In this document: piece after piece, positions 1 through 64,000 of the stretch | How the letters are laid out: each line of letters opens with the position of its first letter | Numbering within the stretch: the stretch's first letter is position 1 | Assembly: GCF_013408795.1 (NCBI RefSeq) | Contig: NZ_JACCCC010000001.1 | Coordinates: 4,154,001-4,218,000, forward strand | DNA from: Spinactinospora alkalitolerans | GTDB taxonomy: Bacteria; Actinomycetota; Actinomycetes; Streptosporangiales; Streptosporangiaceae | Direction of reading: 5' to 3' | Length of the DNA stretch: 64,000 nucleotides | Made by a program: the position numbers and the translations under genes | Notes under the pieces: generated by a model | What the model was told of the DNA's origin: nothing | Databases searched by the model: none | Seen by the model: the letters and a program-made list of their open reading frames with translations, nothing else

Positions 1-254
1 GGCCGCTGCCGGCGCACCATGGCACCGATGTCGCGGCGCCTGGCGCCGAGCCGCTCGGTGAGCGCGGCCACGGCGGCGCTCGCCTCGGCCAGCTCCGCGG
101 GGTCGGCCTCGGTGTGCGCGACGGCGTCGGCCAGCTCGTGGACCCGGCCGACCAGGGTCAGCAGCTCGCTGGGGAGTTCGTCCTCGGGCACCACCGCGAG
201 TCCGAAATCGGCGGGATCGGGGAGTTCCGCGACCGGCTGTGCTTCGACCGTCAT
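1..254 (-). CDS. Unidentified protein, N-terminal fragment
   Basis: The gene starts at an ATG at 254, reads leftward and runs off the window edge after 84 codons, so only the N terminus is visible. The protein begins MTVEAQPVAELPDP and then has two helix-like stretches (LLTLVGRVHELADAV and ELAEASAAVAALTERL) before a basic segment. A similar helical preamble is found in some actinobacterial hotdog-fold (PaaI-type) thioesterases, but the catalytic domain lies outside the window, so no function is assigned. The open frame with actinobacterial codon use supports a real gene. Confidence 0.6.
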   Translation of the reverse strand, partial: MTVEAQPVAELPDPADFGLAVVPEDELPSELLTLVGRVHELADAVAHTEADPAELAEASAAVAALTERLGARRRDIGAMVRRQR

Positions 255-422
255 GAGTTTCTCATCAGCTCTTTCGTCGTCCGTCGTCGGCGGATTCCCG
301 CCGCGCCACAGAACCGAATCTTACTCGGTGGTAGCTTCGGGGACGATCCGCGGACGGCCGTCGCGGTGTGGTCCTGCCGACACCACGCGCCGCGACCGGA
401 CCGGCAGCGGGCCGGTCCGGGC

Positions 423-851
423 TCAGGACAGCTCCTTGCGCATGTGCCGGTGCGGGATTCCGGCGTCGTCGAACTCGTCGCCGTAGGCGACGTAGCCGAG
501 CCTGGTGTAGAAGCCGATGGCGTGGGTCTGGGCGTGCAGCTCGATCGCCTTGAGGCCGCGCTCGCGGGCCCGCTCCTCGACCGCCCGGACCAGGGCGAAG
601 CCCGCACCGGTCCCGCGCGCCCGTTGCAGCACGGCCAGCCGCCCCAGGATCCCCTCGGCCCCGTCGGCGACGAGCCGCCCGGTCCCCACCGCGACGCCGT
701 CGGCACGGGCCAGGAAGTGGTCGGCCTCCGGATCGCGGTCGTCCCACTCCTCCTCGATCGGGACGTTCTGCTCGGCGACGAAGACGGCGCCCCGGATGAC
801 GAAGACGGCCGCGCGGTCGCGCATGCTCTCGGCGATGACGATGCTCAACAC
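423..851 (-). CDS. GNAT-family N-acetyltransferase (ElaA-like)
   Basis: This 142-residue protein has the GNAT acetyl-CoA fold. Residues GRLAVLQRARGTGAG form beta4 and the pyrophosphate-binding loop (motif A, R-x-x-G-x-G/A), followed by the long helix LVRAVEERARERG. The C terminus FYTRLGYVAYGDEF then GIPHRHM matches the ElaA-type ending. The substrate cannot be read from the sequence. The start is taken as GTG at 851, giving MLSIVIAESMRDR; the frame stays open further upstream to 1028, but that stretch (arginine-rich, no domain) looks like intergenic DNA. It stands alone, divergent from the araC-type gene at 1042. Confidence 0.85.
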   Translation of the reverse strand: MLSIVIAESMRDRAAVFVIRGAVFVAEQNVPIEEEWDDRDPEADHFLARADGVAVGTGRLVADGAEGILGRLAVLQRARGTGAGFALVRAVEERARERGLKAIELHAQTHAIGFYTRLGYVAYGDEFDDAGIPHRHMRKELS

Positions 852-1041
852 GACATCCGAGGTTAGCTCCAATGCCGCGAAGTCGAGGCCCGGAAGCCGA
901 CCGGTGTCCCACAGGTCTCCCTGTACTCGAACAGGGCTGCCGAGGCTGACGGCGGCCCGACCCCGCAGACTCCGGCCAAGGAAGCAGTGAACCCACGGCC
1001 GCCTCGGCAAACCGGACCGGGCGGACACGACCTAACCTGGG

Positions 1042-1908
1042 ATGATGACCCCGATCGACGAGGAGAGCGAGGACCGGCCCCGCTACTGGCGGCATCCCGG
1101 CCTGCCCGACGTCGAACTGATGCGGGCGAGGTTCGTCCGGCACACGTTCAACCGGCACATCCACGAGACCTACACGATCGGCCTCATCGAGGCCGGAATC
1201 GAGGAGTACGCCTACCGGGGCGAGACCCAGCGCGTGGGGCGCGGCGGGCTCGCGCTGGTCGAACCGCACGAGGTGCACACCGGGCACGCCGGGGTGCCCG
1301 AAGGCTGGCGGTACCGGGTCATGTACCCGAGCGTGGAGCTGGTCTCGGCGGTGGCGGCCGAGATCGGCGTCCCCGGCCCGCCGGCCTTCCGCACCTCGGT
1401 GCTGGACGACCCCGCAACGGCCGACCTGCTGCGCCGGGCGCACCTGGCCACCGAGCAGGGCGACCGGCTGAGCGCCTCCAGTCTCACCCGGCGGGGACTG
1501 GCCCGGCTCCTGCAGCGGCACGCGCGCACCGCGCCGGGCCTGCGGCCGGCGGGCGGCTCGCCCGGCGCGGTCTCCGAGGCGCGCGACATCCTGCAGGTGC
1601 GCCTCGTCGACCCGCCCAGCCTGGAGGAGCTCGCCGCCGCCGTGGGCGCCACGCCGTTCGCCCTGCTCCGGGCGTTTCGCGCGGCCTACGGGCTGCCCCC
1701 GCACGCCTACCTCAACCAACTGCGGGTGCACGAGGCCCGCGCCCTGCTCGGCTCCGGCCGCTCCCCCGCCGATGTGGCCGCCCTGGTCGGGTTCGCCGAC
1801 CAGTCGCACCTGACCCGGCACTTCAAGCGGCACCTGGGGCTGCCTCCCGGCGCCTACCGCCGCGACGTCCTGCCGGGGAACTCCGCCGATCTTGAACGTG
1901 AGTCTTGA
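1042..1908 (+). CDS. AraC-family transcriptional regulator, adjacent to azlCD
   Basis: A 288-residue regulator with an N-terminal cupin-like sensing domain (residues about 20-110, with NRHIHETYTIGLIEAG and ALVEPHEVHTGHAG) and a C-terminal AraC DNA-binding domain with two helix-turn-helix motifs (about 185-280). The conserved segment ADVAALVGFADQSHLTRHFK then LGLPPGAYRR is the family signature. It lies directly upstream of azlC in the same direction, a common arrangement for regulators of amino-acid exporters, so control of azlCD is inferred. A TAACCT hexamer at 1033-1038 ends three bases before the ATG, which would fit a near-leaderless mRNA. A second ATG follows at 1045. Confidence 0.9.
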   Translation: MMTPIDEESEDRPRYWRHPGLPDVELMRARFVRHTFNRHIHETYTIGLIEAGIEEYAYRGETQRVGRGGLALVEPHEVHTGHAGVPEGWRYRVMYPSVELVSAVAAEIGVPGPPAFRTSVLDDPATADLLRRAHLATEQGDRLSASSLTRRGLARLLQRHARTAPGLRPAGGSPGAVSEARDILQVRLVDPPSLEELAAAVGATPFALLRAFRAAYGLPPHAYLNQLRVHEARALLGSGRSPADVAALVGFADQSHLTRHFKRHLGLPPGAYRRDVLPGNSADLERES

Positions 1909-1958
1909 CCCCGGCTCCAGGGGCCGAGGTCGGCGGGCGCGGCGCAAGAACGTTCAAG
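1891..1958. promoter_or_regulatory. Inverted repeat upstream of azlC, candidate regulator site
   Basis: CTTGAACGT at 1891-1899 is repeated as its exact reverse complement ACGTTCAAG at 1950-1958. The left arm lies in the last codons of the AraC gene and the right arm lies just upstream of a TAGCGT hexamer (1980-1985) that could be the -10 of azlC. The position would suit an activator contacting RNA polymerase near -35. AraC proteins more often use direct repeats, so the assignment is tentative. Confidence 0.4.
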
Positions 1959-1993
1959 ACCGTGCGGGCGCCCGGCGGTTAGCGTCGGGTCAC

Positions 1994-2716
1994 GTGAACC
2001 GTTCCGCCCTCTCCCTCTCCACTCTCGCCGCCCCCTCCCCGCCGGTCCGCGACGCGCTGGGCGTGGGCTTCGCCGTCGGCGTCTCCGGCCTGGCCTTCGG
2101 GACCAGCGCGGTGACCGCCGGACTTTCCGTGGCGCAGGCGTGCGCGCTCAGCCTGCTCTGCTTCACCGGCGCATCGCAGTTCGCCCTGGTCGGCGTGGTC
2201 GCCGGCGGCGGCAACCTGGCCGCGGGCGCCCTGGGTGCGCTCATGCTCGGCGGCCGCAACACGCTGTACGGGCTGCGCCTGGCCGACCTGCTGGGCTGGC
2301 GGGGCGCTCGGCGGGCCGTCGCCGCCCACGGCGTCATCGACGAGACCACGGCCGTCGCGCTCGCCCAGACCGGCCGCGCCGATGCCCGCACCGGCTTCTC
2401 CGTCACCTTCGCCACGCTGTTCGTGATGTGGAACACCACGACGCTCGTCGGCGCCGTGGCCACCGAGAGCATCGGGGACCCCGACGTGTTCGGCCTGGAC
2501 GCGGTCGGCCCGGCGATCTTCCTCGCCCTGCTGTGGCCCCGCCTGACCGAGGGCGGCCGGGCGGTGCCGGTCGCGCTGCTGGGCGCGGCGATCGCGCTCG
2601 GCACGACACCGCTGCTGCCGTCGGGCGTCCCGGTGCTGCTGGCCGCGGCCGCGGCCCTGGTCGGCATGGGCCCCGCCGCCAAGGGCCCCGCGACCGACGG
2701 GCGGGTGCGGTCGTGA
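1994..2716 (+). CDS. azlC: AzlC-family branched-chain amino-acid exporter, large subunit
   Basis: A 240-residue membrane protein with several hydrophobic helices. The hallmark region FGTSAVTAGLSVAQACALSL is followed by TGASQFALVG, matching the AzlC permease family that exports branched-chain amino acids (and toxic analogues) together with AzlD. The start is GTG at 1994; the frame is open upstream, but the extension is arginine-rich and reads through the inverted repeat. A TAGCGT hexamer at 1980-1985 lies just upstream of the GTG and no Shine-Dalgarno is evident, so translation may be leaderless. The stop overlaps the azlD start (GTGA), indicating coupling. Confidence 0.9.
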   Translation: MNRSALSLSTLAAPSPPVRDALGVGFAVGVSGLAFGTSAVTAGLSVAQACALSLLCFTGASQFALVGVVAGGGNLAAGALGALMLGGRNTLYGLRLADLLGWRGARRAVAAHGVIDETTAVALAQTGRADARTGFSVTFATLFVMWNTTTLVGAVATESIGDPDVFGLDAVGPAIFLALLWPRLTEGGRAVPVALLGAAIALGTTPLLPSGVPVLLAAAAALVGMGPAAKGPATDGRVRS

Positions 2717-3027
2717 CCCTGTGGATCGCCGTGCTCGCCACGGCAGCGGGCTGCTACCTGCTGAAGTTCGCCGGGCTGGCCGCGCCGCGCCGGCTGCTGG
2801 ACCATCCGGCGGTGAGCCGGTTCGCCATGACCGTGCCGATCGCCCTGCTCGCCGCGCTGATCGCGCTGCAGGCCGTCGCCGACGGCCGGGAGCTGGTCGT
2901 CGACCTCCCCCGCCTCGCCGGACTGGGCGCTGCCGTGCTGGCGCTGCTGCTGCGGGCGCCGTTCCTGCTGGTGATCGTCGCGGCCGCCGCCACAGCGGCG
3001 GGGCTGCGCGCGCTGGGCGCGGGGTGA
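2713..3027 (+). CDS. azlD: AzlD-family branched-chain amino-acid exporter, small subunit
   Basis: A 104-residue, very hydrophobic protein with about four membrane segments, beginning at a GTG that overlaps the azlC stop codon by the GTGA arrangement. The N terminus (WIAVLATAAGCYLLKFAG) and the segment RFAMTVPIALLAALIALQ fit AzlD, the small partner that forms the exporter with AzlC in the cytoplasmic membrane. Size and position next to azlC are normal for the family. Nothing odd is seen in it. Confidence 0.88.
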   Translation: MTLWIAVLATAAGCYLLKFAGLAAPRRLLDHPAVSRFAMTVPIALLAALIALQAVADGRELVVDLPRLAGLGAAVLALLLRAPFLLVIVAAAATAAGLRALGAG

Positions 3028-3109
3028 GTGCTTCCCTACGCTCCGGCGAGGTGGCAGCGTTGGGTCCCGAGAAGCCATGCGGACCTTGCGACGATGGAAG
3101 GACCCTGAC

Positions 3110-4798
3110 GTGCCCGATGCCCCCTTCGCCTCGATGACAGCGGCAGAGCAGGTCGTGGAGGTTCTGGCCGCCGCCGGAATCCGGCGCTGCTACACCGTGC
3201 CCGGTGAGAGCTTCCTGGAACTGGCCGACGCGCTGGAGCACCACCCGGGCATGACGCTGGTCTCCACCCGGCACGAGAACGGCGCCGGGTTCATGGCCGA
3301 GGCCGACGCCAAGCTCACCGGGATCCCCGCCGTCGCCGCCGCGACGCGCGGGCCGGGCGCGTCCAACCTCGCGGTGGGGGTGCACACCGCGATGCAGGAC
3401 TCCACGCCGATGATCGTCTTCCTGGGCCAGGTGGAGACCGACCACCTGGGCAAGGAGGCGTTCCAGGAGGTCGACCTCACCGCGTTCTACTCCCCCATCA
3501 CCAAGTGGGCGACCACCGTCACCCGCGCCGACCGGCTCGCCGAGACGACCGCCCGGGCGATCCGCACCGCCACCACGGGGCGCCCCGGCCCGGTGGCGAT
3601 CGCCGTCCCCGGCGACCTGTTCGGGCAGCGGGTCGCGCGGCCGGGCGCGCTGCCCGGTGTGGCGGAGCCGCCGCGGCCGCCGCTGGGCGGTGACGAGCGC
3701 GACCGGATCGCGGCGTGGCTGACGCGGGCCGAACGGCCGGTGATCATCGCCGGCGGGGGCGCCCGCGACGCCGGACCCGCCCTGGTGGCGGCGGCCGAGC
3801 GGTTCCGCGCCGGCGTCTACAGCTCGTGGCGGCGCCAGGACGTCTTCCCCAACGACCACCCGCTCTACCTGGGCCACCTGGGCCTGGGCTGCCCGAAGCC
3901 GGTGCTGCGCGCGCTGGAGGAGGCCGACGCCGTGCTGATCGTGGGCTCGCGGCTGAGTGAGATCACCACGCAGACCTACCGGCTGCCCGAGGAGCGGTCG
4001 CCGGGGAAGCCCTCGACGGTCGCCCAGATCGACATCGACCCGGCGCAGGTCGGGGCGGTCACCCCGGTCTGGCTCGGCGCGGTCGCCGACGCCCGGCGGG
4101 CGCTGCTCGCGCTCACCCGCGTCCAGGGCCGCGTCCCCGAACGCGACTGGAGCGGCGCCCACCAGGCGTGGGCGGACACCACGACGGCGCCCCCGGAGGC
4201 CGCCGAGCGCCCGGGCGGCCGGCTGCACCCGTGGGCCGTGGTGCAGGCCATGCGCCGCATGCTGCCCGAGGACGCGGTGCTGACCAACGACGCGGGCAAC
4301 TTCGCGGCGTTCCTGCACCGCGGCTGGTGGTACCGGCACCCGCGCACCCAACTCGCCCCGACCAGCGGCGCGATGGGGTACGCCGTGCCGGCCGCCGTCG
4401 CGGCCAAGCTGGCCGAGCCGCACCGCACCGTGGTCGCCGTGGCCGGTGACGGCGGCGCGCTGATGACCGGCCAGGAGCTGGAGACCGCTGCGCGGCTGGG
4501 GCTGGCGATCACGGTGATCGTGTTCCAGAACGGCCTGTACGGCACGATCGCCATGCACCAGGCCCGCGCCCTGGGCCGCACCGCGGCCACCGACATCAGC
4601 GGGCCGCTGGACCTGGCGTCCTACGCCCGCGGCCTCGGCGCTCGCGGCGCGACCGCCACCACGCCCGAGGAGTTGGACAAGGCCCTCTCCGACGCGCTGA
4701 CCGCCGAGGGCCCCACCCTGATCGACGCCCGCACCGACCCCGATGCGATCAGCCCGGGGGCGACGATGTCGGGGCTGCTGGGCGGGCACGGCCGCTGA
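3110..4798 (+). CDS. Thiamine-diphosphate enzyme, acetolactate-synthase large-subunit family
   Basis: A 562-residue ThDP enzyme with the three expected domains: N-terminal pyrimidine-binding domain with the catalytic glutamate in STRHENGAGFMAEADAK, a central domain (about 200-340), and a C-terminal pyrophosphate-binding domain with GDGGALMTGQELE and an asparagine (VFQNGLYGT) about 27 residues on. This is the acetolactate synthase / 2-oxoacid decarboxylase superfamily. No regulatory subunit ilvN is adjacent, so a biosynthetic role is doubtful and a catabolic or orphan 2-oxoacid enzyme is as likely. The start is GTG at 3110 behind GGAAGGA (3096-3102); an upstream ATG at 3077 lacks such a site. 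A strong hairpin follows the stop. Confidence 0.85.
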   Translation: MPDAPFASMTAAEQVVEVLAAAGIRRCYTVPGESFLELADALEHHPGMTLVSTRHENGAGFMAEADAKLTGIPAVAAATRGPGASNLAVGVHTAMQDSTPMIVFLGQVETDHLGKEAFQEVDLTAFYSPITKWATTVTRADRLAETTARAIRTATTGRPGPVAIAVPGDLFGQRVARPGALPGVAEPPRPPLGGDERDRIAAWLTRAERPVIIAGGGARDAGPALVAAAERFRAGVYSSWRRQDVFPNDHPLYLGHLGLGCPKPVLRALEEADAVLIVGSRLSEITTQTYRLPEERSPGKPSTVAQIDIDPAQVGAVTPVWLGAVADARRALLALTRVQGRVPERDWSGAHQAWADTTTAPPEAAERPGGRLHPWAVVQAMRRMLPEDAVLTNDAGNFAAFLHRGWWYRHPRTQLAPTSGAMGYAVPAAVAAKLAEPHRTVVAVAGDGGALMTGQELETAARLGLAITVIVFQNGLYGTIAMHQARALGRTAATDISGPLDLASYARGLGARGATATTPEELDKALSDALTAEGPTLIDARTDPDAISPGATMSGLLGGHGR

Positions 4799-4803
4799 CC
4801 CGC

Positions 4804-4846
4804 GGTGCGGTCCGGGCCGGGCCGACGCACGGGTCCGGACCGCACC
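4804..4846 (+). terminator. Hairpin terminator after the ThDP enzyme gene
   Basis: A 15-base arm at 4804-4818 (GGTGCGGTCCGGGCC) pairs with 4832-4846, with one G-U pair, around a 13-base loop, beginning six bases after the stop codon. No T-tract follows, which is common in G+C-rich actinobacteria. It separates the ThDP gene from the dehydrogenase gene. Confidence 0.6.
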
Positions 4847-4994
4847 GGGCCGGGCCCCGTCGACACTCCCGCACCCCGTCCGCCCCTCCCCGCCGGCACG
4901 GGCCTACAGTGATCACGGTCCGCCCCGGGCCCGTCACCGCCGGGGCGCGGGCGGGCGGCCCCGGACCCGAGCAGCAGGAGTGGGAGGAAGGCGC

Positions 4995-6038
4995 GTGGAG
5001 ACGATGAAGGCCGCACGCTTCGACACCGAGACCACGACCATGGAGGTCACCGACGTCCCGGTTCCGGTGCCCCGGCCCGGCGAGGCGCTGGTCAAGGTCG
5101 CCGCGTGCGGAATCTGCCACTCCGACCTCGGCCTGATCGAGGGGTACATCCCCAGCCCGCTGCCTGCGGTGACCCCGGGGCACGAGGCGACCGGGCACAT
5201 CGCGGCGCTCGGGGCGCCGACCCCGGGGTGGGACGAGGGCGACCCGGTGCTCATGGCCGCCGGCCGGGCCTGCGGCCGGTGCGCCGACTGCGTCCGCGGC
5301 CATCCGATGGACGACTGCCTGAACCCGGAGATCATGGCCTTCCACTACGACGGGGCCTGGGCCGAGTACGTCGTCGTCCCGGTCGCGGCGCTGGTGAAGC
5401 TGCCGCGGGAGGCCGACCTCGTGAACTACGCGGTCCTCGCCGACGCCGTCTCCACCCCGTACGCGGCCATCACCGGGACGGCCCGGCTGGCGGCGGCGGA
5501 GTCGGTCGGCATCTGGGGGCTGGGCGGGCTGGGCACCCACGCCGTGCAGATCGCGCGGATGCTCGGGGCGGCCCCGATCATCGCCCTGGACCCGATCGAG
5601 GAGACCCGCGCACGCGCCCTGGAGGTCGGGGCCGACCACGCCATCGACCCGCGCGGGGAGGACACGGTGCGGCGGATCCGCGAGCTGACCGACGGCCGCG
5701 GCCTGGACGTGGCGATCGACGGCGTGGCGCGGTCGGCGACCGTCCCGCAGGCCAACGCCGCGCTGGCCCGGCACGGCCGCCTGGTCCTCATGGGCGTCTC
5801 GCCCGACCCGGTCGAGCTGGGCAGGGAGGACGTGTTCGCCCTGAGCGGACACCGGGTGCTCGGGCACCTCGGCTACACCAGACGCGACCTGGAGCGGCTC
5901 GTCCGGCTGGTGCACCACGGCCGCCTGGACCTGAGCCGCTCGGTCAGCGAGGTGCTGCCCCTGGACCGGGTGCACGACGGCGTCCGGCACCTGGCCGAGC
6001 ACGAGGGCACCCCGGTCCGCATCGTCATCCGGCCCTGA
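4995..6038 (+). CDS. Zinc-dependent alcohol dehydrogenase (MDR family)
   Basis: A 347-residue medium-chain dehydrogenase. The GroES-like catalytic domain contains ACGICHSDLGLIEG (first catalytic-zinc cysteine) and PGHEATGHIAALG, and the structural-zinc lobe has four cysteines in CGRCADCVRGHPMDDC. The Rossmann domain has GLGGLGTHAVQIARMLGA for NAD(P) binding. It oxidises alcohols or reduces aldehydes; the substrate is not readable. The start is GTG at 4995 behind GGGAGG (4982-4987); an ATG at 5004 in frame is the alternative. It ends convergently with the rluD-type gene only 17 bases away. Confidence 0.88.
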   Translation: METMKAARFDTETTTMEVTDVPVPVPRPGEALVKVAACGICHSDLGLIEGYIPSPLPAVTPGHEATGHIAALGAPTPGWDEGDPVLMAAGRACGRCADCVRGHPMDDCLNPEIMAFHYDGAWAEYVVVPVAALVKLPREADLVNYAVLADAVSTPYAAITGTARLAAAESVGIWGLGGLGTHAVQIARMLGAAPIIALDPIEETRARALEVGADHAIDPRGEDTVRRIRELTDGRGLDVAIDGVARSATVPQANAALARHGRLVLMGVSPDPVELGREDVFALSGHRVLGHLGYTRRDLERLVRLVHHGRLDLSRSVSEVLPLDRVHDGVRHLAEHEGTPVRIVIRP

Positions 6039-6055
6039 GGCCGACCGCGGGAGGG

Positions 6056-6982
6056 TCAGTCCTCGCGGAGCAGGCCCAGGGCCTTGTCCAGGTCGTCGGG
6101 GTAGGGACTCTCGAACTCCACGGGGCGGCCCTCGGTGGGGTGCTCGAAGCCCAGCCGCACCGCGTGCAGCCACTGGCGGCGGACGCCGAGCCGGTCGGCC
6201 AGCGTGGGGTCGGCGCCGTAGAGGTGGTCGCCGACGCAGGGGTGGCGCATGGCCGCCATGTGCACCCGGATCTGGTGGGTGCGGCCGGTCTCCAGCTTGA
6301 TCTCCAGCAGGCTGGCCGCCCGGAACGCCTCCACCGTGTCGTAGTGGGTGACCGACGGGCGCCCGCCCGCGACCACCGCGAACCGGCCGTCGCCCGAGGG
6401 GTGGCGGTCGATCGGCGCGTCGACCGTGCCGCGCAGCGGGTCGGGGTGGCCCTGCACGAGGGTGTGGTAGCGCTTGTCGACCGTGCGCTCCTTGAAGGCG
6501 CGCTTGAGGACGCTGTAGGCGATCTCGCTCTTGGCCACCACCATCACGCCGGTGGTGTTGGCGTCGAGCCGGTGCACGATGCCCTGCCGCTCGGCGGCGC
6601 CGCTCGTCGTCACCTGGACGCCGGAGGCCAGCAGGCCCTCCAGCACCGAAGGGCCGGTCCAGCCGACGGTCGGGTGCGCGACGACCCCGACGGGCTTGTC
6701 GACGACGACGATGTCGGCGTCCTCGAACACGACCCGCATGCCCGGCACGGGCTCGGGCCGCGGGACCGGCGCGGTCGGCGGCGGGGGCAGCGTGACGTCC
6801 AGCCACGTCCCGGCCTGGACGCGGTCGGACTTCGCCGCGCCGGAGCCGTCGACGAGCACGCTGCCCTCGGCGATCAGCTCGGCGGCGCGGGTGCGCGACA
6901 GGCCGAACATCCGCGCGATGGCGGCGTCGAGGCGGTCGCCCTCGAGGCCGTCGGGCACGGGCATGCTGCGATGGTCACTCAC
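6056..6982 (-). CDS. rluD: RluA/RluD-family 23S rRNA pseudouridine synthase
   Basis: A 308-residue protein with an N-terminal S4 RNA-binding domain (about 10-70, [20 protein letters not shown]) and the RluA catalytic domain (about 85-300). The catalytic aspartate lies in the signature [18 protein letters not shown], and GRTHQIRVH follows. The likely reaction is uridine-to-pseudouridine isomerisation in large-subunit rRNA. The start is GTG at 6982 with GGAGG eleven to seven bases upstream. It overlaps the end of lspA by eight bases, so the two are translationally coupled, as in many actinobacteria. Confidence 0.9.
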
Positions 6983-7730
6983 GGCCGTCCTCCTTGCTCG
7001 CCGGTGGGGCCGCGGGCGGGGCCTCGGGAGGCTGCGCGCCGTCGGCGCGCTCCTGGTCGGCGGGGTCGTCGCGCCTCGGCTCCGCCGCTCGCGGCCCGTC
7101 CCCGGCGTCGCCGCCCGAGCTCGCCTCCCCGGTGTCCTCGCGGTCGCGGTCGGACTCCCGGGTTCCGTCGATGTTGACGCCCCTGAACGCCAGCAGCACC
7201 GCGAGCACGCCGCCGCAGACGATGCAGGAGTCGGCGATGTTGAACACCGGCCAGTTGGGGATCTGGATCCAGTCGACGACGTGGCCGTGCAGCGGGGCCG
7301 GCGGCGAGAACAGCCGCTCCAGCCAGCTCCCCTGCGCGCCGGAGCCGACCAGCGAGGCGGAGACGTCCCGGGGGGAGTCGGGCCGCCAGACGCGGTCGAC
7401 GAGGTTGCCCGCGGCCCCGCCGAGGATCAGGCCCAGCGTGACGGCCCACCACGCGCTGCGCACCTTGCGCGCCGCTGCGAGGATGTAGGCAATCACCGCG
7501 ATCATGACCAGGCTGAACACCCAGGTCACCCCGGTGCCGATGGAGAAGGCGGCACCCGGGTTGAAGACCAGGGTCAGCTTCAGCAACCCGTTCAGCAGTT
7601 CCACCGGATCGTGCGGCGAGAACCGCGCCAGCGCGATCTCCTTGGTGGCGAAGTCGGCCACCAGGGCGGCGAGCGCCACGGCCAGTAGAAAAATGGACCG
7701 CCGCGGCCCGGCCGCGGCGGATTCGTTCAC
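6975..7730 (-). CDS. lspA: Lipoprotein signal peptidase (signal peptidase II)
   Basis: A 251-residue integral membrane aspartic protease that cleaves signal peptides of prolipoproteins after lipidation. Conserved boxes are visible: [29 protein letters not shown] and FNIADSCIV; the aspartates in the last two are the catalytic pair. Two features exceed the usual size of about 160-190 residues: an insertion of about 30 residues between the last two boxes, and a charged C-terminal tail of about 55 residues rich in Glu, Asp, Arg and Pro. The start is GTG at 7730 behind GAGGG; the frame is open further upstream but overlaps the neighbouring gene's end. It overlaps rluD. Confidence 0.93.
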
Positions 7731-7780
7731 CTTGCGGCCCTCGTTCCCGGAGTGGTCCTTCCCGGGCTTGTCTGTCCTGC

Positions 7781-8185
7781 TCAGCGACGCTCCTCGCGCT
7801 GTTTGCACTGCACGCACTGTGTGGCGCGCGGGAACGCCTGGAGCCGCGCCTTGCCGATGGGCCGGCCGCACGACTCGCAGACGCCGTAGGTCCCGGCGTC
7901 CATCCGTTCGATCGCCCGCTCGTTCTGGGCGAGCAGGTCACGCACATTGTAGGCCAGCACCAGATCGTGTTCGCGCTGGTATGCCTTCGCCCCGATGTCG
8001 GCGGGGTCGTCACCGGCGCCGTCGACGGAGTCCGACAGCCGCTCGGCCAGCTCCGACTCGGCGGCCGCGATGTCGGCGCGCAGCCGCGCGACCTCGGATT
8101 CCAGCCCCTGGCGCACCTCTGCGAGTTCCGCCTCGCCCCAGGGGTCCTCCCCCGGGCGGACGGGGAGATCGGCGGATTCGGTCAC
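7781..8185 (-). CDS. TraR/DksA-family zinc-finger protein
   Basis: A 134-residue protein with an N-terminal helical hairpin (about 20-95) and a C-terminal C4 zinc finger: CESCGRPIGKARLQAFP then CVQCKQ. This is the DksA/TraR layout. DksA binds RNA polymerase through its secondary channel, but many actinobacterial members are uncharacterised and the coiled-coil tip acidic residues are not clearly conserved here. The start is GTG at 8185 with GGAGGGGG eight bases upstream. The gene precedes lspA and rluD in the same direction, a conserved actinobacterial order. Confidence 0.88.
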   Translation of the reverse strand: MTESADLPVRPGEDPWGEAELAEVRQGLESEVARLRADIAAAESELAERLSDSVDGAGDDPADIGAKAYQREHDLVLAYNVRDLLAQNERAIERMDAGTYGVCESCGRPIGKARLQAFPRATQCVQCKQREERR

Positions 8186-8287
8186 GCTCGCATCCCCCTC
8201 CCTGAACTTTGTCCGGGGAAGCATAAACGCCGAAATCGGGCCGGGCAATCAGCCACGGCGCGACACAGCGAACGGCTCACCGGCCCA

Positions 8288-8421
8288 CTCATCGAGCTTC
8301 GACCGCCGCGTTCGCGGGTCGGGGATGAGATCTCCAGGGCTCGGACCTGCTGTGCCGCCGGCGCTGCGCGCACTGCGACAGCCGACTCCCTGCGCGAACC
8401 CGATCGCCGGACATCAGTCAG
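8288..8421. repeat. Dispersed intergenic repeat, 134-bp family, copy 1
   Basis: This segment aligns without gaps over 134 bases with 61916-62049 and, for its first half, in reverse orientation with 12322-12385. Shared blocks include CACTGCGACAGCCG and GCGAACCCGATCGCCGGACA. It lies immediately after the stop codon of the leftward gene at 8414-8674 and fills most of the space to the dksA-like gene. It is not coding as far as can be seen. Confidence 0.8.
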
Positions 8422-8674
8422 CGGCGGCGAACCCATCGTAGCTCTCGGCCAGCGCGGCCAGGTGGGGCTGGTCCAGCGCCGCCGAACCGCCGTGCGGGCC
8501 GGTGCGCACCTCGATCACCCAGTCGACGTCCTCGGCGTCGTCCTCACCGGCCAGCATGTCGCGGTGCAGCGCGCACGGCTCGTAGCCCTGCGCCAGCAGC
8601 TGCTCGGCCAGCTCCTCGGCGTCGTCGCGGTCCGGGAGCGTCACCAGCACCGCACCTGTCGCCTGATCCGTCAT
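8414..8674 (-). CDS. Small hypothetical protein with ferredoxin-like fold character
   Basis: An 86-residue acidic protein starting at an ATG at 8674 behind a clear GGGAGG site. It reads MTDQATGAVLVTLPDRDDAEELAEQLL in outline, then a beta strand (CALHRDMLAGEDDAEDVDWVIEVR), and ends YDGFAAAD. The pattern of a strand, a helix running from DDAEELAEQL, and a further strand suggests a small alpha/beta domain. I do not recognise the family. Its stop codon abuts the 134-bp repeat. It is divergent from the T-box leader of ileS. Confidence 0.7.
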   Translation of the reverse strand: MTDQATGAVLVTLPDRDDAEELAEQLLAQGYEPCALHRDMLAGEDDAEDVDWVIEVRTGPHGGSAALDQPHLAALAESYDGFAAAD

Positions 8675-8787
8675 CGTGCCTCCCTCATTCGTCCCGGCAG
8701 GCAAGTATGCCCGGCCGCGCCGACCACCGTGGAAGACGGATCGGTCCGGGCCCGCGGTTGCGTTATTCTCGGTGCCAGCGAGGCGTA

Positions 8788-9018
8788 GATGGGGACGAGT
8801 ACCGCCGGACACAGCCAGGAGCGACCCGGGGAGGGTGGAAGCCCGGGGGCATGACCGTCGGGAAGATCACCCCGGAGCCGCCGGAGGAACGGCCACGCCG
8901 CCGGTGATCGGCGCGGACGGCCCAGTAGAACCGGCAGCGGCAGCAACGAAGCGGGGCGCGCCGACGGTCGGCGCTCCCAAGGAGGGTGGTACCGCGGGGC
9001 CGTGGCCTCGTCCCTCCA
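8788..9018 (+). promoter_or_regulatory. T-box leader of ileS, isoleucine-tRNA sensing
   Basis: The stretch begins with GATGGGGACGAGTACC and contains the actinobacterial T-box landmarks. A stem-I region carries GGAAGATCACC, whose ATC at 8866-8868 fits an isoleucine specifier codon. The T-box core AGGGTGGTACCGCG lies at 8983-8996; its TGGT would pair with the CCA end of uncharged tRNA. GGAGGG (8981-8986) can pair with CCCTCC (9012-9017). No T-tract terminator lies between the element and the gene, so control of translation initiation, as known for actinobacterial ileS T-boxes, is inferred. Confidence 0.88.
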
Positions 9019-9054
9019 TCAGGTGACCGGACCCTGATGAAAGAGGTACGCCAG

Positions 9055-12000
9055 GTGTCGCACGAGCAACGCCCCGCATCCCGGCCGTTCCCCGCGCTGC
9101 CGGCCCAGATCGATCTGCCCGCCGTCGAGCACGAGGTGCTGCGCCGCTGGTCGGAGCAGAAGATCTTCGAACGCTCCCTCGAACGGACCCGCGGCGGCCC
9201 GAACTGGGTGTTCTTCGAGGGCCCCCCGACCGCCAACGGCCAGCCCGGCGTGCACCACGTCGAGGCGCGGGTGTTCAAGGACGTGTTCCCGCGGTTCAAG
9301 ACCATGAAGGGCTTCCACGTCAACCGCAAGGCCGGCTGGGACTGCCACGGCCTGCCGGTCGAGGTGGCCGTGGAGAAGGAACTCGGGCTGTCCGGCAAGA
9401 AGGACATCGAGGAGTTCGGCGTCGCCGAGTTCAACGCCCACTGCCGCGAGTCGGTGCTGCGCAACGTCGGCGCCTTCACCGCGATGACCGAGCGCATGGG
9501 CTACTGGGTCAACATGGACGAGGCCTACCGCACCATGGACCCGGAGTACGTGGAGTCGGTGTGGTGGTCGCTGAAGGCCATCTGGGACAAGGGCCTGCTG
9601 GTCCGCGACTACCGGATCAGCCCCTACTGCCCGCGCTGCGGCACCACGCTGTCCGACCACGAGCTGGCCCAGGGCTACGAGACCGTCACCGACCCCTCGG
9701 TCTACGTGCGCTTCCCGGTGACCTCGGGCCCGCTGGCCGACCCCGAGCGGCCCACGTCGCTGCTGGTGTGGACCACCACCCCGTGGACGCTGGTGTCCAA
9801 CACCGCCGTCGCGGCGCACCCCGAGGTCGGCTACGTCGTGGCCACCAACGGCACCGAGCGGCTGATCGTGGCCGAGGACCTGGTCGAGGCGGCGCTGGGC
9901 GAGGGCTGGGAGCTCACCGGCGAGCGGTTCGAGGGCGCGGAGATGGAGCGCTGGACCTACCAGCGACCCTTCGAGCTGGTCGCCTTCGACGAGCCGGCGC
10001 ACTACATCGTGCTCGCCGACTACGTCACCGTCGAGGACGGCACCGGCCTGGTGCACCAGTCCCCCGCCTTCGGCGCCGACGACATGGCGGTCTGCCGCGC
10101 CTACGGCCTGCCCGTGGTCAACCCGGTGCGGGCCGACGGCACCTTCGAGGCCGACCTCGACCTGGTGGGGGGCGAGTTCTTCAAGACCGCCGACGCCGCT
10201 CTGGTCGACGACCTCTCCGAACGCGGCCTGCTCTTCAAACACCTGGCCTACGAGCACAGCTACCCGCACTGCTGGCGCTGCCACACCCCCCTGCTCTACT
10301 ACGCGCTGCCGTCCTGGTACATCAAGACCACCGCGATCAAGGACCGGCTGCTGGAGCAGAACGCCCGCACCAACTGGTTCCCCGCGACCATCAAGGAGGG
10401 CCGCTACGGCGAGTGGCTGCGCAACAACGTCGACTGGGCGCTGTCGCGCAGCCGCTACTGGGGCACCCCACTGCCGGTGTGGACCTGCTCCGAGGACCAC
10501 GCGACCGTCGTCGGCTCGCTCGCCGAGCTCGGCGGACTGGCCGGCCGCGACCTCAGCGCGCTGGACCCGCACCGGCCCTACGTCGACGACGTGGTGCTGT
10601 CCTGCCCGCAGGCCGACGCGTCGGGGACGCCGTGCGGCCTGGAGGCCCGGCGGGTGCCCGAGGTCATCGACGTCTGGTTCGACTCCGGGGCCATGCCGTT
10701 CGCGCAGTGGGGCGCGCCGCACCACAACGACGAGGTGTTCCGGGCGAACTTCCCCGGCCAGTACATCTGCGAGGCCATCGACCAGACCCGCGGCTGGTTC
10801 TACTCGATGATGACCGTCAGCACGCTGGTCTTCGGCCGGTCCTCCTACGAGAACGTGGTCTGCCTCGGCCACATCCTCGCCGAGGACGGCCGCAAGATGA
10901 GCAAGCACCTCGGCAACGTCCTGGAGCCCATGGCGGTGATGGAGCGGCACGGCGCCGACGCGCTGCGCTGGTTCATGGCGGCCAGCGGCTCACCGTGGAT
11001 GCCGCGCCGGGTGGGCCACGCAGCACTGGAGGAGATCGTCCGCAAGGTCCTGCTGACCTACTACAACACGGTCTCCTTCTTCACCCTCTACGCCAACGCC
11101 GGCGACACCTGGGACCACGGCCGGCTCGCCGAGGCGCCGGATCCGGCCGACCGCCCGCTGCTGGACCGCTGGCTGCTCTCCGAGCTGAACCGCGTGGTCA
11201 AGGGCGTGGAGGAGGCACTGGAGCGGTTCGACACCGCGGCGGCCGGCCGCGCGCTCACGGCGTTCGTCGACGACCTGTCCAACTGGTACGTGCGGCGCTC
11301 CCGCCGCCGGTTCTGGGCCGGGGCGACCACGCCGGAGGGCGCATCGGCCTTCGCCACGCTGTTCGAGTGCCTGGAGACCGTCACCCTCCTGATGGCCCCG
11401 ATGGTCCCGTTCCTCACCGACCACGTGTGGGCCGCGCTGCGCCGCCCGGACGCGCCGGAGTCGGTGCACCTGGCCGACTGGCCGCGGGTGCGCGAGGAGC
11501 TGATCGACGTCGAGCTGTCGGAGCGGATGGCGCTGACCCGCCGCCTGGTGGAGCTGGGCCGTGCGGCCCGCGCCGACTCCGGCGTGCGCACCCGGCAGCC
11601 GCTGGCCCGGGTGCTGGTCGGCGCGGCGCGGTTCGCCTCGCTGCCGGAGCAGCTTCGCGCCCAGATCGCCGAGGAGCTCAACGTCGTCCAGCTCGACCCG
11701 CTCTCCGCTGTCGGCGGCGACCTGGTCGACTACACCGTCAAGCCGAACTTCCGGGCGCTGGGCAAGCGGTTCGCCAAGCGCACACCGGTGGTGGCCGAGG
11801 CGATCCAGGCGGCCGAGGCCAAGGGCCTGGTCGAGCAGGTCCGCTCGACCGGCTGGGCGCACATCCAGGTCGAGGGCGAGCCGGTGGAGGTCAGCGCCGA
11901 GGAGGTGCTGGTCACCGAGCAGCCCCGCGAAGGCTGGGCCGTGGCCTCGGAGGCGGGCGAGACCGTCGCGCTGGACCTTGAGGTGACCCCGGAGCTGCAG

Positions 12001-12255
12001 CGCGCCGGCCTGGCCCGCGAGATGGTCCGCCTGGTGCAGGACGCCCGCAAGTCCAGCGGTCTGGACATCTCCGACCGCATCGACCTGTGGTGGTCGGCCA
12101 CCGACGCCACGACCGCGCGGGCCGTCACCGAGCACGCCGGGACGATCGGCGCCGAGGTGCTGGCCGAGTCCTTCACCGAGGGCGCCCCCGAGGGCGAGGC
12201 CCACGTGACCCGGTCAGCGGACTTCGGCGTGACCTTCTGGCTCCGCAAGGCCTAG
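9055..12255 (+). CDS. ileS: Isoleucyl-tRNA synthetase
   Basis: A 1066-residue class I aminoacyl-tRNA synthetase that charges tRNA-Ile. The N-terminal nucleotide-binding segment is PPTANGQPGVHHVEARV (HIGH region, about residues 57-73), followed by WDCHGLPVE; the second signature KMSKH is at 614-618 in DGRKMSKHLGNVLEP. The editing domain lies between them and the anticodon-binding domain follows. The length and the HIGH variant suit the long, eukaryote-like IleS type common in actinobacteria. The start is GTG at 9055 with AAGAGG (9041-9046) upstream; an in-frame ATG at 9037 is weaker. Expression is controlled by the T-box just upstream. Confidence 0.95.
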   Translation: MSHEQRPASRPFPALPAQIDLPAVEHEVLRRWSEQKIFERSLERTRGGPNWVFFEGPPTANGQPGVHHVEARVFKDVFPRFKTMKGFHVNRKAGWDCHGLPVEVAVEKELGLSGKKDIEEFGVAEFNAHCRESVLRNVGAFTAMTERMGYWVNMDEAYRTMDPEYVESVWWSLKAIWDKGLLVRDYRISPYCPRCGTTLSDHELAQGYETVTDPSVYVRFPVTSGPLADPERPTSLLVWTTTPWTLVSNTAVAAHPEVGYVVATNGTERLIVAEDLVEAALGEGWELTGERFEGAEMERWTYQRPFELVAFDEPAHYIVLADYVTVEDGTGLVHQSPAFGADDMAVCRAYGLPVVNPVRADGTFEADLDLVGGEFFKTADAALVDDLSERGLLFKHLAYEHSYPHCWRCHTPLLYYALPSWYIKTTAIKDRLLEQNARTNWFPATIKEGRYGEWLRNNVDWALSRSRYWGTPLPVWTCSEDHATVVGSLAELGGLAGRDLSALDPHRPYVDDVVLSCPQADASGTPCGLEARRVPEVIDVWFDSGAMPFAQWGAPHHNDEVFRANFPGQYICEAIDQTRGWFYSMMTVSTLVFGRSSYENVVCLGHILAEDGRKMSKHLGNVLEPMAVMERHGADALRWFMAASGSPWMPRRVGHAALEEIVRKVLLTYYNTVSFFTLYANAGDTWDHGRLAEAPDPADRPLLDRWLLSELNRVVKGVEEALERFDTAAAGRALTAFVDDLSNWYVRRSRRRFWAGATTPEGASAFATLFECLETVTLLMAPMVPFLTDHVWAALRRPDAPESVHLADWPRVREELIDVELSERMALTRRLVELGRAARADSGVRTRQPLARVLVGAARFASLPEQLRAQIAEELNVVQLDPLSAVGGDLVDYTVKPNFRALGKRFAKRTPVVAEAIQAAEAKGLVEQVRSTGWAHIQVEGEPVEVSAEEVLVTEQPREGWAVASEAGETVALDLEVTPELQRAGLAREMVRLVQDARKSSGLDISDRIDLWWSATDATTARAVTEHAGTIGAEVLAESFTEGAPEGEAHVTRSADFGVTFWLRKA

Positions 12256-12272
12256 CGGCACGGGAAACGGCG

Positions 12273-12311
12273 GCGAAGGGCCGACCCCGGAATAGGAGGC
12301 CGGCCCTTCGC
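12273..12311 (+). terminator. Hairpin terminator after ileS
   Basis: GCGAAGGGCCG (12273-12283) pairs perfectly with CGGCCCTTCGC (12301-12311) around a 17-base loop, 18 bases after the ileS stop codon. It is followed by the truncated copy of the 134-bp repeat. No T-tract is present. Confidence 0.65.
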
Positions 12312-12321
12312 GGTCGCCGCT

Positions 12322-12385
12322 CAGCAGGTCCGAGCCCTGGAAGTCTCGTCTCGCCCCGCGAACGCAGCGGTCAGAACTTGATGAG
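12322..12385 (-). repeat. Dispersed intergenic repeat, 134-bp family, truncated copy
   Basis: Read on the minus strand, this 64-base stretch matches the first half of the copy at 8288-8421, sharing TGCGTTCGCGGG / CGCGTTCGCGGG and the block CCAGGGCTCGGACCTGCTG. The match stops abruptly at the side facing ileS, where the terminator hairpin begins. The whole space 12256-12594 holds this repeat, the terminator, a 113-bp repeat copy, and no recognisable gene. Confidence 0.7.
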
Positions 12386-12457
12386 TCGTCGGTGACCAGG
12401 CGGCCAAGGTCCGCGGTGCGGCCTTGTGGTCGACCGGGTGACAGGTGGTTCTCTCGC

Positions 12458-12570
12458 CGATCTCGACCGTGAGTTCTGACCTTGGCCACTGGGACCGTGA
12501 AGCCTCAACCCAAGGAGGGATCCGCGGTGACCGGGCGACGGTGCACGCCCGTCCCCGGCCTCAGGGGGCG
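12458..12570 (-). repeat. Dispersed intergenic repeat, 113-bp family, copy 1
   Basis: The minus strand here aligns with the plus strand at 56797-56909 across the whole 113 bases, sharing CCCTGAGGCCGGGGACGG, GTGCACCGTCGCCC, ACCGCGGATCCCTCCT and GGTTGAGGCTTCACG. It lies directly downstream of the acidic membrane-protein gene (stop at 12595). At the second site the same sequence is one unit of a degenerate tandem array. No function is known to me. Confidence 0.78.
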
Positions 12571-12594
12571 AGGTAGAGGGGCCCACCCGCGCGC

Positions 12595-13986
12595 CTACTC
12601 CTGCGGTTTCTCCGGGAAGGTGAGGACTGCGGTCCGGTCCGGGTTCGGTTCGGCTTCGGCCGACTCGGCCGGGGGCGCCTCGGACCGTTCCGGGTCCGGG
12701 GTCTGCTCCTCGACCGTTTCCGGCTCGGATTCGGTGGCCGGGTCGGTGCTCTTCGGCGGCTCCGACTCGGCGGTGGGCTCCGGGCGTCCCGATTCGGCGG
12801 GCTCTGCGGGCTCCTGCGGCTCCACGGCCTCGATGTCCGTGGATTCGTCGGCCCGAGTTACGGATTCCCCGTCCGGCTCGGTCCGGTGCTCCTCCGCCGC
12901 AGGCGCCTCCGACTCTTCGGCGGCGGGCTCCGGACGGGACTCCGCACCGCCCTCGGCGACCGCGGCGTCCTCTGGACTCTCTGGGTCCTCGGCGACCGCG
13001 GCGCTCCCGGGCTCCTCGGCGGGCTCCGCCTCCTCGGCCACCGTGGACTCCTCGGCGGCCTCGGGCCGCTCGGGGGCGGGGCGCTCCTCGCTCAAGGCCC
13101 GGACGGACTCCGGCTCCTCGGCGGCCGGGCTCTCGGATTCTCCGGCGGCGGCAGGTGCATCGGGAGCGGCCGTCCCGGCCGTCTCCGGTGCGGACTCGCC
13201 GATCGACTCGCTCCGGCTCCAGTGCTGCGCGGGCCGTGCCGGGGTCTCGGGGACCGAGTAGCGGAAGGCGCCCTCGGACCGCTGCGCCGCGGCGCCCTCC
13301 GGCGGCTCCTCCTCGGGGGCGGGTCCGGGTTCCTCCTGCGGCTCCGCCCGGGTCGCATCGGGTTCGCGGGCCTCGTGGGGCTCCTCGTCGCGGACCTCGT
13401 GCGGTCGGTACGGCTCTTCGCGGGCCTCGTGGATCTCGTGGGAATCGTGCGGCCCGCCGGGCTCGTCCGGCTCGCGGACCTCGTCGTCGGCGGCGGAGTC
13501 GGCACGGCCGCGCGGCTCCTCTCGGGGGAACGGCGCCCACTGGGCGGCGACCGAGGCCGGAGGGGCCTCTTCGCCCGCTTCGCCGTCCCGGGGGTCCGGG
13601 GGTTGCGGGAGCCGCCACTGGGCCGGCTCCCGGAACGCGGCCGCCCGCACCGGCTCGGCGGCCGGTGCGGGTGCGGACGTTCTGTTCTCCCATGAGTCCG
13701 CGACCGGCACCGCTGAGCCGGTCGCTCCGATGGAGGCGGTGCGGACGGACGCCTTCCCCAAACCGTCCGTCCGGGTCGCCGCCACCGGAATCTGCACGTC
13801 TCTGCGATCGTCCCGTTCCCGGCCCACCAGGTTCCGCCGGTTGCGGACCACCTCGACCCCGAGCAGGGCGATCGAGAGCCCGGCCAACCCGAAGGCGATG
13901 TAGACCAAGGTCAGCTCTGCGAGCGCCAGTGCCACGCCGATGACGATGAACGCCGCTACGACGAGGACGAGGCAAACGGTGATCAC
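12595..13986 (-). CDS. Membrane protein with two N-terminal helices and a long acidic tail
   Basis: A 463-residue protein of two parts. Residues 1-45 form two hydrophobic helices (VCLVLVVAAFIVIGVALALA, then YIAFGLAGLSIALLGVEVV), followed by a basic stop-transfer stretch RNRRNLVGRERDDRR. Residues about 70-463 are low-complexity, dominated by Glu, Pro, Ala, Ser and Asp, with many EEP, PAAEE and AEE runs, and probably disordered in the cytoplasm. No enzyme domain is visible. It begins at GTG 13986 and lies 54 bases downstream of divIVA in the same direction, so it may belong to the division/polar-growth transcript. Function unknown; a link to DivIVA is inference from position. Confidence 0.75.
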   Translation of the reverse strand: MITVCLVLVVAAFIVIGVALALAELTLVYIAFGLAGLSIALLGVEVVRNRRNLVGRERDDRRDVQIPVAATRTDGLGKASVRTASIGATGSAVPVADSWENRTSAPAPAAEPVRAAAFREPAQWRLPQPPDPRDGEAGEEAPPASVAAQWAPFPREEPRGRADSAADDEVREPDEPGGPHDSHEIHEAREEPYRPHEVRDEEPHEAREPDATRAEPQEEPGPAPEEEPPEGAAAQRSEGAFRYSVPETPARPAQHWSRSESIGESAPETAGTAAPDAPAAAGESESPAAEEPESVRALSEERPAPERPEAAEESTVAEEAEPAEEPGSAAVAEDPESPEDAAVAEGGAESRPEPAAEESEAPAAEEHRTEPDGESVTRADESTDIEAVEPQEPAEPAESGRPEPTAESEPPKSTDPATESEPETVEEQTPDPERSEAPPAESAEAEPNPDRTAVLTFPEKPQE

Positions 13987-14040
13987 TGGAGAGGGTGCCT
14001 TTTCACGGACTCAAGGGTTCACATCATGGTGTGCCGACCG

Positions 14041-14916
14041 TCAGCGACGCTCGTGCGGTGCGTCGCCCGGGTGGTAACCGCCGTGCTGGGCCGGCTCCGG
14101 CTGGGCGAACGGGTTGCTGCCGGGAGCGCCGTTGCCCGGGCCGGCGTGCTGCAGCGACGGTGAACCGCCCGTGGGCGCCATCGTCTGGAAGCCGCCGGTC
14201 GTGTTCGGGCCGTTGGGCTCGTTGGCCCCTTCGGCGAGCTCGCGGAGCTGGCGCTCGAAGTAGTCCTTGAGCCGGCTGCGGTACTCGCGCTCGAAGTCCT
14301 TGAGCTCGCTGACCTTGTGCTCCAGCTCCTCGCGCTGCTGCACCAGCGATCCCATGACCTGGCGGTGGCGCTCCTGGGCGTCGCGGTCGAGGTTCTCGGA
14401 CCGGGCGCGGGCCTCGTTGACGATCTGCTCGGCCTGGCGGCGGGCCTTGCCGAGGATGTCGTCGGCCTCGTGGCGGGCGCGGCCGAGGGTCTCGTCGGCC
14501 TCGCGGCGGGCGTCGGAGATCGCCTGGTCGGCCGTCTGCTGGGCCAGGGCGAGGACACGCGCGGCGGTGTCCATGTTCTCCTCGGCGCCGGGCAGGCCCA
14601 TGTTGGCCATGGCGGGCATCTGCTCGGGCTGCTTGACCGGCTCAGGGCGCGGTGGCTCGGGCTGCGGCGGCGGCTCCGGAGGCATCTGCTGCTGCTGAGG
14701 CTCCTGGGGCTGGAAGTCGTTCATGCCCGCCGGGGGCACCTTCCCGCGCAGGCACTCCGCGAGCTTCCCGCGCAGCTCCTCGTTCTCCTGGATCAGCCGG
14801 TCCAGCTCGGACTCGACCTCGTCGAGGAAGGCGTCGACCTCTTCTTCGTCGTACCCCGGCCGTAGCCGGGTCGTACTGAACTGTTTATTCCGTACATCCG
14901 CGGGTGTCAGCGGCAT
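14041..14916 (-). CDS. divIVA: DivIVA/Wag31 polar growth and division-site protein
   Basis: A 291-residue coiled-coil protein. The N-terminal lipid-binding domain is the family signature (MPLTPADVRNKQFSTTRLR, then GYDEEEVDAFLDEVESELD). A proline/glutamine-rich linker (about 75-120) leads to a second long coiled coil (about 130-225) and a glycine/asparagine-rich tail. In actinobacteria this protein assembles at negatively curved membrane at poles and septa and directs apical peptidoglycan synthesis. The start is ATG at 14916 behind AAGGAGA. It is the classical end of the extended dcw cluster. Confidence 0.95.
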   Translation of the reverse strand: MPLTPADVRNKQFSTTRLRPGYDEEEVDAFLDEVESELDRLIQENEELRGKLAECLRGKVPPAGMNDFQPQEPQQQQMPPEPPPQPEPPRPEPVKQPEQMPAMANMGLPGAEENMDTAARVLALAQQTADQAISDARREADETLGRARHEADDILGKARRQAEQIVNEARARSENLDRDAQERHRQVMGSLVQQREELEHKVSELKDFEREYRSRLKDYFERQLRELAEGANEPNGPNTTGGFQTMAPTGGSPSLQHAGPGNGAPGSNPFAQPEPAQHGGYHPGDAPHERR

Positions 14917-14954
14917 GTTCGTCTCCTTGGCGCGCTTGGACTCTGTCCGTAGGG

Positions 14955-14982
14955 ACGCTACCTGATCGTGACTTTGCGGCAA
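14955..14982 (-). promoter_or_regulatory. Candidate promoter of divIVA
   Basis: On the minus strand TTGCCG (14982-14977) is followed after 16 bases by TAGCGT (14960-14955), about 39 bases upstream of the divIVA ATG. The hexamers fit a housekeeping sigma promoter. This is a sequence match only. Confidence 0.4.
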
Positions 14983-15044
14983 CCCAGATCATGACCAAGA
15001 CCACATATCGGAACCAATGCACAACTTTCCGACATTTGCGGCGG

Positions 15045-15338
15045 CTACACGGTCGGGATCGCCCACACGAACTGGATGAGGATCATCACCAAGAGGAAGA
15101 GGACGGTGAAGCTCAGGTCCAACGCCACACTCCCCAGGCGTACCGGCTTGATGAAGCGACGCAGGAACCTCAACGGTGGGTCTGTGATCGTGTACGTCGT
15201 CTCGGCCAGAACCAGTACGAATCCGCTTGGTCGCCAGGATCGAGCGAACGACTGAACCAACTCGAAGACAAGCCGTCCGATGAGTACCAACAGGAAGAGG
15301 TACAGGACGGTGGCGAGCACGCTCTGGACGATACTCAC
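15045..15338 (-). CDS. YggT-family membrane protein
   Basis: A 97-residue protein with two membrane helices separated by a loop containing SWRPSGFVLVLAETTYTITD, PPLRFLRRFIKP, which is the conserved YggT/YlmG core. Members sit between sepF and divIVA in actinobacteria and Firmicutes and are linked to septum or nucleoid organisation, but the biochemical role is not settled. The start is GTG at 15338 (MSIVQSVLATVL) behind GGGGA; a TTG at 15356 in frame is less likely. The gap from sepF is 39 bases. Confidence 0.92.
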   Translation of the reverse strand: MSIVQSVLATVLYLFLLVLIGRLVFELVQSFARSWRPSGFVLVLAETTYTITDPPLRFLRRFIKPVRLGSVALDLSFTVLFLLVMILIQFVWAIPTV

Positions 15339-15377
15339 AGTCGTTCCCCGACCCAATCACTGGACATCTGTGCTGCT

Positions 15378-15902
15378 CTAACTCTGATTGAAGAACCCTC
15401 GCTCAGCGATGCGTGCTTTGTCTTCAGCGGTCACCTCAACATTGGCCGGGGACAACAAGAACACCTTGTTCGTCACGCGCTCGATACTGCCATGCAGGCC
15501 GAAGATCAGCCCCGCCGCGAAGTCGACCAGACGCTTGGCGTCGCTGTCCACCATCTCGGTGAGGTTCATGATCACCGGTATGCCTTCCCGGAAATGCTCT
15601 CCGATAGTACGCGCTTCGTTATAGGTGCGGGGATGCAGCGTGGTAATTCGCGCGAGATCGGCGGTCGCGGGAGTGCTATGGGTGACGGTGCGTCGTTCGC
15701 CCTGGGACACGGGGTAATCGTCCGCTCTCGTCACTGAGTCGGCTCTGGGGTCGCCGCGGAGTTCGAGGTCTCGGTCACGCCGGTCGTCGACACCCTCATC
15801 GAAGTCCTCGAAGTCATCATATTCATCCGCATAGCGGTGATCGTAACGGTCGTCCTCCACGAGGCCGAGGTAGACCGCCATCTTGCGCATCGCGCCGGCC
15901 AT
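15378..15902 (-). CDS. sepF: SepF, FtsZ membrane anchor
   Basis: A 174-residue protein. The N terminus [18 protein letters not shown] is the amphipathic membrane-targeting helix; an acidic, Tyr/Asp/Arg-rich linker (about 18-75) follows; the C-terminal SepF domain (about 88-174) includes [27 protein letters not shown] and [13 protein letters not shown]. SepF polymerises, binds the FtsZ C terminus and anchors the Z ring; in actinobacteria lacking FtsA it is the main anchor. The start is ATG at 15902 with GGAGGG six bases upstream; ATG at 15890 is an in-frame alternative. It lies in the ftsZ-divIVA segment. Confidence 0.95.
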
Positions 15903-16023
15903 CTCTTGCCCTCCGTCGTCCCTGTGGTGCTGCACCGCAGATGACTTACACCGGCCCACACCGAAAAAAATCGCCTCGACGGGCGAACTCCACAGCATGG
16001 GCGCCAAGGTCCATGTGGGGACA

Positions 16024-16770
16024 TTACCCCACGTTCGGCTCGCGGTCGCCGAGCAACGCCGCACCCAGACGCAGGTGTGTCGCTCCCCCGGCGATCGCGG
16101 TCTCGAAGTCGCCACTCATCCCCGCGGAGACCACCGTGGCACGAGGGTAGCGATCCCGGACCCGAGAGGCGACCGAGTTCAGACGGTCGAACGCCTCACC
16201 CGGTTCCCCCTCGCGCGGCGCGACCGCCATCACCCCGCCGACCCGCAGGCCCTCCTCGGCGTCGATGGCCGCGGCGACGGCCATGGCGTCGCGCGGGTCC
16301 GCTCCCCCGCGCGGCCCGAGCACGCCCTCCACCGACTCCGGGTCCAGGTTGACCTGGACCAGGCAGGTCAGCTCGCGCCGCTCGGCGCGGGCCCGGGCGC
16401 CCAGCGCCCTGGCCAGCCGGTCGCGGTCCACCGAGTGGACGACATCGGCGTAGCGCGCCACCGAGCGCGCCTTGTTCGTCTGGAGTTGACCGACGAAGTG
16501 CCAGTTGAGACCGAGATCACCGCATTGCGCCGCCTTCGGTGCGGCCTCCTGGTCCCGGTTCTCCCCGACGTCGGTGATGCCGAGCCCGGCCAGGATGCGC
16601 ACGTCAGAGGCCGGATAGGTCTTCGTGACCGCGATGATCTTCACATCTTCGGGCCGCCGTCCGGCCGCGGCGCAGGCCGCGGCCACCCGTGCGCGCACGT
16701 CGGCGAGGTTGGCGGCGATCAGCTCGGCGCGCGGCACCGGGTCCGCCCCGCGGTCCGCATCCCCGGCCAC
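16024..16770 (-). CDS. YggS-family PLP-homeostasis protein
   Basis: A 248-residue alanine-racemase-fold protein that binds pyridoxal phosphate (PLP) without known catalysis and helps balance PLP and amino-acid pools. The PLP lysine is in [13 protein letters not shown]; further landmarks are [26 protein letters not shown], and the C-terminal [19 protein letters not shown]. The start is GTG at 16770, one base after the pgeF stop codon, with GGCGG upstream; the frame is open further upstream but only through pgeF. The tight spacing means coupled translation with pgeF. Confidence 0.93.
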
Positions 16771-16771
16771 G

Positions 16772-17494
16772 TCAGGACCGCCACACGTAGCCGGCGAGGC
16801 GCCCCGTCGGCGCCTGCCTGCGGTGGGAGAAGAGTTCGGGGGTCTCCAGCGTGCAGCGCTCGTCGGCGACGATCTGACCGATTCCGGCCCTGCGCAACTG
16901 CGCGGTGACACCGGCCCGCATGTCGACCCCCGTGGTCCCCTTGCGGGTGCGACTCGCTCCCTCCGGCACGGCGCGCCGCACCTCCTCCTGCATTCCGGGC
17001 GGCACCTCGTAGCATTCGCCGCAGATCGATGGGCCCAGCGCGACGGCGATGCGCCCCGGGTCGGCGCCCTGGCCGACCATCTCCCGCACCAGCGCCGTCG
17101 CGACGCCCTTGGCCGTCCCGAGCCGGCCCGAATGGGCCGCAGCGGTCACGCCCGCCACCGGATCGGCGGCCAGGATCGGCAGGCAGTCCGCCGCGAGCGC
17201 GCCCAGCACCAGGTCACGACGGGTCGTGACGACGCCGTCCACCGCTTCGACCTCGCCGGGCTCGGCCACGACCGCGACGTCGGCGCTGTGCACCTGGTTC
17301 ATCCAGACGACCCGCTCCGGGTCGAAACCGAACCGGGCGGCCGCGGCCCTGCGGTTCTCCGCCACGGCCTCGGGGTCGTCGGCCACCCCCGTCCCGAGGT
17401 TCAGCGTGTCGTAGGGCGCTGCGCTCACGCCCCCGTCATAGCGCTGGGTGAAGCCGGCCCGATAGCCCGGCGCCAGCTCGATCACGGCACTCAT
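16772..17494 (-). CDS. pgeF: Peptidoglycan editing factor PgeF (laccase-domain protein)
   Basis: A 240-residue protein of the YfiH/YlmD family. In E. coli this family removes peptidoglycan precursors that carry L-serine in place of L-alanine; other members were described as laccases or purine-nucleoside enzymes. The metal-site motifs are visible: MNQVHSADV, ADCLPIL, AAHSGRLGTAKG and GPSICGECYEV. The usual HAGWRG motif here reads HSGRLG. It lies between ftsZ and yggS, the standard actinobacterial order. The start is ATG at 17494. Confidence 0.93.
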   Translation of the reverse strand: MSAVIELAPGYRAGFTQRYDGGVSAAPYDTLNLGTGVADDPEAVAENRRAAAARFGFDPERVVWMNQVHSADVAVVAEPGEVEAVDGVVTTRRDLVLGALAADCLPILAADPVAGVTAAAHSGRLGTAKGVATALVREMVGQGADPGRIAVALGPSICGECYEVPPGMQEEVRRAVPEGASRTRKGTTGVDMRAGVTAQLRRAGIGQIVADERCTLETPELFSHRRQAPTGRLAGYVWRS

Positions 17495-17582
17495 CGTGGG
17501 GACTGCTTCTCCTGGGAGAGGGAGGGGAGGAAAGCCGTTCGGCGGCGGTTCAGCGAAGCGCGCCGCCGAATCGGTGGGGATC

Positions 17583-17610
17583 GCGGCAGCGCGGGCGCCC
17601 GCGCTGCCGC
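17583..17610 (-). terminator. Perfect palindrome directly after ftsZ
   Basis: A 28-base perfect palindrome, GCGGCAGCGCGGGC and its exact complement, begins two bases after the ftsZ stop codon on the minus strand. It can fold into a 12-bp stem with a 4-base loop. With no T-tract it may be a terminator, an attenuating hairpin between ftsZ and pgeF, or an mRNA-stability element. Confidence 0.55.
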
Positions 17611-17612
17611 CG

Positions 17613-19043
17613 CTACTTCAGGAAGTCCGGGACGTCCAGGTCGTCGCCCTCGTCGAAGATCACCCGGCGTCGGGGGGTGGGGATCTCGCTGGAGCGGGAG
17701 AAGGGGCTCTCCGTCCCGGTCCGGCGGACCGGGCCGTAGCCGTTGTCGCCCACCGCACGGATGTTGGGGGTCTGGTAGGGCTCCTCCTCCACGGCCGGTT
17801 CCGGCTCGGCCTGCTCCTGCGGCTCCGGCTCGGAGATCTCCTCGGCCCGCGGCGGCTCCGGGGCCGGTTCGGGCTCGGGTTCGGGTTCGGGCTCGCTCAC
17901 CGGCGCCGGGGCGGGGCGGGCCTGCGGCTCCTCGCGGACCGGCCGCACCGGCTCGGGCCTGGAGGGCGCGGCCGGCGCCTCGGCGGCCGGCGGCTGGACC
18001 GGGCGCTCCGGCCGGGCCGGCGGCGGGGCGACCGGTTCCCGCGGGGCGGGATCGGGCGGCACCGCGGCCGCCTTCGGGGGGAGAGCGGCCTCCACCCTGG
18101 GCTCGTCGAAGCCCGCGGCGATGACGGTCACCCGAACCTCGTCGCCCAGCGCGTCGTCGATGACGGCGCCGAAGATGATGTTGGCCTCGGGGGCCGCGGA
18201 GTTGGCGACCAGCTGGGCCGCCTCGTTGATCTCGAACAGGCCCAGGTCGGAGCCGCCCTGGATGGACAGCAGGACGCCGTGGGCGCCGTCGATGCTGGCC
18301 TCCAGCAGCGGCGAGGAGATCGCCATCTCGGCCGCCGCCACCGCGCGGTCGTCGCCCCGGGCCGAACCGATGCCCATGAGGGCCGATCCGGCGCCGGACA
18401 TGACCGACTTGACGTCGGCGAAGTCCAGATTGATCAGGCCGGGCGTGGTGATGAGGTCGGTGATGCCCTGAACACCGGACAGCAGCACCTGGTCGGCGGC
18501 CTTGAACGCGTCGAGCACGCTGACCTGGCGGTCGGAGATGGACAGCAGCCGGTCGTTGGGGATCACGATGAGCGTGTCGACCTCTTCGCGCAGCATCGCG
18601 ATGCCCGACTCGGCCTGGGTGGCCCGCCGCTTGCCCTCGAAGCCGAAGGGGCGGGTGACCACGCCGATGGTCAGCGCGCCGATCGATCGGGCGATGTTGG
18701 CGACCACCGGCGCGCCGCCGGTGCCCGTGCCGCCGCCCTCGCCCGCGGTCACGAAGACCATGTCGGCCCCCTTGAGGACCTCTTCGATCTCCTCGCGGTG
18801 GTCCTCGGCGGCCTTGCGGCCGACGTCGGGGTTGGCGCCCGCGCCCAGTCCGCGGGTGAGTTCGCGGCCGACATCGAGCTTGACGTCGGCATCGCTCATG
18901 AGCAGCGCCTGAGCGTCGGTGTTGATGGCGATGAACTCGACGCCCTTGAGTCCCTCTTCGATCATCCGGTTGACGGCGTTGACACCGCCGCCGCCGATGC
19001 CGACGACCTTGATGACCGCGAGGTAGTTCTGCGGTGCTGCCAC
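17613..19043 (-). CDS. ftsZ: Cell-division GTPase FtsZ
   Basis: A 476-residue tubulin homologue that forms the Z ring. Visible landmarks are [24 protein letters not shown], the GTP-binding signature GGGTGTG, and the T7 loop [11 protein letters not shown] with the catalytic aspartate. The globular core ends near residue 315. A long linker rich in Pro, Glu and Ala (including a run of Glu-Pro repeats) leads to the C-terminal peptide [10 protein letters not shown], the SepF/FtsW-binding tail. The linker is longer than in many bacteria, making the protein larger than usual. The start is GTG at 19043 with AAAGG upstream. Confidence 0.97.
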
Positions 19044-19430
19044 GACGAGGGGCCTTTCCGCTCGCTTCTTGCCAACTGTGCCGGTCCGCCGCCACGGGGC
19101 GTTCCTCCGCCCCACCGCCGGACCGGTTCACTGGCTGTCCGGTTCTGCAGTGTTCTCGGTTATCGCTTCGGATCCCGGGGCCGGCACCGGCCGGTCACGG
19201 TCCCATGGGGATCGGGGGTCGGCGAGTGCGTCCGAGCTGTCCGCCCGCGCTCGCCTCATGGTGCAAGTCCATACTTATGTCAACTAAAGGTGGTGCTTTC
19301 CGACAGTAGGCCGAGGTCCCGCCACCGGGCAACTAATGACGAGCTCAGCCTATCGGCGTGTCGCGCACGGAGGCGATGCGCGCGCCCGGCGCGTCGCGCA
19401 TGTCATCGCACCGGCCGCCGTCGCCGGTCG
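19044..19430. other. Intergenic region between ftsQ and ftsZ, likely holds ftsZ promoters
   Basis: This 387-base gap between ftsQ and ftsZ has no convincing gene. It is less G+C-rich near 19270-19300, where the minus strand reads TTAGTTGACATAAGTATGG; the TTGACA is a good -35 match, but no clear -10 lies at standard distance. In other actinobacteria ftsZ has its own promoters in this gap, so the same is inferred here. Confidence 0.45.
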
Positions 19431-20147
19431 TCATTTGACGACGGCCACATCGGAGGCGCTGACGTCGTAGCGCCGCTCCTCGCTCGGCGGGTGCTCGCGC
19501 ATCAGGATCTCCAGGATCCCGGCCTTCTTCTCGGTGCGCTCGCTGTCGCCCCACATCACGCTCGCCCCGTTGCCCAGCCGCAGGGTGATCTCGGAGCGGT
19601 CGGTCGCCTCGATCTCCTCGACGTCGTCCAGGATCGCGGCGGGCAGGCCCTCGACGACGGCCGCGGCCTCGGCGACGGCGGGGTTGCCCTCGACCTCCCC
19701 GGTGACCGAGACCAGCGGGTGGCCCGGGGACGGCTCGCCGGTGTCCTCGATGTGGACGCCGTCGTGGTCCACCAGCCGGTAGCCGTCGCCGACCCGGACG
19801 CTCAAGGCAGGCGTGCGCTCGACGACCTCCACCCGCAGCGTGGCCGGCCACCCCCGCGAGACCGTGGCCGACTCCACCAGCCGCAGCTCCTCCGCCCGGG
19901 CCGCGGCCGCGGCGGTGTCGACCCGGGCCAGAGGGGTGCCGGTGCGCACGTCGACGGCCGAGACCACCTCGCCGGAGTCCAACCGGCCGGCTCCGGTGAC
20001 CTCGACGTCGCGCACGACGAGCAGCCGCGAGCCGAGGAGCACCCAAGTGACCACGGCGAGCACCGCCACGATGAGCAGCACGACGAAGGCGGCCTTCCAC
20101 GGGTCGGAGCGGCGCGCCCGGGCGACGGCCTCCTCGGAACCCTCCAC
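19431..20147 (-). CDS. ftsQ: Cell-division protein FtsQ
   Basis: A 238-residue bitopic membrane protein with a short basic cytoplasmic N terminus, one membrane helix (AAFVVLLIVAVLAVVTWVLL, about 18-38) and an extracytoplasmic part. A POTRA domain follows (VVRDVEVTGAGRLDSGEVVS), then the FtsQ domain with VSRGWPATLRVEVVERTPA. It links early and late division proteins. The start is GTG at 20147 behind GGGAGG; the frame is open farther upstream but within the end of murC. The gap to murC is 49 bases. Confidence 0.92.
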   Translation of the reverse strand: MEGSEEAVARARRSDPWKAAFVVLLIVAVLAVVTWVLLGSRLLVVRDVEVTGAGRLDSGEVVSAVDVRTGTPLARVDTAAAAARAEELRLVESATVSRGWPATLRVEVVERTPALSVRVGDGYRLVDHDGVHIEDTGEPSPGHPLVSVTGEVEGNPAVAEAAAVVEGLPAAILDDVEEIEATDRSEITLRLGNGASVMWGDSERTEKKAGILEILMREHPPSEERRYDVSASDVAVVK

Positions 20148-20196
20148 CGCATGCCTCCCTCGTCCCGCCGTGCCGGCCCCGGGGTCACGAGATCCC

Positions 20197-21657
20197 TCAG
20201 GCCGGGTCCCCCGGCCTCGGGCCACCGGAGCCGCCCAGTGCCTCGACGATCTCGGGGCCGAGTTCGGTGACGTCGCCCGCGCCCATGGTCAGCACGATGT
20301 CGCCGGGCCGCGCCAGGTCCGCGACCTGCACGACGGCGCCGGCCTTGTCCGGGCGGTGGTGCACCCGCTCGTGCCCGACTCGGCCGGTGATGAGCTCGGC
20401 GGTGACGCCGGGCTCCGGGTCCTCCCTGGCCGCGTAGATCGCCAGCACCACGGCCTCGTCGGCCAGGGTGAGCGCCTCGGCGAACTCGGTGGCGAAGATC
20501 CGGGTGCGACTGTATAGATGGGGTTGGAACAGCGCCACGACCCTGCCCCGTGCGCCGCCCGTCTCCCGCCGGCCCGCCTCGCTCTCCAAAGCGGCCCGCG
20601 CCGCTGTGAGGTCGGCCGCGATCTCGGTGGGGTGGTGGGCGTAGCTGTCGTAGACGCGCACGCCGCCGGCCTCGCCCTTGAACTCGAAGCGCCGGGCGGC
20701 CCCGGTGAAGCGGGCCAGCCCGTCGGCGGCCACCTCCGGGTCGTGGCCGAGCTCGTCGGCCGCGGCGACGGCCGCCGCGGCGTTGAGCACGTTGTGCCGC
20801 CCGGGCACCGCGATGGCGCAGCGCACCGGTTCGGAGCCGGGCGCGGTCAGCGTGAAGGAGGTGGTGAAGCCGTCGGCCCGGACGTCGCTCACCCGGTACT
20901 CGGCCTCGGGCGCCTCGCCGTAGGTGCGCACCCGCCGGCCGCGCTCCCTGGCGACCTCGGCGACCTTGCGCGCTCCGGGGTCGTCGATGCCCACCACCAG
21001 GGTCTCGGCGACCCGGTCGACGAAGGCGGCGAAGTTGGCGTGGATCTCCTCCAGGCCGCCGTAGTTGTCGAGGTGGTCGGCCTCGACGTTGGTGACCACC
21101 GCGATCCTGGGCCGGAGCATCAGGAAGGAGCCGTCGCTCTCGTCGGCTTCGACCACGATCACGTCGCCCGCTCCGGCGTCGGCGCCCAGCCCGGTCGTGA
21201 CGAGGCTGCCGCCGATGACGTAGCCGGGCTCGACCCCCAGGTGCTGCAGCACCACGGTGAGCATCGAGGTGGTGGTGGTCTTGCCGTGCGTGCCGGCCAC
21301 CGCGACGCCGCGCCGGTCCAGCAGCAGCGCGCCCAGGGCCGCGGCGCGCGGCAGGATCCGCAGGCCGCGTTCGCGGGCCTCGGCGAGCTCGGGGTTGTCC
21401 TCGCGGACCGCCGAGGACACCACCAGGGTGTCGGCGTCGCCGACGTTGCCCGCGGCGTGCCCGACGTGGGTCACCGCGCCCAGCTCGGCGAGCTGGCGCA
21501 GCAGCGGGCCGTCCTTGGCGTCACTGCCCGAGACCTCGACGCCGCGCTGCAGCAGCACCCTGGCGATGCCGGACATGCCCACGCCGCCCATGCCGACGAA
21601 GTGGACCCGGCCGAGCCTGCCGACCTCGACCGGATCAGTGGGCTGGACCAGGCTCAT
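20197..21657 (-). CDS. murC: UDP-N-acetylmuramate--L-alanine ligase
   Basis: A 486-residue Mur ligase that adds L-alanine to UDP-MurNAc in the cytoplasm. The N-terminal Rossmann motif is GMGGVGMSGIARVL; the ATP P-loop is AGTHGKTTTTSML; the central domain shows VEADESDGSF and NVEADHLDNYGG; the C-terminal domain has DSYAHHPTEIAADL and FQPHLYSRT. The ATG at 21657 overlaps the murG stop as ATGA, so murG and murC are translationally coupled. The murG-murC-ftsQ order is that of mycobacteria and many other actinobacteria. Confidence 0.96.
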   Translation of the reverse strand: MSLVQPTDPVEVGRLGRVHFVGMGGVGMSGIARVLLQRGVEVSGSDAKDGPLLRQLAELGAVTHVGHAAGNVGDADTLVVSSAVREDNPELAEARERGLRILPRAAALGALLLDRRGVAVAGTHGKTTTTSMLTVVLQHLGVEPGYVIGGSLVTTGLGADAGAGDVIVVEADESDGSFLMLRPRIAVVTNVEADHLDNYGGLEEIHANFAAFVDRVAETLVVGIDDPGARKVAEVARERGRRVRTYGEAPEAEYRVSDVRADGFTTSFTLTAPGSEPVRCAIAVPGRHNVLNAAAAVAAADELGHDPEVAADGLARFTGAARRFEFKGEAGGVRVYDSYAHHPTEIAADLTAARAALESEAGRRETGGARGRVVALFQPHLYSRTRIFATEFAEALTLADEAVVLAIYAAREDPEPGVTAELITGRVGHERVHHRPDKAGAVVQVADLARPGDIVLTMGAGDVTELGPEIVEALGGSGGPRPGDPA

Positions 21658-22814
21658 CGGGCGTCCTTGCCGTCGTCGTAGAGGTCGAGGCCGTCGTCGG
21701 AGTCGTCGACGGGCATCTTCGGGGTGGCCTTCTCGCCGCGGGCGATGGCCATGACCTCGCGCGCCAGATCGGCGTCGGCGTCGCGGCGGCCCATCTTGGC
21801 CGCGGCCTCCGACATGGCGACGACGCGGTCGGTGTCGGTCAGCAGCGGCAGCATCTGCTCCCGGATCCACTGCGGGGTCAGATCGGAGTTGTCGACCATG
21901 AGACCGCCGCCGGCCTGCACGATCGGCTCGGCGTTGAGGCGCTGCTCGCCGTTGCCGATGGGCAGCGGCACGAACACGGCCGGCAGGCCCACGGCGGTGA
22001 GCTCGGCGCAGGTCATCGCGCCCGAACGGCACATGGCGACGTCGGCGGCGGCGTAGGCGAGGTCCATCCGGTCGACGTAGGGCACCACCACGTAGGGGAC
22101 GCCGTCGCGGGTGCGGTCCTCGGGCTCGTCGGCGTTCTTGGGCCCGACCACGTGCAGCACCTGCACGCCGGCGCGGCAGAAGTCGTCGGCGGCGTCGAAG
22201 GCGGCCTGGTTGACGGCCTGGGCCCCCTGGGAGCCGCCGAAGATCAGCAGCGTGGGCAGGTCGGGGCGGAGCCCGAAGTGGGCGCGGGCCTTGTCGCCGG
22301 CCGCCAGCCGGTCCAGCGTGGAGATCTGCTCGCGCAACGGGATGCCGATGTAGCGGCCGTTGCGGATCTCGGTGTGGGGGTGCCCGGTGAACACGTGCGG
22401 GGTCAGCCGCGCGCCGAGCCGGTTGGCCAGGCCCGGCAGCGGGTTGGCCTCGTGCACCACGATCGGGATCCGGCGTCGCCGGGCCGCCAGGTAGCCCGGC
22501 GTGGCCACATAGCCGCCGAAGCCGACCAGCACGTCGGCGCCCATGCGCTCCAGGTGGCCGGAGGCGGTGCCGATGGCGTTGGCCAGCTTGCCCGGGACCG
22601 ACAGGAGCTGCGGCGTCAGTCTGCGCGGCAGCGGAACCGCCGGAATCTCCCCCAGCTCGTAGCCCCGCATGGGGACGAGCCGGGTCTCCAGTCCCCGTTC
22701 GGTGCCCAGGCACAGGACCCGGGTGTCGGGATTGACGCGCCGCAGCGCGTCGGCCAGGGCCAGTGCGGGCTCGATGTGCCCGGCCGTGCCGCCTCCGGCG
22801 AGGACTACCCTCAT
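21654..22814 (-). CDS. murG: UDP-GlcNAc:undecaprenyl-PP-MurNAc-pentapeptide transferase MurG
   Basis: A 386-residue GT28 glycosyltransferase that turns lipid I into lipid II on the inner membrane face. The N terminus MRVVLAGGGTAGHIEPALAL carries the glycine-rich loop, GGSQGAQAVNQ is the second, and the donor-site region includes CRSGAMTCAELTAVGLPAVF then PIGNGEQRLNA. A C-terminal acidic tail (DDSDDGLDLYDDGKD) extends the usual length slightly. The ATG at 22814 overlaps the ftsW stop (ATGA). AGGAGG lies eleven bases upstream. Confidence 0.96.
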   Translation of the reverse strand: MRVVLAGGGTAGHIEPALALADALRRVNPDTRVLCLGTERGLETRLVPMRGYELGEIPAVPLPRRLTPQLLSVPGKLANAIGTASGHLERMGADVLVGFGGYVATPGYLAARRRRIPIVVHEANPLPGLANRLGARLTPHVFTGHPHTEIRNGRYIGIPLREQISTLDRLAAGDKARAHFGLRPDLPTLLIFGGSQGAQAVNQAAFDAADDFCRAGVQVLHVVGPKNADEPEDRTRDGVPYVVVPYVDRMDLAYAAADVAMCRSGAMTCAELTAVGLPAVFVPLPIGNGEQRLNAEPIVQAGGGLMVDNSDLTPQWIREQMLPLLTDTDRVVAMSEAAAKMGRRDADADLAREVMAIARGEKATPKMPVDDSDDGLDLYDDGKDAR

Positions 22815-24109
22815 CGTCGCCGATTCCTCCTCGCTTGAACCTGCGTGGGACGCGATCCGTTTCTGTCCTGGGCGCCGGGGGCGGTTTTCCCGCCTTCGCC
22901 GACATCGTCCAGGCCAAGCCAGCTTAGAGCCCTTTGCACGCGGCCGGGACCGCGAGCGGCGAGCGTCCTGCGGGCGTCGGGCTCCCTTTTGGCGAGGGCC
23001 AGCAGGATGCCCAGCGCCAGCATCGTGGGGATCAGGGAGGAGCCTCCGGCCGAGACCAGGGGCAGCGGGATGCCCGTGATGGGCAGCACGCCGATGACCG
23101 TGCCGATGTTGACCAGCGCCTGGACCACGATCCACGAGGTGACCGAGGCCGCGGCCAGCCGCACGAACGGGCCGTCGGCCCGCGACGCCACGCGCAGCCC
23201 AGCGTAGCCGAGGACACCGAACAGCCCGACGACGATCAGCGTCCCGATCAGGCCGAGCTCCTCGCCGATGATGGCGAAGATGAAGTCGCTCTCGGGGTGC
23301 GGCAGGAAGCCCCACTTCTCCCTGCTGTGGCCGATCCCCACGCCGAACAGGCCGCCCGTGCCCAGGGCGTAGAAGCCGTGCAGCAGCTGGAAGCCCGTGT
23401 TGTGCGGGTCGGCCTCGGGATTGAGGAAGGACGTCAGCCGCGCCATGCGGTAGGGCTCGACCGCGATCATGATCCCCACCAGGAGCGCCACCAGTCCGAA
23501 CATGGCGATGAACAGCCGGCCCGGGGCTCCCACCACCCACAGCAGCGCCAGGAAGATCGCCAGCAGCACGAACGTGGTGCCCAGGTCGTTGCCGAGCAGC
23601 ACCAGCAGCACCAGCACGCCGCACCCCGGCAGCAGGGGGAACAGCAGTTGGCGCCACTCCACCATTTGCCGCAGCTCCTCCCTGCGGGCGAGCACGGTGG
23701 CGCCCCACAGCGCGAACGCCAGCTTCGCCGGCTCCGAGGCCTGCACCGTCACGCCGCCGATCTCCAGCCAGCGCGTCGCACCGTAGTACTCCTGCCCGTG
23801 GAAGACGGTGAGCACCAGCAGCGCGACCGAGGCGAGCATCGCCGGGTAGCCGACCAGCCGGAACACCTTCAGCGGCATGTGCGAGGCCAGCACCATCAGC
23901 GGCAGGCCGATCGCCGCGGCCATGAGCTGCTTCTGGAACAGCGAGAACGCCGACCCGGTCTCGGTGTAGGAGTCCACCATCGAGGAGGAGAGCACCATGG
24001 CCAGGCCGAGCGCGGCCAGCAGCGCGCTGCTGCCGAAGATCAGGTAGTAGGACGTCAGCGGGCGGTCCAGCCTGCGCGGCAGGGCCCACAGTCCGCTCAG
24101 GGCCGTCAT
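22811..24109 (-). CDS. ftsW: Septal peptidoglycan polymerase FtsW (SEDS family)
   Basis: A 432-residue polytopic membrane protein of the SEDS family, a glycosyltransferase that polymerises lipid II together with FtsI. Typical segments are LLGNDLGTTFVLLAIFLALL, VEPYRMARLTSFLNPEADP, and the loop with HSREKWGFLPHPESDFIFAI then GEELGLIG that carries the catalytic-loop residues. About nine to ten membrane helices are visible. A basic C-terminal tail (QVQARRNRRR) may contact FtsZ. The start is ATG at 24109; the frame is open upstream through a short directly repeated stretch, but no domain is there. Confidence 0.95.
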   Translation of the reverse strand: MTALSGLWALPRRLDRPLTSYYLIFGSSALLAALGLAMVLSSSMVDSYTETGSAFSLFQKQLMAAAIGLPLMVLASHMPLKVFRLVGYPAMLASVALLVLTVFHGQEYYGATRWLEIGGVTVQASEPAKLAFALWGATVLARREELRQMVEWRQLLFPLLPGCGVLVLLVLLGNDLGTTFVLLAIFLALLWVVGAPGRLFIAMFGLVALLVGIMIAVEPYRMARLTSFLNPEADPHNTGFQLLHGFYALGTGGLFGVGIGHSREKWGFLPHPESDFIFAIIGEELGLIGTLIVVGLFGVLGYAGLRVASRADGPFVRLAAASVTSWIVVQALVNIGTVIGVLPITGIPLPLVSAGGSSLIPTMLALGILLALAKREPDARRTLAARGPGRVQRALSWLGLDDVGEGGKTAPGAQDRNGSRPTQVQARRNRRR

Positions 24110-24355
24110 CCCCGGCTCCCGGCCGCGTCCGGTCCCGCCGACCGGAGGAACCGGGTCACCGGTTTCCGGCCGCGTCCGGTCCCGGTGGCGGAAGAGACCG
24201 GTACCGCCATGTGCCACTCCTACCCGCGCCGTGGTTGTCCCAGCGTCGACCAAGTCTGGCGGCAGGGGCCCCCGGCCCGTCGGACATTACCCGCGTGTTG
24301 GGTTTTTTCTGGTGTGACGCCGGATACCTCCGCCGACCCGGGCCCGGCCGCGGGG

Positions 24356-25786
24356 TCAGGCCCGCAGTTCGCGCACTGCGGCGGCGAAGGCGTCACCGCG
24401 CGCGTTGTAGTCGGCGAACATGTCCATCGACGCGGCGGCCGGCGCCAGCAGCACCGTGTCGCCGGGGCGGGCGAGCCCCGCCGCCGCGGCGACGGCCTCG
24501 GCCATCGCGCCCTCGTCGGTTCGCTCGACGTCGACCACGGCGACGCCGGGGGCGTGCGCGGCCAGGGCCGTACGCAGCCGGGCGCGGTCGGCCCCCAGCA
24601 GCACGGCGCCGCGCAGCCGCGGGGCCGCCGCGGCCACCAGGTCCTCGACGTCGGCGCCCTTGAGCAGGCCGCCCGCCACCCACACGACCGGCTCATAGGC
24701 CGCCAGTGACGCCGCCGCCGCGTGCGGATTGGTGGCCTTGGAGTCGTCGACGTAGGCCACGCCGCCGATGTCGGCCACGTGGGAGATCCGGTGCGGTTCG
24801 GGCGCGAAGGCCGCCAGGCCGGCGCGCACCGACTCCGGCGCCACGCCGACGGAGCGCGCCAGCGCGGCCGCGGCCAGCGCGTTGGCGACGTTGTGCGGGG
24901 CCGCCGGAACGACGTCGGCCAGGCTCGCCAGCTCGTCCGCGCTGCTGCGCGGGTCGGCGACGAAGGCGCGGTCCACCAGCAGGTCCTCCACGACGCCGAG
25001 CTCGTCGGGGCGCGGGGTGTCCAGGCTGAAGCCGACCAGCCGGGCCGCCGGGTCGCCGTGCTCGGCGGCCAGGCGGCGCGACCACGCGTCGGCGGAGTTG
25101 ACCACGCGGACCGTGCCGGGCGCGTAGACCCTGCCCTTGGCCATGGCGTAGGGCTCCAGCCCGCCGTGCCAGTCGAGGTGGTCGGGGGCGACGTTGAGCA
25201 CGACCGCGGCGTGCGGGCGCAGCGACGACGACCAGTGCAGCTGGAAGCTGGACAGCTCGACGGCGAGGACGTCGTCGGCCGCGCCGTCGGCATCGGGCAG
25301 CACCGCCTCGATGACGGGCGTGCCGACGTTGCCCACGGCCCTGGCCCTGCGGCCGTCGGCGCGCAGGATCGCCTCCAGCATCCGCACCGTGGTGGTCTTG
25401 CCGTTGGTGCCGGTGACGGCCAGCCAGATCTGGCCGGCGGGCTTGAGCCGCCAGGCCAGTTCGACGTCGCCGATGACCTCGATGCCGGCCCGCGCCGCCG
25501 CGGCCAGCAGCGGGGCTTCGGGCCGCCAGCCGGGAGAGGTGACGACGAGCTCGGCGCCCTCGGGCAGGGCCTGGGGGCCGTCGTCGCCGAGCTCCACCTC
25601 GGCGCCCTCCTCGCGCAGCCCCCGCGCCAGCCGCAGGGTCGCCTCGTCGGTGCGGCCGTCGACGACCGTCACGCGCGCGCCGCAGGCCAGCAGCGCCCAG
25701 ACCACGGGCGGGCCGGACACCCCCAGCCCGGTCACGCAGACCGCCCGGCCGGCCAGGTCCTCGGCGCTGTCGAACGTGGTGCCCAT
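24356..25786 (-). CDS. murD: UDP-N-acetylmuramoyl-L-alanine--D-glutamate ligase
   Basis: A 476-residue Mur ligase that adds D-glutamate. The N-terminal fold starts AVCVTGLGVSGPPVVWAL; the P-loop is VTGTNGKTTTVRMLEAIL; the central part shows VELSSFQLHW and NVAPDHLDWHGG; the C-terminal domain has YVDDSKATNPHAA. Start choice: ATG at 25786 lies two bases after the mraY stop; another in-frame ATG at 25804 overlaps mraY. The 246-base gap to ftsW contains no recognisable gene. Confidence 0.95.
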   Translation of the reverse strand: MGTTFDSAEDLAGRAVCVTGLGVSGPPVVWALLACGARVTVVDGRTDEATLRLARGLREEGAEVELGDDGPQALPEGAELVVTSPGWRPEAPLLAAAARAGIEVIGDVELAWRLKPAGQIWLAVTGTNGKTTTVRMLEAILRADGRRARAVGNVGTPVIEAVLPDADGAADDVLAVELSSFQLHWSSSLRPHAAVVLNVAPDHLDWHGGLEPYAMAKGRVYAPGTVRVVNSADAWSRRLAAEHGDPAARLVGFSLDTPRPDELGVVEDLLVDRAFVADPRSSADELASLADVVPAAPHNVANALAAAALARSVGVAPESVRAGLAAFAPEPHRISHVADIGGVAYVDDSKATNPHAAAASLAAYEPVVWVAGGLLKGADVEDLVAAAAPRLRGAVLLGADRARLRTALAAHAPGVAVVDVERTDEGAMAEAVAAAAGLARPGDTVLLAPAAASMDMFADYNARGDAFAAAVRELRA

Positions 25787-25788
25787 GG

Positions 25789-26844
25789 TTACCGCGGCAT
25801 CCATTCCAGGTAGAAGAGGCCGATGCCGATGCCGACGAACAGGCCCTGGATGATCCAGAACCGGATCACGATCGTGGTCTCGGCCCAGCCCTTGAGTTCG
25901 AAGTGGTGCTGCAACGGGGCCATCCGGAACACCCGTTTGCCGGTCAGCCGGAAGGAGCCGACCTGGACGATCACCGACAGCGTGATGAGCACGAACAGGC
26001 CGCCGATGATCAGCAGCAGCAGTTGGGTGCGGGTGGTGATGGCCAGGCCGACGAGCAGGCCGCCCAGCGCCAGCGAGCCGGTGTCGCCCATGAAGATCTT
26101 GGCCGGCGGGGCGTTGTACCAGAGGAAGCCGATGCAGCCGCCGAGGCCGGCCGCGGCGACCACCGCGAGGTCCAGCGGGTCGCGCACGGTGTAGCAGTTG
26201 GGCTCCAGGGCGTTGACGCAGCTCTGGCGCAACTGCCAGTTGCCGATGATCACGTAGGCGACCAGGGACAGGATGGTGGCGCCGGTGGCCAGGCCGTCCA
26301 GGCCGTCGGCCAGGTTGACCGCGTTGGAGGTGGCGACGATGAGGATCAGCGCCCAGATCACGAACACCACGATCATGAGCGGCGGCCCGAAGTCGCGCAG
26401 GAAGGACAGGTGCGTCGAACCCGGGGTGTAGGTGTAGTTGTTGGGGAACTGGGTGACGCCGACGGCGAAGCCGACGCCGACGATCACCTGCCCGGCCATC
26501 TTGGCGCTGCTGCGCAGGCCGAGGCTGCGCCGCTTGTAGATCTTGATGAAGTCGTCCAGGAAGCCGACGCAGCCCAGGCCGACGAACAGGAACATCACCA
26601 GCAGGCCGGACACGGTCGGCCGGGTCAGCGCCGCCAGGTGCGCGCCGAAGTAGCCGATGACGGCGCCGATGATGATGACGATGCCGCCCATGGTGGGCGT
26701 GCCCTGCTTGGTCTTGTGGCCCTCGGGGCCGTCGTCGCGGATCTCCTGGCCGAACTTGAACCGGTACAGGATCCTGATCACCATCGGCATGGTCAGCAGG
26801 GAGACCAGGAGGGAGAGCGCCGCGGCGACGAGAATACCGGTCAC
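25789..26844 (-). CDS. mraY: Phospho-MurNAc-pentapeptide translocase MraY
   Basis: A 351-residue, ten-helix membrane enzyme that transfers phospho-MurNAc-pentapeptide to undecaprenyl phosphate to give lipid I. The conserved cytoplasmic motifs are present: [15 protein letters not shown], the aspartates in [42 protein letters not shown], and [13 protein letters not shown]. The start is GTG at 26844, overlapping the murF stop by GTGA. The frame is open farther upstream only as a shadow of murF. Confidence 0.96.
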
Positions 26845-28259
26845 TTGGCGGCCTCCTCGGAGGTGAGCTGCTCGGCTACCTGTTCCAGCCCGGCCACGCG
26901 CGATCCCTTCACCATGACGACGTCCTTGGGCCGCAGCCGCTCGCGCAGCGCCGCGGCCGCCTGCTCGGCGTCGGCGACCCGGAGGGTCTCGCCCCGCCAC
27001 GCGGCGGCGCCTCGCGCGCCGTCGGCGATGGGCGCCGCCTGCTCCCCGACGGCGATGAGCACGTCGACCCCGGTCTCGGCGGCCAGCCGGCCGATGCGCT
27101 CGTGCTCGGCATCGTGGGTGTCGCCCAGCTCCGCCATGTGCCCGAGCACCGCGAAGGAGCGGCGCCGCTGCGCCAGCACCTGCAGCGTGCGCAGGGCGGC
27201 CCCCATGGACTCGGGGTTGGCGTTGTAGGCGTCGTTGACGACGGTGACGCCGTCGGAGCGGTCGGTGACCTCCATCCGCCAGCGGCTGACCGGTCCGGCC
27301 TCGCCCAGCGCGGCGGCGATCTCCTCGACGTCCATGCCGGACTCGGCCGCCACGGCCGCCACGGCCAGGGCGTTGTGCACCTGGTGGGTTCCGACCAGGG
27401 CCAGTCGGACCGCCGCGCTGCGGCCGCCCAGCTCCAGCGTGAAGCCCGCGCGACCGGAGCCGTCCAGCTCCACGTCGCGGGCGCGCACGTCGGCGTGCTC
27501 GGCCAGTCCGAAGGAGACGACCCTGGCGCCGGTGCGCGGGGCCATGCCGATCACCGCGTCGTCGTCGGCGTTGAGGACGGCCACACCGCCCTGCTCCGCG
27601 CCCGGAAGCGCCTCGACGAGCTCCCCCTTGGCCTGGGCGATGGCCGAGCGGCTGCCGAACTCGCCCATGTGGGCGCTGCCCACGTTGAGCACGACGCCGA
27701 CCCTCGGCGGCGCGATGGAGCACAGGTGCGCGATGTGCCCGATGCCGCGGGCCGCGACCTCCAGGACGACGAACCGGGTGCTCTCATCGGCGCGCAGCAC
27801 CGTCAGCGGGTGGCCGATCTCGTTGTTGAACGAGCCGGCCGGCGCGATGGTGGGGCCGAGGCGGCCCAGCACCTGCGCCAACAGGTCCTTGGTGGTCGTC
27901 TTGCCCGATGATCCGGTGACGCCGACGACGTCGGCTCCGGGCAGCTCCTCGACCACGGCCCTCGCCAGACGTCCCAGCGCGGCCACGACCTCGGCGTCGC
28001 CTCCGTCGACCAGCAACTGGGGGGCCGCCACCGGCCGGGATCCCAGCACCGCCGTCGCACCGGCCGCGACGGCCGCGTCGGCGAAGTCATGGCCATCGAC
28101 CCGCTCGCCACCCAGCGCGACGAAGAGCGAGCCCGGGCCTGCCTGCCGCGAGTCGATGACGACCGGGCCGGTGACACTGTCCGTGGGCTGCGCCGATCCG
28201 CGTGTGCGCGCTTGGGTGATCTCAGCGATCCGATCGAGCGTCAGCGCGATCAAATCCAC
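26841..28259 (-). CDS. murF: UDP-MurNAc-tripeptide--D-Ala-D-Ala ligase
   Basis: A 472-residue Mur ligase adding the D-Ala-D-Ala dipeptide. Its P-loop is [29 protein letters not shown] and [12 protein letters not shown] mark the central domain; [17 protein letters not shown] marks the C-terminal region. The start is placed at GTG 28259 ([15 protein letters not shown]), but GAGGA directly abuts it. The in-frame TTG at 28253 ([13 protein letters not shown]) has more natural spacing from that site and may be the true start. The murF-mraY junction overlaps. Confidence 0.95.
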
Positions 28260-28476
28260 TCCTCATGTCGGGCCCGGTCCACCGCGCCTTGGGCGCCCTG
28301 ACTGCGGACAGCATGGAATACGGGAAATCCAGAAGCACTGTGCGTGAGCCGAAGGGGGCGTGGAGACGCCACGGTGCCGGGCTGCAATTGCCGGACCTAC
28401 CTTAGAACATGTTTGGTTACCGGAGTTGCGCGCTGGACGGAATGTGGCGCGAGTGAGATCGGTGGCCACGAGGACG

Positions 28477-28507
28477 CGCGGGGACTCCCGGGGCGGGGTT
28501 CCCCGCG
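28477..28507 (-). terminator. Possible hairpin after murE
   Basis: CGCGGGGA at 28477-28484 pairs with TCCCCGCG at 28500-28507, starting 13 bases after the murE stop codon on the minus strand. A nested GGGG/CCCC pairing is also possible. It may slow transcription in the 260-base murE-murF gap, which otherwise holds no gene. Confidence 0.4.
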
Positions 28508-28519
28508 CCGGGTCGGCCC

Positions 28520-30142
28520 CTACCGTCCGCCGGCGCGCCAGCGCAGCGCGTCGCGCAGCGCCTCCCTGTCGTCGAAGGGCAGCACCTGACCTGCGACGTA
28601 CTGGCCGCGCTCGTGCCCCTTGCCGGCCACGACCACCACGTCGCCGGGCTTGGCCCGTTCCACGGCCAGTTCGATGGCGGTGGCGCGGTCGGGTTCGACG
28701 CTGATGTCGGCCCGCTGCGCGACGGGGACCGCCGCGACGCCCTCCAGCATGGCGGTGAGGATCGTGATCGGATCTTCACTGCGCGGATTGTCGTTGGTGA
28801 GGACCACCGCGTCGGCCAGCCTGGCCGCGGCCTCCCCCATGAGCGGGCGCTTGGCGCGGTCGCGGTCGCCGCCGCAGCCCACGACCATGGTCAGCCGGCC
28901 CTCCGTGACCGGGCGCAGCGACGTCAGCACCGCCTCGATCGCCCCGGGTTTGTGCGAGTAGTCGACGAGCGCGGTGAAGTTCTGCCCCTCGTCGACCCGC
29001 TCCATCCGGCCGGGCACGCCGGGCGCGGCCGCGACGCCCTCCAGGGCGGCCGCCAGCGGGATGCCGGCCTCGACCAGCCCGACCACCGCAGCCAGGGCAT
29101 TGGAGACGTTGAACGGGCCGGGCAGCCGCACCGAGGCCTCGGCCTCCATGCCGCCGGGGCCCACCACCCGGAACGTGCTGCCCTCGGCGCCCAGCACGAC
29201 GTCGGCGGCGCGCCAGTCGGCCTCGGGGTCGCCCTCGGCGGAGAACGTCGTCACCGGCACCTCGCCGCGGGCGGCCACCATGTCGACGAGCGCGCGCCCG
29301 AACCGGTCGTCGCGGTTGATCACCGCGATCCTGGCGTACTCGGGGGCGAACAGCTTCGCCTTGGTGTCGAAGTACTCGCGCAGGTCGGAGTGGAAGTCCA
29401 GATGGTCCTGCGACAGGTTGGTGAACACGGCCACGTCGTAGTGGGCGCCGCCGACCCGGCCCAGCGCCAGCGCGTGGCTGGAGACCTCCATGGCCGCGGC
29501 GGTGACGCCGCGCTCGCGCATGACGGCGAACAGGCCGTGCAGGTCGGTGGCCTCCGGTGTGGTCAGCGAGGAGTCGACCCGCTCGTCGCCCACCCGCATC
29601 TCGACGGTTCCGATCAGGCCGGTGCGCAGGCCTGCGGCGCGCAGCCCCGACTCGACCAGGTAGCTGATGGTGGTCTTGCCCGCTGTGCCGGTGGTGCCGA
29701 TCAGCAGCAGCTCGTCGGCCGGGTGGCCGTAGACCCAGGCGGCGACCTCGCCGAGGCGGGCGCGCGGGTCGGAGACGGTGAGGACCGGGAGCTTGGTGGC
29801 CGCCGCGCGGTCGTAGCCGGTCGGGTCGGTCAGGATCGCCACGGCCCCGGCGTCGGCCGCCTGCCCGGCGTAGTCGGCGCCGTGCGCCGTCATCCCGGGC
29901 AGCGCCGCGTACAGGTCACCGGGGCGGACCCTGCGCGAGTCGTGCGTGATGCCCGTGATCGTCGTCTCGGTCACGTCGCCCACGCCGCCGTCGTCCCCCG
30001 TGCCGACCGCGGCGCCGGCGTCGGCGCTCAGCGGGGGTTCGGCGGGATCCATGCAGGTGAGGAAGCCGTCCGATCCCAGCAGCCTGGCGAGTTCGGACAA
30101 GGGGCGGAGCTGGTTCTGGTCAGGTCGCATTTCCGGTGGCAC
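28520..30142 (-). CDS. murE: UDP-MurNAc-L-Ala-D-Glu--meso-diaminopimelate ligase
   Basis: A 540-residue Mur ligase that adds the third stem-peptide residue. The P-loop reads TTGTAGKTTISYLVE; other blocks are GITHDSRRVRPGDLY, NLSQDHLDFHSDLREY and VDYSHKPGAIEAVL. The motif DNPR in VVLTNDNPRSEDP is the mark of meso-diaminopimelate specificity, so the cell wall should be of the mDAP type. The start is placed at GTG 30142; the in-frame ATG at 30130 (MRPDQNQLRPLSELA) is equally possible since neither has a good Shine-Dalgarno. Confidence 0.95.
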   Translation of the reverse strand: MPPEMRPDQNQLRPLSELARLLGSDGFLTCMDPAEPPLSADAGAAVGTGDDGGVGDVTETTITGITHDSRRVRPGDLYAALPGMTAHGADYAGQAADAGAVAILTDPTGYDRAAATKLPVLTVSDPRARLGEVAAWVYGHPADELLLIGTTGTAGKTTISYLVESGLRAAGLRTGLIGTVEMRVGDERVDSSLTTPEATDLHGLFAVMRERGVTAAAMEVSSHALALGRVGGAHYDVAVFTNLSQDHLDFHSDLREYFDTKAKLFAPEYARIAVINRDDRFGRALVDMVAARGEVPVTTFSAEGDPEADWRAADVVLGAEGSTFRVVGPGGMEAEASVRLPGPFNVSNALAAVVGLVEAGIPLAAALEGVAAAPGVPGRMERVDEGQNFTALVDYSHKPGAIEAVLTSLRPVTEGRLTMVVGCGGDRDRAKRPLMGEAAARLADAVVLTNDNPRSEDPITILTAMLEGVAAVPVAQRADISVEPDRATAIELAVERAKPGDVVVVAGKGHERGQYVAGQVLPFDDREALRDALRWRAGGR

Positions 30143-30199
30143 GTCGAGAGGTTATCGGCTGGGACCTGCACGGGGTTAATCCGGCGGCGCGCGGGTCCG

Positions 30200-32170
30200 C
30201 TACTCGAACAGCCGGATCCCCGGCGCCTCGGTGTCGGTCGGCGGAATCTGCATCGTCTTCAGCGAGAACGACATCACGTCGGTGAAGACGGGGGCCGCCG
30301 CCTCGCCGCCGTAGTACTCCTCCTTGGGGTCGTGCAGCACGACCTGGACGATGAGCTCGGGGTCGCCGGCCGGGACCATGCCGACGAACATGCTGGTGTA
30401 GCCGCCCCCCTCATAGCCACCGGTCTCGGGGTCGACCCGGTTGGCGGTGCCGGTCTTGCCGGCCACGCGGTAGCCGGGGATCTGCGCCTGCTGGGCCGTT
30501 CCGTGCTCGCCGGTGACCGCCTCCAGCATCAGCTTGAGCTGGTCGGAGGTCTCGGCGCTGACCACCCGCTCCTTCTTGGGGTCCTCCGACGGCGTGAACT
30601 CGCCCGCCTCGTCGACGGTCCCGGCGACGACCGTGGGCTCGACCCGGACGCCGTCGTTGGCGATCGTGGCGTAGACGCTGGCCATCTGCACCGCGTTGAC
30701 CGAGATGCCCTGGCCGAAGGAGATCGACGGGAGCTGGGTGCCCCACCAGTCGTCGGGGTCGGTGAGGATGCCGGCGTTCTCCCCCGGCAGGTCCAGGCCG
30801 GTGGGCTTGCCGAAGCCGAACTTGCCGAGGTAGTTGTACAACTGGTCGGCGCCGAGCTGCTCGGCGACCTGGATCGTGCCGGTGTTGCTGGAGGTCGCCA
30901 TGATCCCGTTCAGGGTCAGCCGCTGGGTCTCGTGGTAGTGGGAGTCCCTGAAGGTCTGGTCGTAGCGCTGGATGGCGTAGGGCACCGTGTAGACGGTGTC
31001 GGGCGTGGTCAGGTTCTCCTCCAGCGCGCCGGCCGCGGTGATGACCTTGTTGGTGCTGCCCGGCTCGAAGGCGTCGGCCACGGCCCCGTTGCCGCGCTCC
31101 TCGGGGGTCGAGGCGGCGATGTCGTCGGGGTCGTAGGTCGGGTGGTTCGCCATCGCGAGGATCTCGCCCGTCGGCCTCATCACGATCGCGCTGCCGCCCT
31201 CGGCGTCCAGGTCCTCGGCCCGGTCCGCCAGGGCCTGCTGGGCGTGCCACTGGATGTCCTGGTCGAGCGTGAGCCGGACATCCCGGCCCGGCACCGGCTC
31301 CTTCGCCAGCCCCCCGGCCATCGGGATCCGGGTGCCGCCGGGGCTGATCTCGGCCTGCTGCTTGCCCGGCTCGCCGGCGAGGGTGTCGTCCATGACGCTC
31401 TCCAGGCCCTCCAGGCCGTGGTTGTCGGCGCCGACGAAGCCGACCAGGTTGGCCGCGCCGCTCTCCTCGGGATAGACCCTCTTGTAGTCGGGGTGGGCGG
31501 CGACGCCCTGCAGGTCCAGCGCGTCGAGCTCCTTCCACTGCCTCGGCGGGACCTCCTTCTGGACCACCTGGTAGCGGCTCGGCTCCGCGTCGACCTTGGC
31601 CGCCACCTCGCCGGGATCGAGGTCGAAGCGCTCGGACAGCTCCTCGACGACCCGGTCGCGCTCGTCGGGGTCCACGTCGACCGGGTCGACGTAGACGGTG
31701 TGGACCTCGACCGACATCGCGAAGGCGTTGCCGTCGGCATCGGTGATCTCACCGCGCGTGGTGGGGATGTCGATCGTCGCCAGGCGCATGTCGGAGGCCT
31801 TGGACGCGTACGTCGCGGCGTCGATGCCCTGGATCTGCACCAGCCGGCCGGCGAAGACCAGCAGCACGGCGGCCATCAGGACGACGGCGATCCTGATGCG
31901 CCGGCCGGGATCGCCGCGGCGGAACCGCCGGCGCAGCGGGGGGATCCGGCCGCTCCCGCCGCCGGAGGGCGCGCGGGCCGGCCGCCGCGGCGGCGGACCC
32001 GCCGCGGCGGCCGTGCGGCCCTGGCGGGGCGAGCGCCGCTTCGCCGGGTCGGCGGGCCGGCGGGGGCGCCCCTGGGCGCCGGAGGAACGCGAGGACGGCC
32101 CCTTGCCGCCTCGCGCCGACGCCCCTGGTCTGCGGGGGTCGCGGGGACGTGGGTCGCGGGGTGCGCTCAC
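30200..32170 (-). CDS. ftsI: Division-specific penicillin-binding protein FtsI (class B PBP)
   Basis: A 656-residue transpeptidase of septal peptidoglycan. A long basic, Pro/Arg-rich cytoplasmic segment (1-90) precedes one membrane helix (IAVVLMAAVLLVFAGRLVQI, about 94-113). The pedestal domain follows, then the penicillin-binding domain with the catalytic serine in STNK (Ser372), SSN at 427-429 and KTGTA at 572-576. All three active-site motifs are intact. The start is GTG at 32170 with GGAG six bases upstream. It works with FtsW and FtsQ/L in the divisome. Confidence 0.95.
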   Translation of the reverse strand: MSAPRDPRPRDPRRPGASARGGKGPSSRSSGAQGRPRRPADPAKRRSPRQGRTAAAAGPPPRRPARAPSGGGSGRIPPLRRRFRRGDPGRRIRIAVVLMAAVLLVFAGRLVQIQGIDAATYASKASDMRLATIDIPTTRGEITDADGNAFAMSVEVHTVYVDPVDVDPDERDRVVEELSERFDLDPGEVAAKVDAEPSRYQVVQKEVPPRQWKELDALDLQGVAAHPDYKRVYPEESGAANLVGFVGADNHGLEGLESVMDDTLAGEPGKQQAEISPGGTRIPMAGGLAKEPVPGRDVRLTLDQDIQWHAQQALADRAEDLDAEGGSAIVMRPTGEILAMANHPTYDPDDIAASTPEERGNGAVADAFEPGSTNKVITAAGALEENLTTPDTVYTVPYAIQRYDQTFRDSHYHETQRLTLNGIMATSSNTGTIQVAEQLGADQLYNYLGKFGFGKPTGLDLPGENAGILTDPDDWWGTQLPSISFGQGISVNAVQMASVYATIANDGVRVEPTVVAGTVDEAGEFTPSEDPKKERVVSAETSDQLKLMLEAVTGEHGTAQQAQIPGYRVAGKTGTANRVDPETGGYEGGGYTSMFVGMVPAGDPELIVQVVLHDPKEEYYGGEAAAPVFTDVMSFSLKTMQIPPTDTEAPGIRLFE

Positions 32171-32237
32171 AACTGGCTCCGGGGGGTGGTGCCGACGGCG
32201 GAGCCCGCCGGCCTGTGCTCTGGTCGCAACGAGCCGG

Positions 32238-32804
32238 TCACTCCCGGCCCTCGGCGGAGCCGGCGTCGGCCTGCTCCTGGGTTCCGGGCAGGTCCTGCGC
32301 CGACCCGGTCCCCCCGCCGCCCATGATCTCGCCGGTCTCCGGGTCGATCAGGTACGGTGCCCGGCCGGGCTCCATGCCGAGCTCCCGGGCCCTCTCCTCC
32401 AGCACCTCGGGGGATTCGGCGTGCAGCACCCGCTCGCGCAGCGCCTGCTCCCGGTCGGACAGCTCGCTGTTCTCCTGCAGCAGGCGGCTGGCGGTGAACG
32501 TGTCCTCGGTGAGCACCGTGCGCAGCGCCAGCAGGCAGATCATCGCGCCGCCGAGCAGCGCGAGGATGAGCAGCACGAACGGCACCCTCGGCGCGTGGCC
32601 CGCGCCCGCGCGCTCCCGGACGGCCGGCCCGGTGGAGGTCCGGGCCACGGGGCGCGGCCGACCGACCCGACCGGTCCGGGGAGTCCGGGGGGTCCCGGAC
32701 CCGGGCGCCGCGGTGCGGCGCGCAGCGGTCCTGCCGCCCGCGCGAACGGCCGACCCGGTCTGCTCCCCGCCGCGGCGTGCCTGGCCCTCGGTCGCGGTGC
32801 TCAT
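32238..32804 (-). CDS. ftsL: FtsL-like septum-formation protein
   Basis: A 188-residue bitopic protein in the canonical FtsL position between rsmH and ftsI. Residues 1-70 are basic and Pro/Arg/Thr-rich. One membrane helix (VPFVLLILALLGGAMICLLA, about 75-96) is followed by a short extracytoplasmic coiled coil (SRLLQENSELSDREQALRER, about 106-126). The family has little sequence conservation, so the call rests on topology and place in the cluster. The start is ATG at 32804 behind GGGAGG. Confidence 0.85.
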   Translation of the reverse strand: MSTATEGQARRGGEQTGSAVRAGGRTAARRTAAPGSGTPRTPRTGRVGRPRPVARTSTGPAVRERAGAGHAPRVPFVLLILALLGGAMICLLALRTVLTEDTFTASRLLQENSELSDREQALRERVLHAESPEVLEERARELGMEPGRAPYLIDPETGEIMGGGGTGSAQDLPGTQEQADAGSAEGRE

Positions 32805-32903
32805 GCGGCCTCCCGAATCCCTGTCACTCGTCTCGCCCCCCTGCGGCCCTGCCGCCGCGGGGCCGCGGGGAACGCGTTCCTCCTTCACCGCGGAACCGCC
32901 CGC

Positions 32904-33860
32904 TCACGGCTCCCGGATCCTCTCGGCGGCCCGCAGCCGGGCCGACGCGGCGCGGGGGTTGCGGACGTTCTCCTCCTCCGGCGGCGACTCGGCCCCCCGG
33001 GTCAGCAGCCGCAGTTCCGGCTGCCGGTCGGGCAGGGGGACGGGCAGGTCGGGCGGTGTGGTGTCGGTGGCGAGCGCGGCCAGTGCGCGCTTGGTGATGC
33101 GGTCCTCCAGCGAGTGGTAGGACAGCACGGCGATGCGCCCGCCCACCGCCAGCCGGGAGACGGCGGCGGGCAGGGTGCGCTCCAGGATGGCGAGTTCGGC
33201 GTTGACCTCGATGCGCAGCGCCTGGAAGGTGCGCTTGGCCGGGTTGCCTCCGGTGCGGCGGGTGGCGGCGGGGATGGCGTCGCGGACGAGGTCGGCCAGG
33301 CGCCGGGTCGAGTCGATCGGCGCGCCCGCGCGCGCCCGGACGATCGCCTGGGCGACGCGGCCGGCGAAGCGCTCCTCGCCGTAGACGCGCAGGATCCGGG
33401 CGAGCTCGGCCGCGGAGTAGGTGTTGACGACGTCGGCCGCCGTGCGGGCCTGGGTGCGGTCCATCCGCATGTCCAGCGGCGCGTCGTAGGAGTAGGCGAA
33501 GCCGCGGTCGGCCTCGTCGAGCTGGGGCGAGGAGACGCCGAGGTCGAGCAGGACGCCCTGGACCTCGGCGATGCCGAGGTCGTCGAGCACCCCGGGGACG
33601 TCGTCGTAGACCGCGTGGACGAAGTCCGTGCGGTCGGAGAAGGGGGCGAGCCGCCGCTCGCTGCGGGCCAGCGCGCTGGGGTCGCGGTCGACGCCGACCA
33701 GGCGCAGGCCCGGGTGGGCGGACAGCAGCGCCTCGGAGTGGCCGCCCAGGCCCAGCGTCGCGTCGACGACGACGGCCCCCGGCGCGGACAGGGCCGGTGA
33801 GAGCAGCCGCACGATCCGGTCCAGCATGACCGGGATGTGCGCGGCCTCCGCATCGCCCAT
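32904..33860 (-). CDS. rsmH: 16S rRNA (cytosine-1402-N4)-methyltransferase RsmH
   Basis: A 318-residue SAM-dependent methyltransferase (MraW) that modifies 16S rRNA C1402. The N terminus [13 protein letters not shown] is conserved; the SAM site is [14 protein letters not shown] and [12 protein letters not shown]; the MraW signature is [18 protein letters not shown] and [10 protein letters not shown]. The start is ATG at 33860 ([13 protein letters not shown]); GTG at 33866 is an in-frame alternative with AGGGG four bases upstream. The frame is open for a further 360 bases upstream, but this extension has no domain. Confidence 0.95.
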
Positions 33861-34219
33861 CAACACGCTGCCCCTGCCCCCTCGTTGCTCCGGAACCGCC
33901 GCGCGCGGCCCGGCGTGGTCTCCTACGGCCCCGAATGGCGGACGTCCGCTTGGGCGTCGCCGTTCGCGCAGCCGGTCGGCATGGCGCGGAGGCGGGAGGT
34001 CCCAATGGGCGGTCGGCCCCGGGGCGGCCCGTCCGGTCTGGCCTCCAGACGCGATCTTCGCCGCGCGGGAATCCTCGCGGCGGCCACCTGGCGCCGGGGA
34101 AGATGCGTCAGCTAGCACGCGGTCGCGTCTGAAGGCCCGAACCAGACAGGGCTTGACTGGTCGTGACTCCTCCGGATCGCGGCGCCGGTTGTCGAGGCCG
34201 ACGCGGCGATGCCGCGCAG
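33861..34219. other. Unusually long gap between mraZ and rsmH
   Basis: These 359 bases separate mraZ from rsmH, which are normally nearly adjacent. The rsmH frame stays open across it, but the translation is arginine- and proline-rich without recognisable structure and the rsmH start has its own purine-rich site. I see no gene, clear terminator or promoter here. Confidence 0.4.
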
Positions 34220-34651
34220 TCACAGCACCCCCGGCAACACCTCCTCCGACAGATCCGCGAATACCTGTTCCTGTTCGGCCTCGTAAGCGGCCCAGGCCTG
34301 TGCGTCCCAGATCTCCAGGCGCGTGTTGGCCCCGATGACCACTCCGTCCCGGTCCAGACCGGCGTAGGAGCGCAGGCCGGACGGGACGGTGACCCGCCCC
34401 TGCTTGTCGGGGACCTCATCGGACGCGCTGGCGAAAAAGACGCGACTGTAGTCGCGCACTGCTTTGGCGGTGACGGGAGCTGATCGGAGGGCCTCGGTGA
34501 TGCGCTGGAACTCGTGCACGGGAAAGACATAGAGGCAGCGCTCCTGGCCCTTCGTGATCACCAGCCCCCCCGACAGTTCGTCGCGGTACTTCGCCGGAAG
34601 GAACAGCCGTCCCTTCTCATCGAGGCGCAGGGAGTGGGTGCCGAGAAACAC
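34220..34651 (-). CDS. mraZ: MraZ transcriptional regulator of the dcw cluster
   Basis: A 143-residue protein, exactly the usual family length, made of two SpoVT/AbrB-like DNA-binding halves: [20 protein letters not shown] (about 6-25) and [20 protein letters not shown] (about 80-99). MraZ binds upstream of its own gene and represses the dcw cluster. The start is GTG at 34651 (MFLGTHSL) with GGAGG eight bases upstream. An upstream in-frame start would read through the operator repeats. It is the first gene of the leftward cluster. Confidence 0.96.
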
Positions 34652-34672
34652 CGGCCCCACCTCCACGTCCCC

Positions 34673-34696
34673 CGTGGAGCAGTCCCCTGCTCCACG
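34673..34696. repeat. Inverted repeat in the mraZ leader
   Basis: CGTGGAGCA (34673-34681) and TGCTCCACG (34688-34696) form a perfect 9-bp hairpin with a 6-base loop between the MraZ boxes and the mraZ start. The right arm contains the gene-proximal MraZ box. In RNA it could fold in the 5' leader of mraZ. Confidence 0.6.
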
Positions 34697-34725
34697 GTGC
34701 CCCACTGTACTCCACTATCCCCCAC
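34690..34725 (-). promoter_or_regulatory. MraZ operator: four GTGGRG boxes at 10-bp spacing
   Basis: On the minus strand the sequence reads GTGGGG at 34725-34720, GTGGAG at 34715-34710, GTGGGG at 34705-34700 and GTGGAG at 34695-34690, exactly ten bases apart, thus on one face of the helix. MraZ is known in other bacteria to bind direct TGGGN-type repeats with this spacing upstream of mraZ. A GATAGT hexamer (34719-34714) with TTGAAT upstream (34740-34735) may be the promoter, overlapping the boxes and so open to repression. Confidence 0.85.
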
Positions 34726-34928
34726 GGTCAACAGATTCAACCCCCGCCACGACTCAAGATCATTAAGAAACACGCAGGTCAGGGCGGGTGGAGCGGAGTG
34801 GAACGCCGTTCGGCGCGCCGCGTTGGCGGACGACCTGGGAAAATGTCCCACGGCGCGGCTCGGGCGAGTCGCGGAGGGAGCCGCCGGCCGCGGAGACCGG
34901 CGGGGACCGTCCAGATCGGTCGTTTTGG

Positions 34929-34957
34929 TTTGCAAACCCCTGCTTTACGCCTAGCCT
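34929..34957 (+). promoter_or_regulatory. Candidate promoter of the moxR-DUF58-tgpA operon
   Basis: TTTGCA (34929-34934) and TAGCCT (34952-34957) are separated by 17 bases, 36 bases upstream of the GTG at 34993. The -35 lies within the 10-base palindrome GTTTGCAAAC (34928-34937), which could also be a regulator site. The space 34652-34992 holds only this and the mraZ control region. Confidence 0.45.
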
Positions 34958-34992
34958 CAAGGCGACAGGGCAGGCGCGGCGGGAGGGGACAC

Positions 34993-35985
34993 GTGTCACT
35001 CGACACGCGGTTTAACGTGCACGGCGACGGAGCCCGGGACGACGTCGACGCGGTCCTGGGCACCGCCGAGCGGATCCGGTCGGCCATCGAGACGGTCATC
35101 GAGGGCAAGTCCGAGATCGTGCGGATCGCGCTGACCGTGCTGCTGGCCGAGGGGCACCTGCTCATCGAGGACATCCCCGGCGTCGGCAAGACGATGCTGG
35201 CCAAGGCGCTGGGCCGGTCGCTGGACTGCACGGTGCACCGCATCCAGTTCACGCCCGACCTGCTTCCCAGCGATATCACCGGGGTCAGCGCCTACCACCA
35301 GCAGCGGCGCGAGTTCGAGTTCCAGCCCGGCCCGGTGTTCGCCAACATCGTCGTGGGCGACGAGATCAACCGCGCCTCCCCCAAGACGCAGTCGGCCCTG
35401 CTGGAGTGCATGGAGGAGGGGCAGGTCAGCGTCGACGGCACCACCCGGCCGCTGGAGCGGCCGTTCATGGTGGTGGCCACCCAGAACCCGGTGGACATGG
35501 AGGGCACCTACCCCCTGCCCGAGGCCCAGCGCGACAGGTTCATGGCCCGCATCGCCATCGGCTACCCCTCGGCCCAGGCCGAGCTGGACATGATCGACAC
35601 CCACGGCTCCGCCTCCCCCTTGGAGCGGCTGCGCCCCGTGGCCGGCACCCCCGACCTCCGCGCCATGATCGACCGGGTGCGCACCGTCCACGTCTCCCCC
35701 GCGATCCGGCGCTACGCGGTCGACCTGGTCGCGGCCACCCGCACCTCCTCGGCCCTGCGCCTGGGCGCCTCCCCGCGCGCCACCCTGCACCTGGTGCGTG
35801 CGGCCCGCGCCTATGCGGCGCTGGGCGACCGCAACTACGTCGTCCCCGACGACGTCCAGGACCTCGCCGTCCCCGTCCTGGCCCACCGGCTGCTGCCCAG
35901 CCCAGAGGCCCAGCTCCAACGCCGCCTGCCCGAGCAGGTCGTCAGCGACCTCGTCGCCCGCCTGCCGGTCCCCGACCGCCGCTGA
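34993..35985 (+). CDS. MoxR-family AAA+ ATPase
   Basis: A 330-residue AAA+ ATPase. Walker A is EDIPGVGKTMLAKAL, Walker B is NIVVGDEINRASPKTQSALL (with the DEIN form typical of MoxR), and the sensor and arginine-finger regions follow (MVVATQNPVDMEGTYPLPEA, QRDRFM). MoxR ATPases act as chaperone-like factors that mature partner proteins, typically encoded beside DUF58 proteins as here. The start is GTG at 34993 behind GGGAGGGG; the upstream open frame crosses the promoter. It opens a three-gene operon. Confidence 0.93.
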   Translation: MSLDTRFNVHGDGARDDVDAVLGTAERIRSAIETVIEGKSEIVRIALTVLLAEGHLLIEDIPGVGKTMLAKALGRSLDCTVHRIQFTPDLLPSDITGVSAYHQQRREFEFQPGPVFANIVVGDEINRASPKTQSALLECMEEGQVSVDGTTRPLERPFMVVATQNPVDMEGTYPLPEAQRDRFMARIAIGYPSAQAELDMIDTHGSASPLERLRPVAGTPDLRAMIDRVRTVHVSPAIRRYAVDLVAATRTSSALRLGASPRATLHLVRAARAYAALGDRNYVVPDDVQDLAVPVLAHRLLPSPEAQLQRRLPEQVVSDLVARLPVPDRR

Positions 35986-36120
35986 AACCGTCCGCGGGCG
36001 CGGCCGCCGCCCCCGTCCCCGGCGGGGCGGCGACCGCGCCGACCGCCCACGTCCCCACCCCAGGTATCCCATGAACGAGGATCGGTCCCCGCTCCGTCCG
36101 GCCCCGCCCGAGGCGGCGAC

Positions 36121-37341
36121 GTGATCCTGCTGCGCTCCCTGACCCTGCGCGGCAGGGTCTTCCTGTGCGTGGGCATCGCGACCGCGGTGGGTGCGCTCCT
36201 GGTCGGCGAGCGCGACCTGCTGCGCGTCGGCGTGTTCGTGGTCGCGCTGCCCGTGATCTCGGCGCTGACCGTGGCCCGGGTGCCGCGCAACGTCACCCAC
36301 ACCCGCGCCCTCGCCCCCGCCCGAGTCATGGCCGGCGGCGACTCCCGGGTGCTCATCCGGTTGACGAACGCCTCGCCGGTGCTGCCCACGGGCACCGTGC
36401 TGGTGGCCGACACCCTGCCCTACGCGCTGGGTGAACCGCCCCGCTTCAACGCCGGGCGGCTGCGCCCCGGCCAGAGCCGGGAGCTCACCTACCGGGTTCG
36501 CTCGCACGTGCGCGGGCGCTACCCGATCGGCCCGGTGGCGCTGCACTTCCGCGACCCGCTGGGCTGCGTGCAGCTCGTCCGGCACGTCGGGGCGAGCATG
36601 GCGCTGCTGGTGACGCCGACCATCGTGGCGCTGCCGGGGCCGGTGCCCAGGGGCGACTCCGCCGACAGCGGGGAGAGCCGGGCCCGCTCCATGTCCAGCT
36701 CGGGAGAGGACGACGCCGTGCCCCGCGAGTACCGGCACGGCGACGACGTCCGCCGGGTGCACTGGCGCTCCACCGCCCGGCGCGGGGAGCTCATGGTCCG
36801 CAGGGAGGAGCAGCCCTGGCGCGAGCACAGCGCTGTCCTGCTGGACCTGCGGGAGAGCGCGCACGCGGGCGCCGGCCCCGATTCCTCCCTCGAAGCCGCG
36901 GTCAGCATGGCCGGGTCGATCGCCGTGCACCTGCTCGGCCGCGGCCAGGAGCTGCGCTTCCTGACCAACGACACCGAGATCACCGCGCTGCGCCGGGAGG
37001 ACGCGGTCCTCGACGCCCTCGCCGTCGCGCGGCCGTCGTCGTCGACCGGCCTGCACACCGGGATCGCAATGCTGGAGAACGCCGCCGCGACGGGCAGAGG
37101 CCTGGCCATCGCGGTGCTCGGGGCCGTCGGCGAGGGCGAGGCCGAGGCGCTCGCCGGCCTGCGCGGCGCGCGGGAGGGCCGCTGCGTCGCGGTGCTGTGC
37201 CGGGGGGCGGCCTGGCCGGCCCCCGCCGCGCGGGAGCGGGCCCGCGAGCTGCTGACCGGGGCCGGATGGCGCGTGCTCGAACCGGACACCGCCCAGGAAC
37301 TGCCCGGAGCCTGGCGCGGCCTCGCCGCGCGCGCCGGGTGA
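36121..37341 (+). CDS. DUF58-domain membrane protein
   Basis: A 406-residue protein with two N-terminal membrane helices (about 10-50), an extracytoplasmic-like beta domain (about 60-160) and a DUF58 region (about 195-260) containing REYRHGDDVRRVHWRSTARR, the family signature. A VWA-like fold follows, with AVLLDLRESAHAG. DUF58 proteins are thought to be partners of MoxR ATPases. The start is GTG at 36121. The stop of a 17-codon open frame (from ATG 36071) overlaps it in a GTGA arrangement. Confidence 0.9.
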   Translation: MILLRSLTLRGRVFLCVGIATAVGALLVGERDLLRVGVFVVALPVISALTVARVPRNVTHTRALAPARVMAGGDSRVLIRLTNASPVLPTGTVLVADTLPYALGEPPRFNAGRLRPGQSRELTYRVRSHVRGRYPIGPVALHFRDPLGCVQLVRHVGASMALLVTPTIVALPGPVPRGDSADSGESRARSMSSSGEDDAVPREYRHGDDVRRVHWRSTARRGELMVRREEQPWREHSAVLLDLRESAHAGAGPDSSLEAAVSMAGSIAVHLLGRGQELRFLTNDTEITALRREDAVLDALAVARPSSSTGLHTGIAMLENAAATGRGLAIAVLGAVGEGEAEALAGLRGAREGRCVAVLCRGAAWPAPAARERARELLTGAGWRVLEPDTAQELPGAWRGLAARAG

Positions 37342-37370
37342 GCGGGCACCGCCGAACAGGGAGACCAGAC

Positions 37371-39710
37371 GTGAAGGTGCGGATCACGCTCGCGGCGATG
37401 GCGACCACGTTGTGCGCGCTGCCGCTGCTGCACCCCTTGTTCGCCGACCCGGGCTGGTGGGGCGGCGCGGTCCTGGCCGTGGTGTGCGTGAGCGCGACCG
37501 GCCTGGTCTGCCGGGCCGCGCGGCTGCCCGGGGTTCTGCTGCCGCTCACGCAGGCCCTGGTGGTGGTCACCGCCCTGAACTGGATGCACGCCTCCGAGTC
37601 GGCGCTGCTCGGGTTCGTCCCCACCCCGGACTCCATCGAGGCGATGCGTGGCCTGACCGGCGCCGGTCTGGCCGAGATCCGGTTCAACCCCACTCCGGTG
37701 CGCGCCTCCGAGGGGGTGGGCCTGGTGACCGCGCTGTGCATCGGCTTCCTCGCGATCCTGGTCGACTTCGCGGCCGTGACGCTGCGGGCGGCCGCGCTGA
37801 GCGGTCTGGCCCTGCTCGCGCTGCTGTTCGTCCCGCTGTCGGTGCACAACGAGGGCATCGGCTGGATGGCGTTCGCCCTGGCCTGCGCCGGCTACCTGCT
37901 CCTGCTGACCGTCGACGGCTGGGACCGGGCCTCGGGTTGGGGGATCCCGGTCCGCCCGGCCGCGGGCCCGCCCGGATCGCGGCGCCGGAGCGCCGACCGC
38001 GGGGCCGGCCGCCACCTGTTCACCAGCGTCCGCACCGCCGTGCTCGCGGTCGCGCTGGCCCTGGTGCTGCCGATGGCCGCTCCCTGGCTGGTCAACGACG
38101 CGGTGTTCGCGCTGGCCTCGGGGACCCGGGGCAACGGCGAGACGGTGGCCACCACGCACCCGCTGGTGACGCTGCGGCGCGACCTCACCTCGCCGGCCGA
38201 CCGGCGCGTCCTGGAGTACCAGACCTCCCAGGCCAGGCCGGAGTACCTGCGCATGCACGTGCTCGACACGTTCGACGGCGAGAACTGGACGATGTCGCCG
38301 GTGCAGGCGTCACCGCGGGACCGGCTGGACGACTCGCCGCTGCCCGAGCCGCCCGGACTTTGGGGGTCGGCGGATGACGCGGCGACCACCGAGATCACGG
38401 TGTCGAGCGCCGCCCAGCGGATGGACTTCCTGCCGCTGCCCTATCCGGCGCGCACGGTGTCGGTCGCCGGCGACTGGTTCGTCGACCCCGAGACGCTGAT
38501 GGTCTTCTCGACCCGGAGCGAGGCCGGCGGGCTCACCTACGAGGTGACCGCGGCGGCCCCCGACCCCGACCGCGGCGACCTCGCCGATGCCGCGCCCTTC
38601 TCCGGCACGGCCGTGGACGAGCGCTACCTGGAGGTGCCCGAGGGCATGGACCCGCGGGTGGACGCGCTGACCGAGTCGATCGTCGCCGACGCCTCCGGCC
38701 CGCACGCCCGCGCGGTGGCGCTGCAGGACTGGTTCACCGACGGCAGGTTCACCTACGACCTGCAACCGCCCGGCATCCCCCGCGGCGCCGACCCGCTGCC
38801 CTATTTCCTGTTCGACAGCCGCATCGGCTACTGCGAGCAGTTCGCCGCCGCGATGGCCGTCATGGCGCGGCAGGCCGGCATCCCCGCGCGGGTGGCGGTG
38901 GGCTACACCTCCGGCGAGGAGATGCCCGATGGCCGGTGGATGGTGACCGAGCGCAACGCCCACGCCTGGCCGGAGCTGTACTTCGAGGGCCACGGCTGGC
39001 TGCGGTTCGAGCCGACGCCCTCCTCCTCGGCGGGGCAGGACAGCGCGAACGTGCCGGACTACGCGGTACCCGCTCCGGTCGAGCGCCCGGCGCCGGAGGG
39101 CCCCGCCGACGGCGACGAGCCCGAGGAGCCGGCCGGGGAGGAGGAGCAGGAGGAGCAGGACCCCTCGGCCACGCCGGGGCGGGCGCCCGAGGCGCAGGAC
39201 ACCGCGTCGGAGGGGGCCGGCTCCGAGACGGGCGGCCCGTGGCCCGCGGTGCTCGTGGTCTGCGTCGCGGCGCTGCTGCCGGCCGCGCCGGCGCTGGTGC
39301 GGCTGCTCGTCCGGCGGCTGCGCTGGTCCCGGGCGGCGAGCGCGCCGGCGCGCTCGCGCGCCGCGTGGCTGGAGCTGCGCGACGACGCCGTGGACCTGGG
39401 GATCGGCTGGAACCCGGCGGAGAGCCCGCGCGCGGTGGGCCGCCGCCTGGAGGCGCGCGGCCGCCTGCCCGAACCGGCGAGGGAGGCGCTGCGGCGGATC
39501 GTCGCGGCCGAGGAGAGCGCGCGCTACGCTCCGGTGCCCGGCGCGGCCGAGACGCTGGAGGAGGACGGCGCGACGGTGCGGGCGGCCCTGCACGCCTCCT
39601 GCGAGCCCCGCGCCCGGCTGCTGGCCAGGCTGCTGCCGAAGTCGCTCTTCACCGCCCCGACCGGCCGCGGCCCCCGACACCCCCGCGGGGCCGGGGTGTC
39701 GGCCCACTGA
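37371..39710 (+). CDS. Transglutaminase-like membrane protein (TgpA type)
   Basis: A 779-residue membrane protein. Five to six helices fill residues 1-180, with another near 225; an extracytoplasmic transglutaminase domain follows. Its catalytic cysteine is C488 in RIGYCEQFAAAMAVMARQAG and the histidine is H531 in RNAHAWPELYF; the third triad position is in RFEPTPS, where glutamate replaces the usual aspartate. After an acidic linker comes one more helix (about 625-645) and a cytoplasmic C-terminal domain (DUF4129-like). The MoxR-DUF58-TgpA trio is a common unit whose substrate is unknown. The start is GTG at 37371 behind AGGGAGA. Confidence 0.9.
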   Translation: MKVRITLAAMATTLCALPLLHPLFADPGWWGGAVLAVVCVSATGLVCRAARLPGVLLPLTQALVVVTALNWMHASESALLGFVPTPDSIEAMRGLTGAGLAEIRFNPTPVRASEGVGLVTALCIGFLAILVDFAAVTLRAAALSGLALLALLFVPLSVHNEGIGWMAFALACAGYLLLLTVDGWDRASGWGIPVRPAAGPPGSRRRSADRGAGRHLFTSVRTAVLAVALALVLPMAAPWLVNDAVFALASGTRGNGETVATTHPLVTLRRDLTSPADRRVLEYQTSQARPEYLRMHVLDTFDGENWTMSPVQASPRDRLDDSPLPEPPGLWGSADDAATTEITVSSAAQRMDFLPLPYPARTVSVAGDWFVDPETLMVFSTRSEAGGLTYEVTAAAPDPDRGDLADAAPFSGTAVDERYLEVPEGMDPRVDALTESIVADASGPHARAVALQDWFTDGRFTYDLQPPGIPRGADPLPYFLFDSRIGYCEQFAAAMAVMARQAGIPARVAVGYTSGEEMPDGRWMVTERNAHAWPELYFEGHGWLRFEPTPSSSAGQDSANVPDYAVPAPVERPAPEGPADGDEPEEPAGEEEQEEQDPSATPGRAPEAQDTASEGAGSETGGPWPAVLVVCVAALLPAAPALVRLLVRRLRWSRAASAPARSRAAWLELRDDAVDLGIGWNPAESPRAVGRRLEARGRLPEPAREALRRIVAAEESARYAPVPGAAETLEEDGATVRAALHASCEPRARLLARLLPKSLFTAPTGRGPRHPRGAGVSAH

Positions 39711-39770
39711 AGTTCACAGAAGTCGGGTGGCGCGCCCGCCGGGAACGGTCCGCTGTGCGGCCTCCGGCGC

Positions 39771-39823
39771 CGATTTTGGCCTTATGGGGCCTGAAAACGT
39801 TGCGATAACCCCGACAAGGTCAA
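39771..39823. repeat. 53-bp dispersed palindromic repeat, copy 1
   Basis: This segment matches 56592-56644 at about 47 of 53 positions. The core GGCCTGAAAACGTTGCGATA is nearly invariant; flanking arms TTGGCCTTATGGGG and CCCCGACAAGGTCAA are imperfectly complementary. It lies between the tgpA stop and the strong hairpin at 39873. No coding content is seen. Confidence 0.8.
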
Positions 39824-39872
39824 GGTCGCCGAGAGAAGCACCACGAATACGACCGGGGCAGCGCCTCCGACA

Positions 39873-39916
39873 CGCGCGTGCCCGCTCACGGGCTCTGCCG
39901 TGAGCGGGCACGCGCG
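39873..39916. terminator. Strong bidirectional terminator, 19-bp perfect stem
   Basis: A 19-base arm at 39873-39891 pairs perfectly with 39898-39916 around the 6-base loop GCTCTG. It stands between the convergent tgpA gene and the DUF3040 gene, 32 bases from the latter's stop, and can end transcription from both sides. Confidence 0.85.
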
Positions 39917-39948
39917 GTCGGATCAGGAGGCCGCCGAGGCCGTGGAAC

Positions 39949-40344
39949 CTAGTGGTCGCCGCCCTCCTGGCGGCGGCGCCAGCGCTCCTCGAAGCGGTTC
40001 ATCATCCCGGGGCGCTGCTGGCGGCGCTGCTTCGTCTGGGGAGCCGGCGTCCCCGCGTCGACGGGGCCGCCTCCGGAGACCCGCCGCCATCCGGACAGAC
40101 CCCACAGGGTGCAGGCCAGCATGACGATGAACCCGATGGCGCCGATCGCCGGCTGCTGGACGATCACGCCCGCCATGAGGAGGCAGACGCCCACGACGAA
40201 CCCGATCGACGCCTTGATGATCCAGCGCTTGTAGTGGACCTGCGGGTTCGTCTGACGAACAGTATTGGCGAACTTCGGGTCCTCGGCATACAGCGCCTGC
40301 TCGATCTGGGCGAGCATGCGCTGCTCGTGTTCAGAGAGCGGCAC
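39949..40344 (-). CDS. DUF3040 membrane protein
   Basis: A 131-residue protein. The N-terminal signature PLSEHEQRMLAQIEQALYAE followed by DPKFANTV defines the actinobacterial DUF3040 family; two membrane helices (about 45-85) follow, then a basic tail. Its function is unknown; the family is confined to actinobacteria. The start is GTG at 40344 behind GGGAGG (six bases before the GTG); the frame is open farther upstream but without a better site. The 274-base gap to dinB holds no recognisable gene. Confidence 0.9.
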   Translation of the reverse strand: MPLSEHEQRMLAQIEQALYAEDPKFANTVRQTNPQVHYKRWIIKASIGFVVGVCLLMAGVIVQQPAIGAIGFIVMLACTLWGLSGWRRVSGGGPVDAGTPAPQTKQRRQQRPGMMNRFEERWRRRQEGGDH

Positions 40345-40618
40345 GGCGCCTCCCAATGACAGTCCCCGACTGGGGCAACGGGTACTGAACAACAACCTGA
40401 TGGCCAGTGATATGCCCAGAATACGGTGACTTAGCTCCCGGTGAAAAGAAAAGATCCGCGTCTGGATGGCCCACATGGGTCACCCTACCCTCACCGTCGG
40501 CCCGAAACACCGGTTCCAACGCCCCCTCCAAAGTCCCTTATCACCAGGGGAATCCCCGTTGAATGGCAATGACCATCCCACTTACTCCAACGCGCCGCGG
40601 CCGCCGGAAGTTGCCGGA

Positions 40619-41890
<1,272 letters not shown>

Positions 41891-41954
41891 GGCACCAGTA
41901 TGCGTCCCGCGCGTCGCGGTGTACCGGCCGCGGTGGGCATCGCCGCTCCGGGCC

Positions 41955-42740
41955 CTACCGCGGGCGCTGCGCGAGCACGTGCAACTGGGTGGCGATCCCG
42001 GACAGCTCCGGGTGGACGGCCGCGGCCTGCTCCAGTTCGATCAGCGTGCGGCCGGCCTGCGGGTCGCCGTCGAAGACCCGGCCCGGCAGCAGGTCGGCGA
42101 AGACGCGCACGCCGCGGACCTCGGTGTCGGGCAGTCCGGCCTGGGAGGCGAGCCGGACGATCTGCTCGGCGGTGAAGCGGCGCGGCACCGGGTCGGCCTC
42201 GCCCCAGCGGCCGTCGGAGGCGCTGAGCAGCCGGAGCGCCTCGTCCAGGTGGCCGGCGATCGCGCGGTGCAGCACCCCGGCCACCACGTTGGTGGCGAGC
42301 AGGCTGACCGCGCCGTCGGGGCGCGTGACGCCGGCGACGTCGACCAGCGCGGCGAGCGGGTCGTCGACGTACTCCAGCACGTTGTGCATGAGCACCAGGT
42401 GCGCGTGCCCGGCGGGGAGGAGCTCGGGCAGGTCGCGCGTCTCCCCCTGCAGCGCCCGCACGCGCACGCCGGCCTCGGCCGCCCTGCGCTCCAGGGCCGC
42501 CAGCGAGTCGGGGCTGGGCTCGACCACCGTGACGCTGTGGCCGAGCTCGGCGAGCGGGACGGCGGCGCCGCCGGTGCCGCCGCCCGCGTCGACGATCTCC
42601 AGCGGGGAGTCGGACTCCGCGCTCAGTCTGGCCAGCGCCCCGCGCAGCACCTCCCAGACCACCGCGGTGCGCGCCACGCTCGGGGCGCGCTGCGGTCCGG
42701 TGGTGGACGCGGGGATCGCGGCGCCGGCCTTGTCAGTCAC
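41955..42740 (-). CDS. SAM-dependent methyltransferase
   Basis: A 261-residue class I methyltransferase. The SAM-binding motif I is LEIVDAGGGTGGAAVPLAEL; the acidic loop is VTVVEPSPDSLAALERRA; motif IV is VLMHNVLEYVDDP, with a helical C-terminal region. The overall look is SmtA/CmoM-like, but the substrate cannot be told. The start is GTG at 42740 behind AGGAAGGA (seven bases before the GTG). It lies between nusB and dinB, all leftward. Confidence 0.87.
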   Translation of the reverse strand: MTDKAGAAIPASTTGPQRAPSVARTAVVWEVLRGALARLSAESDSPLEIVDAGGGTGGAAVPLAELGHSVTVVEPSPDSLAALERRAAEAGVRVRALQGETRDLPELLPAGHAHLVLMHNVLEYVDDPLAALVDVAGVTRPDGAVSLLATNVVAGVLHRAIAGHLDEALRLLSASDGRWGEADPVPRRFTAEQIVRLASQAGLPDTEVRGVRVFADLLPGRVFDGDPQAGRTLIELEQAAAVHPELSGIATQLHVLAQRPR

Positions 42741-42777
42741 GTACGAGTCCTTCCTGTCCCCCGCGGACGGGGCCACG

Positions 42778-43191
42778 CTAGGGCGCGAGCGACGCCTTGT
42801 TCTCCATCAGCCGCGAGAGCAGGCCGTTGATGAACGTCGGCGACTCGTCGGTGGACAGCTCCTTGGCCACCGCGACCGCCTCGGCGATGGCCACGCCGTC
42901 GGGGATGTCGGCGGCCCACAGCAGTTCGTAGGCGCCCATCCGCAGGACGTTGCGGTCGACCACCGGCATGCGCTCCAGCGTCCAGCCGATGGCGTATGTG
43001 TTGAGGAGTTCGTCGATGCGCTCGCGGCGCTCGTCGACCGCGGCCGCCAGTTGCTCGGTGAACTCGTTGATCGGCGGCTCGGTCTGGGCGCGCCGCCGTT
43101 CGATCACCTTGGCCACGGAGACACCGCGCAGCTCAGCCTCGTACAGTACCTCGACCGCGCGTCTGCGGGCTTTGCGTCGCGCGCCGCTCAT
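42778..43191 (-). CDS. nusB: Transcription antitermination factor NusB
   Basis: A 137-residue all-helical RNA-binding protein that, with NusE, binds boxA in rRNA leaders and supports antitermination. ARRKARRRAVEVLYEAEL is the arginine-rich N-terminal helix; DRNVLRMGAYELLWAADIPD and INEAVA-type segment GVAIAEAVAVAKELSTDESP then FINGLLSRL are conserved. The start is ATG at 43191 behind AGGAGA. It follows efp in the same direction with a 40-base gap, the normal actinobacterial order. Confidence 0.95.
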   Translation of the reverse strand: MSGARRKARRRAVEVLYEAELRGVSVAKVIERRRAQTEPPINEFTEQLAAAVDERRERIDELLNTYAIGWTLERMPVVDRNVLRMGAYELLWAADIPDGVAIAEAVAVAKELSTDESPTFINGLLSRLMENKASLAP

Positions 43192-43231
43192 CGGTCTCCT
43201 GCCAGGGATCGTGCGGTGAAGGAACGCGTCA

Positions 43232-43795
43232 TCAGTTGACGCGGCCCAGGTAGTCGCCGGTGCGGGTGTCGACCTTGACGCGTTCGCCGGTGCTGATGAA
43301 CAGCGGGACCTGGATCACCGCGCCGGTCTCCAGCGTGGCCGGCTTGGTGCCGCCGGTGGAGCGGTCGCCCTGCAGGCCGGGGTCGGTCTGGGAGATCTCC
43401 AGCTCGACGGCCGCGGGCAGCTCGATGTAGAGCGGGTTGCCCTCGTTGACGGCGACGGTCACGACCGCGCTCTCCAGCAGGTAGCCGGCGTTCTTGCCGA
43501 CGACCTCGCTCGGAACGAAGAGCTGGTCGTAGGTCTGGGTGTCCATGAAGATGTAGGACTCGCCGTCGTTGTAGAGGTACTGCATGTCACGGCGGTCGAC
43601 GTTGGCGACCTCGACCTTGACGCCGGCGTTGAACGTCTTGTCGACGACCTTGCCGGAGGTGATGTTCTTCAGCTTGGTGCGGACGAACGCGCCGCCCTTA
43701 CCGGGCTTGACGTGCTGGAACTCCACGACGCTCCAGAGCTCGCCGCCGTCGAGTTTCAGGGTGGTGCCGTTCTTGAGGTCGTTCGTCGTGGCCAC
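43232..43795 (-). CDS. efp: Translation elongation factor P
   Basis: A 187-residue protein, the standard length, with three OB/KOW-like beta domains. EF-P binds between the P and E sites and relieves stalling on polyproline. The loop that enters the peptidyl-transferase centre is [16 protein letters not shown]; here the tip residue before GGAF is lysine, while actinobacteria of this type are thought to use unmodified or differently modified tips. The signature [20 protein letters not shown] lies at the C terminus. The start is GTG at 43795 behind GGAGAG. Confidence 0.96.
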
Positions 43796-44003
43796 TTCGG
43801 TCGTCTCTCCCAGCGGTCAGGCAAAGTCGAATAGGATGCCGCGGCCACGCCCCGGAGGCGATGCGACGCGCGGCGCGGAACACGGGGTCCCGGTCGGCGG
43901 CGCCATCCCTGACGAAAGTCGGGCGCCGGTCGAAGAGCCGAAACCGTTCCACCCAGGAGTCTAGTGGGTGTTCGGGGTGCGGGCGTGCGCCGGCCGCACC
44001 GGA

Positions 44004-45083
44004 TCAGGCGCTCAGCCGCCGGTAGGCGGCGTCGAGGAGGTCGTCGGCGGGGCCGGAGAGGATCGTCGGCTCGCCGATCCCGTCCAGCACGACGAAGCGC
44101 AGGGTGGCGCCCCTGGCCTTCTTGTCCACGCGCATGGTGTCGCGCAGCCGCTCCCACGCCTCGCCCGCGTATCCGGTGGGCAGCCCGACCGAGGCGAGCA
44201 CGGTGCGGTGGCGCGCGATGACGGCGTCGTCGATCCGGCCGTCCAGGCCGGCCAGCTCCGCGGCGAAGACCATGCCGATGGCGACGGCGTAGCCGTGCCG
44301 GAAGGTGTAGTTCTCGGCGCGCTCGATGGCGTGGCCGAGCGTGTGGCCGTAGTTGAGGATCTCGCGCCGCCCGCTCTCGCGCAGGTCGCCCGAGACCACC
44401 TCGGCCTTGACCGCGATCGCCCGCTCGACCAGCTCGCGGGTGTGCCGGCCCTCGGGGCGGGCGGCGCCCTCGGGGTCGGCCTCGACGAGGTCGAGGATGA
44501 CCGGGTCGGCGATGAACCCGGCCTTGATGATCTCGGCCAGGCCTCCGATGTAGTCCGCGGCGGGCAGGGTCGGCAGCGTCGCCATGTCGCACAGGACCCC
44601 GGCGGGCGGATGGAACGCGCCCACGAGGTTCTTGCCCTCGTCGGTGTTGATCCCGGTCTTGCCGCCCACGGCGGCGTCGACCATCCCCAGCAGCGTGGTG
44701 GGCACGAGGACCGCGCGCACGCCGCGCAGCCAGGACGCCGCGACGAACCCGGCGAGGTCGGTGGTCGCGCCGCCCCCCACGCCGACCACGACGTCGCTGC
44801 GGGTGAAGCCGGCCCGCCCCAGCCGCGCCCACAGGTCGGCGGCCACGGCGACGGTCTTGGCGGCCTCGCCGTCGGGCACCGGCATCGGGTGCACGGTGCG
44901 CCCGGCGGCCTCCAGGGCCGCGCACACCGGGCGCGCCACCTCGCCGAGGGTCTCAGGGTGGATCACCGCGACCCGGGCCGCCCGGTCGCCCACGAGAGCG
45001 GGGAGCTCGCCGAGGACGCCGCTGCCCACGACGACGTCGTAGGGGGCCGAGGTGCCGCCGACACCGATCCGCGTGGCCGTCAT
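44004..45083 (-). CDS. aroB: 3-dehydroquinate synthase
   Basis: A 359-residue NAD- and metal-dependent enzyme that makes 3-dehydroquinate from DAHP, the second shikimate step. The NAD site is [15 protein letters not shown]; substrate and metal residues lie in [29 protein letters not shown] and [12 protein letters not shown], including the metal-binding histidine of YGHTLGH. The ATG at 45083 overlaps the aroK stop (ATGA). GGAGAA lies upstream inside aroK. It is followed by 208 bases without a gene before efp. Confidence 0.96.
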
Positions 45084-45604
45084 CGCGATCCGTTCTCCGG
45101 TTGGGGGAGCGCATCGACGATCGCGTCGACGACCTCCTCGGGATGGTAGGAGCTGGTGGAGACCGTGGCCTTCGCCAGCTCCTCGTAGATGGGCAGCCGC
45201 TCCTCCAGCAGGGCCTTCAGCTTGGCCCTGGGGTTGCCGAGCAGCAGCGGCCGCGCCCGCTCCAGGCCGACGCGCTTGGCGGCGTCGGCGAACTCCACCT
45301 GCAGGTAGACCACGTGGTGACCGGCGAGGTCGGCCCGGGTGGCCTCGTCGAGGACGGACCCGCCGCCCAGCGCGACGACGCCGGTGGCGCTCGCCAGGGC
45401 CTCGGAGACGACCTCGCGCTCCAGCGCGCGGAAGGCCGCCTCCCCGTCGTCGACGAAGATCTCGGTGATGGGCTTGCCGGCCCGCGCCTCGACCTCTGCG
45501 TCGGTGTCCGTCAGGGCGACGCCGAGCCGCTCGGCCAGCGCCAGGCCCACGGTGGACTTGCCCGAGCCGGGCGAGCCGATGATGACCGCGATCGGTTTGC
45601 TCAT
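45080..45604 (-). CDS. aroK: Shikimate kinase
   Basis: A 174-residue P-loop kinase that phosphorylates shikimate at the 3-hydroxyl. Walker A is [38 protein letters not shown] carries the shikimate-binding aspartate; [14 protein letters not shown] is the glycine-rich site; the lid has RARPLLLGN. The usual GLMGAGKS/T form is replaced by GSPGSGKS. The start is ATG at 45604 (MSKPIAVII); the frame is open farther upstream without similarity. It overlaps aroB by ATGA. Confidence 0.95.
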
Positions 45605-45809
45605 CTGAAAATCCCTCTCCACGCGGGGCCTTCGTTCACGCGGAGGCCCTTCGCGGGCCCCGCTCCGGCCGCCGGGCGTGAGCCGCTGGGTCGTGTCTTT
45701 CGCACCGTTCCGGGCTCGCGACCACCAGGCGGGGCCCCGCTGTGCGAAGCCGCGGAGCCTGCGGAGCAGCACACGGTAGGCGCATCCGGAGGCCTTCGTC
45801 GAACACTCC

Positions 45810-46988
45810 CTAGCCGATGGCCAGCGAGTCCAGATAGGTGCGCAGGTTGCGGCCGGTCTCGGCCACCGAGTCGCCGCCGAACTTCTCCAGCGCGGCCTCG
45901 GCCAGGACCAGCGCGACCATGGCCTCGGCGACCACGCCCGCGGCCGGGACCGCCGTGACGTCGCTGCGCTGGTGGTGGGCCTGGGCGACCTCGCCGGTGG
46001 CGACGTCGACGGTGTCGAGCGCGCGCGGCACGGTGGCGATGGGCTTCATCGCGGCGCGCACACGCAGCGGTTCGCCGGTGGTCATGCCGCCCTCGACGCC
46101 GCCGGCCCGGTTGCTGCGGCGGCGCACGCCGTCGGGGCCGGGCTCGATCTCGTCGTGGGCGACGGAGCCGCGCCGCGCCGCTGTGCGGAAGCCGTCGCCG
46201 AGCTCCACGCCCTTGATCGCCTGGATGCCCATGAGCGCCCCGGCCAGCCGGGCGTCGAGGCGGCGGTCCCAGTGGACGTGGCTGCCCAGGCCGGGCGGCA
46301 GGCCGTAGGCGAGCACCTCGACGACGCCGCCGAGGGTGTCGCCGCTCTTCCTGGTGTCGTCGACCTCGGCGACCATGCGGGCGCTGGTCTCGGGGTCGGA
46401 GCAGCGCAGCGGGTCGGCGTCGATGCGTTCCAGGTCGTCGGGTCCGGGCAGCAGGCCTTCCGGCGCGGCGACCTCGCCCATGGAGACGACGTGGCTGAGG
46501 ATGCGCACGCCCAGCGCCTGGTGGCAGAAGCGGCGGGCCACCTCGCCGATGGCCACGCGCGCGGCGGTCTCGCGCGCGCTGGCGCGCTCCAGGACGGGCC
46601 GGGCCTCGTCGTGGCCGTACTTCTGCATGCCGACGAGGTCGGCGTGGCCGGGCCGCGGGCGGGTCAGCGGCGCGTTGCGGGCCACTCCGTCGAGTTCCTC
46701 CGCCGGCACCGGGTCGGGCGACATGACCTGTTCCCACTTGGGCCACTCGGTGTTGCCCACCTCGATGGCGACGGGGCCGCCCAGCGTGCGGCCGTGCCGG
46801 ATGCCCCCGACGACGGAGACCTGATCCTGCTCGAATTTCATGCGGGCGCCCCGGCCGTACCCGGCGCGGCGGCGGCGCAGCGCGGCGGCGATGTCGTCCG
46901 AGGTGACGGACACGCCGGCCGGAAGGCCCTCCAAAATCGCGACGAGTGCCGGTCCGTGGGACTCCCCTGCGGTCAGCCAGCGCAACAT
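45810..46988 (-). CDS. aroC: Chorismate synthase
   Basis: A 392-residue FMN-dependent enzyme that converts EPSP to chorismate. Signatures are [20 protein letters not shown] at the N terminus, the arginine-rich [37 protein letters not shown], and [19 protein letters not shown] toward the C terminus. Length is normal. The start is ATG at 46988, giving the typical [13 protein letters not shown] 205-base gap separates it from aroK; no gene is visible there. Confidence 0.96.
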
Positions 46989-47106
46989 GCCTCGATCTTT
47001 CCATGCCCCGAGGGGTGCCGAGACATCGGGGCAAACCCCGGTCGCTCCCTGATCTTCGCCGTTTCCGGTTGTCCGCGTCTTGTCCGGATCCGGAAGAATC
47101 CTCGGC

Positions 47107-48354
47107 ATGACCGGTTTTCTGGACGCGATCCTCGACTCCATCGCCGACCTTCCCCCGTTCCTGGTGGCCGGGGTGGTTCTGGTCTTCATGGCGGTGGAGA
47201 CGACGGCGCTGGTCGGCCTGGTCGTTCCGGGGGACCCGGTGGTGGTGCTCGCGGGGGCGAGCGCCACCGACCCCGCCGAGTTCGCGCTGGTCTGCGCCGC
47301 GACGCTGACCGGGGCCCTGGCCGGGGAGAGCGGCGGCTACCTGATCGGCCGCAGGTTCGGCGACCGCTTCCGCCGCGGCCGGATGGGCCGCCTCATCAGC
47401 GAGCGCTACTGGCGGCACGCCGAGGACCTGCTGGCACACTCCGCCGGCCGCTGCACCGCGGGCGGCGGCGCGGCGCCGGTCCCGGGGCTGCGGCGCTGCC
47501 CGGGCTGCGGCCGGCGCGCCGGCGACGGCGGGATGGCGATCGTCGGCTCCCGGTTCGTCTCCGTGGTGCACGCCATCGTGCCGATCCTGGCGGGCACGGT
47601 GGGGATGCCGTTCCGGCGCTTCCTTCTGTGGGCCATGATCGGCAGTTCGGTCTGGACGCTGGTGTTCGCCGGGGCCGGCGCGCTGTTCCGCGCCTCCGTC
47701 GGGCCGGACGGCGGCGGCCTGACGGTCATCACCGGGGTGCTGCTGGTGCTGGGGCTGGGGCTGATGTTCACCGGCGGCGTCCGCGGCGGGGGCCGCGGGG
47801 GCGCGCGGATCCGGCGGCTACCCCAGCAGCGCGGGCAGCGGGTCGCCGAGGAGGATGACGGCGAACGCCCCGATGAGCATGAAGGGGCCGAACGGGATCT
47901 GGGTCTTGCGGGTGGCCCTGCCCAGCAGGATGAGCACGAGCCCGAAGCAGGCGGAGAGCAGGAACGCGGCGAAGGTGCCGGAGACCACGGCGCCGAGCCC
48001 GGTCCAGCCGAGGTACAGCCCGAGGAGCCCCGACAGCTTGACGTCGCCCCAGCCCATGCCGGCCGGGTAGATGAACCACAGCAGCCAGTAGAACGCCGCG
48101 AGGCCGGCCATCCCGATGAGCGCGCCCACCAGGTGCCCGTATCCGTTCCGCGCGGTCAGCGAGGCCAGGCCGACCAGCACCAGCGCCACGGGATAGGCCG
48201 GAAGGACCAGCGGGTTGGGCAGCCGGCGGGTGCGGGCGTCGATGACGGCGAGCAGCACGCCCCAGAGTCCGAAGAAGGCGAACGCGAGCAGTTCGAGCGG
48301 GGACCATTCCGGGCGCAGCAGCCCCAGCAGACCGAGTGCCGCGGCGGCCAGTGA
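47107..48354 (+). CDS. DedA-family membrane protein with run-on C terminus
   Basis: The start is ATG at 47107 ([17 protein letters not shown]). Residues 1-125 and 150-235 look like a DedA/VTT protein: [36 protein letters not shown] and [20 protein letters not shown] are typical, and five or so membrane helices are visible. DedA proteins are implicated in lipid carrier transport. Two things are odd. About 28 residues, including CPGC, are inserted after WRHAEDLLA where homologues have two or three. And no stop codon occurs at the expected end (about 47820): the frame runs 537 bases antisense into the peptidase gene. A frameshift or sequencing indel is possible. Confidence 0.6.
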
Positions 48355-48621
48355 GGCGACCGCGGCGATCGGTGCGCGCACCCGGACCGCGCACGCCGCG
48401 CAGCGCCCGGTGCCGACCAGGCGCCCCGGCAGCGGGGCCCACCGGCGCCAGGCGACCCTGGCGCCGCAGTGCGGGCAGCACGGGGGCGGCGGCCCCGCGT
48501 CGTCGGGTCCGGGCTCGTAGTCGTGGAACAGCGGGACCACGCGCCCGGCGAAGGCGCCGGCCGCGCCGCCGAGGACGGCCAGGACCACGGCGGTGAGGAC
48601 GGCCGCGAGGGAGGGGGGCAT
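47818..48621 (-). CDS. Prepilin peptidase, A24 family
   Basis: A 267-residue polytopic membrane aspartic peptidase/methylase that processes type IV prepilin-like proteins. The catalytic aspartates are in [15 protein letters not shown] and [14 protein letters not shown] (the GxGD motif). An N-terminal cytoplasmic zinc-ribbon-like part has CCPHCGARVAWRRWAP and CAAC. Seven to eight helices follow. No pilin genes are in this window. The start is ATG at 48621. Its 3' portion is fully overlapped by the run-on of the convergent DedA frame. Confidence 0.9.
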   Translation of the reverse strand: MPPSLAAVLTAVVLAVLGGAAGAFAGRVVPLFHDYEPGPDDAGPPPPCCPHCGARVAWRRWAPLPGRLVGTGRCAACAVRVRAPIAAVASLAAAALGLLGLLRPEWSPLELLAFAFFGLWGVLLAVIDARTRRLPNPLVLPAYPVALVLVGLASLTARNGYGHLVGALIGMAGLAAFYWLLWFIYPAGMGWGDVKLSGLLGLYLGWTGLGAVVSGTFAAFLLSACFGLVLILLGRATRKTQIPFGPFMLIGAFAVILLGDPLPALLG

Positions 48622-48728
48622 GGGCCGAACTCTAGGACATCGCGGCCGACCGGTTCCTCCGCTTCCTCCGTGCCGGGGCGCCGGAAAAGGTAAGGCCGGG
48701 ATCGGCGGAACCCGCCTGCCGTGAAGAC

Positions 48729-49412
48729 TCACCCCAGGGCCAGGTCGTGCACGCCGGTTCCGGCCAGGGCCGGACGTCCGGGGTCGCCGGGGAGTTCACG
48801 GCCGGTCGCGGCCCTGACCAGGCGCAGCCCGCTGAGCCCGGTGCGCGCCAGCGCCTCCTTGTCGGCCCGCTCGGTCAGGAGCCCCTCCACGACGGCCAGG
48901 GCCTCCGGTGCCGTCCACGGGGCGCGCTCCAGCGCGTCGGCCAGGTCCAGGCCGTGCAGGACGAGCTCGACGACCCGCGTCGCCAGGAAGTCGGTGAGCA
49001 GCATCGCATCGCCGTGCCGGGTCCGCACGACCCGGTTCTCGGGCGCGGCGTCGAGTTGCGGCCGCAGCTCCCGCCAGACCCGTTCGCCCCGCGCGACGAT
49101 CCCGCGCGGGTCGGCGTGGCCCCGCGCAGCCTCCTGCGCGCTGCGTACCCGGTCGTCGTTGACCTCGGAGGAGAACCGGGCGTCCGGGCTGTAGTAGTCG
49201 ACCGCGGACCTCTCCGCGCGCTCCGGGGCCGGCTCGGCCGGCATCACGGCCACCCGGTGCAGCGCGCCGAGGGTGTGCGCGGCCAGCGCCGCCACGTCTC
49301 AGGGCTCGCACCGGGTCGGTCGGCGGAAGTCCGCGGCGCCGAGGGCCGCGAGCCGTTCGAGCAGGATCCCGGTCTCCGCGCTCAGCGCGGACAGTACTGC
49401 GCGACGTCGCAT
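48729..49412 (-). pseudogene. DinB/MDMPI-type protein gene interrupted by an in-frame TGA
   Basis: From ATG 49412 the frame reads MRRRAVLSALSAETGILLER and, after 37 codons, meets TGA at 49301-49299 in the context RCEP-stop-DVAALAAHTLGALHR. Mycothiol-dependent maleylpyruvate isomerase-like (MDMPI/DinB fold) proteins normally have a tryptophan (TGG) exactly there (C-x-x-W-x-V-x-D/A-x-x-A-H). Downstream the frame is open to 48729 and includes FLATRVVELVLHGLDLADAL, typical of the family, so the rest of the protein looks intact at about 227 residues. Either the gene has just been inactivated by one base, or the downstream part is translated from GTG 49295. Confidence 0.75.
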
Positions 49413-49510
49413 GGGCGACAGGCTAGAGGGGCCCCGCCCCGCCCGGTTCGGGGATCCCCGCGGATCGGCCGCCGCGGAGCGCCGCCGGAGCCGCGGCCCC
49501 TCCGGCCCGG

Positions 49511-50215
49511 TCAGTCCTCGCGCCTGGCGCGGACCACGGCGCTGAGTTCGACGCCCCCGGGGAGCATCGGGGCGAGTTCGTCGGCCAGGCGCTGGGCGAC
49601 CCGGCGCAGGGACTCGTCGTCGCGCCGGTCCAGTTCCAGGCGCACGCCGATGTCAGCGCGCTCGGAGTCGTGGATGCGCACGCGCTCGATCCCGAACTCG
49701 GTGTGGGTGATCCGGTAGATCATCGCCAGGACCTGCGGGTCCTCCTTGGGCGCCGGGACGGCCCCCTTCTCGGCGAGGGCGGTGAGGAACCGGCCCTGGA
49801 CGGCGTAGGTGACCGGGCCCGCGATGTCGACCACGAGGGCGTCGGCCCCCTCTTCGACGGCGGCCTGGCACGCCTCCACCGTGCTCGTGGGCACCGGCCG
49901 GGCGTCCTTGCGCCAGAGTCCGGCGGTCTCGACGGAGGTGAAGGCGAGCACGCCCCTGCGGCCGTCCTTGCCGACCAGGATCGGCAGCGCCACCTCGCTC
50001 TTCTTGTCCCGCTTGAGGCCGTCGGCGCCCTCTTCGACCTCCGTCGGGACGGTGACCACCGGCACCAGGAGCCGGGACGGGGCGAGCACGGCCAGTACCT
50101 GGCGGTCGCCGACGGCGCCTTCGGCGTAGGCCGCCAGCTTCTCACTCACCTGGGGGTCGGCGCTTCCGTCGTCATCGCGGAAGTTGCGTGCGCCGATGAT
50201 GCTGGGTCCCGTCAC
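49511..50215 (-). CDS. SseB-domain protein
   Basis: A 234-residue cytoplasmic protein whose N-terminal half shows the SseB N-terminal domain: LAAYAEGAVGDRQVLAVLAP, VPVVTVPTEVEE and GRRGVLAFTSVETAGLW. The second half is less conserved, with DPQVLAMIYRITHTEFGIER and an acidic end. Actinobacterial members have no assigned function. The start is GTG at 50215. No operon partner is obvious; the next leftward gene upstream is marR, 62 bases away. Confidence 0.85.
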   Translation of the reverse strand: MTGPSIIGARNFRDDDGSADPQVSEKLAAYAEGAVGDRQVLAVLAPSRLLVPVVTVPTEVEEGADGLKRDKKSEVALPILVGKDGRRGVLAFTSVETAGLWRKDARPVPTSTVEACQAAVEEGADALVVDIAGPVTYAVQGRFLTALAEKGAVPAPKEDPQVLAMIYRITHTEFGIERVRIHDSERADIGVRLELDRRDDESLRRVAQRLADELAPMLPGGVELSAVVRARRED

Positions 50216-50277
50216 GACACGTGACTCTACTTGCTCCGGGTGGGCGCGGGTGGGCGGATCAGGTCAAAAGAGGGCGG

Positions 50278-50754
50278 TCACCGCGGTTCGTCGCCGCGCA
50301 GGCCGCGTTCGACGATCTCCATGATCTCGCCGAGCCGCTTGACCTGCTCGTCGCTGAGCCGCTCGAAGAGGCCGGCGCGGACGGCGGCGACGTGGCCGGG
50401 CGCGGCCTCCCGCAGCGCCTTCTCCCCCTGGGCGGTGAGCACGGCCCAGGAGCCGCGCCGGTCCTCCGAGCAGCTCTCCCTGCGCACGTGGCCGTCGCGT
50501 TCCAGGCGTGCCACCTGATGGGAGAGGCGGCTCTTGGAGACGATCACGGTGTCGGCGAGGGTGCGCATGCGCATCCGCTGCCCCTCGGCCTCCGAGAGGT
50601 GCACCAGGATGCCGTACTCGACGAGGGTGAGACCGTTGCGTCTTTGCAGATCGCGGTCGAGACGCTCCTCCAGCAGGGAGTTGACGACGAGGTAGCTCCG
50701 CCAGATTCGCTGCTCGTCGGCGTCCAGCCAGTCGACCTCGCTCATGTCGGACAT
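50278..50754 (-). CDS. MarR-family transcriptional regulator
   Basis: A 158-residue winged-helix regulator. The dimerisation helix WRSYLVVNSLLEERLDRDLQ precedes the winged HTH: LTLVEYGILVHLSEAEG, MRTLADTVIVSKSRLSHQVA, RLERDGHVRRESCSEDRRGS, then the C-terminal helices. It is divergent from yceI, with GAAAG/CTTTC repeats between, so control of yceI and autoregulation are inferred. The start is ATG at 50754 (MSDMSEVDW); ATG at 50745 is an alternative. Neither has a clear Shine-Dalgarno, and leaderless translation is possible. Confidence 0.92.
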   Translation of the reverse strand: MSDMSEVDWLDADEQRIWRSYLVVNSLLEERLDRDLQRRNGLTLVEYGILVHLSEAEGQRMRMRTLADTVIVSKSRLSHQVARLERDGHVRRESCSEDRRGSWAVLTAQGEKALREAAPGHVAAVRAGLFERLSDEQVKRLGEIMEIVERGLRGDEPR

Positions 50755-50794
50755 CGTACTTGCGCGTCCATGATTTCCGACTATCCTTTTTCCT

Positions 50795-50821
50795 AGAAAG
50801 ATTCTTTCGAAGAAAGTTTCT
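50795..50821. promoter_or_regulatory. Overlapping inverted repeats between marR and yceI, likely operator
   Basis: GAAAG (50796-50800), CTTTC (50804-50808), GAAAG (50812-50816) and TTTCT (50817-50821) form alternating inverted half-sites in an A+T-rich patch within otherwise G+C-rich DNA. The position midway between divergent marR and yceI suits a MarR-type operator. Which pairing is bound cannot be told. Confidence 0.6.
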
Positions 50822-50880
50822 CGCCGCCGCGTCCGGCGGCGGGGACGTCCCGCCCGACTCCGACGACCACAGGAGACACC

Positions 50881-51426
50881 ATGGTCCAGCAGCAGATACT
50901 CCCGGGCACCTGGCAGATCGACGCCGCCCACTCCGAGGTCGGTTTCTCGGTCCGGCACATGATGGTCAGCAGGGTGCGCGGCCGGTTCGAGAAGTTCGAC
51001 GCCACGCTGACCGTCCCCGAGGACCCCGCCCAGTCCTCGGTGCGCGCCACCATCGACGCCTCCTCGATCAACACCAACCAGGAGCAGCGCGACGAGCACG
51101 TGCGCTCCGCCGACTTCTTCGACGCCGCCGACCACCCGGAGTTCACCTTCGTCTCCACCGGGATCCGCCAGGACGGCGAGGACCTCGTCGTCACCGGCGA
51201 CCTCACCATCAAGGGCAACACCCGCCCGGTCGAGCTCGCCATGGAGTTCAACGGCGCCACCGTCGACCCCTACGGCATGCAGCGCGCCGGTTTCCACGCC
51301 GAGACCGAGATCAGCCGCAAGGCGTTCGGCGTGGACATCGAGACGCCGATGGAGAGCGGCGGCGTGGTCGTGGGCGACAAGATCAAGATCGAGATCGACG
51401 CCGAGTTCACCCGCCAGGACGGCTGA
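50881..51426 (+). CDS. YceI-family protein, lipocalin-like isoprenoid-binding fold
   Basis: A 181-residue protein with the YceI beta-barrel. WQIDAAHSEVGFSVRHMMVS is the conserved start, followed by VRGRFEKFDATLTV, EQRDEHVRSADFFDAADHPE, LTIKGNTRPVELAMEF and FHAETEISRKAFGVDIETPM. YceI proteins bind polyprenyl chains; periplasmic ones are stress-linked. No signal peptide is visible, so it is probably cytoplasmic. Divergent marR is the likely regulator. The start is ATG at 50881 behind AGGAGA. Confidence 0.95.
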   Translation: MVQQQILPGTWQIDAAHSEVGFSVRHMMVSRVRGRFEKFDATLTVPEDPAQSSVRATIDASSINTNQEQRDEHVRSADFFDAADHPEFTFVSTGIRQDGEDLVVTGDLTIKGNTRPVELAMEFNGATVDPYGMQRAGFHAETEISRKAFGVDIETPMESGGVVVGDKIKIEIDAEFTRQDG

Positions 51427-51457
51427 GCCCCTCTCCCTGCGGCTCCGGCCCGGTGAC

Positions 51458-51502
51458 GGCCCCGCTGCGCGCAGCGGGGCCGCCGGTGCGTGCACCGGCG
51501 GC
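51458..51502. terminator. Double hairpin between yceI and the CoA-transferase gene
   Basis: GGCCCCGCTGCG and its exact complement form a 24-base palindrome at 51458-51481. A second hairpin (GCCGCCGGTGC / GCACCGGCGGC, 51479-51502) overlaps it by three bases. It stands between convergent genes and can serve both. Confidence 0.75.
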
Positions 51503-51548
51503 CCCGTCAGCCGTTCTCCGCGGACCGGGGAGCCCGCGCGTTCCCGCG

Positions 51549-52751
51549 CTAGCCGCGGGCGTCGAGTTCGTCCAGCCAGGCGCGGACGCTGTCGTTGTGC
51601 TCGCCCAGAGTGGGCGGCGGCAGGTGCTCGGAGCGGCCGGCAGCGCCTTCGGCGCCCTCCTGCGAGCGGGCGTCGAAGCGCACGGCGGGGCCGGGCAGGT
51701 CGATCGCGCCGAGCACCGGGTGGTCGACCGTGAGCAGCAGGCCCTGCGAGCGCGTCTGGTCCCACTCGTAGACCTGGTCGACGGTGCGGATCGCGCCGCA
51801 GGGGATGCCGACCTCGCCGATGCGGGCCAGCCATGTGTCGCGGGGCGCGGTGGCCAGCACCGCCTCGATCTCGGCGTTGAGGTCCGGGCGGTTGGCGACC
51901 CGGTCGGCGTTGCGGGCGAAGCGCGGGTCGGCCGCGTCGATGCCGAGCAGGCCGGCGAACTTGGCCCACTGCCCCTCGCTGGCGACCGCCACCTGGAGCA
52001 TGCCGTCGGCGCAGGAGTAGGCGCCGTAGGGCGCGATCGAGGGGTGGTGGTTGCCGATGGGCCGGGGGACCTCCCCCGCCACGGTCCAACGCGTCCCCTG
52101 GAAGGCGTGCACCCCGACGATGGAGGACAGCAGCGAGGTGCGCACCACCCGGCCCTCTCCGGTCCGCTCCCGCTCGTACAGGGCGCTGAGCGTGCCGTAG
52201 GCGCCGTGCAGCCCGGCGAGCAGGTCGCCGATGGGCACCCCGACCTTGGTGGGCTCCTCCTGCGAGGGACCGGTGATGCTCATCAGGCCGGCCTCGCCCT
52301 GGGCGATCTGGTCGTAGCCGGCCCGCCCGCCTTCGGGGCCGTCGTGGCCGAACCCGCTGATCGAGCAGATCACCAGGCGGGGGTTGAGCTCGTGCAGCCT
52401 CTCCATGGAGAAGCCCAGCCGGTCCAGCACGCCGGGGCGGAAGTTCTCCACGAGCACGTCGCTGGCCCGCACCAGCCGGGTGAGCTGCTCGCGGCCGTCG
52501 TCGGACTTCAGGTCCAGCTCGACCGACTCCTTGTTGCGGTTGCACGAGAGGAAGTAGGTGCTGATCGGCTCGTCGTCGGGTCCGACGAACGGCGGCCCCC
52601 AGCCCCGGGTGTCGTCGCCGGTCCCCGGCTGCTCCACCTTGATGACCCGTGCGCCCAGGTCGCCGAGGAGCATCGCGGCGTGCGGCCCGGCCAGGGCGCG
52701 CGACAGATCCAGCACCACGATGCCGGACAGCGGTCCGCCGGCGTTCGTCAT
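51549..52751 (-). CDS. Class III CoA-transferase (CaiB/BaiF family)
   Basis: A 400-residue CoA-transferase of the formyl-CoA/succinyl-CoA type. Typical segments are LSGIVVLDLSRALAGPHAAM, LGDLGARVIKVEQPG, LLVENFRPG-type VLVENFRPGVLDRLGF, and SISGFGHDGPEGGRAGYDQI, where the aspartate of GYDQI is the catalytic nucleophile position. It moves CoA between carboxylic acids; the substrate is unknown. The start is ATG at 52751 (MTNAGGPLSG) behind GAGGAGGGG. It has its own putative promoter/operator. Confidence 0.92.
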   Translation of the reverse strand: MTNAGGPLSGIVVLDLSRALAGPHAAMLLGDLGARVIKVEQPGTGDDTRGWGPPFVGPDDEPISTYFLSCNRNKESVELDLKSDDGREQLTRLVRASDVLVENFRPGVLDRLGFSMERLHELNPRLVICSISGFGHDGPEGGRAGYDQIAQGEAGLMSITGPSQEEPTKVGVPIGDLLAGLHGAYGTLSALYERERTGEGRVVRTSLLSSIVGVHAFQGTRWTVAGEVPRPIGNHHPSIAPYGAYSCADGMLQVAVASEGQWAKFAGLLGIDAADPRFARNADRVANRPDLNAEIEAVLATAPRDTWLARIGEVGIPCGAIRTVDQVYEWDQTRSQGLLLTVDHPVLGAIDLPGPAVRFDARSQEGAEGAAGRSEHLPPPTLGEHNDSVRAWLDELDARG

Positions 52752-52821
52752 TGACAACCCCTCCTCGAAGAAGACTCCGGCCGGACCCCGGGTTCTTCCG
52801 GACGCGGCGCGGCGCCGGAAA

Positions 52822-52852
52822 ATTGGCCTAGCCAATGAGCCAATGTAACCAA
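52822..52852 (-). promoter_or_regulatory. Candidate promoter with ATTGGC half-sites for the CoA-transferase gene
   Basis: ATTGGC (52822-52827) and GCCAAT (52831-52836) form an inverted repeat with a 3-base spacer, and a third GCCAAT follows at 52839-52844. On the minus strand TTGGTT (52852-52847) and TAGGCC (52830-52825) are spaced by 16 bases as -35 and weak -10, so a bound regulator would cover the promoter. Confidence 0.45.
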
Positions 52853-52994
52853 CGCCCCCATCCCCCGACAAGGCCGGTCCCCTAAGGGAAATACCCGGAC
52901 GATCGCGCGCGACCCGGCGAGTCGGCCTCGCCTACCCTGGAGAGCACCGACGTTCGCGTCCAACAGCCGACCAGCCGAAAGACAGCGCCTGCAG

Positions 52995-55634
52995 ATGGCC
53001 ACATCCGAGCCCTCCGACCCGACCTCGCCAACGCGCAAGGTCGAACCCGTGGCGCCCACCACCAGGCTCGACCGCGGTCAGGGCCGGACGCGTTGGGTCA
53101 CCGCCGTGCTGCGGCCGGGCGGCGCCAGGGCCGCGGCTCCCGTCGAGGCCGAACGCACGGCCACGCTGCCCGCGCAGCCGCGCACCCGCCGCCTCGACAC
53201 CCCCGCGCGCGGCGCGGCGGCCGACCCGCCGTGGTGGCGCCGCGTGCTGCGCCCGCTGCTGGAGTGGTTCAGCAGACTGGTCTCCCGGGTCGTGGTGGGC
53301 CCGGCCGGGGAGCTCGACTACGCCATCCCCGCCGAACTGCGGCGCGACTACGATGTCCTGGACCACATCGGCTCCGGCGGGGAGGCCGTCGTCTACCTCG
53401 CCGAGCCCGTCGAGAGGACCGGTGCGGCCGGGCGGGCCGACGGCGCCCCGGCGCGCAGGATCGCGCTCAAGGTCTACCGCCCGGGCCACGACATCAACCG
53501 GGAGCTGCTCGACCGGCTGCGCGCCCGCGGCACCGCCGACCCGCACGCCCCCGCCATCCACGGCTACGGCCACGCCCGCAGCTCCTGGGGCGAGGAGCTG
53601 GCCTGGGAGGCCCAGGAGTACTTCGCCGACGGATCGCTGCGCGCCCTGATCGACGAGGCGCCCCTGCCGCAGGACCGAGCCCGCCTGATCGTCGCCGCGG
53701 TCGCCGAGTGCCTGCACCACTGGCAGGAGTCGCTGCAGCACAACCACACCGACGTCAAACCGGAGAACCTGCTGGTGCGGCGGCTCGACCCGCCGGTCTT
53801 CGCGCTCACCGACTTCGGCGGCGCGGTCCGCGCCACCATGAGCCGGGTCTACGGCGGACTGGCCATCACCGAGGACTACGCGGCCCCCGAGGTCGTCGAA
53901 GGCCGCCGCGAGGCGCCCGCGGCGTGGTGGTCGCTGGGCGTGATGGTGCACGAGCTGATGACCGGCCGGCGGCCGGCGCGGGGGGAGAACTGGCTGACCG
54001 CGCGCACCACCGAGGTCGACGTCTCCGCCATCACCGATGAGCGCTGGCGGCTGCTGGCGCGCGGCCTGCTCACCCCCGTGCCCGATGCGCGCTGGGGCCA
54101 CGCCGAGGTCGTGCAGTGGCTGGCCGGCGAGCGCCCGCAGGTGGTCAAGGCGCGCAGGCACGCCCCCATCAGGTTCGCCGACGTCTCCCACGACGATCCG
54201 CCCAGCCTCGCCTTCGACCTGCTGGACCGCTCCGACAAGGGCGAAGTGTGGCTGCGCACGCACAGCCGGATCCTGCGCACCTGGCTGGACCGCGAGGTCC
54301 GCGACTTCACCTTCGACCGCGGCCATCTGACGCAGTTGGAGGAGCACCCCGAGCGCGCGCACCTGGCCATCAGCGCGCTGGCCGCGCGGTTCGTCCCGGG
54401 CATGCCGCCACGCTACCGGGGCCACGAGGTCAGCGCGGAGGGCGTGCTCGCGCTCGCCACCGGCGAGGGCAGCCGACACGCCGCGCTGCGCGAGGCCGTC
54501 GAACTGGGCGCGCTCGGCTTCGCCGCCCGGCACTGGTGCGACCATCCCGGATGCCGCGCCGAGGGCACCAACCGGTGCGCCCTGCTGGAGCGGGTCCAGC
54601 ACGAGGTCCCGCTGGTGATGCGGCAGGTCGAGACGACCGTCGACCGGCTGGCGCGCACCGATGCCCAGGGGCCGGACCGGCCCGGCGCGCACGAATGGGA
54701 CGCCGCGTGGGCGCGCGCCGTCGAGCTCGTCCTCGATCCCGAAGCCCCTGCGCGCCACCGGCGGCTGCTGCGCGCGCAGTCCTGGCACCCGGCGCAGCGC
54801 AGCGACGCCCCGCGCACGCCGTGGTGGCGGGAGCAGCGCGGGATCGGCCTGCGCGGGCGGCGGGGCGAGGTGACCGCGAACGCCGCGCTGGTCACCGCCG
54901 TGCTGCTGCTGCCGAGCGCGGCGCGGGCCGGCGCCCTGCAGCGGGACCGCGACCGCGAGGACAGCCGCGCGCGCCGCCGGGGCCTGTGGGAACGGACGGT
55001 CAACGCTGCGGGCGCCGGGTGGGCGGGCCTGCGCGAACGGCTGTCAGGGCCCCGCGGCGCCCCGCCGCACGACCCCGCGGGTCCTCCGCCCTACTCCGCC
55101 GACGGGCGGCCGCTGACCGCCTCCGAGCACCGCCGGGCCGAGCGCCGCCGTGCGGCCGAGGCCGAGCGGGTGAACCGCGGCATGCGCCAGATCCAGCGCG
55201 CGATGGGCGCCGGCCGCTGCCGCAGGTTCGCCTACCCGGCCGGGCTGCTGGGCGTGCTCGACGGCGTCGGCCTGTGGCTGTGGGAGTCCCGCGGCCTGTC
55301 CGGCGACACGCCCGCCCTGACCTCGGCGCTGGACGCGCTGACCGCGTTCGCCGGCAGCGCCCCGATCAGCGCGCTGTCCGGACTCGCCCGCGGCGCCATG
55401 GCGCTGATCCCCGGCGGGGTCGGCCTGGTGTGGTGGTTCTCCGTGGCCCTGGGCCTCGCCCTGTGGCTGCTCGGCCGCACAGCGGCCAACCGGCGCCGCA
55501 AGGCCAGAACCCAGCTCATGGCCTACCGCCTGGCCGTGGCGGGTTCGATCGTGATGGCCGTGCGCCTGCTCGCCGGCGGACTGTTCTACCTGGGTACGGG
55601 CGTGCTGATCCCAGTGAGTATGATCACTGGTTGA
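52995..55634 (+). CDS. Membrane-anchored protein kinase with uncharacterised C-terminal domains
   Basis: An 879-residue protein. The kinase domain (about 117-385) has the glycine loop GSGGEAVVY (126-134), the ATP lysine in ALKVYRPG (Lys159), HTDVKPENLL with catalytic Asp253, DFGG from 273, and YAAPEVVEG, so it looks active; HTD in place of HRD makes it a non-RD kinase. Residues about 400-600 form a domain I do not recognise (RFVPGMPPRYRGHE, and Cys515/520/528 in a CDHPGC...C pattern). An arginine-rich stretch follows, then three to four membrane helices end the protein (about 735-879). The aldose-epimerase gene overlaps its stop (TGATG). Target unknown. Confidence 0.87.
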   Translation: MATSEPSDPTSPTRKVEPVAPTTRLDRGQGRTRWVTAVLRPGGARAAAPVEAERTATLPAQPRTRRLDTPARGAAADPPWWRRVLRPLLEWFSRLVSRVVVGPAGELDYAIPAELRRDYDVLDHIGSGGEAVVYLAEPVERTGAAGRADGAPARRIALKVYRPGHDINRELLDRLRARGTADPHAPAIHGYGHARSSWGEELAWEAQEYFADGSLRALIDEAPLPQDRARLIVAAVAECLHHWQESLQHNHTDVKPENLLVRRLDPPVFALTDFGGAVRATMSRVYGGLAITEDYAAPEVVEGRREAPAAWWSLGVMVHELMTGRRPARGENWLTARTTEVDVSAITDERWRLLARGLLTPVPDARWGHAEVVQWLAGERPQVVKARRHAPIRFADVSHDDPPSLAFDLLDRSDKGEVWLRTHSRILRTWLDREVRDFTFDRGHLTQLEEHPERAHLAISALAARFVPGMPPRYRGHEVSAEGVLALATGEGSRHAALREAVELGALGFAARHWCDHPGCRAEGTNRCALLERVQHEVPLVMRQVETTVDRLARTDAQGPDRPGAHEWDAAWARAVELVLDPEAPARHRRLLRAQSWHPAQRSDAPRTPWWREQRGIGLRGRRGEVTANAALVTAVLLLPSAARAGALQRDRDREDSRARRRGLWERTVNAAGAGWAGLRERLSGPRGAPPHDPAGPPPYSADGRPLTASEHRRAERRRAAEAERVNRGMRQIQRAMGAGRCRRFAYPAGLLGVLDGVGLWLWESRGLSGDTPALTSALDALTAFAGSAPISALSGLARGAMALIPGGVGLVWWFSVALGLALWLLGRTAANRRRKARTQLMAYRLAVAGSIVMAVRLLAGGLFYLGTGVLIPVSMITG

Positions 55635-56566
55635 TGGACACGCATTCAGCAGGTGAAGCGCCCGGCGAGTACCGCATCGAGGCCGACGGCTACCAGGCGA
55701 TCGTGGACGGGCGGGGAGCGACGCTGCGTTCCCTGACGTGGCGGGACCGCGACCTGATCCTCAGCTACCGCCCCGCCGACGGCCCCCAACTCTCCCAGGG
55801 CCAGGTGCTGCTGCCCTGGCCGAACCGGATCGACCGCGGGCGCTACGCCTTCGGCGGCGCCGTCCACCGGCTCGACATCACCGAACCGGCCTACGACACC
55901 GCGATCCACGGGCTCACCCGCACCAAGCCGTGGGAGCCGCTGAAGCACACGGAGAACCGGGTCGAGCTCGGCTACACGCTCGAGGGCGCGCGGGGGTACC
56001 CGTTCCGACTCGAACTGAACGTCGCCTACGAGCTCGCCGCCGACACCGGGCTCACCGTGCGCATCGCCGCCCACAACATCGGCGACTCCCCCGCCCCCTA
56101 CGGCAACGGGTCGCACGATTTCCTCACCCTGGGTGAACCGGTCGACGACGCCGTCCTGCGGCTGCCCGCCTCGTCCTACCTGCCCGTGGACGACCGGCTG
56201 CTGCCCGCGGGCCCGCCGCGCCCGGTGGAGGGGACCCCCTGCGACTTCCTGCGGCCCCGGCGGTTCGGCGGGACGCAGCTCGACACGGCGTTCACCGACC
56301 TGGTCCGCGAGTCCGACGGCCGGGCGTGGGCGTTCCTCTCCGACGACACGATCTGCGTGGCGCTGTGGGCCGACGCGAGCTACGGCTGGCTGCAGGTGTT
56401 CAGCGCGGACCGGCCCGAGTCGGGCATCAACCGGCGCGGCATCGCGGTGGAGCCGATGACCTGCCCGCCGAACGCGTTCGCCTCCGGCGAGGACCTGATC
56501 GTGCTGGCCCCCGGGGCGTCGTCGGAGTCGACCTACGGAATCCTGCGCACCGATCCTTTGGAGTAG
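55634..56566 (+). CDS. Aldose 1-epimerase family protein
   Basis: A 310-residue galactose-mutarotase-fold protein. GQVLLPWPNRIDRGRYAFGG, YDTAIHGLTRTKPWEPL (with the catalytic histidine of IHG), APYGNGSHDFLTL (second histidine) and GIAVEPMTCPPNAF (the glutamate base) mark the active site. It interconverts sugar anomers; some members act on phosphorylated or unknown sugars. The ATG at 55634 shares its A with the kinase stop, implying translational coupling. Whether the kinase and the epimerase share a role is not known. Confidence 0.92.
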   Translation: MDTHSAGEAPGEYRIEADGYQAIVDGRGATLRSLTWRDRDLILSYRPADGPQLSQGQVLLPWPNRIDRGRYAFGGAVHRLDITEPAYDTAIHGLTRTKPWEPLKHTENRVELGYTLEGARGYPFRLELNVAYELAADTGLTVRIAAHNIGDSPAPYGNGSHDFLTLGEPVDDAVLRLPASSYLPVDDRLLPAGPPRPVEGTPCDFLRPRRFGGTQLDTAFTDLVRESDGRAWAFLSDDTICVALWADASYGWLQVFSADRPESGINRRGIAVEPMTCPPNAFASGEDLIVLAPGASSESTYGILRTDPLE

Positions 56567-56591
56567 TCTCCGGGGGCTTACCGAGACTCGC

Positions 56592-56644
56592 CGATCTTGT
56601 CCTTATCGGGCCTGAAAACGTTGCGATAACCCCCATAAGGCCAA
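56592..56644. repeat. 53-bp dispersed palindromic repeat, copy 2
   Basis: It matches 39771-39823 with about six differences in 53 bases, in the same orientation relative to the upstream plus-strand gene end. The right arm CCCCATAAGGCCAA is the exact complement of the left arm of copy 1. It begins 26 bases after the epimerase stop. It is followed by the tandem array; the whole space 56567-56937 has no gene. Confidence 0.8.
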
Positions 56645-56659
56645 CTTGAGTTTTAACCT

Positions 56660-56909
56660 CGACCCCAGGGGGTCTTCAAGTCCAGCCCCAGGAGGGACGG
56701 CGTGCGGGCGGATCCCCTCCACCTCGACTCCGGGGGGTCGTGTAGGCCCGCCCCAGGAGGGATGGCGTGCGGGTCCCTCCTTGGGCTGAGGTTCACGACC
56801 CCCTGAGGCCGGGGACGGCGTGCACCGTCGCCCAACCACCGCGGATCCCTCCTGTGGTTGAGGCTTCACGACCCCCGATGGCCGAGGTCAAAACCCAAGG
56901 TCAAGATCG
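56660..56909. repeat. Degenerate tandem array of about 65-73-bp units
   Basis: Units begin at 56660, 56725, 56796 and (partial) 56869, each opening with a CGACYCC-type block. Recurrent elements are CCCCAGGAGGGAYGGCGTGCGGG, present in two units in near-identical form, and a GAGGTTCACGACCC / GAGGCTTCACGACCC boundary. Units differ substantially. It fills the gap between the epimerase and nucleotidyltransferase genes. Confidence 0.65.
56797..56909. repeat. 113-bp dispersed repeat, copy 2
   Basis: The plus strand here aligns over its full length with the minus strand of 12458-12570. It covers the third unit and part of the fourth of the tandem array and ends about 29 bases from the stop codon of the leftward gene at 56938. 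At both sites the repeat lies just after the 3' end of a leftward gene. Confidence 0.78.
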
Positions 56910-56937
56910 ACGCGGCAGGAACGGGGCGGGGGCCGCC

Positions 56938-57540
56938 CTAGGAGAGCAGCTCGCGCAGGCGGTCCAGGTCCTCGGGGGTGTCGATGTCGTCGGGGCGGGC
57001 GACCCCGTCGCAGGCGACCGGGGTGATGAGGTGGGAGTAGGCGCGCAGGAACGGCCGGGCCCCGACGTCGCCCTCGGCCAGCGCGTGGACGCTGGGCCAG
57101 TGCTCCCGGCCGAGCAGGACGGGGTTGCGCGGGTTGCCGGCGTAAGTGGCCACGGCGGCCCGGGCTCCCCCCTCGTAGGCGGAGACGAGCCGCTCGATCG
57201 CGGCCGCCGTCACCAGCGGCTGGTCGGCCAGTGCGATCACCACGGCGTCGACCCCCTCGGGCAGGCTCCGCAGCCCGGCGCGCAGCGAGGACCCCATCCC
57301 GCTGGTCCAGTCGGGGTTGTGCACCCCGGCGGCGCCCTCCACGGTGACCTCGGCGGCGCCGGTCACCACGTAGATCGGCGCGCAACCGCCCTCGCGCAGG
57401 ATGCGGACGCCCCGGTCGGCCAGGCGCTCCCCCGCCAGCTCGACCAGTGCCTTGGGCCGTCCCAGTCGGCTGCCCCGGCCGGCGGCGAGCAGGAGACCGG
57501 CGACCGATCGGCCCTCTCCCCCGCGATCGCGTGTCGTCAT
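56938..57540 (-). CDS. MobA/MocA-like nucleotidyltransferase
   Basis: A 200-residue NTP-transferase-fold enzyme. The nucleotide loop is GLLLAAGRGSRLGRPKALV; VVTGAAEVTV, NPDWTSGMGSSLRAGL and VVIALADQPLVTAAAIERL follow, the last holding the metal-binding aspartate. MocA adds CMP to the molybdenum cofactor of hydroxylases. The neighbouring XdhC, CoxE-like and CoxD-like genes support a MocA-type role in molybdenum-hydroxylase maturation. The start is ATG at 57540. The 187-base gap before XdhC holds no gene. Confidence 0.9.
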   Translation of the reverse strand: MTTRDRGGEGRSVAGLLLAAGRGSRLGRPKALVELAGERLADRGVRILREGGCAPIYVVTGAAEVTVEGAAGVHNPDWTSGMGSSLRAGLRSLPEGVDAVVIALADQPLVTAAAIERLVSAYEGGARAAVATYAGNPRNPVLLGREHWPSVHALAEGDVGARPFLRAYSHLITPVACDGVARPDDIDTPEDLDRLRELLS

Positions 57541-57727
57541 GCCGCGATGATGCCACGGTCCGCGGGGTGCCGGAGCGCGGCCCCGATCGGGACAGAGCGC
57601 CCGTTACCTCCCCTATCAACCCGATGACGTGACCGGTTACCCCGGGCCGTCCACTTTCTCACCCGCACCGGTGACCGCTTCCGGTCGCCGGGTTCCGCGT
57701 GCGGGGCTCCCCCCGCCCCGCGCCCGG

Positions 57728-58852
57728 TCAGACCGGGGCCGCCACCAGGGGCGTGTGGTGGATCGGCCCGTCCACCGCGGTCAGCGGCCGGCCGCTGCCG
57801 CCCCAGCGGGTCTGGATGAGCTCGGCGGCGATGGACACCGCGGTCTCCTCCGGCGTGCGCGCGCCGAGGTCCAGCCCGATCGGCGAGCGCAGCCGCGCCA
57901 GGTCCCGCTCGGCCACGCCGACCTCGCGCAGACGGGCCATCCGGTCGTCGTGGGTGCGGCGGCTGCCCATGGCCCCGATGTAGCCGGCGCGGGAGCGCAG
58001 CGCCACCTCCAGCACGGGCACGTCGAACTTGGGATCGTGGGTGAGCACGCAGATCGCGGTGCGCTCGTCGATCTCGGCCTCGATCTCGGCCAGGTATCGG
58101 TGCGGCCACATGACCACCACCTCGTCGGCCTGCGGGAAGCGCTTGGAGGTGGCGAAGACCGGTCGCGCGTCGCACACCGTGACCCGGTAGCCCAGGTAGG
58201 AACCGATGTTGGCGACGGCGGCGGCGAAGTCGATGGCGCCGAAGACGAGCATGCGCGGGGCCGGGGCGAAGGACTGCACGAACACCTCCAGCTCGTCGCC
58301 GCGGCGCTGGCCGTCGGCGCCGTAGCGCAGGGTCCCGGTGCGTCCCTGGGCGAGCATGCCGCGGGCGTCGTCGTCGACGGCCGCGTCCAGGCGCTCGGTG
58401 CCCAGTCCGCCCTCGGCGCGCTCCGGCCAGACGATCCTGCGGGCACCCAGTGGGCCCGGCCCCGAGACCACGGTCGCCACGGCCACCGGCCGGTGCTCGT
58501 TGACCGCCGCGATGATCTCGCCGAGCTGCGGATGGCGCGGCGGGTCGATCGGCTCCACCAGGACGTGCAGGGTCCCGCCGCAGGTCAGACCGACGGCGAA
58601 CGCCTCGTCGTCGCTGACCCCGTAGCGTTCGCGCACCGGCGTCCCGGTCCGGATGACCTCCTGGGCCAGTTCGTAGACCGCGCCCTCCACGCAGCCGCCG
58701 GAGACGCTGCCGATCACCTCCCCCGAAGCGCTCACCGCCATGGCGGCCCCGGCCTCGCGCGGAGAACTGCGGTAGGTGTCGATCACCGTGGCGAGGGCGA
58801 ATGTCTCACCGGTCGCGTAGAGATCGGCGATGGCGTTGCGGATGTCACGCAC
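57728..58852 (-). CDS. XdhC/CoxI-family molybdenum-hydroxylase maturation protein
   Basis: A 374-residue protein with an N-terminal XdhC/CoxI domain (ATVIDTYRSSPREAGAAMAV, SVSGGCVEGAVYELAQEVI) and a C-terminal Rossmann-type domain (MLVFGAIDFAAAVANIGSYL, GYIGAMGSRRTHDDRMARL). XdhC binds and sulfurates molybdenum cofactor before insertion into xanthine dehydrogenase; CoxI has a like role for CO dehydrogenase. The start is GTG at 58852, overlapping the CoxE-like gene by eight bases. No hydroxylase structural gene is visible in the window. Confidence 0.93.
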   Translation of the reverse strand: MRDIRNAIADLYATGETFALATVIDTYRSSPREAGAAMAVSASGEVIGSVSGGCVEGAVYELAQEVIRTGTPVRERYGVSDDEAFAVGLTCGGTLHVLVEPIDPPRHPQLGEIIAAVNEHRPVAVATVVSGPGPLGARRIVWPERAEGGLGTERLDAAVDDDARGMLAQGRTGTLRYGADGQRRGDELEVFVQSFAPAPRMLVFGAIDFAAAVANIGSYLGYRVTVCDARPVFATSKRFPQADEVVVMWPHRYLAEIEAEIDERTAICVLTHDPKFDVPVLEVALRSRAGYIGAMGSRRTHDDRMARLREVGVAERDLARLRSPIGLDLGARTPEETAVSIAAELIQTRWGGSGRPLTAVDGPIHHTPLVAAPV

Positions 58853-59984
58853 CTGCTCCTCCTCTTTTGACCCGCCCGCCGATGACGGCGGTGGCCAGCT
58901 CCTCCAGCGCGTCCAGGCTGTGGCCGGACACGAAGTCGTCGACGTGCGGCAGGGCCGCCCGCATCCCCGCGGTCAGCGGCTCGTAGCCGGGCTGCGCCTT
59001 GTGCGGGTTGGCCCAGACGGTCCGGTGGGCCAGTCGGGACAGCCGCGCCATCTGGGTCCCCAGCAGGGCGGCGTCCCCGCGCTCCCAGCCGTCGGAGGCG
59101 ATGACCGCGAGCGAGCCGCGCGCCATCCCGCGCTGCCCGTACACGTCGAGGAACTCCTTGAGCTCCACGCCGAGCCGGGTGCCGCCGCTCCAGTCGGGGA
59201 TGGCCGCCCCCGCGGCGGCGAGGGCGACATCGGGGTCGCGGACGCGCATCTCCCGGGTGAGCCGGGTGAGCCGGGTGCCGACGCTGAAGACCTCGGTGTG
59301 GCCGGGGTGCCCGCGGGCGACGGCGTGCGCCAGGCGCAGCAGGGCGTCGGCGTAGGGCGACATCGAGCCGCTCACGTCGATCAGGAGCACCACGCGGCGC
59401 GGCCGGGTGGTCCTGTCCCGCCGCAGCAGCCGCAGCGGCTCGCCGCCCTGGCGCAGGGTGGCGCGCAGGGTGCGCGGGTGATCGAGCCGGCCGCGCCTGG
59501 CCGGGGCGGTGCGGTGGGTGCGGCGGTGCGGGCGGCGGGTGGCCAGCAGGCCGAGCAGCCGGGCGACCTCGGCCCGCTCCCCCTCGGTGAGGGTCGCGAT
59601 GTCGCGGGAGCGCAGCACCTCGGCGTCGCTGGCCGCGGCCAGGTGCTGGGGGTCGGGGTCGTCCTCGCCCCGGGTCCGGTCGCGCCCCGAGGGCCACATC
59701 ACCGGGCGCAGCACGGTGACCGGCGGGGTCCGGGCCGCGGGGCGCAGCGGGTCGGCCGAGAAGTAGTAGGCGAAGCAGGCGTCGTAGCGCCGCAGGTCGG
59801 CGGGGCCCGAGCACAGCGTCAGGCGGCCGGCCCAGTAGACCGCCTCGGGATCGGTGACGTCGAGCGCGTCCAGGGCGTCGAAGAACGCCCGCGCCCGCCC
59901 GGTGCCGGAGCGCACCCCGCCGGCCCGCAGCGCGCGCACGAAGCCGAGCATCGTCTCGGTGATGTCGCGGGCTCCGGTGGGCAT
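58845..59984 (-). CDS. CoxE-like VWA-domain protein
   Basis: A 379-residue protein with a C-terminal von Willebrand A domain: the MIDAS motif is LLIDVSGSMSPYADALLRL, with later VIASDGWERGD and the threonine in SGGTRLGVEL. The N-terminal half (ETMLGFVRALRAGGVRSGTG) is typical of CoxE. CoxE works with the AAA+ protein CoxD to assemble the [CuSMoO2] site of CO dehydrogenase; non-Cox homologues exist beside other molybdenum hydroxylases. The stop overlaps the XdhC start by eight bases. The MoxR-type gene lies three bases upstream. Confidence 0.9.
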   Translation of the reverse strand: MPTGARDITETMLGFVRALRAGGVRSGTGRARAFFDALDALDVTDPEAVYWAGRLTLCSGPADLRRYDACFAYYFSADPLRPAARTPPVTVLRPVMWPSGRDRTRGEDDPDPQHLAAASDAEVLRSRDIATLTEGERAEVARLLGLLATRRPHRRTHRTAPARRGRLDHPRTLRATLRQGGEPLRLLRRDRTTRPRRVVLLIDVSGSMSPYADALLRLAHAVARGHPGHTEVFSVGTRLTRLTREMRVRDPDVALAAAGAAIPDWSGGTRLGVELKEFLDVYGQRGMARGSLAVIASDGWERGDAALLGTQMARLSRLAHRTVWANPHKAQPGYEPLTAGMRAALPHVDDFVSGHSLDALEELATAVIGGRVKRGGAGA

Positions 59985-59987
59985 CGG

Positions 59988-60929
59988 CTACCCCGCGGCC
60001 TCGGAGCCGTGCCCGTTGAGCAGGGCCGAGAGCCGGCGCCGCACGCCCTCGTGGTCTTCGCGGTGCTTGACCAGGGCGCCCAGCGTGCGGGCCGCGAGGT
60101 CGGGATCGAGTTCGCGCGCGCCCAGCGCGAGCAGCGCCGCGGTCCAGTCGATGCTCTCGGCGACACCGGGCGGCTTGAGCAGGTCGACGCCCGAGGCGGC
60201 CGGGTCGCGCAGCCGCTGGACGGCCGCCGCGACATCGCGGACCAGCCGCTCGGTGGCCCCGGGCAGCCGGCGCCGGATGATGTCGACCTCGCGCCGGAAG
60301 TCGGGGTGCGGCATCCAGTGGTAGAGGCAGCGGCGCTTGAGCGCGTCGTGGACCTCGCGGGTGCGGTTGGAGGTCAGCACCACGACCGGGGGGACGGCCG
60401 CGCGCACGGTGCCCAGTTCCGGGATGGAGATGGTGAAGTCGGAGAGGAACTCCAGCAGGAACGCCTCGAACTCGTCGTCGGCGCGGTCGATCTCGTCGAC
60501 GAGCAGCACGCCGGGCGCGTTCCCGCCGCCCTCAAGCGCGCGCAGCAGCGGACGGGCGAGCAGGAACCGGCGATCGTAGAGGCCGGACTCCAGCTCGGTG
60601 ACCTCCTCGACGCCGGCCGCCTGGGCCGCACGCAGGTGCAGCAACTGGCGGGGGTAGTCCCAGTCGTAGAGGGCCTGGGCCGCGTCGATGCCCTCGTAGC
60701 ACTGGAGCCGGATGAGCGAGCCGCCCAGCACCGCGGCCACGGCCTTGGCCAGCTCGGTCTTGCCCACTCCCGCGTCGCCCTCGAGGAAGAGCGGGCGGCC
60801 CATCCTCAGGGCGAGGAAGCAGGCGGTGGCCGCGCCGTCATCGGCGAGGTAGTCCTGGTCGTCCAGCAGCTCGGCCAGCCGCTCCGGCGTGGCGACCGCG
60901 GCGGTCGCCGTCTCGGTCACACTGCTCAT
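59988..60929 (-). CDS. MoxR/CoxD-type AAA+ ATPase
   Basis: A 313-residue ATPase. Walker A is LEGDAGVGKTELAKAVAAVL; Walker B is GVLLVDEIDRADDEFEAFLL; VVVLTSNRTREVHDALKRRC is the sensor and arginine-finger region. The sequence around LIRLQCYEGIDAAQALYDWD followed by YPRQLLHLR is typical of CoxD. It pairs with the CoxE-like VWA protein. The start is ATG at 60929 (MSSVTETATAAV) behind GGAGGG. It is the first gene of the four-gene leftward set. Confidence 0.92.
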   Translation of the reverse strand: MSSVTETATAAVATPERLAELLDDQDYLADDGAATACFLALRMGRPLFLEGDAGVGKTELAKAVAAVLGGSLIRLQCYEGIDAAQALYDWDYPRQLLHLRAAQAAGVEEVTELESGLYDRRFLLARPLLRALEGGGNAPGVLLVDEIDRADDEFEAFLLEFLSDFTISIPELGTVRAAVPPVVVLTSNRTREVHDALKRRCLYHWMPHPDFRREVDIIRRRLPGATERLVRDVAAAVQRLRDPAASGVDLLKPPGVAESIDWTAALLALGARELDPDLAARTLGALVKHREDHEGVRRRLSALLNGHGSEAAG

Positions 60930-61047
60930 GCGCACCCTCCTGCCGCTTGAAGCCAGGCTATGCGCTGCGGAGCACACCGGTAATGATCATGTTCCTCCAA
61001 AATCGGCGTGCGGGACTCGTAGTTCGGCACAGTCCGGCACCTACCCC

Positions 61048-61554
61048 TCAGCGGTGCCGTTCCCACCATTCGCGGAGCGTGCCGACCTCCCGCGCGAACT
61101 GCCGGTCCGGCGGCGGCCGCCGGGTCATGGGCGCGACGAGCGTGGCGGTGCGCCCCTGCGTCAGCGTCAGGCGCACCCTCCAGGCGAAGCCGCGGGAGAC
61201 GACCTGCACGTCGAGGATCTCCGGCCACGGGATCACCCGAGTGCGCGTCGCCCGCTGGACGACGCCCTCAGGCGTCAGCCGGACCTCGGCCTCCCGCACG
61301 ACGCGCGCCTGGAGGAGTCCCAGCGGCAGCAGCGACGCCCCGCCGAGGAAGACCAGCGCCACGACCGCGACCGCGACGGGTTCGGCGGCGAGCGCGGCCG
61401 GGTCGACGCCGGTGAGGACCACCGCCGCCATCAGCACCCCCATGAGCGCGAACACCGCCCCGATCCCGACGGCGCTCCACGCCTGCGCCTTCAGCCTGGC
61501 GGTATCGGTCATGCGGAACGCCGGCCGCTCGGGCTCCGCTGCGGGGTCGCGCAT
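61048..61554 (-). CDS. Bacterial PH-domain-like membrane protein, copy 1
   Basis: A 168-residue protein with two membrane helices (about 25-47 and 55-75) followed by a small beta domain of PH character: EVRLTPEGVVQRATRTRVIP, WPEILDVQVV and the later RVRLTLTQGRTATLVAP. The I-P-W-P-E-I motif is the typical site in actinobacterial bPH (DUF2581-like) proteins. Function unknown. The start is ATG at 61554 with GGAATCGGAGA upstream. Its closest relative in this window is the equally long protein at 62046. Confidence 0.82.
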   Translation of the reverse strand: MRDPAAEPERPAFRMTDTARLKAQAWSAVGIGAVFALMGVLMAAVVLTGVDPAALAAEPVAVAVVALVFLGGASLLPLGLLQARVVREAEVRLTPEGVVQRATRTRVIPWPEILDVQVVSRGFAWRVRLTLTQGRTATLVAPMTRRPPPDRQFAREVGTLREWWERHR

Positions 61555-61662
61555 TCTCCGATTCCTTTCCTCGGTCCCTGCCCGCCGCACCCGTACGGCG
61601 CCTTCCCCTTTCTGCTCCGGTGGGACTTCCGCGGAGAACCCGGCGAGGCGGCTCGGCAACGC

Positions 61663-61687
61663 AAAAGAGCGGCCGCGGCGCGGCCGC
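61663..61687 (-). terminator. Hairpin with T-tract after the 38-codon gene
   Basis: On the minus strand GCGGCCGC (61687-61680), a 3-base loop and GCGGCCGC (61676-61669) are followed by TCTTTTGC. This is a classical intrinsic terminator and ends transcription coming from the small gene at 61710-61826. Confidence 0.75.
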
Positions 61688-61709
61688 CCCGGTGCGGGTC
61701 GGTCTTTCG

Positions 61710-61826
61710 TCAGTCGACGATCAACGAGATGACGGCCAGGACCACGATGACGAACCAGATCAGCGCGGCCACTCGGTCGACCCTGCGGTACCGGCGATGC
61801 TTTCTGTCCCGGATCTCGACGTCCAT
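61710..61826 (-). CDS. Small membrane protein, 38 residues
   Basis: The frame from ATG 61826 encodes MDVEIRDRKHRRYRRVDRVA followed by one hydrophobic helix (ALIWFVIVVLAVISLIV) and ends in Asp. A short charged, arginine-rich head before a single helix is typical of small actinobacterial membrane proteins. No Shine-Dalgarno is obvious, but a proper terminator follows 23 bases downstream of the stop, which supports transcription. I do not know a family name. Confidence 0.55.
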   Translation of the reverse strand: MDVEIRDRKHRRYRRVDRVAALIWFVIVVLAVISLIVD

Positions 61827-61915
61827 AACCGTATGACGCGGCCCGCGCCGATTCGGTTTCGGAGAATTCAAGAAAAGGCGGGAATTCCACGTCCGCCTTT
61901 TCGCATTCCGGCTTC

Positions 61916-62049
61916 CTCACCGAGCTCCGACCACTGCGTCCGCGAGGCGAGGCGGGACTTTCGAGGCCCGGATCCGCTGCGCCGCCGGCGGCTTGCGCAC
62001 ACTGCGACAGCCGCCCCCTGCGCGAACCCGATCGCCGGACACCGGTCAG
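61916..62049. repeat. 134-bp dispersed repeat, copy 3
   Basis: This aligns without gaps with 8288-8421 and shares GCGAACCCGATCGCCGGACA and CACTGCGACAGCCG. As there, it lies at the 3' end of a leftward gene; the repeat's last bases contain the stop codon (62046-62048). It occupies most of the gap up to the 38-codon gene. Confidence 0.8.
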
Positions 62050-62552
62050 AATCCGCGCCGCCCCGGCTCCTCGGCCTCGCCCCGTTCGTGCAGCAGCACC
62101 TGGAACCGGGCCAGATTGCGCTCAGCCAGGGCGCCGTCGTTGCTCTGGATGCCCATGGCCGCCAGCGTGGAGCCGTCGGCCAGGTCGATGGTGGGCCACG
62201 GCTCCCCCACCGGCATGCGCACGTCGATGATCTCGGGCCACACCAGGACATGGGTCCTGATGCAGTTGACCACCGTGACCCCCTCCTCCGTGGCGGCCAC
62301 GCGCGGCCGGGCGAGCAGGTGCAGCACCCCCACGCACAGCACGCCGAACAGGAACAGCAGCACGCGGTCCTGCAGCCCCCACTCGGGCGGCATGATGACC
62401 GCCAGCACGGCCATGGTCACCAGCGACAGGGCGGCCAGGCCGTAGGCGACGACGCGCATGTTGCGCGGCCGCCACGTCACGGGCAGTTCCGGCACCGGCC
62501 GGTCCGCGGCCTCGTCCACGGCGTCCTCTTTCCCCACGTCTCCCGGCCGCAC
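62046..62552 (-). CDS. Bacterial PH-domain-like membrane protein, copy 2
   Basis: A 168-residue protein, the same length as the one at 61048. Two membrane helices (about 35-57 and 63-83) precede a PH-like beta domain with ATEEGVTVVNCIRTHVLVWP then EIIDVRMPVGEPWPTIDLAD. VWPEIIDV parallels IPWPEILDV of the other copy, so the two are probably related. The start is GTG at 62552 behind GGGAGA. It lies 40 bases downstream of ribH, a position often held by such proteins in actinobacteria. Confidence 0.85.
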   Translation of the reverse strand: MRPGDVGKEDAVDEAADRPVPELPVTWRPRNMRVVAYGLAALSLVTMAVLAVIMPPEWGLQDRVLLFLFGVLCVGVLHLLARPRVAATEEGVTVVNCIRTHVLVWPEIIDVRMPVGEPWPTIDLADGSTLAAMGIQSNDGALAERNLARFQVLLHERGEAEEPGRRGF

Positions 62553-62592
62553 GGCTCTCCCTAACTCCTCCTGCCCACGGTGCCACCGCGGA

Positions 62593-63156
<564 letters not shown>

Positions 63157-64000
63157 TCAGTTGACCGCGGCTTCGCCGGAGGACGGAGGCCGTCCGCCGG
63201 CCGCTCCCGGCCACACCGGGTCGGCCTGCGCCGCGGCCCGCCGGGGTTCGGCGAACAGGCCGGGCAGGTCGTGCCCCATCCGGTCCCGCTTGGTCTGCAG
63301 GTAGCGCAGGTTGTCGGCGGTGACGACGGTGGGCATCGAGATCCGCCGGGTGACGCTGACGCCGTACCGGGAGATCCCCTCGACCTTGCCCGGGTTGTTG
63401 CTCAGCAACCGGACCGAGCGCACCCCGAGGTCGGCCAGGATCCGGGCTCCCGCGCCGAACTCCCTGGCGTCGGCCGGCAGGCCGAGTTCCAGGTTGGCGT
63501 CGACGGTGTCGATCCCGGAGTCCTGCAGCCGGTAGGCCTTCAGCTTGTGCAGCAACCCGATGCCGCGCCCCTCGTGGCCGCGCAGGTAGACGAGCACGCC
63601 GCGGCCCTCCTCGGCGATGCCGGCCATGGCGGCGTCGAGCTGGGTGCCGCAGTCGCAGCGGTGCGAGCCGAAGGCGTCACCGGTGAGGCATTCGGAGTGC
63701 AGCCGGGTCAGCACATCGGTGCCGTCGCCGAGGTCGCCGTAGACCAGCGCGACGTGCTCGGCGCCGTCGCTCGGACTCCGGTAGCCCACCGCCCGCCACT
63801 CCCCGTAGCGGTTGGGGATGCGGGTCTCCACGACCCGGTCGACAAGGGTGTCGGCCCGCGACGAGTCCGCCTCCTCGCTCCGCTCCACCGCCGCAGCGAC
63901 ACGCGCTCCGCGAACAGGCACCGACGCCTCCGCTCGCTCGTCGGCTCGCAGCTCGGCACCCCCACTCGCGCTCACCTCCTCGCTCCGCTCCACCGCCGCA
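63157..64000 (-). CDS. ribBA: GTP cyclohydrolase II domain, probably of bifunctional RibBA; gene runs off the right edge
   Basis: The visible 280 codons end at 63157 and run open to the window edge. The GTP cyclohydrolase II domain starts near [12 protein letters not shown]; zinc cysteines are in [20 protein letters not shown], the active site in [20 protein letters not shown]. It opens GTP to make the first riboflavin pyrimidine. The part before it is a Glu/Ala/Arg/Ser-rich linker, which suggests an N-terminal dihydroxybutanone-phosphate synthase (RibB) domain beyond the edge, as in most actinobacterial RibBA; that half is not seen. The linker contains a 105-base repeat. Confidence 0.88.
63871..64000. 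repeat. In-frame 105-base direct repeat in the RibBA linker
   Basis: The same 25 bases begin at 63871 and at 63976 and encode AAVERSEE in the same frame. The period is exactly 35 codons. The second occurrence ends at the window edge, so further units may lie outside. The intervening linker also holds ADERAEAS, a weaker echo of the same motif. Confidence 0.75.

Follow-up and report, generated by a model that had tools for sequence, protein, structure and literature searches.

In the window, i.e. the whole stretch of 64,000 nucleotides of Spinactinospora alkalitolerans DNA that was analysed, a gene of the MDMPI_N/DinB-fold (TIGR03083-type) family is located on the minus strand at positions 49412 (ATG) to 48729. 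It comprises 227 codons and a final TGA stop codon (48731-48729). Its codon 38 is also TGA (49301-49299, minus strand), which is the sole internal stop of the frame and lies in the sequence TGC GAG CCC TGA GAC GTG (C-E-P-*-D-V). A preliminary description of this DNA had placed a TGA at these three bases, and this position holds. It had also counted 188 codons downstream; an ORF of 188 amino acids does exist, beginning at GTG 49295 (48729-49295, minus strand), but 189 codons actually follow the TGA. According to the ORF list and the modelled helices, this shorter ORF would be the product of re-initiation and would lack residues 1-39 with helix 1.

The third-position G+C content is 0.84 5′ and 0.94 3′ of the stop, and in a whole-gene comparison the frame of the gene had the best codon score among the six frames. 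The score was modest for the first 37 codons (0.16 bits per codon) and was 0.57 for the post-stop part. Sequence comparison indicates a single gene rather than a pair of neighbours, since the next 29 rows in the ranking of the family search cross the site without a stop.

Promoter and gene neighbourhood

A leaderless-type -10 box (TANNNT) with the sequence TAGCCT was detected 7 nt upstream of ATG 49412 (49420-49425, minus strand). Among the genes of the orthologue group, four incomplete loci being omitted, 20 of 33 had such a box 5-9 nt ahead of an in-frame start, and in 17 of these the spacing was exactly 7 nt. When the upstream stretches were shuffled, 200 rounds gave 1.78 on average and never more than 6. 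The box was missing in 13 of the 33 genes, including that of the sister genome G053 (L002), and is thus common, not universal. Besides the present gene, it is carried, mostly as TAGNNT, by L003-L010, L013, L016, L020, L021, L023, L024, and L026-L030. For Streptomyces lividans, it has been reported that 17% of the transcripts are leaderless, that 93.4% of the leaderless genes have a -10 motif, and that the mean distance from box to start of these genes is 6.3 nt (PMC8079986). By analogy with the cited passages, the box pattern is that of leaderless actinobacterial genes (PMC8079986; compare PMC3898074), which argues that ATG 49412 is probably the real start and that the promoter is intact.

All eight proteins of the window that were tested have counterparts in G053 in the same order and orientation, and because of this conserved gene order the intact G053 gene is the true orthologue. 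The tested proteins span from a presumably aroB-like gene to a presumably kinase-like one. Downstream lies a gene presumably encoding an A24-type prepilin peptidase (47818-48621, minus strand), whose probable start, ATG 48621, was assigned from the sequence and from the similarity to the sister genome, which starts at residue 40 of a longer ORF. This gene has its own leaderless-type box, TAGAGT (48634-48629, minus strand; 7 nt spacer to ATG 48621), so a nonsense allele of the upstream gene need not silence it.

Family, fold and putative metal site

Read through the TGA, the frame scored 55.1 bits with PF11716 (MDMPI_N; Pfam cut-off 24.2) and 56.4 bits with TIGR03083 (NCBIfam cut-off 50), in agreement with the DinB/MDMPI-type family proposed in the preliminary description. 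The 188-aa ORF alone gave no Pfam match, and its TIGR03083 score of 33 bits was under the cut-off of 50. With the TGA read as Trp, a confident structural model was obtained (pLDDT 94.0, pTM 0.92), which has the four-helix-bundle fold of DinB/MDMPI proteins, with helix 1 at residues 3-22 and the next long helix at residues 40-59. In a fold search, the best solved match was 2NSF, a mycothiol-dependent maleylpyruvate isomerase (E 7.6e-05, TMq 0.54, 15% identity), followed by 2NSG (E 3.8e-04), the title of which names an H52A mutant, and by YfiT/DinB-like structures with E > 0.001. A sequence search of the PDB with a profile of the relatives yielded no match at E <= 0.001.

Residues H46, E149, and H153 are invariant across the 36 aligned sequences, in which the Trp38 of the first row stands by construction. 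They are similar, also in their spacing, to the zinc-binding His/Glu/His triad of 2NSF. Both family scores and the best fold match liken the gene to TIGR03083/PF11716 proteins (maleylpyruvate isomerase family mycothiol-dependent enzymes) such as 2NSF, and the putative metal site would be in keeping. By sequence and model, the encoded product is an MDMPI_N/DinB-like four-helix-bundle protein, probably a metal-dependent thiol transferase. The difference from other proteins of these families is the codon-38 stop, owing to which the present copy would give no full-length protein without readthrough.

The TGA position in relatives

In a family survey of 200 genomes, of which 170 had a completeness of 90% or more and a contamination of 5% or less, at least 91 had some match and at least 39 (the own genome included) had one at E <= 1e-25; these counts are lower bounds, at most 14 candidates having been scored per genome. 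The genus was represented in the comparison set by the S. alkalitolerans genome alone. Relatives from 29 of the 38 other strong-match genomes and seven loci from named genomes were aligned (36 in total). Codon 38 was covered in 35 of them and was TGG (Trp) in all 35. Among the remaining nine strong matches, eight reached the site and all eight had Trp there, the ninth (G090) being without the N-terminal part. The conserved tryptophan that the preliminary description had expected at the TGA was therefore present in 43 of 43 relatives covering the site, and compared with these intact relatives the stop appears as a derived premature one, as would be expected of a pseudogene by recent nonsense mutation.

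Internal TGA codons were marked in three of 115 survey match rows, one of them being the present gene. The second, a tblastn piece from G165 (L093), belongs to a distant paralogue with Met at the site and was left out of the relatives; the third, from G041 (L094), belongs to a truncated remnant that falls short of the site. The G041 remnant matches residues of about 57-129 only. In G090 (L115), the N-terminal part is missing up to about residue 50 and the C-terminus is encoded in a different frame. Truncated remnants thus occur in two other genera of the family. A decayed gene in relatives had been named beforehand as the sign of a plain pseudogene; such remnants do occur, but most relatives are intact.

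The own genome contains 14 PF11716 matches, i.e. 13 besides the present gene, and 10 of these 13 have Trp at the corresponding place as judged by eye. Given the patchy distribution (at least 39 of 200 genomes), the remnants in two genera, and the 13 other MDMPI_N matches of the own genome, the gene looks dispensable or accessory. One of the own-genome MDMPI_N paralogues, L108 (G000:C1:5924140-5924430), carries a frameshift and resembles the intact L104. It was rejected as a repeat of the same TGA event or of recoding, since its TGA lies after the frameshift and Cys, not a stop, occupies the Trp position.

Age of the stop and selection

At 45 columns, conservation among the other aligned sequences is 90% or higher; the present gene departs at one of these, the TGA itself, and the others depart at 0 to 6. 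Together with the start, the -10 box, and the codon bias, this agrees with the earlier statement that the gene is intact except for the TGA. Within a nearer clade of 17, the present gene departs at three of 46 columns (W38, L58P, and G72D) and the others at 0 to 7; L58P and G72D fit drift and ordinary divergence alike. A protein tree was calculated from 33 rows, L031, L032, L036, and L037 being omitted as incomplete and the TGA position being removed. The terminal branch measured 0.29 for the present gene and 0.51 for its intact sister from G053, the median being 0.26. As relaxed evolution is visible neither in the branch nor in the conserved columns, the stop would be either very recent or not real; a sequencing error at this base would leave the gene equally free of further lesions.

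In-frame stops in bacterial genes under purifying selection have been reported as widespread (PMC7918605), and for this reason intactness alone is no proof of inactivity. The genes of that report share with the present one an in-frame stop inside an otherwise conserved coding sequence. The focus of its cited passages is on stops common to orthologues of at least two species, whereas the present stop was found in one genome only.

Decoding apparatus and assembly quality

A search with RF00005 gave 54 places in the genome, all but the weakest of which were read by ARAGORN. Among the tRNA genes read, there was one tRNA-Trp only, with the anticodon CCA, and none with a UCA anticodon. With its arms assigned by eye, the tRNA-Trp shows an anticodon stem of 5 bp (CCGGT/ACCGG) as well as G9 and G24. 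Reading of UGA has been linked with tRNA-Trp variants bearing a 4-bp anticodon stem, A9C, or G24A (PMC13092985), and neither these features nor a UCA anticodon, as would mark UGA-to-Trp recoding, were found in this tRNA-Trp. No SelA match was obtained in the genome; of the 14 genomes of a control run, one gave SelA above the cut-off. None of five weak tRNA-Sec matches was above the cut-off.

The source contig consists of 6,684,050 bases in one piece, and the genome is 99.12% complete. An internal stop was present in 0 of 142 PF00005 matches (150 of 240 candidates scored) and in 0 of 59 PF13561 matches, so TGA does not serve as a sense codon in general, and the assembly has few false stops. In addition, coding potential was scanned around in-frame stops in 464 kb (7% of the genome), comprising the surroundings of tRNA genes and the analysed stretch, with 2458 stops in total. 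A looser filter was passed by 70 rows (7 TGA, 1 TAA, and 62 TAG). A stricter filter was passed by seven rows, among which the codon-38 TGA was missing because the first 37 codons score low. Nine stretches were inspected by eye (the six other TGA rows, the TAA row, and two TAG rows), and L073:10693 was the only one of them to resemble a gene with an interruption; the remaining 60 TAG rows, probably antisense of real genes, were left uninspected. The assembly is accordingly not rich in false stops, as far as in-frame stops, which the scan covered, are concerned.

Interpretation of the internal TGA

The best reading of these data, which we consider probable, is that an accessory gene has very recently been hit by a nonsense mutation, an ordinary inactivating change and not a new reading of the code. 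It is also the best supported of the four options offered in the preliminary description. A single base change would have converted the conserved Trp38 codon to TGA in the present strain. The leaderless mRNA would begin at or near ATG 49412, and ribosomes would synthesise a 37-residue peptide ending in C-E-P before release, so that presumably no working enzyme is produced. The loss may be tolerated as the gene is accessory, being patchy in the family, decayed elsewhere, and accompanied by many related proteins in the genome, and the stop would be too recent for a second lesion to have followed. Recent single-nonsense pseudogenes have the same characteristics, namely one stop with the rest intact, restriction to one lineage, an accessory gene, and decayed copies elsewhere; no difference from them was seen.

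A base-calling or assembly error, with TGG as the real codon and an intact, functional gene, is rather unlikely. In its favour, the gene shows no departure besides W38 at the 45 conserved columns. Moreover, a TGG codon would put CCAGG on the opposite strand at the site; CCWGG sequences are commonly methylated, and some sequencing platforms are known to make errors there. The domain matches free of internal stops and the complete single-contig assembly argue against an error, as does the scan, in which only two of the seven TGA rows passing the loose filter, the present one included, looked like interrupted genes by eye.

Near-cognate readthrough, in which tRNA-Trp(CCA) misreads UGA at a low rate and yields a little full-length Trp38 protein, appears improbable. 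A proline codon directly before the stop, as found here, may slow termination and was counted in its favour. Background UGA readthrough with a normal tRNA-Trp has been reported in E. coli (PMC13092985). The single tRNA-Trp of S. alkalitolerans is nevertheless without known UGA-reading changes, and a stop in 0 of 43 relatives covering the site gives no sign of its being kept. There is a similarly slim chance that the stop is tolerated as an expression-lowering element, the leaderless mRNA and the Pro-stop context permitting a little Trp38 enzyme, so that the allele would be down-regulated, not dead. Even a leaky allele would be no new kind of thing, since in-frame stops in conserved bacterial genes have been reported as widespread (PMC7918605).

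Even less credible is re-initiation at GTG 49295, two codons past the TGA, to give a functional protein of 188 amino acids. This GTG lies directly 3′ of the stop and in frame, and the putative metal ligands H46, E149, and H153 are all encoded downstream of it. The product would lack not only helix 1 but also the invariant C35 and P37, although the N-terminal part is conserved among the aligned family relatives; it has no Pfam match, and no clear Shine-Dalgarno stretch was seen by eye ahead of GTG 49295. Based on the model, it is unlikely to fold or work like the full protein. For both readthrough and re-initiation, which had been suggested beforehand, positive evidence did not emerge from the tRNA-Trp or from the truncated product, respectively. 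Selenocysteine insertion or a general reassignment of TGA, for which nothing speaks beyond the TGA itself, was rejected with near certainty, as the SelA, tRNA-Sec, anticodon, and tRNA-Trp results and the 201 domain matches (PF00005 and PF13561) without an internal stop are all against it and the aligned residue is Trp, not Cys.

With a recent nonsense allele as the preferred reading, the consequences hardly go further than annotation, in which the locus should carry the label of a probable pseudogene or of a site for resequencing, and not that of recoding. It would show clearly what a gene looks like after a single lesion. Moreover, an accessory MDMPI-like gene has decayed more than once in one, apparently actinobacterial, family. 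As a separate observation from the scan, a CPBP-type membrane protease-like gene, recognised by eye at L073:10424-11050 (minus strand), shows an apparent interruption by an in-frame TGA.

Follow-up and report, generated by a model that had tools for sequence, protein, structure and literature searches.

A predicted membrane-anchored non-RD kinase with an unnamed helical, putatively zinc-binding module, and its epimerase neighbour in Spinactinospora alkalitolerans

Several described systems resemble the locus studied here. The PknB/Stk1-type PASTA kinases (NF033483) are Ser/Thr kinases anchored in the membrane of actinobacteria, with the transmembrane (TM) segment directly after the kinase domain. 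Actinobacteria also possess GTPase-centric conflict systems, whose components include PP2C, vWA and DO-GTPases alongside an active kinase that carries a zinc ribbon or TM helices as a fusion (Kaur et al., 2020, PMC7159879). E. coli YegI is a further bacterial Ser/Thr-type kinase with a C-terminal extension. I compared with these a kinase gene in a 64,000-nucleotide stretch of the S. alkalitolerans genome (hereafter the window), which is followed by a gene for an aldose 1-epimerase family protein. No paper naming this kinase, or a kinase-epimerase pairing, was found in the literature. The features of the locus are as follows.

50881-51426, forward strand: YceI-like protein, conserved upstream of the kinase in 45 of 54 loci
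52995-55634, forward strand: Ser/Thr kinase-like gene, 879 amino acids, HTD (non-RD), with C-terminal hydrophobic helices
52995-53327, forward strand: residues 1-111, an N-terminal tail that the AlphaFold model shows as mostly disordered
53328-54128, forward strand: kinase domain, residues 112-378, with G-loop 126-129, K159, HTD 251-253, DFG 273-275 and APE 297-299
53745-53753, forward strand: HTD catalytic motif (non-RD)
54150-54986, forward strand: unannotated post-kinase helical domain, residues 386-664, with a high-confidence AlphaFold model
54531-54578, forward strand: H-x-C-x-H-x2-C-x7-C motif (H513, C515, H517, C520, C528), a putative zinc site
55227-55631, forward strand: C-terminal membrane region, approximately residues 745-879, with two to three TM helices predicted from hydropathy and AlphaFold
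55632-55636, forward strand: TGATG stop/start overlap of kinase and epimerase, absent from most relatives
55634-56566, forward strand: aldose 1-epimerase family protein, 310 amino acids, a neighbour of the kinase and not a demonstrated partner
56938-57540, reverse strand: MobA-like NTP transferase, part, with XdhC/CoxE/CoxD, of the older surroundings of the epimerase
57728-58852, reverse strand: XdhC/CoxI family protein

The kinase reading frame opens with ATG, and was also chosen by a codon-usage gene caller purpose-written for the present analysis. Its match to Pfam Pkinase (PF00069; E = 1.4e-19, 70.9 bits against a gathering score of 31.7) places it in the protein kinase superfamily, and the only other Pfam model above cut-off is a tyrosine-kinase-like companion. 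The N-terminal tail of ∼110 residues has low pLDDT in the AlphaFold model to about residue 77, and again between residues 96 and 108. Across 37 aligned orthologues, residues G126/G128/G129, K159, H251-T252-D253, K255, N258, D273-F274-G275 and E299 are invariant, and position 170, the candidate helix-C acid, is Glu or Asp in all of them. The position before the catalytic Asp, where RD kinases possess an arginine, is T252 in 37/37 sequences; the invariance of the HTD motif marks it as a fixed trait, not as an error of sequencing. The initial annotation had described an 879-residue kinase with intact catalytic motifs and HTD in place of HRD, and the invariance of K159, HTD and DFG bears this out: judged by its motifs, the kinase looks catalytically intact, and fixed as non-RD. 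The basal activity of non-RD kinases is generally independent of activation-loop phosphorylation. With the RD arginine absent, the window kinase would probably have basal activity that does not need this phosphorylation either.

The architecture differs from that of the PASTA kinases in several respects. The match to NF033483 scores 46.3 against a cut-off of 450, HTD replaces HRD, and Pfam finds no PASTA domain in the window kinase, which is thus no PASTA kinase. Its TM region lies at the far C-terminus, after the helical domain, and not directly after the kinase domain. A hydropathy scan places hydrophobic segments at residues 801-819 and 841-859, and the AlphaFold model shows C-terminal helices from about residue 745 onward, so that the predicted membrane helices would occupy the last ∼135 residues. 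The two methods agree with the initial annotation, which had put the helices at the extreme C-terminus. This arrangement is not unique, as the same order of kinase, domain core and TM segments (the latter read by eye) is found in two HRD relatives from other families of the class (L212 and L218). For YegI, a relationship with the post-kinase domain was rejected, the hhalign probability being 0.3%. The anti-phage kinase MAD6 was likewise rejected, with a score of 40.3 against an NCBIfam equivalog cut-off of 460, as were MAD6 and PD-T4-6 on their PADLOC matches, which are confined to the kinase region. No defence genes were recognised in the surroundings of the kinase.

The region between the kinase domain and the membrane helices was originally taken as about 200 unrecognised residues with a cysteine cluster at 515, 520 and 528. 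It is unrecognised, with no Pfam or NCBIfam model covering residues 386-664, and its length is really about 280 residues. Scanning 17 diverse members of the domain singly gave just scattered weak matches, each in one or two members. Structure prediction had been suggested for residues 390-620, and from an input of 77 sequences AlphaFold returned a confident, almost all-helical model of residues 386-664 (mean pLDDT 93, pTM 0.89) with no convincing match to a known fold. The best Foldseek match of the domain in the PDB has E 2.0, with none at E <= 0.001 in the PDB or BFVD; the best VIA-align match of the model has Z 3.9, with none at Z >= 5; and the domain profile has no matches to PDB sequences at E <= 1. 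A missing structural match is no proof of a new fold. The three cysteines belong to a larger motif, H513-x-C515-x-H517-x2-C520-x7-C528, which is invariant in the 37 aligned window-type orthologues. It is also invariant in the HRD-paralogue group, with the same ligand order and a variable spacing of the last cysteine, and it is gone in some distant relatives; a zinc site at this position is probable, and is referred to here as putative. Two segments of the domain, P-x-F...P..L and P-R-Y-R-G...EG...A, look alike in a by-eye reading of the alignment, and may reflect an internal repeat.

The domain is carried by 72 of the 250 genomes in a family-wide draw, and by the window genome only in a phylum-wide draw of 296. 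Searches of viral contigs with the kinase, and of plasmids with a fragment of L212, gave no relatives. In every relative examined the domain is directly C-terminal to the kinase domain, and four groups can be told apart. Group (a) comprises HTD kinases with C-terminal TM helices, the window type. Group (b) is an HRD paralogue with several TM segments, which the window genome also possesses at 6.34 Mb (G000:6336620, L031:5181-8360); it shows 35% identity in the domain and the same H-C-H-C-C motif followed by TM segments, but differs from the window kinase in its canonical HRD, its kinase lineage, its larger number of TM helices and a long Pro/Thr-rich C-terminal tail. Group (c) consists of TM-less HTD kinases (L127 and L129, with L189 of the same type). 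Group (d) consists of degenerate kinases (L044, at L044:7890-9674, and L122-L126), in which no HxD or DFG motif was found and which keep both the post-kinase domain and the Cys/His motif. On a kinase-domain tree, (a), (c) and (d) together with L128 form one lineage (support 100/99) and (b) lies far off; the domain is thus found in combination with two separate kinase lineages.

Residues 386-664 represent an undescribed module that has no database name, and that could be established as a domain family of its own. A more far-reaching interpretation, which I regard as tentative and on balance doubtful, is that this is a regulatory domain not described before, with a fold that is new and with bound metal, combined with RD and non-RD kinases, which outlived catalysis in the pseudokinase branch and would couple a membrane signal, or the metal or redox state, to the output of the window kinase. 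The degenerate-kinase lineage does indicate that the domain can be useful without catalysis. It might be argued from the same lineage, a sister of the window type whose clearly degenerate members keep the domain, that the window kinase too is chiefly a scaffold, weak or inactive, with the helical/metal module as its working part; the invariance of the catalytic residues in the 37 aligned window-type orthologues makes this improbable.

The TM-less kinases of group (c) bear on the relationship to the GTPase-centric conflict systems. In two loci (L127:2395-8125 and L129:6197-12048), such a kinase with the same domain adjoins a conserved cluster that includes a DO-GTPase2 and several genes without Pfam names, and the coordinates of the TM-less HTD kinase and DO-GTPase2 are adjacent in four genomes (G424, G478, G558 and G564). 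The TM-less kinase and this cluster probably constitute a GTPase-centric conflict system. The window kinase could accordingly belong to the actinobacterial kinase branch of the GAP1-N2 GTPase-centric systems and have become detached from it, given that its TM-less HTD relatives adjoin the cluster (L127, and L129 by gene order) and that the systems published by Kaur et al. (2020, PMC7159879) include active kinases with TM helices or zinc ribbons, an active kinase with a metal-type or TM extension at the C-terminus being the feature they share. However, DO-GTPase2 is absent from the window genome (at E 1e-6) and from several other carriers, so that the window kinase is not a member of such a system as it stands. 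No PP2C or GAP1-like gene, nor any other gene of the system, was noticed flanking the kinase (DO-GTPase2 being the component searched for), the vWA protein near it is the CoxE of the XdhC/CoxD set, and the locus is a stable core-genome position rather than a variable island. I therefore regard this origin as unlikely.

The second gene is an aldose 1-epimerase family protein by Pfam Aldose_epim (PF01263; E = 5e-42, 144.7 bits against a gathering score of 27), and at least 61 of 62 members of the family retain the catalytic residues H92, H161, D217 and E273. It resembles the Aldose 1-epimerase PRK15172 group (NF011719), with a match over its whole length (E 1e-62) and conserved catalytic residues, but its score of 212 falls short of the equivalog cut-off (251); no substrate is therefore assigned.

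The kinase stop codon (55632-55634) and the epimerase start codon (ATG, 55634-55636) share one base, as the initial annotation had recorded. This TGATG overlap implies that the two genes would be co-transcribed in the window, and they may be translationally coupled there. The initial annotation had taken the pair as a candidate for an undescribed two-gene system that might sense or act on a sugar, to be checked by looking for a conserved pair in other genomes. I gathered 54 orthologous kinase loci, comprising the window and 53 from the same GTDB family (Nocardiopsis, Streptomonospora, Thermobifida, Marinactinospora, Murinocardiopsis and allies), called their genes, and counted those downstream of the kinase. 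The epimerase is adjacent in 38 loci, displaced in 5, absent in 7 and unreadable because of a contig end in 4. Same-strand adjacency thus holds in 38/50 readable loci, and where the epimerase is displaced, one to three genes are inserted and it lies within six genes of the kinase. The pair is indeed recurrent, but the recurrence is explained by background synteny. In the same 54 loci, DUF2470 is found upstream in 46 and YceI in 45, with MobA and XdhC downstream in 46 each, which indicates collinearity of the entire block; among the flanking genes that were counted, none is missing as often as the epimerase. The spacing between kinase and epimerase ranges from -1 to 558 bp, and in 34 of the 38 adjacent pairs an overlap is impossible, even with the earliest possible start codon. 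By this comparison, the one-base overlap in the window is exceptional, and no mark of a conserved unit. A conserved two-gene system, with the epimerase wherever the kinase is and independent of background synteny, was not found.

The epimerase also has a distribution of its own, with homologues in 204 of the 250 family genomes against 72 of 250 for the domain of the kinase. In relatives lacking the kinase (L191-L199, L204 and L206), it is located near the same MobA gene, mostly with XdhC, CoxE and CoxD. Several of these also have it beside a set of genes for an AllF-like CoA-ligase protein, AllG, AllH, DUF6986 and PucR, identified by Pfam for L195 and L204 and by N-terminus similarity for the others. 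This set belongs to allantoin/oxamate and purine catabolism. The recurrent linkage of the aldose-epimerase-like gene to both this set and XdhC/MobA in these loci can be noted here, and the real substrate of the epimerase may be one of purine/ureide catabolism and not of sugar metabolism. AllG is located at 1.33 Mb in the window genome, 2.9 Mb from the kinase at 4.21 Mb. On the epimerase tree, the kinase-linked sequences and the MobA-linked sequences from kinase-less genomes separate almost without mixing. In one genome (G377) kinase and epimerase are 27 kb apart, the kinase among genes of the DUF2470 side (L114) and the epimerase in the company of MobA-XdhC-CoxE (L207). The simplest history would be one in which the epimerase belongs to the MobA/XdhC side and the kinase to the YceI/DUF2470 side, with the loss or movement of intervening genes, by local loss or rearrangement, bringing the two together.

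As read from gene order, kinase and epimerase are thus neighbours by chromosomal history, and not a dedicated two-gene system. The opposite reading is a true module, in which the epimerase produces or senses the anomer of a sugar and is regulated by the kinase, or the kinase is controlled by a sugar that the epimerase binds. Adjacency on the same strand in 38/50 readable loci and the overlap in the window speak for it, and given that this adjacency persists in most of the clade, there may be a weak functional link between the two genes. I nevertheless consider a true module very unlikely, given the 7 loci without epimerase, the insertions in 5, the variable gaps, and the orthologous epimerase at the MobA/XdhC locus of kinase-less genomes. 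The proposed role in sugar sensing has no counterpart in the kinase either, where no sugar-binding domain was found by Pfam. The pair is an example of a suggestive TGATG overlap and same-strand adjacency which comparative genomics resolves into background synteny.

The interpretation that I favour, and consider probable, is that of a membrane-anchored Ser/Thr-type kinase belonging to the lineage core of the Nocardiopsis/Thermobifida group, with a helical putative-zinc module probably acting in cis or in docking, beside a functionally untied epimerase. In such a protein, the cytosolic non-RD (HTD) kinase domain would be followed by the helical module, and this by the C-terminal TM anchor. Because the module directly follows the kinase domain in all relatives examined, I infer from the architecture that it probably exerts control over the kinase in cis, or serves at the membrane as a docking site for its substrate or partner. 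The epimerase would be an ordinary enzyme of the mutarotase type, with MobA-XdhC-CoxE/D as its older neighbours and, in relatives, the allantoin/oxamate genes. What is of lasting interest at this locus is the unnamed post-kinase module with its invariant Cys/His site, present in all aligned window-type orthologues and in other kinase lineages.

A core of the domain extends to more distant proteins. Its first ∼110 residues are common to divergent actinobacterial HRD kinases (L010-L012, L212 and L213; hhalign probability 96%). The N-terminal tails of most of these distant kinases are strongly enriched in TxxD. In L010, L011, L012 and L212 the motif is repeated (TRRD, TQRD) beyond its frequency in shuffled sequences, and such repeats are possible FHA-docking phosphosites. 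For the window kinase, FHA docking was dropped as an explanation, with 18 TxxD observed in the window-type orthologues against 22.1 expected from shuffles. In one locus (L130:3781-10267), three HRD kinases stand in tandem. All three have the domain core in diverged form, and the Cys/His motif is absent from the copies that were aligned. In another (L134:5939-11586), a kinase with a diverged domain adjoins Hsp70-, GrpE- and DnaJ-like genes, as read by eye from their translations.
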